NCBI RefSeq assembly: GCF_950295315.1
Contig: NC_080175.1
Span: forward strand, 81,376,066-81,440,065
Direction of reading: 5' to 3'
Length of the DNA stretch: 64,000 nucleotides
Origin: Erinaceus europaeus
Taxonomy: Eukaryota > Chordata > Mammalia > Eulipotyphla > Erinaceidae
Under the pieces are notes generated by a model, which was not told where the DNA came from, did no database searches, and saw only the letters and a program-made list of their open reading frames with translations. Positions 1 through 64,000 of the stretch are shown piece after piece (position 1 is the stretch's first letter; every line of letters begins with the position of its first letter). The position numbers and the translations under genes are program-made.

Positions 1-908
1 GAAATAGATATGAACCATTCTAAATTACTGCTCCCTTATTGAAACTTACATTTCCTCAGAAATAGTAGAATGAGAAAAGATAGATATTTCTCTTTATGAC
101 CTATACTTCCTCAATGGAAATCTAAATGATGTTCTTTTGTTTCTAGAAATTACAGAACTGCAAACATTTACTCATTTTTTAGGACATTATATATTATGCT
201 TACTAATTTATTTTGTTTCCTATATTAGTAAAGTAGAAGAGAATTGTCAAAATGAAGCCCATTACTATATTTCCTGTGTGGTTTGCAATAATATCTGTAG
301 CAATAATGATGAAGACTATAGGGGAAAGGCATAAAAGAAAACTATAAATAGAATGAAAGCAAGGAAGGAGGTATATAATTAGAGGAATTATAGTAGTAAT
401 TTTAATAAAAATAAAGTATAAATTACAGAAAAGCTGATTTATTAACAAAAATTAGATTTGTAACTTATAAAATAGCTACTTGAATATGAAAAAAATCTTG
501 CTATCTCCACTTATCTCTCCAATTATTTCTTTCAAATATCTTGGACTGTAAATTTAAACTCATTGGCAAAAGATTTGATCAGCACAAATTTTCTGTGGGT
601 TATATCAATTATTATTATTTTTAATCATTTATTCCAAATTAGGGTATACAAACAATATATGCTAACTAAACTTTAAGTGGGTGAAGTTAATACTACTAAT
701 AATATTGTAAAACTCCCTGAATATGCCACAATAGGGAGGAACAATTGTGTCTCCTACTTACATAACATAAACCACGACAATTTTAAAATTATAAGCACAA
801 CTTCAAATTAGAGAATATTCCAAGTCTTAGTAGGTGTAAAGTTAGGCTCAATATATACCACATAAATATATATATAATTTCTAAAAGGAAGTTTCAAAGA
901 AGACCTAC
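1..908 (-). other. EPHA6: EPHA6 intron 3' of the exon (single-copy)
   Basis: AT-rich sequence lying downstream, in gene direction, of the minus-strand exon at 909-1033. No SINE or L1 signature and no further Eph-like coding stretch was seen on either strand. The short open frames here look like chance in AT-rich DNA. Assignment as intron follows from the intact splice donor at 908-907. Confidence 0.7.
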
Positions 909-1033
909 TTTCTCATAGTACTTGATCTCGTAGTCCAGTATTGCTCCATTGGAGAAAGCAGGTGCTTGCCAAGATAGGGCAATGCTATTTTGAGATGCCC
1001 AGTCCTTCCTTACTGTACCTATCAGAGAAGGTG
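909..1033 (-). CDS. EPHA6: EPHA6 internal exon, part of second fibronectin type III repeat
   Basis: This 125-bp exon encodes 41 complete codons of an Eph-family receptor tyrosine kinase, a membrane receptor for ephrin ligands in contact-dependent axon guidance. On the minus strand the translation runs from PSLIGTVRKDW through SWQAPAFSNG to LDYEIKYYEK. It is preceded by a split alanine codon (phase 1) and ends on a codon boundary. The NG-x-I-LDYE(I/V)KYYEK motif is the conserved start of the membrane-proximal FN3 domain of EphA receptors. The wording SLIGTVRKDWASQNS fits EPHA6 rather than EPHA3, A5 or A7, as I remember those proteins. A pyrimidine-rich tract ending CAG precedes the exon (1034-1050), and GTAGGT (908-903) follows it. 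The 125-bp length and phases match what I know of Eph genes. The reading frame has no stop or frameshift. No neighbouring EPHA6 exon is visible, which fits the very long introns of this gene. Confidence 0.93.
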
Positions 1034-1825
1034 CTGAAAAGAAAGAAAATAACTAAGCATTAGTCAGTAGGAACAAGTCTATGTAATCCTCTCTTTAATA
1101 TTTTGTCTTCCAAGCAAAATATAACCCTTGTTAGTAGAAGTAAAAAGATGGTAATACCTAAAAGTTGAGTAAGGGATACTTTTGAATTAATTCTGATTAC
1201 AAACTACTTTAGTAATCAATATTTTGCCTGATATCCATGCAGGGATGTTGAATAAGATAAAGGAAAATTCCCTGAGGAGATTTTGAAAGACTTGTGATAT
1301 TTAAAAAATAGAAAGCTAAAGTACCAAAGAGAACCAGTGGTGTGAAAGAAAATGTGCCTAACATTGTAACAGTGTAAGAGTTATTCCTAATACTAGCTCC
1401 ACTACACTGCTTTACCTGTGAATATTAGACAAACAGTAGAAATACAGTAGCAGCTCAGGTATATTCACAGAATATTGTCTTTATTGCGTATGCAATTTAA
1501 ATACAGATTCCAAACTTGGGACTGAATTCTTCTAGCATGAACAAAATTATTTTTTGCTCTAAATAAAATTGAATGGTGGATCCTATCTCTGTATATATTT
1601 ATCAACTAGCACATGCTGTTGATAATTAGCATAGAGACAGAAGCACTCCTGAAATAATTACAATTGTTAAATAATTATTGACTTTTAAAATTACATTATA
1701 AAGCCTGTATAATCAATAATTTAAAAAATTACTTTTAAAGGAATATCATTCTAATTCAAAGAGAATAACTATTTTACTATTAGCTCATTTTATTTTTCTT
1801 AAGATTGCTTTTATAAATAAAATTA
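1034..1825 (-). other. EPHA6: EPHA6 intron, acceptor side
   Basis: Intron immediately upstream, in gene direction, of the exon. The acceptor reads as a T/C-rich tract (minus strand TTTTCTTTCTTTTCAG) at about 1034-1049. The rest is AT-rich single-copy sequence without recognisable repeats. Confidence 0.7.
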
Positions 1826-2465
1826 AAACTGCTAATGCACATTGTGCTGCCAAGAACATATGTGTACACAGATCTTTTTGGATGGATGTGTTGGGTTCCT
1901 TAGGATATATCCCCAGGAGGGGAATTGCAGGGTCATAGGGTAGGTCCATTTCTAGCCTTCTGAGAGTTCTCCAGACTGTTCTCCACAGAGGTTGGATCAA
2001 TTGACATTCCCACCAGCAGTGCAGGAGGGTTCCTTTGACCCCACACCCTCTCCAGCATTTGCTGCTGTTACCTTTTCTGATGTATGACATTCTCACAGGA
2101 GTGAAGTGATATCTCATTGTTGTCTTGATTTGCATTTCTCTGACAATTAGAGACTTGGAGCATTTTTTCATGTGTTTCTCGGCCTTTTGTATCTCTTCTG
2201 TGGTGAATATTCTGTCCAAGTCCTCCCCCCATTTTTGGATGGGGTTATTTGTTATCTTGTTGTTGAGTCTGGCAAGCTCTTTATATATGTTGGTTATTAA
2301 ACTCTTATCTGATGTATGGCATGTAAAGATCTTCTCCCATTCTGTGAGGGGTCTCTTGGTTTGGGTAGTGGTTTCTTTTGCTGTGAAGAAGCTTTTTAAT
2401 TTGATGTAGTCCCATAGGTTTATACTTGCCTTAGTCTTCCTTGTAATTGGATTCGTTTCATTGAA
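1826..2465 (-). mobile_element. L1 ORF2 C-terminal fragment
   Basis: The minus strand reads the C-terminal part of L1 ORF2: [19 protein letters not shown], then [19 protein letters not shown], then [16 protein letters not shown], stopping near the FLAAQC motif. Translation is open for 144 aa, but both ORF2 ends and the 3'UTR are missing. It is therefore a truncated, inactive piece without a poly(A) tail. Confidence 0.9.
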
Positions 2466-2667
2466 AATGAAACATGAATTTATAAGATACGATCTTGAAA
2501 TAACACACAGGGACTTGTAGATTATTTAAGAATCACAGAATTTAATTTTTCCCTGTATTTTGTCACAAATTTATATTTATATATGATGCAAAATTCTTGA
2601 GTAATTTTTGGCTTCAAAAATTATCTTAAAACAAGAAATGCTTTCAGGTATATATTTTGCAGTAGTT

Positions 2668-2807
2668 TATAGAGAATGGGAAAGCTACCATGGGAGGGGG
2701 TGGGTTATGGGGATTGGGTGTTGGGAATTGTGTGGAGTTGTACCCCTCCTACCTTATGCTTTTGTTCACTAATCCTTTCTTAAATAAAAAATTAAAAAAA
2801 AAAAAAA
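2668..2807 (+). mobile_element. L1 3' end (terminal ~140 bp)
   Basis: Last part of the hedgehog L1 3'UTR: AGAGAATGGGAAAGCTA, a G-rich stretch, GTGTGGAGTTGTACCCCTCC, then AAATAAA and a poly(A) run. It is severely 5'-truncated. AGAAATGCT occurs both ~30 bp left of the element and directly after the tail, and may be the target-site duplication. Confidence 0.85.
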
Positions 2808-2944
2808 CTAGAAATGCTATAAAATCAATCTTATGGGTATTAAAACTTGTTTACTGGATATCTCAAGAACGAAAAGAATATTTTGTGTGCTCCTTAAAAA
2901 CCCAAAAAAATTGAGTCACTTATTTGCTATGTCAAACAACACTG

Positions 2945-3120
2945 GAGGTTTGGCAAGACAGCTCATCTGGGTAAGGTCATGTACACCCACTTTCCTACTT
3001 TCTCAACTGCACCGTGGAAGCTTGAATGCTATGGTATGTTTCTCTCTATCCCTCTGTCTCTTTCTTAGTATCTAGAAAATCTGGCTCAGAGTGTTAAAAC
3101 CCTAGCAACAACAAAAAAAT
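2945..3120 (+). mobile_element. Degraded tRNA-derived SINE
   Basis: GGCAAGACAGCTCATCTGGG resembles the head of old hedgehog SINE copies. It is followed by a TCTCTCT-rich stretch and an A-rich end, with many differences from the young copies. Confidence 0.45.
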
Positions 3121-3198
3121 ACATGATATTATTATTAAAAATACTGGAAAAACTTGTGACTTTTCTAAAGGAGGTTGGCACTTAAAGGCAAACATTTA

Positions 3199-3236
3199 TG
3201 GGGCCCTGGAGGTAGCTCACCTGGGAGCAGCTTATC
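3199..3236 (+). mobile_element. SINE head fragment
   Basis: GGGGCCCTGGAGGTAGCTCACCTGG matches the 5' tRNA-like head of the SINE family, sense strand. It is cut off by the antisense SINE-A that starts at about 3240. Confidence 0.5.
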
Positions 3237-3239
3237 CTT

Positions 3240-3535
3240 TTTTATTCACCTCCAGGGTTATTGCTGGGGCTCAGTGGCTGCCTGCACTAAGAATCCACCG
3301 TTCCTGGAGGCCATTTCCCCCATTTTGCTATTGTTGCCATTGGATAGGGCAGAGAGAAATCAAGAGAGGAAGGAAAGACAGAGAGGGGGAGATAAAGATA
3401 GATACCTGTAGACCTCCTTTACCGCTTATGAAGCGACCCCCCATACACACCCACAGATGGGGAGCCAAGGGCCTGAACTGGCATCCTTACTCAAGTCCTT
3501 GTGCGCTTAACCTGCTTCACTACCGCCAGGACCCC
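3240..3535 (-). mobile_element. SINE-A
   Basis: Antisense copy. From the 3' end it reads the CTCCAGGGTTATTGCTGGGG tail module, the GGACAGAGAGAAA core, a damaged CACCTGCAGG core region and the tRNA-like head ending at the complement of the GGGTCCTGGCGG start. Several substitutions suggest a moderately old copy. Confidence 0.88.
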
Positions 3536-3724
3536 CAGAACAGCTTATCTTAACATGTTCATTGGCACTCAAGTTTCATTTTACTGTACCCAATAAATGA
3601 CTACATTTTTCATGTTTTTTTAGCACAGAAATTATTTTTTCTCTTAAGATGCTCAGTAAAAAATTTTGTAATATTTAGAAGACCAGTTTTCTTTTTTAAT
3701 TGTTTTCCTAGAGACATAAATATT

Positions 3725-4315
3725 GACAGAGCAATTGTTGTCACAAGTTTTCAACCTCTCTTTTTTTACAACAGGTATCTGTACACTGATCCCACCAACA
3801 AATTCTTATACATGTTTTAACTCAATTTTCCCAGAATTACTTGTTGAAAAGACTTTTTTTTTTGTCATTTAATGTTTTGGCCTCTTTTCAAATATTAGTT
3901 GTCTGTATGTGTGAGGGGTTATTGCTGGGATCTCTTTTCTATTCTACTACCTGTGTGTCTATTTTGGTTCCAGTACCAGGAAGTTTTGATTACAAAACTG
4001 TGAAGTGAATTTGAAGTCAGGAAGTGTGATGCTCCCATTCTTGTTCTTCTTAGAATTGATCTGGCAATTCTTAGGATTTTCTAGTTCCAGGTAAACTTGT
4101 GCAGATTCTTTTTTATTCCTTTGAATATGGTTGGTGGAATCTTGACAAGAATTGCATTAAATCTGAATTTGGCTCTGTGTAGAATGGTTATTTAAACAAT
4201 GTTAATTCTTCCTATCTATGAGCATGGGGTATCTTTCCAATTCATTGTGTCTTTTTCTATTTCCTTTAGCAGTGACTCTTAATTTTTGCTGTACAGTGAC
4301 ATATTTGAGTAGTAT
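3725..4315 (-). mobile_element. L1 ORF2 fragment, reverse transcriptase C-terminal part
   Basis: Antisense L1 signature: GTACCAGGAAGTTTTGATTAC, then GTGTGATGCTCCCATTCTTG, then CTTAGGATTTTCTAGTTCC. These are complements of the ORF2 region after the RT fingers/palm. Reading frames are broken. Confidence 0.8.
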
Positions 4316-4596
4316 CTCTTATATCCAATATATTCTTGAATGGGAAAAACAAATATTTCCTTTGCTATGAAAGCACTTAGCTTTCTCTGACACAACCAGC
4401 TTCAATTTTATATCCATTTTCACCATCCTTGTCCCAACTCTGCCTCAGATTTTGCTTTTACTTTCACTAGACACAAATTAACACATCTGAATCAGTAAAA
4501 TTCTGCTAGTTTCTATAGATTTTTGTAGTAGATAACTTGATATTCTATATATGTTTTTATATAATATAACTGTAAGATATTTTAAATTGATTTAGG

Positions 4597-4835
4597 GGCC
4601 ACATACTTTATATGTAAGTACCTGGGTTCAAATCCTTGGCTATCTCATAAGAGCACTTCTACGGGAGAAGCTTCCTGGGAGTCGGCACAGTGCTACAGTA
4701 TCTCCACTTCTCTTTTGATGTGTATCTTTCTCTCTCTCTATCTTAAGGGGGGGGGAAACACCTGCCAAGAGTGGTGGGCTCATGCAGACATGAAGCCCTA
4801 TTAATGACTAGTGGCAATAAATAAAAAAAATCTGT
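4597..4835 (+). mobile_element. Old tRNA-derived SINE
   Basis: B-box-like GGTTCAAATCC, the ACGGGAGAAGCTTC body, CTCTCTCTATCTTA, and a tail ending AGTGGCAATAAATAAA. It is diverged from the young SINE-A and SINE-B copies. Confidence 0.65.
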
Positions 4836-5269
4836 TTCATTTTTGCCCCATTATTGTTGGGGATAACAACTATTTTCACTAGTTTATCTAAGTGTACAGT
4901 TTCTGACATCATGACAGTAGGTGTCTTGATGATTTCTTCTAATGTTTACAGAACCAAAATTGAGTCTGTGGCATTTTTGGCTGAAAATGATCCAGTTCAT
5001 GATTCCTTGCTAATTGTATTTTCATGATAAAGAAATTGTAGTATATTTGATTTATTAAGTTCTCATTAAGGGATTTTTTTGTTTTACACAAGTAGATCAT
5101 CGATCCCTCTTTCTATGAGCCATCAGATAGTTGACTGTAGGGCTAGTGTGGATCTTTGAAAGAGCACATCAATTGAGTACTACTGTGTTTGACCAAGTCA
5201 AGGTGGATCCTAATTTCTATGACAGATTTCTTGCTGGGAAACTGATCTAAAAAGATTTCTTAATTTTTT
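4836..5269. other. Single-copy intron
   Basis: AT-rich sequence with no repeat or exon signature that I recognise. Confidence 0.5.
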
Positions 5270-5483
5270 TCTTTTTTAAAATATTTTTATTTATTTATTA
5301 TTGGATTGAGACAGAGAGAAATTGAGAGGGAGAGACAGCGAGGGGAAGAGACAGAGAGACACCCACAGTCCTGCCTCACCACTCGTAAAGCTTTCCCCCT
5401 GCAGGTGGGGTCCAGGGACTTGAACCTGGGTCCTTGCACACTGTAATGTGTGCGCTTAACCAAGTGTGCCACTGCCTGGCCCC
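5270..5483 (-). mobile_element. SINE-B, near full length
   Basis: Antisense copy: TTATTTATTATTGGATTGAG tail, CTCTC body, CCCCCTGCAGGTGGGGTCC, CCTGGGTCCTTGCACAC, and the head ending at the complement of GGGGCCAGGCAGTGGC. It keeps recognisable tRNA A and B boxes. Confidence 0.92.
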
Positions 5484-6744
5484 CTGATTTCTTAATTTTT
5501 TAACCCATATATTTCTTAAAAACCTTCAAAGTATTTCTTTATATTAATTATCACATATACTAGAAAGCACAAGGAACAAAAATGCTATGTTTTATTCATC
5601 TAAACTGAGCATCTAAACACTAAGTTACAACAAAGATGGGAGCTTCAATAGAAGCAAAGGTCATTCTCTGTCAACAAGACCATTAGAAGCTTTTCTTTTA
5701 GTAGATAATTCATGAATATTTTATCTGAACATTTCCATGAACTTGCTATAAAAGCTGTTTCTTGGCATTTACTGAAGATGTCAGAAGTAGTTACTGTAAT
5801 TTAAGTCTTTTGCTAATATATTTTCATTTAAAACATGCTAATCACCTATAGAGTAACTTGTCTCAAATATACTAATTATAGAATTTATACTATTTAATCT
5901 AAAATCAATTTTTGTTTTCCTTTATTTGTAAATTAATATTACATTTTATTTTCATGGAAATTTACTGGAAACATATCAATGCAGAGAGTGATTTCTCTTT
6001 ACCTGAATGAGAGCGAATTTCTCTATTAACGTTTCCTCGGTCCATGCTTAGTACTAAGCAGACCATTGGGCCTCAAATCTAGCTAGTCAATCAAAACCAT
6101 TGTTTAAAACCTGCCAGTTTCTTTAGTCAGTCACGTTTATTTGGCGTTCTGGAATTCTTGTAAGATTTCTGTCTTAAAATACTGTATTTGTATATAATAT
6201 ACACATCAACAAAACCTTTAAATCGGTTAGTATTTTCACTTGCTGAAAAGAAGAAAATGATTTTTTGTATTCACTTGATTGTTCAAATTGAGAAGGAACT
6301 TAAACTGTAATATCTATCCATCTATCTATCTCTATATATCTTTAGTTACCATAAAGTGTTCTGTTTAACAGAGATATACAATGTAGGATTAAGCAAACAA
6401 ACAAATAAACATCAATCTGGAGTTAGAGTTCTTGTCTTTGAATTCTGGTTTAGCAGACTAATCAGAGAATATTAATAGGTTGTTGTAGGGAACTCAGGGA
6501 GTTAATTTATACAAAGTGATTATGTCAGTACTTAGGATATAATTATCAAAATAAATAGACAATAAATAAGTAGTGACTCTTAAAAACTGCTAGAGAATAT
6601 TTAAAGTTTATATAATATCTATATTTTGATGAAAAAATACCTTTTGCATTTGTTTATCTGAACTAGAAAATTAAGTTTTTGATCACTGCAATAAATTAAC
6701 ATTCATCATTACACATAGTTACAATTTTTTTCTTCATGTGATGA
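5484..6744. other. Single-copy intron with short ATCT microsatellite
   Basis: AT-rich sequence. A short ATCT/CTAT repeat lies at about 6311-6340. No exon or transposon was recognised. Confidence 0.5.
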
Positions 6745-6895
6745 GAACTTTTAGGATGTACTCACTTGTGGGGGTTGTATTGTGTGGAAAATTGATAAAT
6801 GTTTTGCATGTATTTGTATTTACTGTCGACTATAAAATATTAATCCCCCAATAAAGAAATTAAAAAGCCAAAAGTAAATAAATAAATAAAAGTTG
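6745..6895 (+). mobile_element. Older LINE 3' end
   Basis: TCGACTATAAAATATTAATC then CCCCCAATAAAGAAATTAAA and an A-rich tail. The same closing motif recurs at 42780, 51410 and 53590, where it ends L1-type fragments. Confidence 0.6.
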
Positions 6896-7715
6896 CTAAG
6901 AAAAGTTAATTTTTTTATTTAAGTAATTCCTACTGCATATTAAGGCCAACACAATCTAAACCTATGGTAAATTTCAAGGAGAATATGTTACACTTTTAAA
7001 AGGACAGTTGAATAGGCTGAAGAGAAAAAATCATCTACATGAAGAGGGAGTTGTCTTTACAAACAAGAAAAATTAAAATTATGCTTAAGTGAAACTAACA
7101 CATAGCAAGTAGAAATACTTGAAAATGTGTGGCTATAAATCATATGTGACTTAAATTGTGGGAAATTTCAGACAGTACATTTTAAAATTAAATTAAAAAC
7201 CTCTCATTACATTATCACTGGGATGGATACTTTGCTACATAAGTCAATTGAAATCATTTTCTTATGTAGTGTTCTTAGATAACTTACACATTTTAAATAT
7301 TGTGACTAGTCCGTCTGAGTTTTTATATTTGATTCACTTCATAGTTGAAATAATTCAGTGAATATTGTCCCTATACCAGTCTATAGGCAGCCGGTGAATG
7401 TCTCAGACTTCATTTTCTACACATTAGAAATGCAACTTGTCTACGTGTACAAGTCTGCAGTACAATATTTTTCCCTCACTATCTAAGTGCACTTGAAAGT
7501 CTTAGAGGTTTCATGAGTATACTTCAAGTAGACTATTAATCTCCTTAACTTATGTACACATCATGTATATGTATATTTCTCAAAATGACCAGTGACTTGC
7601 AAAAGGGTAAAATAGTCCCTTTGCAGAAAGTATCTTCTAAAATGTATTATGGCTGAGTATAAGTCTAATTATTTATCTTTCTGTCAGTCTTTTTTTACCA
7701 TCATGAAACCTGCAA
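6896..7715. other. Single-copy intron
   Basis: AT-rich, no recognised repeat or coding signal. Confidence 0.5.
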
Positions 7716-7716
7716 G

Positions 7717-7778
<62 letters not shown>
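7716..7778. repeat. (AT)n microsatellite
   Basis: About 60 bp of AT dinucleotides interrupted by GT and ACAC near the middle. Confidence 0.97.
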
Positions 7779-7781
<3 letters not shown>

Positions 7782-8411
7782 ATACTGAAGAGTACTTTCA
7801 TCCTTTTAGCAGGTGAAAGAAATTAAAGTTTTGTTTTTAGTTTCACATAATTAAGCCATTGATAGTTTAATTTTAAAAAATTCTTTAAAAAAATCTATTT
7901 GATTTGATGTTATCCAGCTTAACCATAGGAGATTTCTATTTGTATTTTTAAAATCAACCTAAAGCACAAATATTGTGTGTTATCAAAATAATTTTTATGT
8001 TTATTACTTTCTTGTTGTTGAAACAAAGTTTTGTTTGCAACAATGCAAGTTTTTATGTCTGCTTTTGAAATGTTTGTCACATTGGCTAGGTGTGCAATAA
8101 AGTATTGCTTCACTGTAATCTGTTTACATGTTTTGACCTTTTAAATAACTATGATAGAACACGCCAGATAGAAAATTTCTTCAGAAAGATAATACATCTT
8201 TTGATTAAAAGAAAAATAAATATAAAAACACTTGACAGAACACCTAAAACATCCCATAGTTTTTTCTTTCTCCTTGCAGAGGGTAGAAACTAATTTATGA
8301 AATTCTTTAAAAGTCTGTATGTTCTGATATAATATTACTACTGGTCAATTCAGGTCATTATGCTAAAATATATAATACAAAATTGAGTGAAGTTCCTTGT
8401 AAATTGCAGGT
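7779..8411. other. Single-copy intron
   Basis: AT-rich. Two overlapping short open frames on opposite strands look like chance. Confidence 0.5.
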
Positions 8412-8612
8412 TTTTAAATATTTTTTATTATCCTTATTTATTTATTGTAAAGAGACAGCTAGAAATTGAGAGTGAAGGGGGTGACAGGGAAAGAGACAGA
8501 CACCTGTGACACTGTTTCACCACTTACAAAGCTCCCCCCCCACCCTCACAGGTGACAACTTGAGTCTTGAACTCAGGTCCTTGAACATTATAACATGGGT
8601 GCTCAACCTTTA
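8412..8612 (-). mobile_element. SINE-B
   Basis: Antisense copy: TATTTATTGTAAAGAGACAG tail, CACCTGTGACACTGTTTCAC body, GAACTCAGGTCCTTGAAC B-box complement, and an incomplete head ending GGTGCTCAACC. Confidence 0.88.
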
Positions 8613-8825
8613 TGAAGCCAGGAAAGCTGGATATCAACTTCAGAGAGATCCCCACAATGATTATGCCTGAGTAAACTGTGTTGAATGCCCAGTGGCACCA
8701 GAAATAACACAAACCAGAAGAACCTGTCATAGGAAGATGCTTCAAATCTAACACTCAGAAATCTCAACCGTCTGCTCTTAAAATTCCCTAAATTTGGATA
8801 TAACTGCAATTTGGTGACTAAGATT

Positions 8826-9035
8826 TATTTCCCCAAGGATTCCATTCTTCTTCTAGCATTGCCCTTCTTCCATAGCCAGTCAACAGCGTCAGGTTGAGCC
8901 TGATGTAAAGTTTCGAGACCTCCTTTGAATCTGGAGAGGTGGCAGTCATTGACTATGTGTGGGTCATTGTCTGTAGCCGCAGGGGCAGTTCGGGTCGTCT
9001 CTGGATCCCCAGCGATGGAACATAGCGGCGCACCG
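8826..9035 (-). pseudogene. Fragment resembling a non-LTR reverse transcriptase C-terminus (frameshifted)
   Basis: Read across three frames, the minus strand gives CPCG, then QTMTH, then HIVNDCHLSRFKGGLETLH, then DAVDWL and a stop. This resembles the Cys-x-Cys...His...Cys zinc-knuckle tail (CPCG-xQTMxHIVxxCPLxxFxGGLxxLHxxxxDAVxWL) that closes ORF2 of RTE/jockey-like non-LTR retrotransposons. At least two frameshifts break it. The segment is CpG-rich compared with the intron. It abuts an L1 3' end in opposite orientation at 9036, and GATTTAT lies just left of it and just right of that L1's poly(A). One retrotransposition event may therefore have carried both parts. The family identification is from memory. 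A cellular mRNA is the alternative. Confidence 0.5.
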
Positions 9036-9384
9036 GCCAACCAAAAAGATATGTGTACATCTATATTCATAGCAGCACAATTCATAACAGCTAAAACCTG
9101 GAAGGAACCCAGGTGCCCAACAACAGATGAGTGGCTGAGAAAGCTGTGGTACATATACACAATGGAATACTATGCAGCTATCAAGAACAATGAACCCACC
9201 TTCTCTGACCCATCTTGGACAGAGCTAGAAGGAATTATGTTAAGTCAGCTAAGCCAGAAAGATAAAGATGAGTATGGGATGTCCCCACTCATCAACAGAA
9301 GTTGAGAAAGAACAGAAAGAGAAACTAAAAGCAGGATCTGATTAAATCTAGAGTAGGGCACCAAAGTAAAAACCCTGTGGTGAA

Positions 9385-9470
9385 GGGGAGGGTGGCCATT
9401 GGGCTTCCTGGCATGGCAGGGGGGTAGGGAGGTGGGGGGGTGGGAGGGTGGGGGGGGTGGTTGGGATGGG
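9385..9470 (+). repeat. G-rich tract in L1 3'UTR (potential G-quadruplex)
   Basis: At least six runs of three or more G within ~70 bp, including GGGGGGTAGGGAGGTGGGGG. G-rich 3'UTR tracts are a general feature of mammalian L1. The other L1 copies at 17830, 29150 and 35320 have weaker versions. Confidence 0.8.
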
Positions 9471-10257
9471 ACACAGTCTTTTGATGGTGGGAATGGTGTT
9501 TATGTACACTCCTATTAAATTGTAGACATATAAACCACTATTTATTTAATATGAGAGGGGAAAATTGATCATATGTCTAGAACTTCTTAAAACACAGACT
9601 GAGTCTTTAATATATTGGCTGTCTTTGATACGTTGACTCTCTCAGGAGCCTGAATCAGGGGGAACAGAGGCAACTGGTAGCACAGCTATATACAAGATGC
9701 TGGGTATTATGCCCCAAACCCTAACAAAGGGACTTTTCAAAGTTAACCCAATTACCAAATAATGTGATGATGACAATAACTATCCATTGTCTTCTTGAAC
9801 CCTAGGACAGCAGGAACCTCACATTTCCACCATAGAGCCTATATTTCCCCCAGTCCTGGAACCTTAGGGTGGGGGCCACTTTCCTGCATGCTTCTCTCAA
9901 TCCAAATCAAATAATCTTGATTGGATAATAATATTGGCAATCCAATCAAAGCAACGAGTGCCACCTAGCATGCTTCACTTCAGACTGTGTCCAGAGACTT
10001 CAGGTGTGGAATGACAACCCTTTTTCATCACTCGGGTGAGACCTTTCCTTTCATAGTATTCTCTAATTCCATTCCAGGTGGTCCACTCCCCAATAAAGTC
10101 CCCAAACCTAGATATTGTCCAGGTCCCCTGAGAGAGAGCATATGTTCACACGTGCCCATAAACTAGGGAAAAATATATATGTGAAAGCTGAAATACACAA
10201 TAGTATGCAGGGAATACCTCCCAACACTTTATCTGCATTATTCCAGCCTTTAGGTCC

Positions 10258-10593
10258 ATGGTAGTTCAACAATTTGTTTGGCTTTGTATGTTAACTCTCT
10301 TTTCAGCCACCAGGTTCCAGATGCCAGCAAGATGCCGACCAGACTTACCTGAACAGATGACCCCACCAATGTGTCCTGGAGCTCCACTTCCCCAGAGACC
10401 CACCCTACTAGGGAAAGAGAGGCAGACTGGGAGTATGGACCGACCAGTCAACGCCCATGTTCAGCGGGGAAGCAATTACAGAAGCCAGACCTTCCACCTT
10501 CTACAACCCTCAACGACCCTGGGTCCATGCTCCCAGAGGGATAGAGAATGGGAAAGCTATCAGGGGAGGGGAAGGGATATAGAGATAGGGTAG
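10258..10593 (+). other. Open frame within L1 3'UTR (111 aa)
   Basis: The same frame (QMP.RC/GCRP..P...TPPMCPGA, or the alternative VNAHVQRGSNYRSQTFHLLQ) stays open in other L1 copies at 15081-15479, 29928-30365 and 36084-36560, reaching 158 aa. There is no recognisable domain. It may simply reflect sequence conservation of a young 3'UTR, so coding is not claimed. Confidence 0.3.
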
Positions 10594-10668
10594 TGGGAAT
10601 TGTGTAGAACTGTACCCCTCTTATCCTATGATTTTGTTAATGTCTCCTGTCTTAAATTAAAAAAAAAA

Positions 10669-11172
10669 CGATTTATGTTTCTTTCATTCCATAGAAATGC
10701 TTCTTTTCCCTTACTCTATATGGAGCCCATTTGTAAGATTTGCCTCTAAAAATCGAACACAGCTACATAATTGAAGTTACCTACTTTTAGGACTGAGAAA
10801 CTGGTCCTGTGAAGTAACTGAACTCAATGATCAATTTGGAGGCTCTTGAAAAATTTCAAAGGTAAGATTATAGGAAGGTAAACATCTGCCTCCCCTAAAT
10901 GTGTCTTTTTGTCAAAAAGTTCATTTCCTGCCTGTGGCACAGAAGGCTGTGGTTTACTTTGTCCTTTTGAGACATTTATGCAGAAACAATGTGTCTGTTT
11001 TCTTCCAAAAGGGCGTCTCCCTCAATGTATTGGGAAGACAGTATACTTAAATCCCTTTCAAAAGAGAAATTATAATTTGAATTTGCAAAAAACTACTCAT
11101 ATCTTTATTCACTATGCCTTCTTAGCAACCTCTCTAAACTTCCCTTTTTCATCCTCCTTCAAATGACCTTTT
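10669..11172. other. Single-copy intron
   Basis: No repeat recognised. It ends at the TTTTGTTGTAGAATTT site where the next SINE inserted. Confidence 0.5.
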
Positions 11173-11280
11173 GTTGTAGAATTTTTTTTTTTTTTGTAGA
11201 ATTTTTTTTTTGTTGTTGTAGAATTTTTTTTTTTTTTGTTGTAGAATTTTTTTTTTTTTGTTGTAGAATTTTTTTTTTTT
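11173..11280 (-). repeat. Tandem array of target site plus poly(T), SINE tail
   Basis: Five consecutive units, each GTTGTAGAA (one shortened to GTAGAA) followed by 10-14 T. The GTTGTAGAATTT motif is also the right-hand target duplication of the adjoining SINE-A (about 11584-11595). The array therefore multiplies the junction of target site and poly(A) tail. Confidence 0.85.
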
Positions 11281-11582
11281 TGCCTCCAGAGTTATTGCTG
11301 GGGCTCAGTGCTTGCACTAGGAATCCACTGCTCCTGGAGGCCACTTTTTCCCCTTTGTTGCCCTTGTTGTTGTTAATATTATTGTTGTTGTTGCTGTTGG
11401 ATAGGACAGAGAGAAACTGAGAGAGGAGGGGAAGAAAAAGATAGACACCTGCAGACCTGCCTCACCGCCTGTGAGGTGACTCCCCTGCAGGTGGGGAGCT
11501 GGGGCTTGAACGGGATCCCCATGTAGGTCCCTGAGCATTGCACCACGTGCACTTATCCCACTGCACTACCCCGGCCCTCCCT
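11281..11582 (-). mobile_element. SINE-A, full length
   Basis: Antisense copy with tail module GCCTCCAGAGTTATTGCTGG, GTTGTTGTTGCTGTTGGATA, core CCCTGCAGGTGGGGAGC and head ending at the complement of GGAGGGCCGGGG. Flanked by GTTGTAGAATTT on both sides. Confidence 0.93.
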
Positions 11583-12127
11583 AGTTGTAGAATTTAAATT
11601 GGTATCTGTAGCCATGAGAATATTTTACTAAGTCTTACTGGGCCTCCCACACACATTTGCAGAAGGTATCTTATCTGTGTTATTATTAAACTCCTTTTTT
11701 ACTTTCTTTTTTCTCTTAAACTAGACATAGCAGGATCGTTGGGATTATTAAACCAAATGTTTAAAGCAAAATGGTTACGAGCGTTTTAATGGATAAAGTA
11801 CACAATATGTAGGGATGATTAAAATTCTAAGAAATAAAAAGAAATTCTAAAAATAAAAGATAACCGCTTAAGTATGAGTGAAGAATGCTTTCGGTGGCCT
11901 TATAGTAGACCGGACAGAGCCAACAAGCGAAAACCCAAGCTAGCAGGTTTATCAGTAGAAATCCTGAAAACCTGAAAGCAAAGTTAATGAAGAATGGGAA
12001 GAAAAGGTTACAAAACTTCAAAAAGCATAGCTACAAAGCTACGAAAGGTAGAGTATATTATATTGGGAATACCGGGAGATGAAAGAGAAAGGAACAGAAT
12101 ATCTGAACTATAATGGCTGCGAATTAC
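11583..12127. other. Single-copy intron
   Basis: No repeat or exon recognised. Confidence 0.5.
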
Positions 12128-12262
12128 CTCTCTCTCTCTCTCCCTCCCTCCCTCTCCCTCTCCCTCTCTCTTTCCTCTCCCTCTCCCTCTCTCCCTCTCC
12201 TTCCCCCTCTCTCCCTCCATCCCCCTCTCTCCCTCCCCCTCTCTCCCTCCCTTTCTCCCTGC
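12128..12262 (+). repeat. CT-rich low-complexity tract
   Basis: Imperfect CTCTCC/CCTCC repeat, ~135 bp of nearly pure pyrimidine. It is followed by an A-rich end at 12277-12300, so it may be the expanded body of a SINE whose head is lost. Confidence 0.9.
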
Positions 12263-12379
12263 TTCAGTTTCTCATTAAAAATTTAAAAAATCCTTAAAAA
12301 ATGCTTTTTATTTATCTTTAAAGGAGCTAATTAAAAGGTATGATGAAACCCGAAGATAGGGGCTGCACCACAAAATTCT

Positions 12380-12736
12380 CCTTTTTTTTTTTTTTTCCCT
12401 CCAGGGTTATTGCTGGGCTCGGTGCCTGCACCATGAATCCACCGCTCCTGGAGGCCATTTTTTCCCCTTTTGTTGCCCTTGTTGCCATAGCCTCATTGTG
12501 GTTATTATTATTACCACTGTTGATGTTGTTCGTTGTTGGATAGGACAGAGAGAAATGGAGAGAGGAGGGGAAGACAGAGAGGGGTAGAGAAAGACAGACA
12601 CCTGCAGACCTGCTTCACAGCCTGTGAAGCGACTCCCCTGCAGGTGGGGAGCCTGGGGCTAGATCTGGGATCCTTACCCAGAGTCCTTGCTCTTTTTGCC
12701 ACGTGCTTAACCCACTGGCCACCACCCAACCCCCAA
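12380..12736 (-). mobile_element. SINE-A, full length
   Basis: Antisense copy: poly(T), CCCTCCAGGGTTATTGCTGG, a GTTATTATTATTACCACTG spacer, TTGGATAGGACAGAGAGAAA, CCCCTGCAGGTGGGGAGCC, and head ending near 12735. Confidence 0.92.
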
Positions 12737-13125
12737 CACAAAGTCCTCCTTTGGCTATGGGTCAGTGTCAGTCACTCTGAGCTTTTTAATACCAGACTTG
12801 AGTCTTCAGTAATAATTCATTGTTCTTGTTTCAAAGACTAGAAGTCACCTCATAATTCAGGATAATGAACCAAAAGTAATGTCATATTTATTCCATGGTG
12901 GTGTGCTATTAATTCCAGTAGATATTTTACTAACAGTGAACCCACTTAGTGTACCATTTTTGACCTGTGCTATCTCCATTAGTTAACTAAATAACTAGTT
13001 ATTAGCATTATGAGAATTCAACCACTTCAAATAATTTTCCTCATAACTAACAATTTTAAAGTTGTTATGGAATTTATTTGGTGCACTAATATCAATACTT
13101 AAATAGGTGAGATACGCACAAGTAG
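12737..13125. other. Single-copy intron
   Basis: No repeat or exon recognised. Confidence 0.5.
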
Positions 13126-13232
13126 GAAAGCCATCAGGGGATGGGATGGGATACGGAGCCCTGGTGTTGGGAATTGTACCCCTCTTAACCTATGGTCTTG
13201 TTGGTGTTTCCATTTTTAAATAATTAGATTTA
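13126..13232 (+). mobile_element. L1 3' end fragment
   Basis: Terminal L1 3'UTR motif: GGAAAGCCATCAGGGGATGG, GTGTTGGGAATTGTACCCCT, then TATGGTCTTGTTGGTGTTTC. The poly(A) is degraded. Confidence 0.85.
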
Positions 13233-13240
13233 AGGGGAAA

Positions 13241-13288
13241 TATAGAGGATTACTGGATCACTATTATAGAGGATTACTGGATCACTAT
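13241..13288. repeat. 24-bp perfect tandem duplication
   Basis: TATAGAGGATTACTGGATCA followed by CTAT occurs twice head-to-tail (13241-13264 and 13265-13288) without mismatch. Confidence 0.97.
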
Positions 13289-13491
13289 ACAGAGCTTCTA
13301 TTGATATATTTAAATCAATGTGATCTTTCACTATAAATTAAAACAATTGATATCATACTAAAATTTCTAAGGGAAGTTTATATCTAGTTTGTAGAATTTT
13401 TAGCATCTTTCCTTTACTATTGTGAAAGGGAAGTATTGGTATAGTAGTTTACTTTAAACCCAAATCTTATAAAGTAAGAGTTTTATTCCAG

Positions 13492-13710
13492 TGGCCCAGA
13501 GATAGCTGACCTGTTAGGCTACACACCTTACCATGAGAGAGAATCAAGGTTTGAGTCTCTAGTACCACATTAGAGCACCATGGAGAAAGCTTAATGAATA
13601 GTGGAGTGGTGCCATGGTCTATTTATTTTTCTATATTTAAAACTAAAAAGAAAGGGAGAAAGAAGGAGAAGAAGAAGGAGAAGAAAGATAAAAAGAGAGA
13701 GAGAGATCAT
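13492..13710 (+). mobile_element. Old tRNA-derived SINE with purine-rich tail
   Basis: Head CCCAGAGATAGCTGACCTGT, B-box-like GGTTTGAGTCTC, GAGCACCATGGAG, then an A-rich end grading into GAAGGAGAAGAAG and GAGAGAGA repeats. Confidence 0.7.
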
Positions 13711-13869
13711 CTGATCCTTTAGGAGTGGCATAAAGCTACAAAACCTAGTTATAAAAGTAAGAACAAAGTTTTAATCAGCTGAGTGAGTGAATTTCACACC
13801 TCAAAAAAAAAAGTAGTTCACTAATGGAGACAGCACATTTTTTTAGTCTTACAAAGCACAGGTGTTGAG

Positions 13870-14035
13870 TGACAAAAGCGGAAAGCGCTCAGTGGGTAGA
13901 GCACAGTACTTGTAAGCTTGTGGTTCCATATTCCATGAGTTCAATGCCCTTTATCTCCAAGCACTGCCTATGACTTAGTGGTATGGGTTCTCTATCACTC
14001 TATAAGCAAACGTTTTAAAAGTATGTTTTTTTTAA
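13870..14035 (+). mobile_element. Old tRNA-derived SINE
   Basis: GCTCAGTGGGTAGAGCACAG resembles a tRNA A-box region and GAGTTCAATGCCC a B box. Strongly diverged from the young families. Confidence 0.5.
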
Positions 14036-14063
14036 TAATAAAATAAAACTCTTTAAAACAAAA

Positions 14064-14495
14064 GATGGGGGTCATGCACCCAGTTCAGCATACATATTAC
14101 CAGTGTAAGTACACAGCAGTGTCTATCTTTCTCTTTGCATTTCCATCTCCCCCTCCTCTCTTAATTTTTCTCTCTCTGTCCTATCTAATAAAAATACGGA
14201 GGGGGCTGATCATCTGGAATGGTGGATTTGTAGTGCTGACACACAGCCCCTGTAATAAAGCTGGTGGTAATGAAAAAAATCAACAAAGAACAACAAGAAC
14301 AAAAACAATAGTAATACAACTGAAACCAAAGAAATCTCAAGCAAACTTCATAAAAAATCCAGTCATTCTACCTAGAGGAGCGAAGCTTCACTAGTGGTGA
14401 AACAGGTTTGCAGGTGTCTTTCTCTATCCTGCCCTATCTACTTTCCTGTCAATTTATTTCTTGTCTTTTCTAATATATAAAAAATAAAAACACAA
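14064..14495 (+). mobile_element. Composite SINE remnants
   Basis: TCTATCTTTCTCTTTGCATT, CTCTCTGTCCTATCTAATAA, GGAATGGTGGATTTGTAGTG and CAACAAAGAACAACAAGAAC are SINE body and tail modules. A second body fragment (GCGAAGCTTCACTAGTGGTG) begins near 14379 and ends in A-rich sequence. Confidence 0.65.
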
Positions 14496-14765
14496 TTAAG
14501 TCATTGTTCTTTATGTGTAAGCTATAAAAATATAGTTGGGAGTGTGTGTCAATGCTAGAAATAAAAGAGCAAAATATATAATCGATATCTTCATAAACCT
14601 TACAATCATAATATTTTAACATTTTGATTAATGATATCCTAGGAAGTGTTTCAGTACAAGACAGCTACAGCACTGGCCCATTCACACTAGCATCACCCAC
14701 ACCTTGAACTCACACACTTTCTCATATGAAAACACTTTTTCCACTGAACAATAACTATCCATCTT

Positions 14766-14793
14766 CCCTAACCCTAACCCTAACCCTAACCCT
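14766..14793 (-). repeat. Short interstitial telomeric repeat
   Basis: Perfect (CCCTAA)4CCCT, that is TTAGGG units on the minus strand, in otherwise single-copy sequence far from a chromosome end. Confidence 0.97.
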
Positions 14794-14984
14794 CATACAC
14801 ACTGGTAACAACCCTAACACTTTCTATGAATTTGATGACTCCAGATACCCCCTATCTATTCTTTCATTACTGACTTATTTCATTCTATCTAATGCTATAA
14901 GTGATCATCCAAGTATAACATGTATCGCTGTTTCATTCCTTTAAAAAAGTGAATGATAGTTTCTCAGGAAAAAAACTAGTATAT

Positions 14985-15500
14985 CATAGGCCATTTGGAA
15001 TATAACTAAAATAGGCCTACTAGCTATCTTCAAAACAGAGACCCCAAATCTTTGTCTGCACTATTCCAGCCTTTAGGTTCATGATTAGTCAACAACTTGT
15101 TTGGCTTTATATGTTAACTCTTTTCAGCCACCAGGCTCCAGATGCTAGCATGATGCCATCCAGACTTCCCTGGACAGACAACCCCACCAATGTGTCCTGG
15201 AGCTCCAATTTCCCAGAGCCCCGCCCCACTAGGCAAAGAAAAAGGCAGGCTGGGTGTATGCATCAATCTGCCAATGCCCATGTTCAGCAGGGAAGCAATT
15301 ACAGAAGCCAGACCTTTCACCTTCTGTACCCCATAATGTCCTTGGGTCCATACTTCCAGAGGGATAGAGAATGGGAAAGCTATCAGGGGAGGGGAGGAGA
15401 CATGGAGTTCTGGTGGTGGGAACTGTGTGGAGTTGTACCCCTCTTATTCTATGGTTTTGTCAGTGTTTCCTTTTTATAAATAAAATTTTTTAAAAAGTGA
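14985..15500 (+). mobile_element. L1 3'UTR fragment
   Basis: Starts at CCATTTGGAATATAACTA, contains CCACCAGGCTCCAGATGCTA and AATGTGTCCTGGAGCTCC, and closes with TACCCCTCTTATTCTATGG, a TTTATAAATAAAA signal and an A-rich tail. The 3'UTR frame at 15081-15479 is open. Confidence 0.9.
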
Positions 15501-15557
15501 ATTCTATACAGTATAGCACAGTTTATTCAGCTGACAATGTGCACAATGAATGACTTG

Positions 15558-15740
15558 ATTTTTTTGGCTATTGTGAATAATGTGATTCTTAACATAGGTA
15601 GACAAATAGTCTGGCTAAGTTTCTGCTTTCAATACTTCGGGCTATATATTCAAAAGTGGTACTACTTGATCATATGGTTACCTTTATTATTAATTCTTTG
15701 AAAACTACCACACTATATCCCATAACTAATTCAACGCTTT
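15558..15740 (-). mobile_element. Old L1 ORF2 fragment
   Basis: Antisense L1 motif: TTGGCTATTGTGAATAATGT, AGTGGTACTACTTGATCATA, and CTACCACACTATATCCCATA. It is the inverse of the ORF2 C-terminal region, diverged and out of frame. Confidence 0.7.
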
Positions 15741-15892
15741 TTTTTTTCAAAGTAAAATGTATTACCAAGCATAAAAATAGTTTGTATGCCCATCTTGGGT
15801 TGTTGAATTTCATGCTACATGATCTTTAAGGTTAATTATTAACCTGCTTCATAATTTATTGCAAACTATAAACTCTTGAACTAGAAATAACT

Positions 15893-16060
15893 CAGTTGGA
15901 TAGTGCCTGCTTTGCTAGAATAAAATGATTTGCTAGATCAAATGCAGGGGCCTAGATCATTGGAGTCCTCAGTGCTGTGGTCCCTTTCATGCCTCTCTCT
16001 CTGCCTCTAACTGGAAAAATTAGATGAAGCTCTGGAGGTGACAAAAAAAAAAAAACCAAA
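15893..16060 (+). mobile_element. Old tRNA-derived SINE
   Basis: AATAACTCAGTTGGATAGTG A-box-like head, CAGTGCTGTGGTCCCTTTC body, CTCTCTCTGCCTCTAACTGG, then AGCTCTGGAGGTGAC and poly(A). Confidence 0.65.
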
Positions 16061-17126
16061 CAAAAAACACTGGGTATCTGATTTCAAGGCTAATTGCAGC
16101 CCCACAGACTAGCAGTTGAATGTGATACTTAAATTTTACTATAATTTAGAAAATTGTAAGCTTTGATAACCTCAGTAGATACTTTTTATTATTTTCGTAT
16201 TTGAAACTTTTATGCTGTAAGTTTCAGGGGTACTATGTGGCATTTACAGCTTTGTTATCTTCTATTAAGATGCCTTGTACCAGTTTAAGGATTGTTGTCT
16301 GTAGAGAATTTTTACACCAGGATCAACATTTCCAAATTACCTTCTGTACTAGATAAATTACTTTAAGCAAAATCTAGAAAGACTAGCCATTTCAAACAGT
16401 GTTATTATTTTTTTCTGGAAACATTACAGCAATCATAATAAACTTCTACTTATATTTCTAATTTACTAACTAGGACCTAGGACCATAAGTGCCTTTAAAG
16501 ATAGGATGATCTAATTAAAATTAAAATGAAATTGACACTTTTGCTTAATAGTTTGGCTATTTTATGAAAAAATAAGCTTGGAAACATTATTTATCATATC
16601 TAGCAAAGTCTGGTACATCTTAGATGCTATAAATAATTTCTGAATGAATTGAAATATATTTTTAGGGTAACTGCCTGTTTTTTTTTATATCTACTATCTC
16701 ATTTCTTTTAGACATGGTGTAATGCCTTTGAAAAAACAATAACAATATGTTAATTGTTTTCCATGCAAACTTACATGACTCATAGGAAATTTCTGCTGCT
16801 TTCCCCAGCAACTGTTTTTGCACCTGGCATTCTGCACAGCACTGAAATCTACCCCCTTAGTGTTAAAAAGAATTGATCACTTGATCACTGTTGCAAAAGA
16901 TGCAAGCTGTTACACCAAGATTACTTTGGGGATGTGATTAGAGATTAGCAGGTTTTTGAAAAAACAAAGCTATTTATTTAACACTGCTTCTTACTGATAG
17001 TTACAGCAATTCTAGCCATGCACATTAATGAGGGAGACTGACTACTCTGTACAAGAAATGATACACACCTATGAAATTTTTGTGCTGTTAACACCAGGAA
17101 AAACAAAACAAAACAAAAAAGTTTCC
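16061..17126. other. Single-copy intron
   Basis: About 1.1 kb without recognised repeats. The 16700-16960 stretch is less AT-rich than its surroundings, but I see no splice-bounded open frame. Confidence 0.5.
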
Positions 17127-17356
17127 CTGAGGGCTGGAGAACATTTTTCCTGCCTAGGACCCTTTGGATATTTATAACATTACTTGAAGAACATACAACA
17201 CTATCAACTTAAAAATCAACACTTAATGCTGCTATGAAATAAGCTCTTAGATTTATTGACTTTTGAGTTCTTCCTGCCATTGCCTTGACAGGGTCAGACC
17301 AAATGACTCTGCAGGCCAAATGTGGCCCATGAGCCAGATGTTCCCCATTCCTGTAC
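17127..17356 (+). mobile_element. hAT-Charlie MITE, MER58-like
   Basis: Left end CTGAGGGCTGGAGAAC and right end GTTCCCCATTCCTG are inverted relatives of the CAGGGGTGGGGAAC terminus. Internal TTGGATATTTATAACATTAC and ATCAACTTAAAAATCAAC, with GCCAAATGTGGCCCATGAGC near the right end, match the MER58 group as I remember it. An ancient, eutherian-wide type of fossil. Confidence 0.7.
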
Positions 17357-17547
17357 TAGGTAAGTAATTACAAATCAATCCATACCGCCCATTCAATGGA
17401 AGACTTACATGGGACATCACAATTACAGCAGTGGGAAAACAAATCAAAAGCACACTTCATATTGACTGAAGGTAGCTGAAAGTGCCTCCTACAAAAATAG
17501 TTTCTTTGGTGACCATCACAGAGCTAAATGGGTTAACATGAGCATAT
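17357..17547. other. Single-copy intron ending in L1 target site
   Basis: Contains the left target-site duplication AACATGAGCATAT (17535-17547) of the following L1. The right copy is at 18704-18716. Confidence 0.75.
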
Positions 17548-18703
17548 ATTTCCTTTCCCTTTTTTTTTAAATTTTATTTAAGAAAGGAGACATTAACAAA
17601 ATCATAGGATGGGGGGTACAGTTCCACACAATTCCTACCACCTGATCGCCATATCCCATCCCCTCCCCTGATAGCTTTCCCATTCTCTATCCCTCTGGGA
17701 ACATGGACCCAGGGTCGTTGTGGGTTGCAGAAGGTGGAAGGTCTGGATTCTGTAATTGCTTCCCTGCTGAACATGGGCTTGACAAAGTAAAAACCCTCTG
17801 GTGAGGGGGAGGGTGGACATAGGGCTTCCTGGGCCCGCAGGGGTGGGGGTGGGTGGGTGGAATGGGATACAATCTTTTGGTGGTGGGAATGGTGTCTATG
17901 TACACTCCTATTAAATTGTAGTCATATAAATCACCATTTAATTAATATGATAGGGGGGAAATATTGATTGTATGTCTAACAAAGGGACTTCTCAAAGTTA
18001 ACCCAATTACCAAATAATGTGATGTTAACAATAACTATCCAATGTCTTCCTGAACCCTAAGACAGCAGGAACCTCACATTTACACTATAGAGCCTAAACT
18101 TCCCCCAGTCCTGGGACCCTAGGTTAGGGCCCACTTTCCCACGTTTCTCCCAATTCTTATCAAATGATATTGCATCCGCCAATCGAAACCTAATCAACAC
18201 AACGAGTGCCACCTCAACATGCTTCAGCTCAGACTGTGTCCAGAGACTTCAGGTGTGGAATGACAACCCTTCAGCTTCATTATTCAGGTGAGACCTTTCC
18301 TTTCATAGAATTCTCTAATTCCATCCCAGGTAGATCACTTCCTAACAAAGTCCCAAAACTTAAATATACACCAGATTTCATGAGATAGAGCATATGTTCA
18401 CACGTATCCATAAACTAGGGCAAAATATATACCTGAAGCAGTAGTACACTAGAGTTTGCAGTGAGTACCCCCCTAACACTTCCTCTCCACTATTCCAAGC
18501 TTTGTGTCTATGATTGCTCAACAATTTGTTTGGCTTTGTTTGTTAACTCTCTTTTCAGCCACCAGGTTCCAGATGCCATCAGGATGCCGGCCAGGCTTCC
18601 ATGGGCTGAAGACCCCACCAATATGTCCTGGAGCTCTCCTTCCCCAGAGACCTACCCTACTAGGAAAAGAGAGAGGCAGACTGGGAGTATGGATTGATCA
18701 GTC
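17548..18703 (-). mobile_element. Twin-primed (5'-inverted) L1 3' end
   Basis: 17562-17781 is the last ~210 bp of the L1 3'UTR on the minus strand with its poly(T) at 17560-17569. 17782-18703 is the preceding ~920 bp of the same 3'UTR on the plus strand (from CAAAGTAAAAACC to CAGTCAAC). The two halves meet at consecutive positions of the L1 sequence (GTCAAC then GCCCATGTTCAGC). Both are enclosed by AACATGAGCATAT duplications. This is the classic product of twin priming. Confidence 0.93.
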
Positions 18704-18716
18704 AACATGAGCATAT

Positions 18717-19494
18717 TTGAAGCACTTTAGTGTGTAACTCTAGTAGTCGGAGCATGGATGGGGGATGCAGAAAGAGTGACATGCAAAGAAAGTGTTCTTT
18801 GTATTACTTTTCCTTCATAGTATACTGACATTGCAGCCTATACAGTGACTCATCAGATCTCACGTAGATTTACAAATTTTCTTTTAAATACATTTTTCCC
18901 TCAAGTTATATTAACCAAATGCAGTTTGAGTAAAATAATGCAAATCAACACTCATATTGTCAAGTCTTATTAGATTCACATATGAAACAAAGACATAAAG
19001 CCTAATTCTTCTTTTCTAATACCCAGCCACACATGCATATATACAAGAAACTGTTCTAAAAATTTGCAGGGTATCTGATTGTTTATTGACAATTTTAACA
19101 CCAAATTTCATAGTTTGTTTTGTTTTTGTCAAGTTAAAACATTTAAAATTTATTAATACTTCTTATTACTATACTTTAATAATATATGTATGGATAAAAT
19201 GATAGGTTCTACCCAAATTTTTAATGTGTAAATATTTTCCTCACTTAAATCGTTTACCATTTAAAATCTCTAAAGTTGAAAAATAATTTAAAAAACTGTA
19301 ATGTAAGATAGCTAGCCAGTATGGAAAAACCCTATAAAAGCAAATTTAAAAATACAGTTGTAACAAAAAATGACACTCAATGCTTCAGCAACTGGGGGTT
19401 CATCATTTAAAGAAAGGACTACAGAATCTGGATAAGGGCAAGAAACTGGCTCACTTAATGGTGGCCTTTTTTGGTCAACACCAGGCCACCCCAT
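18717..19494. other. Single-copy intron
   Basis: AT-rich with no recognised repeat until the L1 3'UTR begins near 19495. Confidence 0.5.
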
Positions 19495-20837
19495 CATATG
19501 TGGTTCTAGTTTGGGAATTCTTGGATTCCCACATAGATATGATGGACCTAGAACTCTAATAGAACCATCTCTCCACCATCATTGGTCACTCCCTTCAGGA
19601 ATATCATCATAAGCTGTCCTGGGCCTCTCCAGGACCTTATCCTAGCTATAAAGTAGCAATGGTAAGAACTGACCCACTCTCTGAAGGGAGGCTAGGACAT
19701 TCTACTCTGCCACTTGAGGAAGGCTGGTCCTAAAATGAGTGCAGCCTAGAATGTTCCCAGTTGTGACCATGGACTGTGAGCTCAGACTGACAAGGACTCA
19801 GAGGTTACACAGGCTCCTGTACTAAATATGAATATATATGGACCCTAGGTCAGATTGATGGGGTAAACAATTAACTGTAATTATATATTTCCTTCAAGTG
19901 TGGGAGCAACTGTCTGTCCCAATGCTGTCTTCTAATTCTATTCTCTACTGACACCATCTTCCCAGACAATATTTTTAGTCTACCTGCAATGTTACCTAAG
20001 GCAAAAATGACTAAAGTCATGGGCTCCTTGGAATATACCTAAAATAGACTTCCTAGCTTCTTCACATATGAAGACCCCTAGTTTCATCTGCTCTATTTCT
20101 ACCTTTGGATTCCTGTTTATTAAACATTTTGTTCTGTTTATATCTTACCGCCCTCCCTCCACCAAGCTCTAGATGCTACTATGATTCCATTCTGACTTCC
20201 CTGGGCAGATGCCCTCACCAATATGTCCTGAAGTCTCACCTCTCCAGAGCCGTATCCTACTATGGAAGATAGAAACAGGCTGGGGTATATGGATTGAGCT
20301 GTCAAATCCTATATCCAGTGCAGAAGCAAGTATAGGAGCCAGAACTCCCACCTTCTGCACCTGCTAAAAGAATTTTGGTCCATACTCCAAGAGGGGTAAA
20401 AACTGGGGAAGCTGGGAGTTGGGTGGTAGCACAGCGGGTTAAGCGCAGGTGGCGCAAAGTGGAAAGACCGGCATAAGGGTCCTGGTTCGAGCCCCCAGCT
20501 CCCCACCTGCAGGGGAGTCGCTTCACAGGTGGTGAAGCAGGTCTGCCGGTGTCTATCTTTCTCTCCCCCTCTCTGTTTTCCCCTCCTCTCTCCATTTCTC
20601 TCTGTCCTATCTTACAACAGCAACATCATCATCAACAACAATAATAACTAAAACAGCAAGAGCAACAAAAGAGAAAATAAATATTTAAAAAAATTTAAAA
20701 ACTGGGGAAGTTTCCAGTGGAGGAGATAGAACACAGAACTCTGATCATGGGAACTATGTGAAATTATATTCCTGTTACCTTACCATCTTGTAAATCATTA
20801 TTTAATCAATAATAAAAATAGTGAAAAAGATATTATT
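19495..20837 (+). mobile_element. Older L1 3'UTR, interrupted by a SINE
   Basis: TTGGATTCCCACATAGATAT, GATGGACCTAGAACTC, TGGGCTCCTTGGAATATACC, and a diverged TCTAGATGCTACTATGATTC module. It closes with AATCAATAATAAAAATAG. The same order is seen at 40570-41595, so this is one ~1.05-kb L1 3'UTR of an older subfamily, split by the SINE-A at 20412-20696. Confidence 0.88.
20412..20696 (+). mobile_element. SINE-A, full length, nested in L1
   Basis: Sense copy from GGGAGTTGGGTGGTAGCAC through GGTTCGAGCCCCCAGCTCC and CACCTGCAGGGGAGTCGC to an A-rich tail. The duplication AAAACTGGGGAAG brackets it (~20397-20410 and 20697-20710), and L1 sequence continues on both sides. Confidence 0.95.
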
Positions 20838-21051
20838 GTGATATGAAAAACCATTCTCACATATATAACTGTTTCACTTTCAAAATAGTAACCTTTACGC
20901 TTCAAACATATTGATTTGTTTCTGAGTATGGGCTAAATTCTATAGTTACTACAATAACTACAACTTTCTAAAACCTTTCACAATTTAATTATGGGCATAA
21001 GCTGTCATTTTCCTCTATCAAAAGAATAAGGTAAACATGGAAAGTACTTCC

Positions 21052-21412
21052 TGTGCAGCTGGTTAAGAGCTCATGGCACAAAGCACAAGGACCAGCATAA
21101 AGGATCCCAGTTTGAATCCCAACTCCCCACCTATGGGGGGTTGCTTCATAAGCGGTGAGGTGAGGCAGGTCTGCAGGTATCTATCTTTCTCTCCCCCTCT
21201 CCATTTCCTCTCCTCTCTCAATTTCTCTCTGTCCTATACAACAACAACAGCAATGATAATTATAATAATAACAACAAGGGTAACAAAATGGAAAAATGGC
21301 CTCCAGGAGCAGTGGATTCATAGTGCAGGCACCGAGACCCAGCAGTAACCTTGGAGGAAATAAATAAGTAAGCAAATAAGTAAATAAATAAATAAATACA
21401 AATGAAAAGTTA
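21052..21412 (+). mobile_element. SINE-A, long form
   Basis: Sense copy with degraded head (GCTGGTTAAGAGCTCATGGC), TCTATCTTTCTCTCCCCCTC, ATACAACAACAACAGCAATG and the extra tail module GCCTCCAGGAGCAGTGGATT to CCTTGGAGGAAATAAATAAG. Confidence 0.92.
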
Positions 21413-21415
21413 AAA

Positions 21416-21556
21416 ATGAGGCCAAGTGGTAGCACAGCGGATTAAGCACTTTCCATCATGGAAAGTGTTTCCAACTACACAAGGTTCTGGCTGACTGGAG
21501 AGCCTTCTGTTGGTTCTGAAGAAGATGTGCATTTAAATGGATGACTTATCTCCTGG
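21416..21556 (+). mobile_element. SINE head fragment
   Basis: AGGCCAAGTGGTAGCACAGC then GGATTAAGCACTTTCC is a SINE head. The remainder to about 21556 does not follow the consensus. Confidence 0.55.
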
Positions 21557-21566
21557 CCCTATACAA

Positions 21567-21787
21567 CTTCTTTTTTTAAAAAATATTTTTATATATTTAT
21601 TTTGGATAGAGACAGAGAAAAACGGAGAGGGAAGGGTGATATAGAGAGGGAGAGAGTCAGAAAGGTACCTACAGATTAGTTTCACTGCTTAAACAGCTTC
21701 TGCTCCACAGGTGGGGATGGGGGTGTGGACTGATGTCCTTGTACACTGCAGTGTGTGCATTCAAGCAGCCGTACCACTCCCTAGTAT
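21567..21787 (-). mobile_element. SINE-B
   Basis: Antisense: TTTTGGATAGAGACAGAGAA, CCACAGGTGGGGATGGGG, GTCCTTGTACACTGCAGTG, and head ending CCGTACCACTCCCTAG. Confidence 0.88.
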
Positions 21788-22289
21788 CTACAACTTAATT
21801 GAAAAAGTTAATCCAAGTTCTCTAGTTCTAAATTTGAAGGAGACTTATTTGTGGTAATGTTTCATATTTAACCCAGTGGAGTTTCAGTCAAATCAGATGT
21901 CATGTAATGAAGAATCCTATTTACAGGGTAAACACACAATCAAAGATGACTCCATTTCAAAGGGGATTTTCCTCAAAGCTCATCAATAACACCTGTAGAT
22001 TTATCATCAAGGATTAAAAAATAATCATCCCCACTGAAAAAAGCTAATCACATTAATTTATTTCCATGTAATTTGCTTTCACTTTTGTTCCTGAATATTT
22101 TCTTCCTTTTGTACCTTTCCTATATATGGTTTCATTTCCTATTTTGCCATTATTCTTAGATATTTGAAAATCCAGTCCCTGTCAACTATCTCATGTTTCA
22201 TATATTGCTTCATTTCATCTAAACTGTTTAGAATTGATGACATAAAGTTATTTATATTACTCCTTTTGTTATTGTATCTCCTTAATGTT
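21788..22289. other. Single-copy intron
   Basis: No recognised repeat. The 65-73 aa frames on both strands look fortuitous. Confidence 0.45.
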
Positions 22290-22800
22290 TGTAAGATCAG
22301 TTGTGATAATATCTCTTCTAGACATAATATTGGCAATTTACATTTTATCTCCTTCCCTCTGCTCTATTGCTCTGTGCGTTGTTAGTGGTATATCAATTTT
22401 GTTGACCTTTCTGAAGAATGAGCTTTGGCTCTGGTAATTTTCTTTACTGTATATTGGTTTTTTCTATTTCATTGGTTTGTGATCTTTATTGTTCCTCCTT
22501 TTTACTTGCACTGACTTTATTTTGGTCTTTTTTTCTAGCTTCCTTACTTCCAGATATTGACTAATACATTTCTTCTTTAATAATATATGGATTTAAAATT
22601 TCTCATTTCCCATTGATCATTGCTTTACCAGCCCCCAAATTAGGTCTAATAAGTTTTTTTTTCAAATATTTTGCATTTTCTTTGATCTTTTTACTTAAAG
22701 TATATGCTGTAACCACATAATTATTTTATCTGAGAATTTATTTGCTATTTATCTCTAATGTACCACTTTAGTCATAGAATATCTGCCACCTTATTTAAAT
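22290..22800 (-). mobile_element. Ancient L1 ORF2 5' part (endonuclease-RT linker region)
   Basis: TGACCTTTCTGAAGAATGAG, CTTTGGCTCTGGTAATTTTC, TTTCTAGCTTCCTTACTTCC, ATTTAAAATTTCTCATTTCC and TTTTGCATTTTCTTTGATC follow the antisense L1 order (TTTCAAAAAACCAGCTC...). Heavily diverged. Confidence 0.65.
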
Positions 22801-23860
22801 CTACTTAAACATATTGATTATGTATTTTTAAAATGTTACAGTTCAATGACATACTAGAGATTAGGGTAAAATTTATATACAGAACTTAAGGATTCCTAAC
22901 TGTGACTCTCTCTTTTCTGGCACTTAACATTTCTCACTTACCAGTTGTTATGACTGTTTCAAACTTTTGTCTTCAGTTACTATGTACTAGGAAGATTGAT
23001 AATGTTCTCTCCTAATTGAGGTCGGAACTGAACTAATTGATGACAGGAACTGGAGGAAGACTTTAAGCATGAACTATAAAAATGGCAACTTGTTTAGTGT
23101 TCTTTCCTTTGGTGCTGACAATTCTAGTTCTCTTTCCTTATAGTTAGCAATAGATCACCAGAACCTTGTTTTTGTTTTGTAATATTTTATACTGAGTTAT
23201 CAGTGAAACAGCTGTCAAACAGAAGGCAATTAAAAAGGTAGAAGCTCTTAGTGTTAATTTATTGTGCTTTTTTTTTCATTCATTGGCTAGCTCATTCATT
23301 AGTTCTTTTAAAATGATCTATTTATCTACCTGTTTATATATATTTAATATGTGAGCAAAAGAGCAATTGAGAGGCCAGAGTGCAGAAAGTGAGGTCCCAA
23401 AGGACAGAGCTACTGAGTATGGCCCTGGGGATGGAGGAGTGAAAGGACATGACCGGATACTGATAAGTCAGTCAAGTGACATTTAAGTGTCAGTACTCTG
23501 CCAGTGTTTAGTATTCCCAAACTTAATTTGGAAAATAAAAGGACAACACCAGGAATTGACATCACAAGTCCATTTGCTGCTCTTATTCTTCTGAAATACT
23601 ATTTAAGGAAAACTGAGAATTTTTTCTAGGAAAAAATTCAAGGAGGTTGTGATTCAAGAGTCTGGATGATCTAAAGCCCTAGAAGCACTCCCTGCTTGCC
23701 CCAATTCCAGCTACCTGGTCTCCATCCAGTCCCCCAGCCCCAAACCCCTACTACCTGTATAAGGGCTCACCCTCATTAATGGGCCAGCCAAGTTGATTTA
23801 AAGTAATAACACTTTCTTACTTTGGAGGTATGAGTGGCAATCAAATAAGCCATTCAAAGG
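22801..23860. other. Single-copy intron
   Basis: No recognised repeat or exon in about 1 kb. Confidence 0.45.
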
Positions 23861-24142
23861 CTGTGGTTTCCTGCGGCTCTGTCCTATATGGTGCCAGGAA
23901 TTGAACCAGATCCTAGTCTTTTTATATTTATTTTATTTTATTATCTTTATTTTATTTACTGGATAGAGACAGCCAGAAATCTAGAGGGAAGGGAGTGAGA
24001 GAGAGGGAGAGACAGAGACACCTGCAACAATGCTTTACCACTTGCAAAGCATTCCCCTGCAGGTAGGGACTGGGGGCTCAAACCTGTGTCCTTGTGCACT
24101 ATAACGTGTGCGCTCAATCAGGTGCACCACCACCTGGCCTAT
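23861..24142 (-). mobile_element. SINE-B inserted next to an older SINE remnant
   Basis: GGTGCCAGGAATTGAACCAG (about 23890-23920) is an old SINE B-box complement. From about 23925 a SINE-B follows antisense: TTTACTGGATAGAGACAGCC, CATTCCCCTGCAGGTAGGG, CCTGTGTCCTTGTGCAC, and head ending CACCACCTGGCCTA. Confidence 0.88.
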
Positions 24143-24235
24143 TTTTTTTTATTTTAGATTTTCATTCTACTTACTAAAAAGTAGATTTTTTTATAGCTTC
24201 TATGAATTTTTTATTTTTATTTTTTATTATTTTTT

Positions 24236-24546
24236 ATATTTAAAAAACATATTTATTTATTTTCCCTTTTGTTGCCCTTGTTTTTTATTGTTGTTTTAGT
24301 TATTATTGTTGTTGTTATTGATGTCATTGTTGTTGCATAGGACAGAGAGAAATGTAGAGAGGAGGGGAAGACAGAGAAGGGGAGAGAAGAATAGACACCT
24401 GCAGACCTGCTTTACCACCTGTGAAGCAACTCCCCTTCAGGTGGGGAGCCGGGGGCTGGAACCTAGACTCGAACCTGGACCCTTATGCGGGTCCTTGCGC
24501 TTTGCGCCACCTGCGCTTAACCTGCTGCACTACAGCCCGACTCCCC
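24236..24546 (-). mobile_element. SINE-A
   Basis: Antisense: TTTATTTATTTTCCCTTTTG, TTGTTGTTATTGATGTC, GCATAGGACAGAGAGAAATG, CCCCTTCAGGTGGGGAGCC, and GCGCCACCTGCGCTTAACC, ending CCCGACTCCCC. Confidence 0.94.
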
Positions 24547-24559
24547 TTTTTTTTTTAAA

Positions 24560-24653
24560 AAAAAATTTTATATTTATTTATTTTCCCTTTTGTTGGACTT
24601 TTTTATTTTTAATTGTATCTTTTTTTTTTTTTTTTTTTTTTTTTGCCTCCACG
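24560..24653 (-). mobile_element. SINE-A, left part (split by ERV)
   Basis: Poly(T) at 24620-24644 followed by GCCTCCACG, the 3' tail of an antisense SINE-A. The rest of the same SINE resumes at 27179 with TCCACGGTTATTGCTGAGG. TCCACG is present on both sides and is the 6-bp target duplication of the ERV at 24654-27178. Confidence 0.93.
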
Positions 24654-24944
24654 TGTTGTTAAAGTTCAGGGCTCTAGTAGGCCGGGCTAGCTTCGCGGAG
24701 GCAGACGGAGATGACCAGAGACACACGTCTGGGTTGAGAAGCTACAGTTTAATCTTTATTCATGAGCGGGCAAATCACCACACCATGTGCTTCCCCATCT
24801 TTCTCCCTCAGCGGCTGCCGCTGGGACCTCTGGAACTACCTAGCATGGGGGCGGGGAGAAAGAGGGGCGCGAAACTAGCAAGGGCCAAACCAATTCTCTG
24901 AGAGGTGGGGGGAAGGAGACCAAACCAATATGAGGCAACCAACA
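24654..24944 (-). mobile_element. Left LTR of the ERV-like element
   Basis: On the minus strand it begins TGTTGGTTGCCTCAT and ends CTTTAACAACA (291 bp). Shared with the right LTR are ATTGGTTTGGTCTC, GAATTGGTTTGGCCCTTGCT, a TTCTCCCCGCCCC GC box, CATGAATAAAG (polyadenylation signal) and CCGCGAAGCTAGCC. The U3/R middle differs from the right LTR. Confidence 0.85.
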
Positions 24945-24968
24945 ATTCCCCCTTGTTGTTTTTTTTTA
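24945..24968 (-). other. Polypurine tract of the left arm
   Basis: On the minus strand AAAAAAAAACAACAAGGGGG then AAT directly precedes the LTR TGTTGG. This is the expected position of the plus-strand primer in reverse transcription. Confidence 0.75.
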
Positions 24969-25121
24969 ACTAAATGACCACAGTATCAGGGGTTTGGGGT
25001 GAACAGAAACCTATATTGTACAGGCATTTTCAAAAAAGAAACTGGCACAAACATGGAGGAACATGTAAGCAGGCAACGAGCAACAAGAACCAGTGTGCTG
25101 CCAAGGGGAGGCCTGCGGGGG

Positions 25122-26704
25122 ACCTTTTCTTTTTTTAAATAAAAACATCCCCACAGCATTTATTGTCATCTGGTTAATAACAGGGTAATCAAAACAATAT
25201 GAGCAAATGTTTTAGAAGCACATGCCCTACAACACATATAAAAAAAAACAGAAGTGACAAATGGCACCCACGTGGACCTGACCTGTGCATCTCTCAGATA
25301 ACTGAAGACAATTTGGCTACCTATGTACAATGGCCTTCTCTTCTGCTTGTGAAGAGATCTCCAAAGGCCTCTGCCCTGTCTTCACGAGACTGTTTCTGTT
25401 TCTGGAACATTTCGTTCTGTGCCACACTGTGGTTTCCGCCCAATGCCAGCCTGCAGGAGCCCAACGCCAGCCTGCATGAGCTGGCTTTCCGCCGCGTAGT
25501 GCGGGGCATTGGGCGTGGGCTCCCTCCATGTTGCTCAGTCGCCGGGAGCAGGGCAGCAGACATGGCATGGCGGGCAAGGTCCATCATGGCTGCCACCCCA
25601 GGGCACCTCGCCCGTGCCTTCTGCACGGTTGGCCCGCCCGCCCTCCTGCTATGAAGTCTGGACAGATCCCGGACCACCTGGAAACCGCGGGTTCCCTGCC
25701 GAAACTGGGCCCCCTGGCAAGATCCCAAACTTGGGTCTGAAGGCAGACAAGCTAGAATACGCAGAGATTCATCCAGAGTTCACAACCTACAATTCCTATA
25801 AGTAGAGCTGCGCGGGAGGCCACCTCCGAATGGTGGTCCCCCCAACAACTAAGACAGTACAGATCTAAATTCATGTTTAAAATGAGATGTCTTTGTAACA
25901 AAGGTTTCTCTCCTTGTGTATTAAAGACCATGTTTACGTGTGTGTTTAAAGTTTGGTAAACATTAACTTTAAGGTTAAAAATGTAACTTTAAAACTATAT
26001 TCTTACCAGACAGAGTTAAATGAAAAAGGTTTTCAACATAGTTCTCATAAAGGTAAAATTAACTTACATTTAAAGTCTGAGTTAAAAATTAGTTAAAAAT
26101 CAATATATTTTAACTAAGTTAGTCTAAAAAAAAAAACAAAAAACCCTGTGCACACCTAGGGTGTGTCTCCATCTTAAATGGGTGTAACAAAAGGTTAAAT
26201 AGACTTATTGATATGTAAAATTCTCAAATTCCTTCTCAATTAGATTGCACTATGGTTATGCTAATGATTGTAATAGAGTTATCAATTGTGATAAACTTCT
26301 AACCTGCTACAAGTTTTGTTTCATAGTAAGTAAATTGCAGCTGTCAAGTTCTCTACAGAAAAGCGGAATTCCAGCAGCTGACCTTCCTCATACAACGTTC
26401 CACCCCCTGGCATTCTTCCGTGGACATCTGCTTTAGTTAGACTGGCATTTCTACTGGACTCACTGGTACAACTCTTGGACACTTTGCACAAAACTAGCAG
26501 CTTCCCTTTATGCTGCTGGGTTTCTCAAACACTGACTGGAGCCAGCTGCCTTGGGACTCTAGGCCATACCTCCCCATGCTAGGTAATGCCCACAGGAAAA
26601 AAAATGCCGTTGAGGCAAGTAACGCCCCCCAGAGGCATAAGAAGGCCCCAGAGGCAAGAAATGTTTTTTTTAGCTGATAAAGTTTTGCCCACAGAGGCAA
26701 AAAC
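25122..26704. other. Non-duplicated spacer of the ERV-like element
   Basis: Three parts. (1) 25122-25480 on the minus strand resembles an mRNA 3' end: AATAAA at 25164-25159, then an A-rich run ~20 nt on. (2) 25480-25740 is CpG-rich, contains a 20-bp direct repeat (CCAGCCTGCAGGAGC / CCAGCCTGCATGAGC) and encodes a plus-strand tail ending KLEYAEIHPEFTTYNSYK before a stop at 25803. (3) 25850-26704 is AT-rich, then carries repeated GAGGCA units (26608-26700) up to the right arm. I recognise no retroviral or cellular protein in it. Confidence 0.6.
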
Positions 26705-26870
26705 ACCCCCCTTAGGCCTTCCCTTGGCAACACACTGGTTCTTGTTACTCACTTACATGTTCCTCCATGTTTGTGCCAGTTTCTTTTTTGAAAATGCCTG
26801 TACGATATAGGTTTCTGTTCACCCCACACCCGTGATACTATGGAATTTAGTTAAAAAGAAAAGGAAGAAT
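26705..26870 (+). other. Right inner arm and polypurine tract
   Basis: 26705-26850 repeats the left inner arm (24969-25121) in inverted orientation with few differences: ACACTGGTTCTTGTT, TTACATGTTCCTCCATGTTT, TTTTTTGAAAATGCCTGTAC. The purine tract AAAAAGAAAAGGAAGAAT (about 26853-26870) then precedes the LTR. Confidence 0.85.
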
Positions 26871-27178
26871 TGTTGTATGCTTCACATTGGTTTGGTCTCG
26901 CTCCCCTCCCCCCCGCCAGGAGAATTGGTTTGGCCCTTGCTAGTTTGGCGCCTCTCCTTCTCCCCGCCCCCTATGCTAAGTAGTTCAAGAGTTCTTGGCA
27001 TGGCGGCGAGAGAAGAAGGTTGCAGGACAGATCTGTGTGGTGATTAGTTTGGGTTAGTTTATGAATCATTGTTCATGAATAAAGAAATACAGCTTCCTGG
27101 CCCAGCCGTGTGTCCACGAGTCTCTGTTTACTGCCGCGAAGCTAGCCTGGCCTGCTGGAGCCCCAAACCATAACAACA
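26871..27178 (+). mobile_element. Right LTR of the ERV-like element
   Basis: 308 bp, TGTTGTATGCTTC to CCATAACAACA. Carries GAATTGGTTTGGCCCTTGCT, a CCCGCCCCC GC box, CATGGCGGCGAG (YY1-like site), the polyadenylation signal AATAAA (about 27079) and GCCGCGAAGCTAGCCTGGCC. Confidence 0.88.
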
Positions 27179-27495
27179 TCCACGGTTATTGCTGAGGCTC
27201 AGTGCCTGCACTACTAATCCACTGCTGCTGCTCCTGGAGGCCATTTTTCCCATTTTTGTTACCCTTGTGGCCCTTGTTGTTGTTATTGTGGTCATCACTG
27301 TTGTTGTTGTTGGAGAGGACAGAAAGAAATGGAGAGAGGAGGGGAAGAAAGAGGGGGGAGAGAAAGACACCTACAGACCTGCTTTACTGCTTGTGAAGTG
27401 ATCCCTCTGCAGGTGGGGAGCTAGGGGGCTCCCATTGGGATACTCATGTTTGTACTATGTGCTTTTAACCCAGTGCACCACCACCCAGTCCTTCT
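27179..27495 (-). mobile_element. SINE-A, right part (split by ERV)
   Basis: Continues the SINE interrupted at 24653: TCCACGGTTATTGCTGAGG, TTGTTGTTGTTGGAGAGGAC, CTCTGCAGGTGGGGAGC, ending CACCACCCAGTCC. Confidence 0.93.
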
Positions 27496-27753
27496 ATGAC
27501 TTTTAAAACCAAAGTTGGCAGCTACTTGAACTGATTAAGAACTAAGACTATTTTTTTTCTGAAACCACACAACCTGGATACAAGAAACTTGACATAAACT
27601 TCATTAAAAAAATACCACAATGACAGTACATAAAATAAAGCTAGTCAGTGTAACTCTTTTCTATGTACATGATGATATCAAAGACACTGAGACTTAGGGA
27701 AACCTGTCATCTGAAAATGCTCTGGAAGGGACAGCTTAAAATTTCATCGATTA
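27496..27753. other. Single-copy intron ending in L1 target site
   Basis: No repeat. 27738-27753 is AAAATTTCATCGATTA, the left target duplication of the following L1. The right copy is at 30655-30670. Confidence 0.85.
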
Positions 27754-28995
27754 CTCATCTTTATCTATCTGAATTAGTTCACTTAACATAATTCCTTCTA
27801 GCTCTGTCCAAGATGGGTCAGAGAAGGTGGTTCATTGTTCTTGATAGCTGCATAGTATTCCATTGTGTATATATACCACAGCTTTCTCAGCCACTCATCT
27901 GTTGTTGGGCACCTGGGTTGCTTCCAGGTTTTAGCTATTATGAATTGTGCTGCTATGATCATAGGAGTACACACCTCTTTTTGGTTGGGTGTTATGGAGT
28001 CCTTGGGGTATAACCCCTGGAGAGGAATTACTGGGTCATATGGAAGGTCCATGTCTAGCCTTCTGAGAGTTTTCCAGACTGCTCTCCACAGAGGCTGTAC
28101 CAATTTACATTCCCACCAGCAATGTAAAAGGGTTCCTCTGTCCCCACATTCTCTCCAGCATTTGTTGCTGCTGTCCTTTTTGATGTATGCCATTCTTACA
28201 GGAGTGAGGTGGTATCTTAGTGTTGTCTTAATTTGCATTTCTCTGACAATCAGTGACCTAGAGCAGTTTTTCATATGTTTGGTTAGCCTTTTGGATCTCC
28301 TCTGTTGTGAATGTTTTCTTCATTTCCTCTGCCCATTTTTGGATGGGGTCATTTGCTTTTTTGCGGCTAAGTTTGCTGAGCTCTTCATATATTTGGTGAT
28401 TAGTTTCTTGTCTGATGTCTGGCATGTGAAGATCTTCTCCCATTCTGTGAAGGGTCTCTCTGTTCGTTTAATAGTTTCTTTGGATATGCAGAAGCTTTTC
28501 AATTTGATGTAGTCCCATTGGTTTGTTTCTGCTTTAGTCTTCCTTGCAATTGGGTTTGATTCATCAAAGATGTTCTTGAGGTGTATGTGGGAAAGTGTTT
28601 TACCAATGTTTTCCTCTAAGTATTTGATTGTTTCTGGTCTGACATCTAGGTCTTTGATCCATTTGGAGTTGATTTTTGTTTCTGGTGAGATAAAGTGGTT
28701 CAATTTCATTCTTCTGCATGTTTCAACCCAGTTTTCCCAGCACCATTTATTGAAGAGAGCCTCCTTTTTCCATTTAATCCTTTGGGCCCCCTTATCAAAG
28801 ATTAGATGCCCATAGGTGTTGGGATTTACTTCTGGGCTTTCAATTCTGTTCACTGGTCTGTGTGCCTATTTTTGTTCCAGTACCATGCTGTTTTGATGAT
28901 GATGTCTTTATAATATTGTTTAAGGTCTGGGAGTGTGATGCCTCCATTTCTGTTTCTTTTCCTTAAGATGGTTTTGGCAATTCTAGGTGTTTTCA
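27754..28995 (-). pseudogene. Inverted L1 ORF2 segment
   Basis: The minus strand reads [76 protein letters not shown] and [12 protein letters not shown]. Together these cover ORF2 from after the RT domain to the C-terminus. Open frames of 177 and 158 aa are separated by a frameshift near 28300. It lacks a start and the endonuclease/RT domains. Confidence 0.93.
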
Positions 28996-30394
28996 GAAAG
29001 ATAAAGATGAGTATGGGATTATCCCACTCATCAACAGAAGCTGACTAAGAAGATCTGAAAGGGAAACTAAAAGCAGGACCTGATCAAATTGTAAGTAGGG
29101 CACCAAAGTAAAAACCCAGTGGTGAGGGGTAGACATGTAGCTTCCTGGGCCAGTGGGGAGTGGGAGTGGGCGGGAGGGATGGGTCACAGTCCTTTGGTGG
29201 TGGGAATGGTGTTTATGTACACTCCTAGAAAAATGTAGACATATAAATCACTAGTTAATTAATATGAGAGGGAGAAATCAATTGTATGTCTCAAAGTTTC
29301 TCAAAGGACAAACTGAATCTTTTTAATATATAGGCTATGTATTTGATATGCAGACTCTCTCAAAAGCCTAGACCAAGTAGATTAGAAGCAACCAATAGCA
29401 CAGCTATATACAAGATACTGGATACTGTACAGCAAACCATAACAAAGGGATTTTTCAAAGTTAACCCAATTAACAAATAATGTGATGATAAATATTAACT
29501 ATCGATTGTCTTTTTGAACCCTAAGACAGCAGGAACCTCACATCTTCACTATAGAGCCCCTACTTCCCCCAGTCCTGGAACCCTTGGATAGGGCCCACTT
29601 TCCTGTATGCATCTCCCAATCCAAACCAAATAATATTGCATCCGCCGATCACAACCTAACCAAAGCAACGATTGCCACCTCAACATGCTTCACCTCAGGC
29701 TGTATCCAGAGACTTCACGTGTGGAATGACAACCCTTCAGCTTCATTACTTGGGTGAGACCTTTCCTTTTATAGTACACTCTAATTTCACCTCAGGTAGT
29801 TCACTTTCTAACAAAGTCCCATAACCTAGATATACACCAGTTTCTGTGAGAGAGAGCTTATGTGCACATGTATCCATAAACTACTGCAAAATATATACCT
29901 GAAAGCAGAAGTACACTAGAGTTTGCAGTGAGTACCTCCCTAACACTTCCTCTCCACTATTCCAAGCTTGGGATCCATGATTGCTCAACAAATTGTTTGG
30001 CTTCATATGTTAACTCTCTTTTCAATCACCAGGTTCCAGATGCCACCAGGATGCTGGCTAGGCTTCCCTGGATTGAAGACCCCACCAATGTGTCCTGGAG
30101 CTCAGCTTCCCCAGAGACACACCTTACTAGGGAAAGAGAGAGGCAGACTGGGAGTATGGACCGACCAGTCAATGCCCATGTTCAGCGGGGAAGCAATTAC
30201 AGAAGCCAGACCTTCTACCTTCTGCAACCCTCAACGACCCTGGGTCCATGCTCCCAGAGGGCTAGAGAATGGGAAAGCTATCATGTGAGGGGGTGGGTTA
30301 TGGGGATTGGGTGGTGGGAATTGTGTGGAGTTGTACCCCTCCTACCTTATGTTTTTGTTCATTAATCCTTTCTTAAATAAAAATTAAAAAAAAA

Positions 30395-30654
30395 CACAAA
30401 AGAAGAAGTACCTAAGAACCTAGATCCAGCAAGAAAGCAATTATAGAAACCAGACCTCCCACCTTCTGTAGTCCATGATGATCCTGGGTCAATACTCCCA
30501 GAGGGATGAAGAATAGGAGAGCTATCAGGGGAGGGGATGGGATATGGAGTTCTGTTGGTAGGAAATATGTGGAACTGTACCCCTTTTATCCTATGGTCTT
30601 GTCAATATTTCCATTTTATAAATAAAAAAATTAAAAAAGAAAAACAAAACAAAA
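30395..30654 (+). mobile_element. Transduced segment carrying an older L1 3' end
   Basis: After the first poly(A), CACAAAAGAAGAAGTACC and about 25 bp of other sequence lead into GCAAGAAAGCAATTATAG, CTATCAGGGGAGGGGATGG and a second TTATAAATAAAA end. It lies inside the target duplication, so it most likely entered with the L1 transcript. Confidence 0.8.
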
Positions 30655-30670
30655 AAAATTTCATCGATTA

Positions 30671-31914
30671 GCTTTCCTCAATATTCTCAATTTGATGTTT
30701 AACTTGCCTCAAACTCTAACCTTTGCTTTTCTTTTGCTTCCATAAAAATTACTTATTAAACTTGAAACTCTTCTATAACATTCCAGAAAATGTTTAATTG
30801 CTTAATTGACTTAGGGATTGAGAGGCTATCTCTATAGTAATTGAACTATCCAGTATCTAAACTGTAGAAGCTGAGTAGTTCGAAATGTGGCACTGCAGGG
30901 GAGCAGAATGCCACCCCCCAAGTTATGTCTTTGGTAAAAGATTGATTTCACTGGAGGGACTTGGGAGGAAGGTGAGGATTGCCCTTTTCAACAAGCCATT
31001 TGTATGTATAAAGAGCTCCCCTTTAACGGTGTGTTAATTAACTTACCAGGTGCATGCAGTCTCTTTGTCACTTTTCCAGAGGAGAAAGCACAGTTTAAAA
31101 TGTGTATATTTGCTTTTAGGACTCTTTGGTAATCTCCTTATCTAACAGTTCTTCTGTGTTAAGTATTCCTCCAACATTTTGTTTTAGCAGAGAAGTAAAG
31201 TGATGGCATCTAAAACCATATGGAGAAGTTACTGAGTCCTACCTGGGTCTCTGCCATGTGCACATACAGGAGCTGTGTGTGTAATTGTTACACTTCTTTT
31301 TTAACTATCTCATCATTATCACATCATTTGTCTGATGCTTATTTTATTATTTGTCCAGTTTCTAAAGAACTTAAATGAGCACTAGGTTGTTTCTCTTGCA
31401 TCCTGACAGATAGCATACTCAACTGAATTAGCAATTGAGTATCAGAGTGATCTTTATATATAAACTTCCTCCCCAGTCCCAAGAACAAATACAGAATTTT
31501 AGAAACAATATATCCTCTAAGGCTTTATATTTTTGAAGGATTCACTTGCATATATTACTCTAATTATGAGGTTATAGTTATTAAACTCATCACAAACTGA
31601 ATATAATGCAAGTAAAAATGCATTTAATATGATTAGCCTAATCTACATAACTTAAACAGGCTCAAGACTCTTGTACTAGCATAAAGTCTGGCTAACTCAT
31701 CTAATAAAAAGCCTTTTTTATGATGTAGTGCTGATGTAGCCATGTAATTTATTGAATTTCCTACTGAAAGTGAAAAACAGAACACCTTCATTCAAAATTT
31801 AAACCATAGTTTCCATTGAGTGCATCTTCTTCCCATATAGTAAAGAATTGCAAGGGTCAAACCATTGTACATTAGGAACTATATGTTGAAAATTGGCAAT
31901 TCCAAAAAAATTAG
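30671..31914. other. Single-copy intron
   Basis: 1.2 kb with no recognised repeat, exon or simple sequence. Confidence 0.5.
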
Positions 31915-32043
31915 AAGGAAACTTTATAATTTCACACTATTTTAGTCTTTACTACTTGGATACATGTATACATGGACAAATAACTCACCATGTACTATTC
32001 AAGTAGTAAAGACTAAAATAGTGTGAAATTGTAAAGTTTCCTT
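31915..32043. repeat. 44-bp inverted repeat with 41-bp loop
   Basis: 31915-31958 (AAGGAAACTTTATAATTTCA...) is complementary to 32000-32043 with a single T/C difference. The loop contains TACATGTATACATG. There are no obvious terminal motifs of a known DNA transposon. Confidence 0.95.
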
Positions 32044-32359
32044 TGAACATACACACTTTGCAGCATGTGCTATCTTTACATTTTCATGTCTTGTTTCCTT
32101 GGTACTATATATTTTCCAGCATGTTTTTTCCTTATTTATTTATGTCTTTCATTCTTATGTCCTTTTTTAAATACTGTATGTCTAAACAAGTAGAACGCCA
32201 AGGACAAAAATCATCATATCAAAAGAAGTAGACCACAAATCCTTTCCACCCTCAACAGATGGCTAGCCAAATAAACCATAGGCAAAAAAAAAAAAAAAAA
32301 AAAAAAAGATGAAAGAACAAGAAAAGTATCACTTTAAAGTGGTTATAAGATTTTCTATA
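32044..32359. other. Single-copy intron
   Basis: No repeat apart from a poly(A) run at 32285-32307. Confidence 0.5.
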
Positions 32360-32374
32360 GAAACACTGACTTTC

Positions 32375-32670
32375 GGGAGTTGGGCGGTAGCACAGCGGGT
32401 TAAGTGCATGTGGTGCGAAGTGCAAGGACCGGTATAAGGATCCTGGTTCAAGCCCCTGTCTCCCCACCTGCAGGGGAGTCGCTTCACAGGTGGTGAAGCA
32501 GGTCTGCAGGTGTCTGTCTTTCTCTCCCCCTCTGTCTTCCTCTCCTCTCTCCATTTTTCTCTGTCCTATCTAATGACAACTACAACAACTATAAAAGCAA
32601 CAAGGACAACAAAAGGGAAATTAAATAAAAGTTTTAAAAAAGAAAATATATTTTAAAAAAAAAGAAAAAA
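32375..32670 (+). mobile_element. SINE-A, full length with target duplications
   Basis: Sense copy, GGGAGTTGGGCGGTAGCAC to an A-rich tail. Flanked by GAAACACTGACTTTC (32360-32374) and GAAACATTGACTTTC (32671-32685). Confidence 0.96.
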
Positions 32671-32685
32671 GAAACATTGACTTTC

Positions 32686-33369
32686 CTCTGCCTCTTTACA
32701 GTGGCTTTTTCTGCTTTCTGTAACTCTTGGGGTCAGTGTATTTCTAATACATTCCCCTTTGCCCCTTTCCACATTCTGCTTACTGTAAATTCTTTCAGAA
32801 TACCTGTGCCATTGGCCATATACATGTTTATGTCACCCTACACTGTCAATAAAATAATTAAATATAATGGGCTTTAACTTGATGGTAGGGGATGGGAAGA
32901 AACTATTCTGTATTCCTCTGGCTTCGTCAATGCTGGACAAATAAACTAATGTGAAGGTTATTATTATGAGAAGAAGCAATGATAATTTTATTAATAGTGT
33001 ATGTACTTTCTATGTAAATGGTAGAGAACAAATATCCTAGGTAATTCATTGCTTGGTCTTAGGTATTTGGCATCATAGAAAAAAAAAATAAAGGCATTGC
33101 TTTGAATCTTTATCTACTTCATTAGGTTCTGGCCAAGAATTGCAAAAGGTTCTTTCTGATCTATGAAAATTGAGTCCTGTTTTGTAAGACACGAAGGTAA
33201 ATTCTCTAGATTCCCCTTCCTTTTTTCTTTTACTAACTAATGAAAAGGGATATGACAGTAGCAACTAAGACCCATTTTGAACCCATGGATGGAGACATGA
33301 GGATGGTGAGACTGGCCAGGAAAGGAAACTGGGTCTTTAATAATCTGGTAGATCATATATCTAGACTGT
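32686..33369. other. Single-copy intron
   Basis: No recognised repeat or exon. Confidence 0.5.
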
Positions 33370-33478
33370 TTATACTTTTGTTTTTCACCACAGCACTGCT
33401 CAGAGACGGCTCATGCTGGGAATGGACTCCGGGACCTTAGAGCCTCAAGCATGAAAATCTTTTACATAACTATTGTTG
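33370..33478 (-). mobile_element. Old tRNA-derived SINE fragment
   Basis: CACTGCTCAGAGACGGCTC and GGGACCTTAGAGCCTCAAGC resemble the antisense body and B-box region of old SINE copies. Confidence 0.55.
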
Positions 33479-33487
33479 AAATCTACT

Positions 33488-33597
33488 GTCCTTCCTTCCC
33501 TTCCCTTCCTGCTCTCTTTCTCTATTTCCTCCTCCCATTTTCTCTCTTACCCTTCCTCTTTCTTTTTTCCTTCCTTCCTTTGTTTTCTCTTTTTTAA
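33488..33597 (+). repeat. Pyrimidine-rich low-complexity tract
   Basis: CCTTCC/CTTT-rich stretch of about 110 bp with almost no purines. Confidence 0.9.
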
Positions 33598-33798
33598 TTT
33601 AATTTTTTTTTAATTTATTGGGTAGAGAGCCAAAAATCGAAAAGGAAGGGGTAGATAGGGAGAGAGACAGAGAGACATCTGCAACATTGCTTCACCACTT
33701 GAAAAGCTTTTCCCCTGCATAGGGACGGGGGGCTTGAATAGGTCCTTGCACATTGTAACCAATGTGCTCAACCAGGTGCGCCACTGCCTGGCCCCTTT
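33598..33798 (-). mobile_element. SINE-B, near full length
   Basis: Antisense: AATTTATTGGGTAGAGAGCC, TTGCTTCACCACTTG, TTCCCCTGCATAGGGACGGG, ending GCGCCACTGCCTGGCCCC. Confidence 0.92.
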
Positions 33799-33819
33799 TG
33801 TTTTCTTTCTTTCTTGTTT

Positions 33820-34100
33820 TATTTTAAGAGGGAAATAATGATTTACATGACAGTTGTCACATCGGTAAAATTTTTTTAGGATAGATGTCTGCACACCAGT
33901 CCTAGCACCAATTCAGGTCATGCAAAAACATTATGCATTGGGTCTCCAAAGGCCTCATAACCCCCACAGTGCCCCTCACTCCCTTGTTCTTACAGCCTCT
34001 ATCTAATCCAAATCTCACTCTGTGCTTTCTTCACCTTTCCTGTTTGTCTCTTTCCACTTGGAACAACAGCGCCAGAAACAACAACGATAACAAAAATCAG
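33820..34100 (-). mobile_element. Probable old LINE fragment
   Basis: GGGAAATAATGATTTACATG, GACAGTTGTCACATCGG and the following CT-rich stretch parallel 39965-40110, which runs into antisense L1 ORF2. Weak on its own. Confidence 0.4.
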
Positions 34101-34187
34101 CCATATTTCTGAAGCCTTAATATAAAAAATTAAAACAAAATAAGAACTTTTACATCCATAGTCCTTTGAAATAACTTTGTATCATTA

Positions 34188-34192
<5 letters not shown>

Positions 34193-34225
<33 letters not shown>
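34193..34225 (+). repeat. (GT)16 microsatellite
   Basis: 33 bp of uninterrupted GT dinucleotides. Confidence 0.98.
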
Positions 34226-34226
<1 letters not shown>

Positions 34227-34777
34227 ATGAGTTAGCTAACCAAGTGTTTGAATACACCTTTCTGTATTTAAGTAGTTTTCTCTAATGCTAACATCTCTCT
34301 TGAAAAGGACTTAGTATGTCCCAGATTGTTAAAAATTCATCTTAGAATATTTTACTCTATGGTACAGACTTTGAGATGAAAATCATAGGGATATTAAGGC
34401 GATTATAAGTGATTACTGATGAGGTAAAATATACAAGGTAAAAGATGAAGATCAGAGACCCCATTCACAGTGAATAAATAAAAATGAAAGAATTCCAGAA
34501 GTTCGATTACTAGTACCTATAACATGAATTAATTCTTGTAACAAGCAGAGGAGGATGAGTGGTGAAAATAAGTGGGCTAAAGAGACAGTTAAGCAGGTAG
34601 GGTATCTATTGCCATGCCTGAGTTCTCAATATGAGCCCTGCCATTGCATATGAGATGCTGTGGCAAAGGAAAAAGATTAGATGATACAGTATCTTTCCAT
34701 TTCTATCTGAGTGAAAAAGCAGTGCATAGCAGTGAAACTGACTGAGCATGTGTGAGGGTCTGCACTTAAAAAAAAAA
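34226..34777. other. Intron with a faint SINE remnant
   Basis: Mostly single copy. 34572-34660 (AAAGAGACAGTTAAGCAGG, TATTGCCATGCCTGAG) may be a very old SINE head. It ends at an A-run (34768-34778). Confidence 0.45.
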
Positions 34778-36549
34778 AGACTAGGAGAGGCTGTGGGGAC
34801 AGAGGAACCCTTTTGCATTGCTGGTGGGAATGTAAAATGGTCCAGCCTCTGTGGAGAGCAGTCTGGAAAACTCTCACAAGGCTAGACATGGACCTTCCAT
34901 ATGACCCAGTAATTCCTCTCCAGGGGTTATACCCCAAGGACTCCATAACACCCAACCAAAAAGAGGTGTGTACTCCTATGTTCATAGCAGCACAATTCTT
35001 AACAGCTAAAACCTGGAAGCAACCCAGGTGCCCAACAACAGATGAGTGGCTGAAAAAGCTGTGGTATATATACACAATGTTATACTATGCAGCTATCAAG
35101 AACAATGAACCCACCTTCTCTGACCCATCTTGGACAGAGCTAGAAGGAATTATGTTAAGTGAGCTAAGTCAGAAAGATAAAGATGAGTATGGGATGATCC
35201 CACTCATCAACAGAAGTTGAGAAAGAAGATCTGAAAGGGAAACTAAAAGCAGGATCTGACTAAATTGTAAGTAGGGCACCAAAGTAAAAACCCTGTGGTG
35301 AGGGGTAGACATGCAGCTTCCGGGGCCGGTAGGGTATGGGGATGGGTGGGCAGGATGGGACATAGTCTTTTGGTGGTGGGAATGGTGTTTATGTACACTC
35401 CTAGTAAAGTGTTGTCATATAAACCACTAGTTAATTAATATGAGAGGGGGAAAATTAATTGTATGTCTCGAAGTTTTTAAAACACAGACTGAGTCTTTTT
35501 AATATATAGGCTGTGTATTTGATATGCGGACTCTCTCAAAAGCCTAGACCAAGTAGATCAGAAGCAACCAATGGCACAGCTACATACAAGATACTGGGTA
35601 CTATACAGCAAACCTTAAAAAAAGGACTTTTCAAAGTTAACCCAATTACCAAATAATGTGATGATAACATTAACTATCCATTGTCTGAACCCTAAGATAG
35701 CAGGAACCTCACATCTCCACTATAGAGCCTATATTTCCCCCAGTCCTGGAACCCTTGGATAGGGCCCACTTTCCCGCATGCCTCTTCCAATCCATATCAA
35801 ACAATATTGCATCTGCCGATTGCAACCTAATCCACGCAACGATGGCCACCTCAACATGCTTCAGCTCAGACTGTGTCCAGAGACTTCACGTGTGGAACGG
35901 CAACCCTTCAGCTTCATTACTTGAGTGAGACCTTTCCTTTCATAGTATTCTCTAATTCCATCCCAGGTGGATCACTTTCTAACAAAGTCCCAAAACCTAG
36001 ATATAGACCAGGTTCTGTGAGAGAGAGATCCATAAACTAGTGCAAAATATATACCTGAAAGCAGAAGTACACTAGAGTTTGCAGTGAGTAACCCCCTAAC
36101 ACTTCCTCTCCACTATTCCAAGCTCTGGGTCCATGAATGCTCAACAATTTGTTTGGCTTTGTATATTAACTCTCTTTTCAGCCACCAGGTGCCAGATGCC
36201 ATCAGGATGCAGGCCAGGCTTCCCTGGACTGAAGACCCCACCAATGTGTCCTGGAGCTCTGCTTCCCCAGAGACCCACCCTACTAGGGAAACAGAGAGGC
36301 AGACTGGGAGTATGGACCTACCAGTCAACGCCCATGTTCAGCGGGGAAGCAATGACAGAAGCCAGACCTTCCACCTTCTGCAACCCACAATGACCCTGGG
36401 TCCATGCTCCCAGAGGGATAGAGAATGGGAAAGCTTTCAGGGGAGGGGATGGGATATGGAGATTGGGTGGTGGGAATTGTGTGGAGTTGTACCCCTCCTA
36501 CCCTATGGTTTTGTTAATTTATCCTTCTTAAAAATAAATTTTTTAAAAA
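34778..36549 (+). mobile_element. Young 5'-truncated L1 (ORF2 tail plus 3'UTR)
   Basis: From GGAGAGGCTGTGGGGACAG, the ORF2 C-terminus is open for 136 codons ([56 protein letters not shown], stop at 35218-35220). A ~1.3-kb 3'UTR follows with AAAATAAA and a short A-tail near 36530-36550. It is highly similar to the copies at 9036 and 28996, which suggests one recently active subfamily. Confidence 0.95.
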
Positions 36550-36599
36550 AGAGACTATAATCTATCTAATAATAAAGGGAAGGATTTTATATATATTTT

Positions 36600-36797
36600 T
36601 TATTGTCAGCAGGGTTGTTCCTGGTGTTTGGTGCCTGCATAATGAATCCATCATTCCCAGAATCCAATTTTTTTTCTTTTCTTTTCTTTATTTGAAAACA
36701 GCACAAAGCTGGAGCTTCCTCTACTGCAAGAGCATCTCCCATGAAATTCCAGGAGTCAAGTTTGACCCATATACACTGTGAAGCATGTCTCCAGTCC
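36600..36797 (-). mobile_element. Old tRNA-derived SINE
   Basis: GCAGGGTTGTTCCTGGTGTT, GCCTGCATAATGAATCCATC and GCAAGAGCATCTCCCATGAA follow the antisense SINE tail-to-head order, strongly diverged, with an internal TTTTC run. Confidence 0.6.
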
Positions 36798-38087
36798 TAA
36801 TATAATACTTTAAGTGGAAGATAATAACGTTTGAGAAAATAATGTTTTTATTTTTATATTATTTATGCTGAGCTTTTAAAAAATATCTCCTGGATAAACC
36901 ATGGCATGGAAAAAGTAGATTTTATTTTTATCTCTTTTTATTTTTTTAACCTAGTGAAATAAGGATAAAGGAAAAGAATAAAAATAATTAAGAAGATAAA
37001 TAGAATGATAAGCAAATGGGTCAGGCCAATTAAAGTTTAGCAGTTTTCAAAATAATGAGCAGCTAGGACTAAAGAAAAGAACCTCTAGGGTCACTTAGAC
37101 CTTTAAATAATGTAATTTACTATCAAATTTTTCCTTTGAAATGAGCAGTGACTTCAAATAATTTGCAAATTTGCTTTATAATAAGTCAAAGATCAGCTAC
37201 ATTGCCTGCAGGTCAGAGTAGAGAACTGCGATTTGACTATTTAATCCTCTGTAATGCCAACAAATTCATTCACTCTACAATTCAAAACTAAACTTACACA
37301 TGATGTGGGTCACTTTGTGTTTTACAATTTTTCTAAATCTTGAGAAATTCTGTGAAGATATTAACGAACATTGTGTAAAAAGAAATCTCTTTATATTTTT
37401 TGGTTATATTCCCATTCATCCTATAGTTCTTGGGTTTATTACAGCAACTAGTTGTCGCACAAATTATCCCCAAACATGAGACCAGATGGTTGAGGTGAAA
37501 TAGAAGAGTTGAATCCACTGATGTGTATATGAGACTCCAGGAAGTTCTCCCCAAACCTTCGAAAATCACAGTTTTATTCTGGTTCTACTGCAGTCCCCAA
37601 AAAGGGGTGGGGGAACAGACCAGATGGACTCATCTCATTACTTCAAAGTAAGCAAGAAACAAACAAAGGCAATCTTTCACATAGTTACTATACATAGACT
37701 TGATCCTTGGCCTTGGTGCAGGCAGAGATAAGGAAGCCTAGTATGTATCAGTCCCAGACCAGTGGGATTCCTCCCTCGTCATCTTTATTTTCAAGCACTG
37801 TTGCCTTGGGCATACTAGCTTAGGAGTGTGGAGGGAGGAGGTACAGTAGCTGCAGTCACTGATTGCTGTGAGGCAAATAAGCCACAGAGGAAATACAGAT
37901 TTAGGCTACATGTCCCTATACCACAGAGGAAATGCAAATCTCTACCAGGTACATAGATTAAAATACCTAACATAGGGTGAATCTACAACTACAGTAACTA
38001 CAATACTTGCTACAATACATCCTACAACTACAGTAACTACAGTAACATCTTAGATAATCTGGACAAACAAGTACCAACCAGGTCTTG
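36798..38087. other. Single-copy intron
   Basis: 1.3 kb without known repeats. 37983-38055 carries an imperfect repeat of CTACAACTACAGTAACTACA, and CCACAGAGGAAAT(A/G)CA occurs twice (about 37881 and 37921). Confidence 0.5.
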
Positions 38088-38278
38088 GCTAGACCTTCCA
38101 CATTCTGCACCCCATAAATGTCTTTTGTCAATATGCCCGGGGGGGGGCGAAGTATAGGGAAACTTTCAATGGAGCTGAAGGGATACAGAACTCTGGTGGT
38201 GAAATTGTATGGAATTGTACCCCTCTAATCCCATAATGTTGTTGATCATTATTAAATCACTAATAAAAAATAGTTTGA
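38088..38278 (+). mobile_element. Old L1 3' end
   Basis: TAGACCTTCCACATTCTGC, a G-run at 38140, GAACTCTGGTGGTGAAATTG, GTACCCCTCTAATCCCATAA, and a closing AATCACTAATAAAAAA. Confidence 0.82.
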
Positions 38279-38294
38279 CCTTGCTTCTTGAATT

Positions 38295-38475
38295 TGTGAT
38301 AGTGATTACTGCTGGAGCTTATTGCTTGCACAATGACTACCACTACAGGGCCATTTCCTCCCTCCTTCTTTAATAGAGAGTTAGAGACAAAGATAGAGAA
38401 GGAGAGATGGAAAAGGAGACAGAAAGAAGAAAACAGAAGTAGAGACACCTCTACTCCTCCTTTGAGACAAGATTT
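38295..38475 (-). mobile_element. Old SINE fragment
   Basis: GTGATTACTGCTGGAGCTTA, CTACAGGGCCATTTCCTCCC and a GAGAAGGAGAGATGG body match a degraded antisense SINE-A. Confidence 0.65.
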
Positions 38476-39067
38476 CCGCAGACTTAAAGTCTATTTGGTT
38501 ATGGTTTGTTTTTTCAAAGAGGACTTTATAATTCATGCATGTATATGAAATATACACTATGTTAAAAATTAATCTTCCTTTGGCGGGATTCAACCCTGAG
38601 AATCTTTTTCTTACTAATCAAGATCACTGTCACACAGGTTTTTGTGTGGTTCTACTGGTGCATGCTTTTTTCTTCTTCTAATGAGTGAAGGCTGTGAAGC
38701 TGGGTTTTTCTCAATATCCTTACCCAAACTATGAGAAGCAGCTGTGTCTGTGTTAGCAAATAAATATGCCAATGCCCCTAATGCTTTCCGATTAATAAGA
38801 GATAACTGTGAAACTGAGCTTCCCTTTTTCTACCCTTATCCAATCTTTAATAGACATCTGGGCCTATCACTATGCAAACTCAATGTATCAGTAAAGCATA
38901 TACTCACAAACACTCATACATTCAATAAACCTTTACACCTTGCTCAACACACGCAAGTACTTTTGCAACAGATTTCCACTTTACCAAAACTGTATCAAGT
39001 CCTATCTTTAGTGGGAAAATAGTTCTTCAAGTGGACTCTCAACGCAATATATTATAGACAGTCCTTG
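38476..39067. other. Single-copy intron
   Basis: No recognised repeat. A 92-aa frame at 38744-39022 has no domain I recognise and no splice context. Confidence 0.45.
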
Positions 39068-39083
39068 AAAGTTAGAACACTTT

Positions 39084-39148
39084 CTTGTGCCGGTCCTAGC
39101 GCTTTGCGCGACGTGAGCTTAACCTGCTGCACTACCGCCTGACTCCCT
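39084..39148 (-). mobile_element. Tailless SINE-A head with 16-bp target duplications
   Basis: 65 bp corresponding, on the minus strand, to the first ~65 nt of SINE-A (AGGGAGTCAGGCGGTAGTGC ... GGACCGGCACAAG). It has no body, no CAACAACA tail and no poly(A). It is flanked by perfect AAAGTTAGAACACTTT copies at 39068-39083 and 39149-39164. Confidence 0.95.
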
Positions 39149-39164
39149 AAAGTTAGAACACTTT

Positions 39165-39959
39165 ATATGGAGACAGTGGCAATGGACTTGGCATAGAAAT
39201 ATATATAGTATGGTTTTGAACTTGCATTTAAAAGTATATTATTTATACATGTGCTGAAAACATTTACAGTGGTACAAGTTGCCCTTCTCTCCTGTGGTTT
39301 GTACCTGGGGCCTCTCACTTTCCAAACATTTACAATATGACTACTCTACAACCCTAGCTCTGCTTGCAAGAATTTTTCTCTCCCTCTAAATGTTTCTGAC
39401 AGAAGAGAGAAAGCAGTGTATGAGGTGTGTTGCTATACTGCTCTTAACCAAAGAATAAGTGAGAATTCCGTCTAAGTCTCATTTAGGATTATTTGTCAGT
39501 TGCTCCTACACGAATAACAATAACTGCATGCTGGCATTGCCCTGTGCAATCTGAACAACACAGTTAAGAACTTTTGGAATATGTTTCTAACTTAATTGTC
39601 GCTGGAATCTTACTGGGAAAATTGTTCTCCAAATTAATTCTTAACATAACAGAGTTTAGAAATGTTTGGATGTTTCAATACCAAATATGGTAAGTCTTCC
39701 ACTAGATTAGGTTATTATTCTTCATGGTAGACAGGTGTTTTTTTTTTTAAAGAGCAACTTTTTAATCTAGAGATTTTTAGAATGTATTCCTTAAATAAAA
39801 TCAAGTAGGCAGAGTTGGAAAGTTGGGGTTCAAAGTCACAATCACTTACATTTAGTTCTTTCATAAATTCAATATAAATGGTACATATATTATGTAATAA
39901 TTTAGTTATTCATTTTCTCAGCCGAAATCTTAGTAGTAGAATCTACTTCCACACATTTC
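39165..39959. other. Intron with a faint SINE remnant
   Basis: 39270-39390 (GTGGTTTGTACCTGGGGCC) looks like an old antisense SINE. The rest is single copy. Confidence 0.45.
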
Positions 39960-40432
39960 TTTTTTTATCACTTTATTGGGCGAAATAATAATGTATATGA
40001 CAGGTGTTGACACATGCAGTCTCTTCCCTCCTGGGAATAGGTTATCTGCTCACAACTCCCACCACTAACCAAGTCCTTCTGCACCAACATACTCAGGATA
40101 CCTGTTACCCTTCTCACCCTCTGCCCCCTAGTTCAGAGGTCTTCATTTTCCTGTAATACACACCACACTCTTCAAGTTTCACTCTGAATTTCTCTTTTCT
40201 TCCCTTGCTTCTTAAATACACTACACACATCAGTGAGATCATATAGTATTCATCATTCTCCCTCTGGCTTATCTCACTTAGCAAAATTCCATCAAGCTCC
40301 ACCCATGATATAGAAAAGGAGAACACTTCATTTTTACTGACTGCTGAGTTACATTCCTCTGTGTATATATACCACATCTTTCTTAGCCAATCATTTGTTG
40401 AGCATATAAACTGCTTCCATGCTTAGGCTCTT
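39960..40432 (-). mobile_element. Older L1 3' part, antisense
   Basis: TTTATCACTTTATTGGGCG, then L1 ORF2 C-terminus in antisense: AAATTCCATCAAGCTCCACC, GAGTTACATTCCTCTGTGTA and ATATACCACATCTTTCTTAG. The minus-strand frame reads KNEVFSFSISWVELDGILLS. Confidence 0.75.
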
Positions 40433-40443
40433 AGAAACTGTGT

Positions 40444-40556
40444 TGAGAAAGAAAGACAGAGAAAGAGAGAGAGAGAGGGAGAGAGAGGGGGGGGGGAATA
40501 AAGGAAATAATAAAAGAAGGAAGGAAAATATGAGGGAGGGAAGGAGGGAGGAAGTG
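40444..40556 (+). repeat. Purine-rich low-complexity tract
   Basis: GA, GGGA and GGAA repeats including an 11-G run, almost free of pyrimidines. Confidence 0.92.
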
Positions 40557-40559
40557 TGG

Positions 40560-41595
40560 GACTATGTGAACGCCAGGGGCTGTAGTTAGGGAGTCCTGGG
40601 ATTCCCACACAGACATGATGGACCTAGACCTTTGACAGATCTCTCTCTCCACTGCCACTGGTCATCTCCATCAGGAACAACATAATGGACCTCTCTGTGG
40701 GACTCTATAGGACCTTGCCCTCAATGTGGATCAACAATAGTAGGGACTGCTCCATTCTCTGAAGGGAGGGTGGATAACATACTTTACCATTTGAGGAAGA
40801 TGGGTCCTGAAATTAGTGCAGCCTGGAATATTCCTAGCCATGACCACAGAATGCGAGCTCAGACCTACAGGGATGCAGAGGTTACATAGACTCCTGTGCT
40901 AAATATGGGCCCCAAATCAAATCGATGGGGTTTACAGTTAACAATATTTATATACTTTCCCCATGCTTGGGAGCTACTTCCCTGATCCAGCTTTCTAGTA
41001 CTTTTTCCAACTATAACACCATCTCCCCAGACAATACCTTGGGCCCACCTGCATGTTAGCTGTCAGGCTCAGGCAAAAACTAATAAAGTCATGGGCCCCT
41101 TGGAATATACCTAAAATAGAGATACTAGCTTCTTCTGAACTGGAGACTGCCCCCCCCCCATCTTCACCTGAGATATTCTTGCCTTTGAGTTCATGATTAA
41201 TCAACATTTTTTCTGCTTTTTTATCATAACTGTTTTTCAACCACCAGGTTCCAGATGCTACCATGATGCCAATCTGACTTCCCAGGGCAGAGGACTCCGA
41301 CAATGTGTCCTAAGAGCCTCCCCAGAGCCCTGCCCCAATAGGGAAAGAGAGAGACAGGCTGGGAGTATAGATCAACCTGCCAACACCCATGTTCAGTGGG
41401 GAAGCAATTACAGAAGCCAGACCTTCCACCTCCTGAACCCCATAATGATCCTGGGTCCATGAACCCAGAGGGACAAAGAACAGGGAAGCTTTCAAGGGAT
41501 GGGATGAGACAGGGAGTTCTGGTGGTGGGAATTGTGTGCTCTTCTTATCCTATGGTCTTGTCAGTATTTATATTTTATAAATTAAAAAAAATTAA
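40560..41595 (+). mobile_element. Older L1 3'UTR
   Basis: GGGATTCCCACACAGACATG, GATGGACCTAGACC, CTCCTGTGCTAAATATGGGC, CCTTGGAATATACCTAAAAT, GGTTCCAGATGCTACCATGA, GTATTTATATTTTATAAATT. Same order as 19495-20837. Confidence 0.9.
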
Positions 41596-41784
41596 AAACC
41601 CAAAAAACTCTATTTGTGAAGTACATTTAAGTGAGACTCAGTAAAAGTGTTCTTATAAATATAAATCTGAGTTTTTAAGAAATGTTCTGCTTATACTAAA
41701 ATAATATTCAATGCTTAGGGATGCATAATTATGTAGTAAAAGTGTGAAAGCAAAAAAGAGAAAGTAATAATAAAATGAGTTTTG

Positions 41785-42270
41785 CTAATGTTTTCCTCTA
41801 CTTATTGGATAGTTTATGGTCTAGTATACAAATGCTTGTTTCATCTAGAATTTACTTTAGTACATGGTAAAACATGGTGGACAAATTTCATTCTTCATGG
41901 TTCAACTCACTTTGCCCAATACCATTTCTTGGATTAGACTCTTTTCTCCTTTGATGTTTAGGTCTCTCTTGTCAAAAATGAGATGTCAGGAGGTATTGGG
42001 AGCTCATTTCTTTTATCTCAGTTCTATTCCACTGGTCTCTGTGTATATTTTTGTATTCCAGTACTAGGCAGTTTTGTTTACTACAGCCCTGTAATATGTT
42101 TTGAAGACAGGGAACATAATGCTTCCATTCTTGTTTCTTTTTCTCTCAATTGCTTTGGCAGTCCTGTGTATTTTCTATCTCCAGATAAGCCTTTTAAAAT
42201 CTGTGGTTTACTCAAAGAAATTTAATGGGGCACTGATAGGGATTACATTAAATCTGTATGTAGTTCTGGT
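41785..42270 (-). mobile_element. Older L1 ORF2 segment, inverted half of a twin-primed copy
   Basis: Antisense ORF2 from the RT C-terminal region: CAGTTCTATTCCACTGGTCT, GTATTCCAGTACTAGGCAGT, AATGCTTCCATTCTTGTTTC. It abuts a sense L1 3' part at about 42271. Confidence 0.8.
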
Positions 42271-42827
42271 GAACAGACATATGAAAATATACTCAAAATT
42301 ACTGATATCACTACTTGATCAGGGAAACACATAAAAAATGTACCACTTTACACCAGTGAGAATGTCATACATTAGCAAAGACAGAAGTTCAACTGTGAAG
42401 AGACTGTGAGGTAGAAGGAACTTTCCTACATTGTTGGTGGGATTGTAAATTGATTCAACTTCTATTGAAAATAGTCTGGTGCCTCCTCAGAATGCTAGAA
42501 ATGGATCTGTACTATGACCTGACAATTCTTCTCTTGAAGATATATTCAAAGCAGACTTATGCACATCTATGTTCAGAGAAGAACAATTTGTTACCCCAAA
42601 CTTGGGAGCAACCCATAAGCCTGACAACAGATGAGTGGCTAAGAAAGTTTGTTATAGATACAATGGAATACTATGCAGCTGATAAAAACAATGAAATTAA
42701 TTTACTGTGCTTTCCCAAATCTTGGACATTGAGGGCATCACACTGAATGAGAATGTAGCATTCTACCTCTATCGACAACTATACTGTAAACAATTAGCTC
42801 CCCAATAAAGTGAGAAAAATACAGTGA
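42271..42827 (+). mobile_element. Older L1 3' half of the twin-primed copy
   Basis: Sense ORF2 C-terminus with frameshifts (HMKIYSKLLISLL, CTACATTGTTGGTGGGATTG, ATGGAATACTATGCAGCTGA) and a short end ATACTGTAAACAATTAGCTC, CCCAATAAAGTGAGAAAAA. Confidence 0.8.
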
Positions 42828-42964
42828 ATTGTTACTAAGTCCTATGATTTAGAGACAGATCTGGGTACTGACTCATATAGAATAAACTTCAGATACATTA
42901 AATGGATTATATTCTTCCTTTGTTCACTAACAAGCACATATTCTTTGCTCTTTTTTATGGATAG

Positions 42965-43095
42965 ATATTTCATGAGAGAGAATTTAACAAACCAGAGCAC
43001 TGCTCAGTCATATGTAAAACAGAAATCAACTTGAGGCAGAGGCCTCGGGCAGGCAAACCCTGTGTTCTACCTGCTGAGCCACAACACAGCTTTTC
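42965..43095 (-). mobile_element. Old tRNA-derived SINE
   Basis: GAGCACTGCTCAGTCATATG, GGCCTCGGGCAGGCAAACCC and CTACCTGCTGAGCCACAACA, antisense body, B box and head. Confidence 0.65.
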
Positions 43096-43294
43096 AAGTA
43101 TACATATTTAATTTCAAATCTAACCCACATAAGTTGCTAAGCTACCTATATACATAATTATTTTCCTCTCGTAGACACTTTTACTTGATTTCATATATCT
43201 TTAATTTTGTTCTTTGGAGTCAATATTTTCCCTCAAAATTATGTATTTATTAAAATGTCTTCCTTATAATATTATAGTCCAATGAATATTTGTT

Positions 43295-43416
43295 TGTCTG
43301 ACCATAGCTCAGCTCTAGTAATGTGATGGTGGTGCTATGGATTGAACCTGGGACCATTGGTACCTCAGTCATGAAAGTCTCTTTGCATAACCACTAAGCT
43401 GTTTCCTCAGCCCTAG
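43295..43416 (-). mobile_element. Old tRNA-derived SINE
   Basis: ATAGCTCAGCTCTAGTAATG, GATTGAACCTGGGACC (B-box complement), and CATAACCACTAAGCTGTTTC. Confidence 0.7.
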
Positions 43417-44554
43417 TCAAATTATTGGTACATTTCAGAATTTATGAAGAATTTGTTCTAATTAGCCTATTTTATCATTTGAATTTTTCATGAAGCATAT
43501 ATACTTTCTCAGAGATATACTCAGTTACATAAAATATTAAGAAAATCTACATAGGCTTATGAGTTTTTTGTTCAAATTTATATATGCAGTTCATGAAAGC
43601 TTTCTTAAACTACAAGGGAAGATGATACCCTGAGGGTCTAATTTTCTTTGTCATCCACGTAGATAACTTCAATTAACATTAATACACATGCTACCAGAGA
43701 GCATCTGGTAAATGCTGGGATTGAAGGAAAATATGATTAGTTAAATCATACACTGATCAGTGCCATTATCTAGACCATTTTTCATTAGAGGAATTGTTCT
43801 TCCCTAAATCAAACACCATAATTAAAATATTAAAGTTTCTTTTAGTCTTAGCTTTTGTATCCAATTAAACCTCACTAAAATTTAATTGCATTTTACCACA
43901 GTGACTTTATTTTAAATCATTCCAAGCACTTAGAATTCTAAAATCATATGAAATAAATATCCCAATGTATTCTACCACATACTTTCCTTCCAGCAACACT
44001 CTTTTTCTGGGAAAATGAAAAAAGCTTCATTATTCAAAAACATGTAGTCATACTGTAGTTTTTTGTTTGTTTGTTTTTTTCTTTTTACCTTTTAAACCAA
44101 TTACTGAAACTTTGATAGCAAGAACAGGAAACCCAGATAAGAGTTTCTCATTTCTCATGGAAGGCAATGCTATTTTGAAAATACTGGGTAATGTCTAAAG
44201 GTCACTGTGTACGTACTTCCATTTTCATTAAAGTGCTTTTCTCTGCAAATCTGCTGACAGATAGTCACCTGAAGCCTCTGGAATTGCCTTCTAGAAATAG
44301 GAAATGTTAAGTGATTAAGTGAAATTTACTTATACTTTCATTTTAGTACCACAGAATGATAAGCATTCTCTAATTCAGAGACCTAAAATAAAAAAAAAAA
44401 AACCACTAAAGCAAACTAATATTTTGTGTTTCAGCATTTAACTAATCAACTAATAGTTATTACATTTTTTAGTTGTTTTTCTCCTATATAAGGGGGTCAT
44501 CTTTTTTCTTGTTAATTAATGAAATTAGAAAGTTAAATTTTGGGGGTGGGATTG
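43417..44554. other. Single-copy intron
   Basis: 1.1 kb, AT-rich. Short TTTG repeat at 44060-44080. No exon recognised. Confidence 0.5.
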
Positions 44555-44830
44555 TGTGTGGCAGATAGCTTACCCATTAATCTTACTGCTTTGGAGGTCA
44601 CAAGCTTGAGCCCAGTAATCACGTGGGAGCACCATGCACGGGATGGGTCAGGGAGTACATGGGAACTTGGGCAGTTTCCCTGATGGTTGAGTGGTACTGT
44701 GTTACTTCTTCCTTTCTGAATCTCTCCCTTTTAGTCTCTGCCTTTCTCTCTCTGGAATAAAAGGAATGAAAAATCTGGTCCAGAAGAGTGGGACCCACAT
44801 GCAGGAAGCCTGATACTTCAACAATAACAA
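44555..44830 (+). mobile_element. Old tRNA-derived SINE, long form
   Basis: GGCAGATAGCTTACCCATTA head, CAAGCTTGAGCCCAGTAATC B box, GGGAGCACCATGCACGGG, CTGCCTTTCTCTCTCTGG, and a tail around CAACAATAACAAGAAG. Confidence 0.7.
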
Positions 44831-46538
44831 GAAGTTAATTTCTCATGGACAGGACCTGAAAATAGTGTCGGCTTAATGGACATGTGACCTGTACACTGAG
44901 TCCATAGATAGAATGACCTTATTTTTAATATTTCAAGTATTTTTCAGGGAAATTCTTCATAATTTTGAACATAAGGCTTCTACATTTTTATTTTGCACTG
45001 AACCTTGAAAAAGTATGAAGTTGCTTCTGTTTGCAAATATAATTTTGACAGTCATCTGATTCAAAGATAGTCTCAAGTAACACAAGTAATTTTTTCTACT
45101 TTTACTCAATTTCTATACTAGTAGAGTCACTTTATTTACACATAAATTGCTGACTATTCAATTTCAAGCACACTGTAAATATAAAAACTAAGGTAAACAC
45201 ATACTTTCAGGTGATGTTTCGTTACAAACTTTATTTGGGTTCTTCAAATCTACCTTTTTCTCATGGAAGTAGGACAAAGAGAAAATGAAAATCCATTTAT
45301 AAATGTAAACAAGACACATATGTATTGATAAACAGCATTAAAATATTGATTTCTAAATATTTCCTGTATAATTGGCACTTGGGAATCATCTTCCTAACAA
45401 AAAGAAACTGTCTCTGGTAACACATTACTGATGTCACATAAGTCCTCAAATTAGAATGTTCAAGGGTTTCATGTTTGGAGGCGCAACTAAGGAATTATTG
45501 ACATATAAAACTCAAAGTGACAACCCAATTTTCTCTGCAGGAGGATTAAAAAAAAGAGTAATCAAGAAACCTCTTGAAAAAAAAAACTGTGATAACTTGA
45601 TGCTGAATCATTTCAATTGATGAATCTAGTCTACTGCTTCTAATAGATAAGTTGTAAACCATTTCTACGATTGCTTTCCCCAAACAATAAAAGCATACCC
45701 TTAAACCTGACATTTCCACAGTGATGAATCTTAGATGAAATCATGAAATGTCAAAATAAAGATAGGAAAAAAATCCATAGCTGTGCAGATGAAACTATGT
45801 GAGGTCAATAGTTTCATAATGTTTGTGACAGCCACCCATGTTTTTTTTTTTGTATGACAATATTTTTTAATGTGCAATAATTCTATAGCACTGAAAATTA
45901 ATTTTTGACAAGGATATAATTAAATTTACCCCTTTTCCTTTGAGAACACAGAATGATGTGATAAGTAAGTTGTCACTTCAAGGTCATAAATAAGTTAGGT
46001 CTGTAAGCGTATAAAACAAGAAGAATCTCTTGGATCCAAGAGGTGTCCTTTCTCTCTGTCTCTTAATTCTCAATTATATGAGAACAGAGTCACAGACTAT
46101 TGTATCCTCTTAAAACCTAACACAAATAAAAAGAAATTCCATCAGTTTTGGATAAGACCTTTGCTCTAAGCATTATCTTTTATTCCCCTTCCGTCTTCCT
46201 TCCCTCCCTTCCTTCCTTATTTTGTCAAAAAATTACATAAAACTCAGTTCAATTGATTTTAATATTTATATAACATGTTGACAACTCTGATAAGCTGATA
46301 AACTCAAGAGTTAAAGATGTCCAAAATCCAGACAGCTTTCTATATCATTTTTACAAGGTTACATATTTCATTCAGTATGATGAAGATAGGAATTTAAAAA
46401 AATCAGTAAATTAGCAAAATACAATCTAGACACCTGTATTTTAAAATTTCTTTATAGCTTTCATTGCAAATCAAAATAGGTAAGGATGTCCCTTTCACTA
46501 AAGGATACTGAAGAGAAAAGTCTGTATTGTTAAGAAGA
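44831..46538. other. Single-copy intron
   Basis: 1.7 kb without recognised transposons. Short CTTCC repeats at 46196-46218. Confidence 0.5.
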
Positions 46539-46612
46539 TGGAAGGTGAGGAGGATGATGAGGAGGAGGAGAACGAGGAGGAGGAGGAGGAGGAAGAGGAG
46601 GAGGAGGATAAA
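46539..46612 (+). repeat. (GAG)n trinucleotide repeat
   Basis: Imperfect GAG/GAT repeat, pure GGAGGAGGA in the middle. The long Leu-rich minus-strand frame here is an artefact of the repeat. Confidence 0.96.
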
Positions 46613-46893
46613 AAACTTAACTTCCAAAACACCCACTCAAAACAGATAGCAAGTTTATTTGGTGAAAACTATCCAATCACCCAATATTGAGGAATATACA
46701 CAGGGCTGAAGAGGAAACTAAACAGGATAATGGAAATACTTTAATGATATATTTGTAATATTTATTTGTATCAGAAACAAAGTTTTCTTGATTGCTAGCG
46801 TTCCTATCTTTGAGAAATGAGGATCATATGCAATTAATATTTCCATGTCCCAGAATAGGAATAGAAAAAAAATGCTTCACTAATGTTGGTATG

Positions 46894-47021
46894 TCAGCAT
46901 TCAGATTTGCCAAGGCATTAAATTCAGTTGAATTGGGAGGACAAGCTGGTGTCAAAACAGGTGAAACTGGATGTCCTCCCAATTCAACTGAATTTAATGC
47001 CTTGGCAAATCTGAATGCTGA
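46894..47021. repeat. Perfect 50-bp inverted repeat, 28-bp loop
   Basis: 46894-46943 (TCAGCATTCAGATTTGCCAA...) is exactly complementary to 46972-47021. The second arm runs straight into the direct duplication that begins at 47018. Confidence 0.97.
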
Positions 47022-47273
47022 ATATAGTTTTGAAGTTAACAGATTACTTTAAAGATGATTAGTAAATAGAGATTATTAATAAATAGAAACCTTTATAAAT
47101 CCTTGTACATGGGTACACCTGGGAACTGTAAGTACCTGGGACCGTGGATTTAAGCCCGTCTCCCCCACACACCCACACACACACCTACGGACATCTAATC
47201 TTTGACAAAGGTGCCCAGACTATTAAATGGGGAAAGGAGAGTCTCTTCAACAAATGGTGTTGGAAAAAATGGG
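47018..47273 (+). repeat. Direct duplication, copy 1
   Basis: CTGAATATAGTTTTGAAGTT to GGAAAAAATGGG, repeated at 48700-48938. Differences: one 17-bp length change (a short internal duplication near 47056-47080) and two substitutions visible by eye. Confidence 0.95.
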
Positions 47274-48117
47274 AGACCATATAGGATAAGAGGGGTACAA
47301 TTCAATAAAATTCCCATCACCAGCACTCTGTATTCCATCCCCTCCCTTGAAAGCTTTCCTATTCTTTATCCCTTTGGAAGTGTGGACCCAGGACCATTAT
47401 GGGATGCAGAAGGTGGAAGGTCTTGCTTCTGTAATTGCTTCCCCACTGAGCATGGGCATTGATAGATCAATCTATACTGGCAGCCTGTCTCTCTCTTTCC
47501 CTAGTGGGGCGGGGCTCTGGGGAAGCAGAGCTCCAGGACACATTGGTAGTGTCTTCTGCCCAGGGAAGTCCAGTTGGCATCATGGTAACATCTGGAACCT
47601 GGTAGCTGGAAAAGAGTTAACATATAAAGCCATATAAATTGTTGACTAATCATGAACCTCAAGGCTGGAATACTGCAGATGAATATTTGGGCTCTTCCTT
47701 TTGGAAATAGCTAGTAGATCTGTTTTAGGTATATTTCAAAGAGCCCATGACTTTTATTTGTTTTTGCGTGAGCCTGACATCTGATATGCAGGTAGACCCA
47801 AGTTATTGTCTGGGGAGATGATGTCATGACTGTAAAAAGGTCTAGAAATCTGGAATATACATTTTTTATGTGAAGCATATCTTCAAGTCTCAGTAGTAGT
47901 TCTAGAATACAAAGAAATAGAAATATTCCTAGAATAAATAGAAAATTCCAAAATACAGCTCAGTGTGATAAGTTGAATATAGTAGTTGGTCTTTCAAATC
48001 AGTATGTGAAATATTAGTTACTAGATAACTGTGAAATCATATAGAGTAAAAACTAAATTTGGATTCATGTGGCATATCTTCCTCAAAAAATTAGTAATAA
48101 AAGTCTTTGAGACAATG
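47274..48117 (-). repeat. 844-bp inverted duplication, arm A
   Basis: Reverse complement of 49851-50693, with very few differences (for example one extra T at ~47860). It begins AGACCATATAGGATAAGAGG and ends GTCTTTGAGACAATG. It carries an antisense L1 3'UTR (about 47274-47840) plus ~280 bp of non-repeat sequence. Confidence 0.96.
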
Positions 48118-48699
48118 TAAAGCCTTCTAATCAGAAAAAAAATTATGACTAATCGTTTATTCAGAAAACAATTAATGGATTTTTGGAATAAATAATTGTG
48201 TTCAAAAGTGTACTGTAGATTTATTATTTGATAGGTCAGTGACTTGTGATGATTACAGTAAATTGTTAACCCAGTGTTTTAAAAAGTACTCATTTATTTT
48301 GTTCTATTGTTTTTAAATTTCAAGATTGGTTACTACAAGCATTCTGCTTGCTCATCATAAATTTCATTAGACATTTACCTTAAGAATATCATTCTGTCTA
48401 AATGTTTGCTGATTATAACTTTTTCTGAATACTTACACAGTTTAATTGAAGTTATAGTAAAATTTATCATCTAATTAATGGAATATGTCTGAGAATAAAG
48501 AAATAAAATGATAATTAAATGCATAAGGAATTAATATGGTTTCAGCAAAATAACAACTCTTACTCAGCACCCATTTTTAGTGTATAGATGACATTGAGTG
48601 TATTGAAGTTGTTTGACAAAATCATAATGGAGTTAATTCTGTGTGATAACTCTAGATTTTCTTATTTACATATGACAAACAATAGCACTACTAAGTACA
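48118..48699. other. Single-copy intron between the duplication blocks
   Basis: AT-rich sequence not repeated elsewhere in the window. Confidence 0.6.
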
Positions 48700-48938
48700 C
48701 TGAATATAGTTTTGAAGTTAACAGATTACTTTAAAGATTATTAATAAATAGAAACCTTTATAAATCCTTGTACATGGGTACACCTGGGAACTGCAAGTAC
48801 CTGGGACCGTGGATTTAAGCCCGTCTCCCCCACACACCCACACACACACCTACGGACATCTAATCTTTGACAAAGGTGCCCAGACTATTAAATGGGGAAA
48901 GGAGAGTCTCTTCAACAAATGGTATTGGAAAAAATGGG
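48700..48938 (+). repeat. Direct duplication, copy 2
   Basis: Same as 47018-47273 without the 17-bp addition. Here the match runs on into further L1 ORF2 sequence, so this is probably the parental copy. Confidence 0.95.
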
Positions 48939-49478
48939 TTGAAACATGCAGAAGAATGAAACTGAACCACTATATTTCACCAAACACAAAACTAAATTCT
49001 AAGTGGATGAAGGACTTGGATGTTAGACCAGAAACTATCAGATACTTAGAGATAATATTGGCAGAACTCTTTTCCATCTAAATTTTAAAGACATCTCCAA
49101 TGAAACAAATCCAATTATAAAGAAGACAAAAACAAAAAATAAACTAATGGTACTACATCAAATTAAAAAGCTTCACAGCAAAAGAAACCAATATCCAAAT
49201 AAAGAGACCCTTCACAGAATGGGAGAAGATCGTTATATGCCATACATGAGACAAGAGGCTAATAACCAAAATACATAGAGAGCTTGCCAAATTCAACAAG
49301 AAAACAAATGACTCCAACCAAAAATGGGAAAGGACATGAACAGAATGTTTACCACAGAAGAGATCTGAAAGGCAGAGAAACATATGAGAAAATGCTCCAA
49401 ATCACTGGTTTTCAGAGAAATGCAAATAAAGACAACAATGAGATATCACTTCACTCCTGTGAGAATGTAGTACATCAA
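48862..49478 (+). mobile_element. L1 ORF2 C-terminal fragment
   Basis: Sense ORF2: YGHLIFDKGAQTIKWGKESL, NKWYWKKWVETCRRMKLNH, LDVRPETIRYLE, then frameshifted stretches corresponding to the KLHSKRNQYPNK region, ending GAGATATCACTTCACTCC. No 3'UTR. Confidence 0.9.
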
Positions 49479-49712
49479 GCCCCTGTCCCCACCTAGAAGA
49501 GGGAAACTTCTCCAGTAGTTAAGCATTGCTGCGAGTGTCTCTCTGTTCCTCTCTAACTCTCTAGCTCTTCTTCTCCTCTCAATTTCTTTTGGTCTGTCTG
49601 CAAAAAGAAAAATAATGATCACAGGGAGTAGTGGATTGACCACTCAGGCACTAAACCTTAGCAATAACCCTGATGGCAAAAATAAGAATAATTTAAATAA
49701 AAAATAAAAATT
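49478..49712 (+). mobile_element. Old tRNA-derived SINE
   Basis: AAGCCCCTGTCCCCACCTAG, TTGCTGCGAGTGTCTCTCTG, GGGAGTAGTGGATTGACCAC and AGCAATAACCCTGATGGC, with A-rich tail. The head is missing. Confidence 0.8.
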
Positions 49713-49850
49713 ATTGTATAAGATTCTACAGATCATATAAACTGGGGAATGATTAGTGTCTTGCTCAGATTTTTATGATAGGTAAACAACAATATTACAA
49801 TCTTATTTAGATTTAATTTCAATACATTTCTTCAAGAAATTCAATTATTT

Positions 49851-50693
49851 CATTGTCTCAAAGACTTTTATTACTAATTTTTTGAGGAAGATATGCCACA
49901 TGAATCCAAATTTAGTTTTTACTCTATATGATTTCACAGTTATCTAGTAACTAATATTTCACATACTGATTTGAAAGACCAACTACTATACTCAACTTAT
50001 CACACTGAGCTGTATTTTGGAATTTTCTATTTATTCTAGGAATATTTCTATTTCTTTGTATTCTAGAACTACTACTGAGACTTGAAGATATGCTTCACAT
50101 AAAAATGTATATTCCAGATTTCTAGACCTTTTTACAGTCATGACATCATCTCTCCAGACAATAACTTGGGTCTACCTGCATATCAGATGTCAGGCTCACG
50201 CAAAAACAAATAAAAGTCATGGGCTCTTTGAAATATACCTAAAACAGATCTACTAGCTATTTCCAAAAGGAAGAGCCCAAATATTCATCTGCAGTATTCC
50301 AGCCTTGAGGTTCATGATTAGTCAACAATTTATATGGCTTTATATGTTAACTCTTTTCCAGCTACCAGGTTCCAGATGTTACCATGATGCCAACTGGACT
50401 TCCCTGGGCAGAAGACACTACCAATGTGTCCTGGAGCTCTGCTTCCCCAGAGCCCCACCCCACTAGGGAAAGAGAGAGACAGGCTGCCAGTATAGATTGA
50501 TCTATCAATGCCCATGCTCAGTGGGGAAGCAATTACAGAAGCAAGACCTTCCACCTTCTGCATCCCATAATGGTCCTGGGTCCACACTTCCAAAGGGATA
50601 AAGAATAGGAAAGCTTTCAAGGGAGGGGATGGAATACAGAGTGCTGGTGATGGGAATTTTATTGAATTGTACCCCTCTTATCCTATATGGTCT
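49851..50693 (+). repeat. 844-bp inverted duplication, arm B
   Basis: Partner of 47274-48117. The L1 3'UTR inside this arm continues beyond the duplicated part into its own end (TTTTATAAATAATTTTC to about 50725), so arm B is most likely the source. Confidence 0.95.
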
Positions 50694-50728
50694 TGTCAAT
50701 ATTTCCATTTTATAAATAATTTTCTTAA
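50110..50728 (+). mobile_element. L1 3'UTR fragment in arm B
   Basis: TGGGCTCTTTGAAATATACC, TAGTCAACAATTTATATGGC, GCTACCAGGTTCCAGATGTT, AATGTGTCCTGGAGCTCTGC, AATTGTACCCCTCTTATCC, with degraded poly(A). Confidence 0.9.
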
Positions 50729-50734
50729 GAAGGA

Positions 50735-51012
50735 TTTTTTTTTCTTAGCCACTCATCTGCTGTTGTACACCTAGGCTGCTTCCAAGTTTGGTCTACCAGA
50801 AATTATGTTGCTATGAATATAGTATACATAGACTTTTTTACATAGGTGTGTTTGTTTCTTTAGAGTATATTCCCAGGAGAGGAATTACTGGCAGTCTTCT
50901 GAGATTTCTCCAGACTGTTCTCTTAGCTGGAATTGATTGGATTAATTTACATTCCCACCAACACTGCAAAAGGGTTCCTTGACGCCTGCAACTTCTCCAA
51001 CATTTGCTAAGA
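50735..51012 (-). mobile_element. Older L1 ORF2 segment, inverted half of a twin-primed copy
   Basis: CTTAGCCACTCATCTGCTGT, CCCAGGAGAGGAATTACTGG and TTACATTCCCACCAACACTG are antisense ORF2 C-terminus. It joins a sense 3' part at ~51013. Confidence 0.8.
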
Positions 51013-51440
51013 CAATTGTAGTAAATATTCACAATGTATAATACTCAGCCATTAAGAATTATGAAATCACTTTCTCCACCTCATCATGGATGAAACTTGA
51101 AGGAATCATGTAAAGTTAGATATGGCAGAAAGAGAAGGATGAATATGATCTCACTTAAAGCAGAATTTAAGAAACTAGAACACCAACGGTGAACACAGAG
51201 TACAACTTGGAGTGACTTGGGTATATTGCACCAAAGCAAAGGGCACTAAGGAGTAAAGGATGGGAGGGTCTCAGGGGAGAGAGACAGTTGGGAGGGGGTT
51301 GGGGTCCTGGTACATTATGGTGGAAAAGGACTTAGTCTGTGAATGAAATAGTTTTGCAGACAATTATCAAGATGAGAAATTCTACCATGTGTCAAAAACT
51401 ATACTACAAATAATTAACCCCCTAATAAAAATGAAAAATA
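51013..51440 (+). mobile_element. Older L1 3' half of the twin-primed copy
   Basis: AATACTCAGCCATTAAGAAT, GGATGAAACTTGAAGGAATC, GAGAGAGACAGTTGGGAGGG, and a closing CTAATAAAAATGAAAAATA. Confidence 0.8.
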
Positions 51441-51617
51441 TGTCCTAATTTTATTACTTTTTCCATAGAGACTTTGATATGATTACCAATTAATAGTTCT
51501 ATTAAAGCTGTAATCAATTTTTATATTGAAATGAAAAAAATTAAACACCTTTCTGGTACTGAATATATAGGAAAAAATGACTTTAATATCATCTCATTTG
51601 TTCAAGTGATCTTTTCT

Positions 51618-51765
51618 GTCCCTTCCTGCAATGGGAAAGCTTCCTGAGAAGTGAAGTAATGCTGTAGGTGCCTCTCTTTCTCCTTTCCTAGCTCCCCCTT
51701 CTCTTGCAATTTCTCTGTCTCTATACAATAAATTAAATGAATAAATAATAGAGAAAGCAAAAAAA
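51618..51765 (+). mobile_element. SINE body-tail fragment
   Basis: CCTGCAATGGGAAAGCTTCC, GTAGGTGCCTCTCTTTCTC, CTTCTCTTGCAATTTCTCTG and ACAATAAATTAAATGAATAA. Confidence 0.8.
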
Positions 51766-52325
51766 GCTATCTCCATATACTGTAGTATTTTCATTTGAAT
51801 ATTTGATTATGAGAGTATTTTTAACATCATACTTCCTAATTAATAACATATTACTATGCTTCTACTTTTGAAGCTGGTATAATTTGATATTGTCTTCAGT
51901 GTTTAGGTTCTTCTAATAATGTATTAGAATTTTATAATATCTCAATAACTTAGTTTATTGTAATATTTTACAGAAAACATTTTTATGTAGTAACTAGCTT
52001 TTGGGGAGCAGAAACAAAAAAAATTCACCTCAAAAGTTTAACAAATATTTAATTTTCTAAAAAATAGCTCGCTCTATCTACCTACCTATCAGGGTACTCT
52101 ACAAAAAGAGAAAAATATGTATGTTGATACTCTTTAATTTAGTAAGAAAAATAAGATTATTAATTAATTCTGTTTTATATTATGAAAAATGAGCTATTTG
52201 GGCTGTCAAATCTTAACTTAGTAGGATACATTGACAAGCTAGAAATTCAGGAAAAAATTGACTTGCAGAGAAGTCCGTTTGGGGGATATTTCAGCATTCA
52301 TTCAGCTGGAGAACTGGAATATCAC
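51766..52325. other. Single-copy intron
   Basis: No repeat recognised. A minor antisense SINE trace (CATGCTTGGAAGCCTAATAC) follows at 52326-52405. Confidence 0.45.
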
Positions 52326-52427
52326 TCTGATTCATGCTATGCCAAAATTAAATTCTGAACCTCATGCTTGGAAGCCTAATACCCTATCCACCATGCCACT
52401 TCCTAGACTGCAAATGCTTATAATATC

Positions 52428-52709
52428 TTTTATATTTATTTACATATTTATTCCCTTTTGTTGCCCTTGTTGTTTTATTGTTGTAGTTATTATTGTTATT
52501 GTCATTTTTGGATAGGACAGAGTGAAATGGAGAGGGGAAAGAAAGACAGAGAGGGGGAGAGAAAGACAGACACCTGCAGACTTGCTTCACTGCTTGTGAA
52601 GCGACCTCCCTGCAGGTGGGGAGCTGGGGGCTTGAACCGGGATCCTTACGCTGGTCCTTGCACTTTGTGCCAAGTGTGCTTAACTCACTACGTTACTGCC
52701 CGACTCCCT
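52428..52709 (-). mobile_element. SINE-A, full length
   Basis: Antisense: ATTCCCTTTTGTTGCCCTTG, GGATAGGACAGAGTGAAATG, CTCCCTGCAGGTGGGGAGC and ACTGCCCGACTCCCT. Imperfect flanking copies of AAATGCTTATAATATCTTTT (about 52411) and AAATGCTTATAGTCTTT (about 52716). Confidence 0.94.
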
Positions 52710-52734
52710 GTATTAAAATGCTTATAGTCTTTAA

Positions 52735-53454
52735 GCCAAGGTTATCTCAAAAACAATACTACTACTAGGAAAGGGATTTTTCAACATTCCACAGTTAATA
52801 ACTACATAATTAAATGTTCATCTTTCTCTTTCTTACTCTCTCATGCTCTATTTTTCTCTCTTCCTGGTTTTATTATTTTGAGTGAAATTCCATAACAAAA
52901 TTAAGTTGTTAGAAAGTTATTAATATCATCACATAAAATATACCATTTTTGTCACATGTAATTATTTCTTACAAAATGATAAATCAGAATATTTCGTGGA
53001 CATGTAGCAAATAAAAGGTTTCAGACATATATTGGACAAATGTTTACTTTGTCTGAAGTTATAGCACAATGTCAGCTTGAAATGAAAAATATCTTCAATA
53101 TTAGAATAGATATTCTAAAATGTTATGCAGAAATGCCTTCTTTTTAAATGAAAAAGATAACGTACTTTCTGTCTAAAATTTGTAAGGCTGTAGGACTTTC
53201 TGACTGAGTCTTTAATTCTCCAGGCAAAGATCAAACTGCTAGCCAGAAATATTGTGGAGGTAAGCAATGTGATGCCATTCCTGACATTTATTTTTTTAAA
53301 TGTTGGTACCTGTAATTAATGTCATGAGCGACTAGATATGATGCTTTCCTATGCAAAGACAATATGAACCACTTAAAACTAGCTGTCATTCTTGACAGTG
53401 ACTAAAATGAATGCCTGTGGTTAAAATATCATTACTTAACATGACATCTGCTGA
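52735..53454. other. Single-copy intron
   Basis: No recognised repeat. Confidence 0.5.
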
Positions 53455-53625
53455 AAAAGACTCTGGGGCAGGGGGAGGGTTCACTTCTAGAACATGACGG
53501 CACAGGACAACCTAGAGGGGGACGAATTGTTATGTTGAAAACTGAGAAATGTTACACATGTACAAACAATTATATTTTGCTATTGACTGTAAACCATTAA
53601 TCCCCCTCAAGAAAGAAAAAAAAAA
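53455..53625 (+). mobile_element. Older LINE 3' end
   Basis: CTGGGGCAGGGGGAGGG, ATTTTGCTATTGACTGTAAA and CCATTAATCCCCCTCAAG with poly(A). Same closing motif as 6745-6895. Confidence 0.65.
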
Positions 53626-53943
53626 GATGACACCTGCATAAAAATGTCAATGCTTATAGGAAATCTGTAGAAAGTATACAACAGTTCTGGAAAAATTTAC
53701 ATTTGAATTTATAATATGCTATGCCAAGAACTATTCACATTTTTTTCTATTTTCTAACAAGTTTTACAAAATAAAAACTATTTACATATAAGTATGCTAT
53801 CATACATCACTTTTTAAAAATAAAATTATGAAAGTGTACATGCCATTTACAAATCAACTCCAAATTACCAGTTACACTATATTCTGAAATAATATAGGGA
53901 AAAGGAAACATTTTCAATGTGATAGATGTGAGTTGGTAAAACA
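53626..53943. other. Single-copy intron
   Basis: No recognised repeat. Confidence 0.45.
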
Positions 53944-54020
53944 TATTAGTATTTATTTATTTATTGGTCAGAGACAGAAAAATGGAGGGGGGAAGGGGAG
54001 ATAAAGAAGGGAGAGACATA
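53944..54020 (-). mobile_element. SINE-B 3' half
   Basis: Antisense tail and body only (TTTATTTATTGGTCAGAGAC, AGAAGGGAGAGACATACAG), cut where the sense SINE begins. Confidence 0.75.
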
Positions 54021-54026
54021 CAGAGG

Positions 54027-54208
54027 GCCAGCTGGTGGTACATTTGGTTAAGCACACACATTACCATATGCAAGAGCCCAAGTTCAGGCCTCTGATCCCC
54101 ACCTGCAGGGAGATGTTTCACAAGCCGTAAGTAAAGCACGTCTGTAGGTATCTCTCCCTCTCCTTTTCTAACACCGACTCCCCTCTCAATTTATCTTTGT
54201 CATATCCA
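54027..54208 (+). mobile_element. SINE-B (tail separated by an L1)
   Basis: GGCCAGCTGGTGGTACATTT, GGTTAAGCACACACATTACC, CCACCTGCAGGGAGATG, CCCTCTCAATTTATCTTTG. The tail module GGACACCAGGAACAGTAGAT to GTCCTGGTGGCAG is found at 55900-55965, beyond the L1 at 54222-55870, which probably inserted into the SINE's A-rich tract. Confidence 0.82.
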
Positions 54209-54221
54209 ATTAAAAAACAGA

Positions 54222-55486
54222 AAGAATGGGATCATCCCATACTCATCTTTGTCTTTCTGATTTAGCTCACTTAACATAATTCCTTCTAAGTCCATCCAAG
54301 ATGGGCCAGAGAAGGTGGGTTCATTGTTCTTAATAGCTGCATAGTATTCCATTGTGTAAATATACTGCAGCTTTCTCAGCCATTCATCTGTTGTTGGACA
54401 CCTGGGTTGCTTCCAGCTTTTAGCTATTATGAATCGTGTTGCTATGAACATCAGTGTGTACATGTCTCTTTGGTTGGGTGTTATGTCGTCCTTGGGGTAT
54501 ATCCCTAGGAGAGGAATTACTGGGTCATATGGAAGGCTACATGTCTAGCCTTGTGAGGGTCCTCCAGACTGCTCTCCACAGGGGTTAGACCAATTTACAT
54601 TCCCACCAGCAGTACAGAAGGGTTCCTTTGTCCTTACCACCTCTCCAGCATTTGTTGCTGCTGTCCTTTTTGATGTATGCCATTCTCACAGGCGTGAGAT
54701 GGTATCTCAATGTTGTCTTTATTTGCATTTCTCTGACAATCAGTGACCTGGAGCAATTTTTCATGTGTTCCTTAGCCTTTTGGATCTCTTCTGTAGTGAA
54801 TATTCTGTTTGTGTCCTCTGCCCATTTTTGGATGGGGTCATTTGCTTTTTTGTTGCTAAGTTTGCTGAGCTCTTTGTATATTTTGGTTATTAGTCTCTTG
54901 TCTGACGTATGGCATGTGAAGATTTTCTCCCATTTTGTGAGTGGTCTCTTTGTTTGTGCGATAGTTTCTTTGGCTGTGTAGAAGCTTTTCAATTTGACAT
55001 TGCCCTATTAATTTGTTTTTGTTTTAGTCTTCCTTGCAGTTGAGTTATAATTATCAAAGATGTCCTTGAGTTTTAGGTGGAAAAGTGTTCCACCAATGTT
55101 TTCCTCTAAGTATTTGATAGTTTCTGCTCTAATATCCAGGTCCTTTATTCATTTGGAATTGATTTTTGTTTCTGGTGAGATAAAGTTGTTCAGTTTTATT
55201 CTGTTGCATGTTTCAACCCAGTTTTCCCAGCACCATTTATTGAAGAGAGCCTCCTTCCTCCATTTAATACTTTGGCCCCCCTTATCAAAGATTAATGTCC
55301 ATAGGTGTGGGGCTTTTAGTTCTGGGATTTCAATTCTGTTCCACTGGTCTATATACCTACTTTTGTTCTAGTATCAGGCTGTTTTGATGATGATGGCCTT
55401 ATAATATAGTTTGAGATCTGGGAGTGTGATGCCTCCATTTTTGTTTCTTTTCTTCAAGATTTTTTTTGGTGATTCTAACTATTTTT
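54222..55486 (-). mobile_element. L1 ORF2 segment, inverted half of a twin-primed copy
   Basis: Antisense ORF2 with the C-terminus open: [60 protein letters not shown]. It meets a sense L1 3'UTR near 55490. Confidence 0.92.
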
Positions 55487-55489
55487 TCA

Positions 55490-55872
55490 TCCACAGGTTC
55501 CAGAAGCTACCATGATGCCAACCAGACTTCCCTGAGCAGACAACCCCACCACCAATATGTCCTGGAACCCCACTACCTCAGAGTCCTGCCCCACTAGGGA
55601 GAGAGAAAGAGACAGGCTGGGAATATTGATTGACCTACCAATGCCCATGTTCAGCGGGGAAGCAATTACAGAAGCCAGACCTTCCACCTTCTGAACAGTA
55701 TAATGACCCTGGGTCTATAATCCTAGAGGAATAAAGAATAGGAGAGCTATCAGGGGAGGGGATAGGATAAGGAGTTCTGGTAGTGGGAATTGTGTGGAAT
55801 TGCACCACTCTTATCCTATGGTTTTGGCAGTGTTTCCTTTTTATAAATAAAAAAAATATTTAAAAAAAAATA
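55490..55872 (+). mobile_element. L1 3'UTR half of the twin-primed copy
   Basis: CAGGTTCCAGAAGCTACCAT, CCACTAGGGAGAGAGAAAGA, GAAGCAATTACAGAAGCCAG, TTGTGTGGAATTGCACCAC, TTTATAAATAAAAAAAATAT. About 1 kb of 3'UTR between the two halves is missing, a deletion often seen with twin priming. Confidence 0.9.
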
Positions 55873-55899
55873 GAAAGAAAAAAGAAAAAGAAAAAAAGG

Positions 55900-56138
55900 A
55901 CACCAGGAACAGTAGATTCATATTGCTAGCACCAAGTCCACCCAACAATAGTCCTGGTGGCAGAAAAAAAAAAGAGAGAGAGAGAGAGAGTGAGGTAGAA
56001 AGAGTGAGAGAGAGACATCTCCATTGCAGCCTCACCACTTGTGATTTGCCAGAGCTAGTGGGGACTGAGGGCTTGAACCTGGGTCTTTGCACACTATGAC
56101 TTGTGCACTCAACTGGATGTATCACCAACCAAACCCCA
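55900..56138. mobile_element. SINE tail module (+) followed by antisense old SINE (-)
   Basis: 55900-55965 is the detached tail of the SINE at 54027. 55973-55990 is a (GA)n run. 55991-56138 is an antisense SINE (CATCTCCATTGCAGCCTCAC, CCTGGGTCTTTGCACAC, ending ACCAACCAAACCCC). Confidence 0.8.
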
Positions 56139-56967
56139 AACATACTAAGTTAAAATATGAACTGGAAAGCAAGAAAACAGTTAATGTCTTTAAAATGACT
56201 TGCCAGATGAGAATCATATTTAGTATGGTAATTACACCATTGTAAGTAATTTATTATTTATACAAGATTTTGTTAAAATTCCTGTCTTTTATTTTTTGCT
56301 TGTTATATATTCAACATATAGGCAAATTAAAGATTGAATATTATCAAACATTGGATTCATAGTTCAATTATAAGTTAACAGTAATCAAAATGCAAGACAG
56401 CTATTTTGCCAGCATTTTAAAGCACAGTACCAGGTCAGCTAAGCAACAGTAAGCACACTATATATTTTATTTATTGAACCTGCTTTGAAAATTTAAAAGC
56501 TGTTGACCTTGATGGATTGCTGATCATTATTTCTTTGCCTCAGTTACCTAATATACAATGCGGGGTAAAGAATAGACAGTTTATAGTGTTATTTTGAGAA
56601 GCCATATGTATAAAGCAATTTAAATGCTTATATAAACATTGAGCCAATGATTATTAAATAAATAGATTAACCTTAAATAACCAATAATCAAGAAGGTAAT
56701 GCATCTGGTTAGTCAGCATAATGAATTCATGGTCCTCCTTGAACTATGTTCTAGAAGACAAACAGGCATTTGATAGATAGCATATAACAAAATTCTGTGC
56801 TATAAGATAAACAGGGAATAGAAAATATTTAAAGTCAAAACTTGTTTCCAACTCAGAATTTATATTCTGTTTTACATAAAAAAGACCTTTGTAAGATCTA
56901 ATTGCCTAAAAGTAACAGGATATGGAAAACAAGTGATCAATGTCAGGGTTGAGAACTATTCCTAAGA
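56139..56967. other. Single-copy intron
   Basis: No recognised repeat or exon. Confidence 0.5.
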
Positions 56968-57284
56968 CTTTTTTAAAACTTTATTTATTCATTCATTCAT
57001 TTTTCCCCTTTTGTTGCCCTTCTTGTTTATCATCATTGTTGTTGTTATTATTGTTGTTGCTTTTGCTGTTGTTGTTGTTGTTGTTGGACAGGACAGAGAG
57101 AAATGGAGAGAGGAGGGGAAGACAGAGAGGGGGAGAGAAAGATAAACACCTGCAGATCTACTTTACTGCCTGTGAAGCGAACCCCCTGCAGGTGGGGATC
57201 CAGGGATCGAACCCAGATCCTGATGTTGGTCTGTGTGCTTTCTGCCATGTGTGCTTAGCCAGCTGTGCCATCGCCCGACTCCCA
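56968..57284 (-). mobile_element. SINE-A, full length
   Basis: Antisense: CCCCTTTTGTTGCCCTTC, TTGTTGTTGTTGTTGTTGGA, GGACAGAGAGAAATGGAGAG, CCCCCTGCAGGTGGGGATCC, ending CATCGCCCGACTCCC. Possible short AAGACT duplications on both sides. Confidence 0.94.
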
Positions 57285-58254
57285 AGACTGCATTTTTGAT
57301 GAGCAGAAGTTTGAAACTAGAATCTCAACTGTACGGAAGGAATGCTTATCTCACAGGTCCTGACTGGATGGCCAAAAATCACCCAGTGCAAGAAGTTCTG
57401 TGTTCTTAGTGGAACTTGACGAAAAGGAACTGGACTCTCGGGATTGTGGTATTATGGATTCATGCTAGTTCTTAATGTCAGGGTGAATTTGCAAAGATGT
57501 TGGGATGCCATGACCAGGTTACTTTCTCCCTGTGCTTTTAGGTTGTAAATTCATGCTTCAAGCCTATTATTATGTAGTTCTCAATTTCATGCCAGTGCTA
57601 AACATATTGACCTTCTAGATAACCCTGAACCTTCAAATTCACTGCAGAGTACTTCAGACAACAATTATGACTCTGAGATGGGGCAGGCATTCTGTTGGTA
57701 GTAAGAGCTGCAAAATAAGACTCTAAAATTCCTAGTTACATCTCCATCACGACCCGAACATATCATTAAATATCACAAATACCTCTATAATTTACCACAG
57801 TTTATTTGCTACCCACCACTTACATATGTGTGAAGTGTAACCATGTTTTGTGGGGGTAAAGAAAAAGTGATAATCCTTATGGCAAGTACATTTTGTATGG
57901 TTAGAATTGAGTATAAGCACTGTCCTACATGCAGGTTAAGTGTTAAGTCTGACGCACTTCCTGTCATTTATTTAGGAAAACCAAACTTGTTTTTGGTTTT
58001 TTTTTTTGTTTTTTACTGAAATTCACTATGATTTTTCATCAAGGCAGAAATGATGGAGCTGAAAGTAAATGTTTTTATATGTTTTAATTTTAGGTAATGT
58101 TATTTTTCAACACTATATATAAAGTAAACTATTCCACCTGTTTTCTACTTGTGTATTGTCCACAACACCCACCACCAAGATGTCATTCTACTTCTTACCC
58201 CAGTTTACTCAGTCTCTGCTCTATTTTTTCTTGCTTTTATTCTCTAGTTTTTCT
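57285..58254. other. Single-copy intron
   Basis: About 1 kb, less AT-rich at 57300-57700, but without a splice-bounded open frame or known repeat. Confidence 0.5.
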
Positions 58255-58594
58255 TCAGTTTTATTTTATTTATTTATTTATTTATTTTACATTTTTTCTT
58301 TTTGTCTCTTATTTTATTATTTATTTTCCCTTTTGTTGCTCTTGTTCTTTTATTGTTGTTGTAGTTATTAATGTTGTTGTTGTCACAGTTGTTGGATAGG
58401 ATAGAGAGAAATGGAGAGAGTAGAGGAAGACAGAGAGGGGAGAAGAGAGATGGACACCTGCAGACCTGCTTCACTGCTTATGAAGCGACCTCCCTGTAGG
58501 TGGGGAGCCGAGGGCTCGAACCAGGATCCTTACGCTGGTCCTAGTGCTTTGAGCCACATGCACTTAACCCTCTGCGTTACCACCTGACCCCCAG
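58255..58594 (-). mobile_element. SINE-A, full length
   Basis: Antisense: TTTATTTATTTATTTATTT, TTTTCCCTTTTGTTGCTCTT, TTGGATAGGATAGAGAGAAA, CCCTGTAGGTGGGGAGCCG, ending CCACCTGACCCCC. Flanked by AGTTTTATTTT-like copies (about 58257 and 58596). Confidence 0.94.
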
Positions 58595-58619
58595 AGTTTT
58601 ATTTTTAAAAAGGATTTAT

Positions 58620-58890
58620 TTATGGGGCTGGGCAGTGACTCATTGGGCTGGACGCACATACTATCATGCACCAAGGTTCAAGCTTCCAGTCCCCAGTTGT
58701 AGGGGTTAATCTTCATAAGCAGTGAAGTGATGCAAGGGTCTCTCTGTCTCTCTCCCTCTCCCAGTCTTCTCAATGTCTCCAGTCCTGTCAAATGAGGAAA
58801 GAGGAGGGGAGGGGAGGGGAGGGCCAGTAGGAATAGTGGATTTATGTGCAAACACAGAGCCCCAGTGATAACCTTGGTGGCAATTCAAAA
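58620..58890 (+). mobile_element. SINE, long form
   Basis: GGGGCTGGGCAGTGACTCAT head, CAAGGTTCAAGCTTCCAGTC, TCTCTCTGTCTCTCTCCCTC, GGAATAGTGGATTTATGTGC and GTGATAACCTTGGTGGC. Confidence 0.82.
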
Positions 58891-58899
58891 ACAATATAT

Positions 58900-59035
58900 A
58901 TTAAACATATATTTACATATAATAGTTTAACAGAGACAGACAAAAAGAGAAAGAGACTGAACAAAACATCACTCAAGTTAGTCATCTGTGGTGCTGGGAA
59001 TCAAACTCAGGGCTTCAGGCATGTAAAAAATATGT
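58900..59035 (-). mobile_element. Old SINE fragment
   Basis: AACAGAGACAGACAAAAAGA, GTGGTGCTGGGAATCAAACT and CAGGGCTTCAGGCATG, antisense body and B-box region. Confidence 0.65.
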
Positions 59036-59171
59036 TTTAATTCCAAACATTTTCCTAGACAAAATATTAGTGTTATTAGGCCAACCTAATATTCAGGACA
59101 TTTCTGGTGTGTTTTTTCTGTTTATATTTAGATTTCTGTAATGTTAGGTTATCTTGCTAGAGAATATTTAT

Positions 59172-59312
59172 ATTAGGGAGCAGGAGTAGATAGCATAATG
59201 GTCATACAAACAGACTCTCATGACTGAGGCTCTAAAGTCCCAGATTCAATCCTTTGCACCACCATAAGCCAGAGCTGATCAGTGCTCTGATAAAGAAAAA
59301 AAGAGAGAGAAT
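59172..59312 (+). mobile_element. Old tRNA-derived SINE
   Basis: GCAGGAGTAGATAGCATAAT head, CAGACTCTCATGACTGAGGC, CCCAGATTCAATCCTTTGC B box, GATCAGTGCTCTGATAAAG and A/GA-rich tail. Confidence 0.72.
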
Positions 59313-61300
59313 AGTTATGTTAGTAATAGTAATCAAAAATCTACATATTTCAGTTCAAGAAATAATTCCATTCTGTAAGCAGAAAAATTTTGTAAGTTCA
59401 TTGCATAAGGTATGGTAGTGTTTTTAAAATTTATGTTAAAATAAATGAACCTAAATAAATGCCCCCAAATCATACGATTGAATAGAAAAAGTGTAGCAAA
59501 TGATTTTCCTCAGTTAACTGGGAATAAATTCAAAATTTAAATTTCAAATTCCTATTCATGTTCTTTACCCTAATTAAGAATACATGAATAAATTTTCTTT
59601 CCTGACATTAAGAAAATATTATGTTATTATTTGAATTTACTTAGCTTTGATTAAAAGCCAAGTAATCTAAAATATTTCAATGTATATGTGCAAATTATTA
59701 TGACATTTATATATAATATTGCTTATATATCCCATACATGTACATTTATGAATATATGGTAATATTTTACATCTATGTACATGTAGTATGATTATATTTG
59801 TCACTAAATAATAATAACTAATTCTTGATAATTAACAGAAAATATCTTCCATTTTATGTATTTAGTAACAAGAATTAAATCATGTACCTCTAAGGCATTA
59901 CAGATGTTTTACATTTGTGTTAAGTTTAAGGAAACTATTTAAATAAGGATCAAAGAGTATAATCAGTTTATAAAAGCAATTGTCAAATGAACTGGTAGCC
60001 CTCAACTTTGTAATTGTTTCCTAGCTTCTCTCCATATCCCAGGAACAAGCAACTAATAGTGAAACAAAATGTATTATTGGCTTACTTATAATTGTTTTTT
60101 AAAATTTTTTTAGTAGTAACTGTTACCTAACTCTCGCTTGTGCTAGGGAAAAAGTGCAGTCATAGGCACACTAAGATTAATCTGTGACAGTCTCAACCTT
60201 GTCATTCAATCCAAAAATTTGACATAACATTGGATCAAAACCCAGATCTAGGATTAAAATTCCTATTGAGCATAAATCCAGGAGACAATGACAAGAGTGG
60301 GAATAAAATGCTTTGGTGAAACACTAAATCCTCAGATAAGACAAATCAGGTATTATGTTGGATACAAAAATCTGTCAAAGGATTTGAGAAAAGTGTAAAA
60401 ATAGAACACAGTTGTCCTAGAAACTTTAAAATAATTAATCATCACTTATGAAGATGTCAGAAAGGATACTAAGAATGTTGAAAAATACACATGCTATGAC
60501 TCTTTGTCATGGCAAAATATGCAAGTCAAGGTTACTTTATATTTAATCTAACTCAAATTTTGGACATGGAAATCAAATTTAACTGTTATTACTTATTCTT
60601 CATGTAATTTAATACTATCTGATAAAATTAAGAGATTTACCCATTGTTGATGTCCCTGAAATTTGTCTTTAAAAGTTGAACAGTGGCTATGTTTTGAACT
60701 TTATGTGATTATCAGTAGTAGCTAACAATGCATACACTATAAGTCAGAAAATCTTATGACAGGTAGAACATCAAAAATTTTCAAAATATCGTTAAAAATG
60801 TTAAGCTAAAAGATGACACGTATAGAATAGAACTTTCACTGTGATTTTTGTATTTGAAGAATCTTATAACTGTTTTCACAGTGGAGAGGAGACACACCTG
60901 GTTGTTCCTCCCAATAGCAGCAACTATAATGAATTACTATTATAGCAACAAAATGAATTTTTGGACAGTCTGCTATTTTTCAAGTAATTTTACTTAGTAC
61001 TTCTACTCTGTGATGCTGAATTGGCACTTCAGAAATGGGAGTCCTCTTAGTACAGGGAATCAGCAATCACATATTTGGAAGATGTTGTTTTTAGAAAAGC
61101 TGACTCGGCAAAGGCATAGCAGTACTAACTGGAGCATTCATTAAATTTATAAACTGAAGAGGAGGTGCCAAATAGGACTCATGGGTAAAGAAAAGGGGGG
61201 GGAGTAAGTATAAGACTTAAAAGAAGTTGTTATTAAAATGAGATAAAATATTAGAAGACAAATTAAAATCTTAAGCTGTTCTTAAAATAACAAGACCTTC
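59313..61300. other. Single-copy intron
   Basis: 2.0 kb, the longest repeat-free stretch of the window. No exon, RNA gene or simple repeat was recognised. Confidence 0.5.
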
Positions 61301-61588
61301 AGAAGACCTCACCAATATGTCCTAGAACCCCGCTTCCCCAGAGCCCTGCCCCACTGGAGAAAGAGAGAGGCTGGGACCTGTCAACGCCCATGTCAGCAAG
61401 GAAGCAATTACAGAAGCCAGACCTTCCACCTTCTGCACCCCATAATGACGCTGGGTCCATACTCCCAGAGGGGATAAAGAACAGGAAAGCTTTCAAGGGA
61501 GGGTATGGGATACGGAACTACTCTGGTAGTGGGAATTGTGTGGAATTGTACCCTCTTATCCTATGGGCTTGTTAATATTCCCAAAGAC
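61301..61588 (+). mobile_element. L1 3' end fragment
   Basis: CACCAATATGTCCTAGAACC, CCAGAGCCCTGCCCCACTGG, GAAGCAATTACAGAAGCCAG, GAATTGTGTGGAATTGTACC. It lacks a poly(A) tail. Confidence 0.88.
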
Positions 61589-61795
61589 CTCCTTGTAAAA
61601 CAAGAGAAAAAAGCCAACTCTGATTTGATAATTCCACCAATTCTTTACTCACAGTTAATATAAAGCACACTTTTTAGAAATTGCAAAAAAGCAAAGATTA
61701 AATATATATATTTGGGAAAAAGTTTTTCCTTTCCTACAAAATAAGCATGCAATATTATAAAAAGTAAACATCATGTAGATCTATTTTAAAACTGT

Positions 61796-62041
61796 AGGAG
61801 TGGGACAGGAGATAGCTCCCCTGAGAGGTAGCCTGCTTGGTCATGTATGTGATCAGAATACCACATGGAACATTATAACACCTAAGAAAGCTTTCATGAC
61901 GTGTTGGTCTCTCCCTCTTTTTTCCCTTGATCCACCCCCTCATCTTTCCCTTTTCTTTTTCCTTCCTTTTTATTTTTTTAATTACAACATGGCTTCACTG
62001 GGGCTTTGTGCTTTCCTATAGTAGCTCATCTACAGAGATAC
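61796..62041 (+). mobile_element. Old SINE-like element
   Basis: GGGACAGGAGATAGCTCCCC head, CTCTCCCTCTTTTTTCCC body, and TTTTAATTACAACATGGCTT, with a SINE-like CACTGGGGCTTTGTGC segment. Confidence 0.5.
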
Positions 62042-62043
62042 GG

Positions 62044-62099
62044 TTCCAGGGCTAAAGAACTAAACAGTTTTTTCCAGGGCTAAAGAACTAAACAGTTTT
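62044..62099. repeat. 28-bp tandem duplication
   Basis: TTCCAGGGCTAAAGAACTAA then ACAGTTTT occurs twice in succession (62044-62071 and 62072-62099). Confidence 0.95.
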
Positions 62100-62100
62100 C

Positions 62101-62847
62101 CACATGGCCCACAGACACATAAAGGAATATTCTACTGCACTTCTCATAGAGAAATACAAAAGCAAAACTACACTGAGATATGATCTCATACCTGAGATAA
62201 TGGCTTCTATCAACAAACCAGGAAATGACAGGTGTTGGAGAGGCTGTGGAGAAAAGGGAACTCTGCTACAATGCTGGTGGGAATGCAAACGAGAGCAGCC
62301 CCTTTTGGAAAACTGTATGAATAGTTTTAAAACAAATGAAAATGAAATTACCTTATGACCCAGCAATACTACAATTAGGCATTTATCAAGTGGTCAATTA
62401 AACACTGTTTAGAATGGCTATATGTACCTCTATGCTCATAGCTGCATTATTCACAATAGCCAAAGAGTGGAAGCAGCCTAATGCCCATCAACAGATGACT
62501 GGCTAAACAAGTTATGGCACATATATTCCATGGTACATTATATGCAGACAATCAGAAATATGATATGTCCTTTGGGACAAAATGGAGGTGATTATGCTTA
62601 TAGAAAAATAAGAGATGGAATACAACTACCAGATGGTTTCACTCATATGTGGAATCTAGTGATATGATTTACATGAACTTGATAAAAAAAAATAGAAGGC
62701 AAACTGTTTTTAAGACTTGTGAGAACTATGGTGGTTCTCTTTGGGAGGTTGAAGGGTAAGGATACAGATCTTTGGTGGTGGGTGTAACCTTATAACCTTG
62801 CAGCTATTAATAACAACAAAAATTATTAAAAATAAGAAAATACAGTT
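62101..62847 (+). mobile_element. Old L1 3' part (different subfamily)
   Basis: Sense ORF2 C-terminus: KTTLRYDLIPEIMASINKP, RCWRGCGEKGTLLQCWWECK, then frameshifted CTGCATTATTCACAATAGCC and CCATCAACAGATGACTGGC. The short 3'UTR (GGTGGTTCTCTTTGGGAGG, TTTGGTGGTGGGTGTAACC) differs from that of the young hedgehog L1s. Confidence 0.88.
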
Positions 62848-64000
62848 CCTTTTCTTTCTAACTTCTGGCTCCTGAAACAATGGTAACCTGTTAACCCAAT
62901 TCTTCAGTTCTTACTACTCTGCCTATAATCCAGTCACTGAATTAGATGACAGATGAAGTTCAGGAAACAGGTTTACACAGGAAGCATACACGAAATTTGA
63001 AAACATGTAGTTTTTTTCTTTCGTTCAGTTCAGAAAGAATATATACTATATACTCAAACAGACTTTATAAAAAAATATGACCAGTGTGGAACTTGTTTTA
63101 TATGAATTCTCTGTGAAATTGAGCAAGTTATTTAGCCTCTCAGCCTCACTTTGCTTGACTTGATATGAGAAAGATGATGACATCAAATACTAGGTATGAC
63201 ACTTAAGAACAAAATACTATTAACAAGAAAACGTAGACTTGTCCCCAAGGACACAATATGAATTTTAGCACAGAGGACTAACATCTTGTCTAGCTATGCT
63301 GCTAATAAAGGCTGGGAAATGTCTGATACCAGTCCAAGCAGTCAGCCTAGACTCCCTACTCGCAGTCATATCCACACTGCAGAAGGTCATGACCAGGATT
63401 AAATGAGAGAAATGAAGCCTGCTATCAAAGAGCTTGGCACATAAGAAAAAAGCTAGTCAACAATAGCCCTCATTATTATAATACTGAATGAGTTAATAAG
63501 GTCATTTTGTATGAAAGCAGCTGTAAGTACTGTCTTCCCAAATCAATCCCATTGTCAATTTTCATGTTGCCTTTTCCTCTGAAATATATTTGGAATAGTA
63601 CTAGCTTTCATTACTATTTGTCTGGAATTTTCTTGTTATTTTTACCATGTCTCTTCTCAAAGCTTTGGTTTGCTCATAGTGTAATATAACATAGACATAG
63701 AGGGGGGAAAGGTGATAAATATACCTATGTGTATGTGTATGTGTATACTTCCAGGTCTTGATGCATGGCAGAGTGAGGTATCTTCCAACTCCCAACCCTA
63801 ACCAAAAGCCCAAGTATTTTCCATAATCTCCTACTAGAAAGAGAGGTCCACTAATTCAAGTTAATCAAGCAAATATCTGTATTTCTGTCCCAGAACATGC
63901 ATCACACATAAAAATCAAAATTTTGTCCATTAGTGAGAAGACAAGCTTGAAAGTTGTAAGTGAAACTTTCCCTGACAACTTTTAAACAGTCCTTGAATCT
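62848..64000. other. Single-copy intron
   Basis: No recognised repeat beyond a short GTATGT run at 63730-63745. No exon seen. Confidence 0.5.

Follow-up and report, generated by a model that had tools for sequence, protein, structure and literature searches.

Introduction

Retroviral DNA with inverted long terminal repeats (LTRs) has a history: Olsen and Swanstrom reportedly found, in 1985, defective retroviral DNA with inverted LTRs in cultured cells and ascribed it to aberrant reverse transcription. Inverted terminal repeats also occur in DIRS-type elements, which integrate by means of a tyrosine recombinase and without target duplication. In normal reverse transcription, as set out in PMC5651808, the minus strand copies the primer-binding site (PBS), whereupon its 3' end anneals to the copy of the PBS carried by plus-strand strong-stop DNA; according to the same paper, reverse transcription can start on both RNAs of one particle. 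LTR elements can in addition capture mRNA by template switching, as reviewed in PMC5408686. This review describes LTR-mediated retroposition as leaving a host mRNA piece in LTR-element DNA, with an A-rich or short-similarity join and an integrase-type duplication, the new copy gaining its LTRs in the normal way.

Here we analyze an insertion in the hedgehog Erinaceus europaeus, located within 64,000 nucleotides of contig NC_080175.1 (positions 81,376,066 to 81,440,065), the whole of which we call the window. Compared with the inverted-LTR viral DNA said to have been seen in the 1980s, it is found in a genome assembly, it has target duplications, it is one of several events, and it is broken at the expected minus-strand terminus. 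It has inverted terminal repeats in common with DIRS-type elements, but unlike these it carries a 6-bp duplication and complete conventional LTRs, and none of the 10 open frames tested encoded a recombinase. The features listed above for LTR-mediated retroposition recur here, except that the two LTRs are inverted instead of direct and that the second switch is joined head-to-head to another copy, giving two U5 ends. Among the titles and opening lines of abstracts searched, older subscription work lying outside this scope, we found no description of integrated U5-U5 head-to-head proviruses.

Results

Layout of the insertion

The insert spans 2,525 bp (24654 to 27178 of the window) and has the hexamer TCCACG at both edges (24648 to 24653 and 27179 to 27184). 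Its LTRs are opposed, with the U5 ends facing outward. The left arm begins with a full-length LTR on the minus strand (LTR-A, 24654 to 24944), and the right arm ends with a full-length LTR on the plus strand (LTR-B, 26871 to 27178). Inward of LTR-A, also on the minus strand, come a polypurine tract and 3' internal sequence of the A template (24945 to 25124); after about 180 bp the likeness to the family ends in an A-run. At this A-rich junction (25125 to 25136, the A-run being on the minus strand), the viral A-run meets the poly(A) site of the host gene SNRPE, the final 126 nt of whose 3' UTR up to that site lie at 25132 to 25257, again on the minus strand.

The right arm lies entirely on the plus strand. 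It starts with ACA, the last three nucleotides of U5, and the AA that stands between U5 and PBS (25257 to 25261), so that the SNRPE segment and the U5 remnant overlap by 1 nt at 25257. A PBS of the tRNA-Lys type, recognized by comparison with sibling copies, occupies 25262 to 25279; the non-coding internal region, the inner 3' region and the polypurine tract of the B template fill 25280 to 26870. Since family copies elsewhere run LTR-internal-inner-LTR in one direction, the stretch from 25257 to 27178 is complete from the PBS on: it is a full element from PBS to LTR-B that lacks only the 5' LTR, the break lying 3 nt within U5.

Aligned in inverted orientation, the two arms match at 75% across 495 columns (E 1e-89). 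A purine tract lies internal to each of the LTRs, and the inner flanks of both arms are alike over about 170 bp at 90%. These results bear out a sequence-only reading of the window, which had placed opposed LTRs with outward U5 ends at the same positions and strands and had noted in each arm a polypurine tract and some 150 bp of matching inner sequence. It had overlooked the subfamily difference between the LTRs, the SNRPE origin of 25132 to 25257 and the completeness of 25257 to 27178 from its PBS on. That reading had also claimed a clean TCCACG duplication inside a SINE, and the duplication is indeed exact: when the flanks are joined at TCCACG, they form one unbroken SINE tail. A BLAST search of the joined flanks within the window returned 27 hits, two of which were the flanks themselves, and the insertion point was crossed by six of the 27, all six in other SINE copies. 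Given that the SINE is unbroken once the flanks are joined at the duplication, the simplest reading is that a single DNA molecule integrated once. We observe directly what the pieces are and how they are ordered and oriented, where the breaks lie, the duplication, and the return of this layout elsewhere, described below.

An SNRPE mRNA segment inside viral DNA

The segment at 25132 to 25257 matches 17 other places in the genome. One of them (L040) is the last exon of the gene, preceded by a splice-acceptor-like boundary, and four (L039, L041, L042 and L043) are retrocopies with upstream coding sequence free of introns; the remaining places were read over shorter stretches. The retrocopy L039 (G000:C4:123617558-123618492) has kept the full 92-residue SmE frame, and its protein matches small nuclear ribonucleoprotein E (PDB 3cw1, E 9.6e-58).

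Relative to the gene, the segment in the insert shows 3 substitutions over 126 aligned bases and a shorter T-run. It stops at the poly(A) site common to the four retrocopies, with AATAAA 22 nt before the A-run. A switch at the SNRPE poly(A) site is likely, if not strictly proven, as the gene has five A's there and the viral partner an A-run.

We detected no viral sequence (E ≤ 0.01) beside any of the 17 other SNRPE-like places, of which 150 to 400 bp were read per side; the last exon of the gene is one of them, with 400 bp read on each side. As none of the 17 has a viral flank, the chimera of SNRPE and virus appears to be present as a single copy in the genome. The locus thus holds an mRNA-derived segment inside LTR-element DNA, while the 400 bp read on each side of the source exon are free of viral sequence, as in an LTR retrocopy.

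The element family

Ordinary copies of the family measure about 2.2 to 2.8 kb and consist, in one direction, of an LTR, the internal region seen in the window from 25257 onward, the inner region and a second LTR. At the PBS they read ..TTAACAACA-AA-TGGCGCC.. with small variations. The LTRs start with TG, end with CA and are about 300 bp long, and 6-bp target duplications are found in the insert and in its siblings. In a test on ordinary loci that let the end positions shift, an exact 6-bp duplication was present in 5 of 10 two-LTR loci and in 5 of the 9 loci that were treated as single LTRs. A search with LTR-A yielded 37 other loci, 20 of which comprised 10 with two direct LTRs, 8 with a single LTR, 2 partial copies and none in head-to-head arrangement. 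Two loci that had seemed to form an inverted pair, L037 and L038, are in fact separate proviruses side by side. The 3' LTR of L038 (G000:C1:13469000-13473900) is an LTR-B, whereas its 5' LTR resembles LTR-A and sits on a long branch; L025 (G000:C88:21391900-21401700) has inner region ahead of its 5' LTR, like a tandem provirus.

The PBS of the insert matches tRNA-Lys(CTT) only in part. A scan with tRNA 3' ends gave no clear PBS match, and the site was found by comparison with siblings, one of which (L121) carries a whole tRNA-Lys(CTT) copy after U5-AA, as expected of a tRNA-Lys primer.

We did not find coding capacity in the 10 open frames tested out of 61: Pfam gave no viral family at E ≤ 5 and no recombinase, returning three weak non-viral matches below their cut-offs. 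With no PDB match in three frames either, the spacer was rejected as a coding region. An exact 27-base scan of viral_contigs gave no match, and two sub-threshold Rfam hits were taken as chance.

By the usual class criteria, we take the family to be a non-autonomous class II (betaretrovirus-like) endogenous retrovirus (ERV), with which it has in common TG...CA LTRs of about 300 bp, a 6-bp duplication, a tRNA-Lys primer and a purine tract. The copy in the window differs from such a family in that no 5' LTR stands where one is expected, and in that it has a second 3' end, which is inverted.

The arms belong to different LTR subfamilies

In a tree of 44 LTR rows (42 of them different), from loci chosen by likeness to A or B, LTR-A fell into a clade of 33 rows and LTR-B into one of 11 rows, both with 100/100 support. 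That the two LTRs sit in different, fully supported clades suggests that two RNA templates of different LTR subfamilies likely gave rise to the insert. By one and the same method, the LTR pairs of nine two-LTR copies were 91 to 96% identical and the pair of the insert 81%. An exception is the forward element L038, with an LTR pair of 80.5% identity, and for this reason unlike LTRs do not by themselves prove two templates per particle. Within the insert the inner region is less diverged than the LTRs; because this also holds for two sibling insertions described below (L056 and L057), the contrast is weaker evidence than the clades. It seems unlikely that the LTRs were identical at insertion, as they have diverged by 25% against a change of about 2.5% in the SNRPE piece (computed on 121 SNRPE sites, 126 being aligned elsewhere).

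An ordinary provirus has direct LTRs that are identical at birth, whereas those of the insert are inverted, 75 to 81% identical and members of separate clades. It is extremely improbable that the locus is an ordinary provirus rearranged after integration, be it by inversion of an LTR, by nested insertion or by recombination between neighbors. Divergent proviruses do adjoin, as L037 and L038 show, and the LTRs of the latter are unlike although they point the same way; rearrangement, however, would have to leave the outer ends and the duplication exact, and it does not account for LTRs that are no birth pair, for host mRNA sequence inside the element or for the return of the same break at unlinked sites. 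The sequence-only reading had already judged simple post-integration inversion unlikely, and its case is strengthened by arms from different LTR clades, set against pairs of 91 to 96% in nine proviruses.

Sibling insertions break at the same site

A motif from the inner region occurs at 4,146 places in the genome at ≤2 mismatches. Among the first 100 of these, two pairs lie close together in inverted orientation (1.6 and 2.2 kb), and every other pair is at least 14 kb apart. Both pairs, L056 and L057, are head-to-head with U5 outward and have exact 6-bp duplications (GATAGA and GTACCT, respectively). Their complete arms are broken 7 nt inside U5, and their truncated arms start in the inner region (L056) and at about position 677 of the internal region (L057). 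Thus the break lies at the U5/PBS boundary in three of three insertions, the window insert, L056 and L057, all of them found without reference to the PBS. At their junctions, overlaps of 1 to 3 nt were seen by eye.

We then took a census of PBS sites that lack the normal U5 bases at -10 and -11, and read all 47 places. At 18 of them the LTR was an ordinary one of the same family whose U5 end was altered, and two (L065 and L068) had direct LTR-like sequence, of other families to judge from its end and poly(A) signal. L121 (G000:C102:94469740-94469992), counted separately though it also has such an LTR, shows after its 5' LTR a complete tRNA-Lys(CTT) copy and then the PBS again, with AA and 5 nt of U5, as though plus-strand synthesis had continued across the entire primer. 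At five places, representing three junctions (L077/L087/L120, L079 and L081), coding-ERV sequence in direct orientation was joined to the family PBS; L077, L087 and L120 have one junction in common, so this recombinant seems to have multiplied. The coding-ERV joins carry gag, protease and reverse transcriptase frames, among others. Three places (L061, L067 and L070) were left unclassified.

The other 18 places represent 14 distinct junctions with inverted viral-type sequence. Twelve are clear, namely the window insert, L056, L057, L069, L078, L088, L091, L094, L096, L118, L119 and the group L072 to L076, taken as one; in L088 and L091 the upstream sequence read contains inverted integrase frames. 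L083 and L090 are doubtful, because their likeness of 71 to 77% is also seen upstream of the ordinary-looking L068, which has no head-to-head signs; for L083, the expected duplication was absent from the 961 bp read upstream.

For eight junctions both ends were followed, with U5 at each end and, counting the window insert, an exact 6-bp duplication in seven; L096 matched at five of six bases. The duplications were TACATT in L069, CCCAAC in L078, CCTTTC in L094 (left U5 end 3 bases short) and CTGGGT in the L072 to L076 group (right end intact in L075 and 3 bases short in L072). L083, L088, L090, L091, L118 and L119 are those of which not both outer ends were seen. The genome therefore holds at least six further head-to-head insertions besides the one in the window.

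In the copies read, the complete arm was broken 0 to 7 nt inside U5, a range that is partly imposed, as the census pattern misses breaks more than 7 nt into U5. The pattern also selects PBS breaks, so an unbiased test of where the break falls comes only from the window insert, L056 and L057. The truncated arms reach to R-U5 (L096), to parts of the LTR (L094, L118 and L119, the last two not traced to their outer ends), to the inner region (L056) or to the internal region (L057, L069 and L078), and this ladder is as expected if they were unfinished minus strands.

An arm from another family was found in L069, the L072 to L076 group, L088 and L091. The right arm of L069 (G000:C5:81560380-81563240, with L098, L099 and L124) switches element inside the internal region; the second element has its own PBS-like site and an other-family LTR, and the exact 6-bp duplication is still kept. 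Together with the clade split in the window, these arms bear on the idea of a snap-back, whereby the 3' end of a minus strand would fold on its own strand and copy it, both arms then stemming from one RNA. The arms of L056, which with 94.6% identity in the LTR and 99.3% in the inner region resemble ordinary LTR pairs, could indeed come from one template. Arms of another family and of different LTR clades are not expected from it, so snap-back is not the sole route, and for the window element we consider it very unlikely.

The layout could also belong to a stable non-autonomous family that replicates in inverted form, an option of the sequence-only reading that did not hold up and that we regard as highly improbable. 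What could speak for it is a set of five copies of one head-to-head junction (L072 to L076), 94 to 98% identical and lying within 1.2 Mb of contig C8 (G000:C8 32.99-34.15 Mb). All five, however, have the left duplication CTGGGT, which recurs at both right ends read (L072 and L075); a common duplication indicates host duplication of one event and not new insertions, and the group is likely a host segmental duplication. The remaining junctions and their duplications all differ from each other, and no second SNRPE chimera was found among the 17 other SNRPE-like places. On the sequences compared, the head-to-head layout is an accident that keeps recurring in one LTR family, not a lineage.

Discussion

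The evidence favors the integration of a head-to-head product of reverse transcription, as the sequence-only reading had suggested. We propose that the window insert likely arose from a failed second-strand transfer, in which the 3' end of the finished minus strand B was joined to minus strand A in the same particle. One particle would have packaged two RNAs that belonged to different LTR subfamilies, along with an SNRPE mRNA of the host. Having reached the A-run, about 180 nt past the polypurine tract, minus strand A would have changed templates to the poly(A) end of the SNRPE mRNA and copied some 126 nt, while minus strand B would have run off its template at PBS, AA and 3 nt of U5, presumably because the 5' part of that RNA had been degraded. 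The two 3' ends would then have been joined with an overlap of 1 nt. For this step we prefer reverse transcriptase extending one end on the other; host end joining is possible, and the overlaps of 1 to 3 nt are equally compatible with end joining and with template jumping. When a finished minus strand is joined 3'-to-3' to an unfinished one, a U5 end results on each side, and such a product may have been processed by the family integrase and inserted with the usual 6-bp duplication. Exact 6-bp duplications point to an integrase. L121, with its tRNA copy joined to PBS, AA and 5 nt of U5, provides independent evidence for a minus-strand end of this kind, in a different misjoining.

A possible but doubtful alternative starts from two separate unfinished viral DNAs, each supplying a U5 end to a shared integrase complex; their free inner ends would have been linked by host end joining, either ahead of integration or after it. 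The exact duplications and the two U5 ends would fit this course equally, and overlaps of 1 to 3 nt are usual for end joining. By itself, however, it gives no reason for the complete arm to end at PBS, AA and a few nucleotides of U5, and if that end is the natural minus-strand terminus, the intermediate becomes identical to the one we prefer. Moreover, in L079, L081 and L077 the same end is joined to coding-ERV sequence in direct orientation, and these joins suit template jumping better.

Failed second-strand transfer would place the insert among the aberrant products of reverse transcription, a known kind. Here such products recur, they are present in a genome assembly with target duplications, and they map to one replication step. 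We see an even chance that this holds more widely: failed second-strand transfer would have a regular second outcome, in which the minus strand ending at the PBS is joined to a partner and the resulting two-U5 DNA is accepted by integrase, and genomes would preserve, as readable fossils, traces of virions with two templates, of cDNAs left unfinished and of host mRNA packaged along with them, probably for many retroviruses and LTR elements.

The intermediates of reverse transcription do not last long and are difficult to observe; if the model is true, insertions of this type freeze them. The complete arm would then mark the end of the minus strand before second-strand transfer, the truncated arm would record the progress of the second minus strand, and the pairing of LTR clades would reveal the joint copying of two different RNAs. 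Questions about second-strand transfer and co-packaging, and about how two U5 ends are used in vivo, could be put to the test with genome sequence, and host mRNA would have a further route into proviruses.
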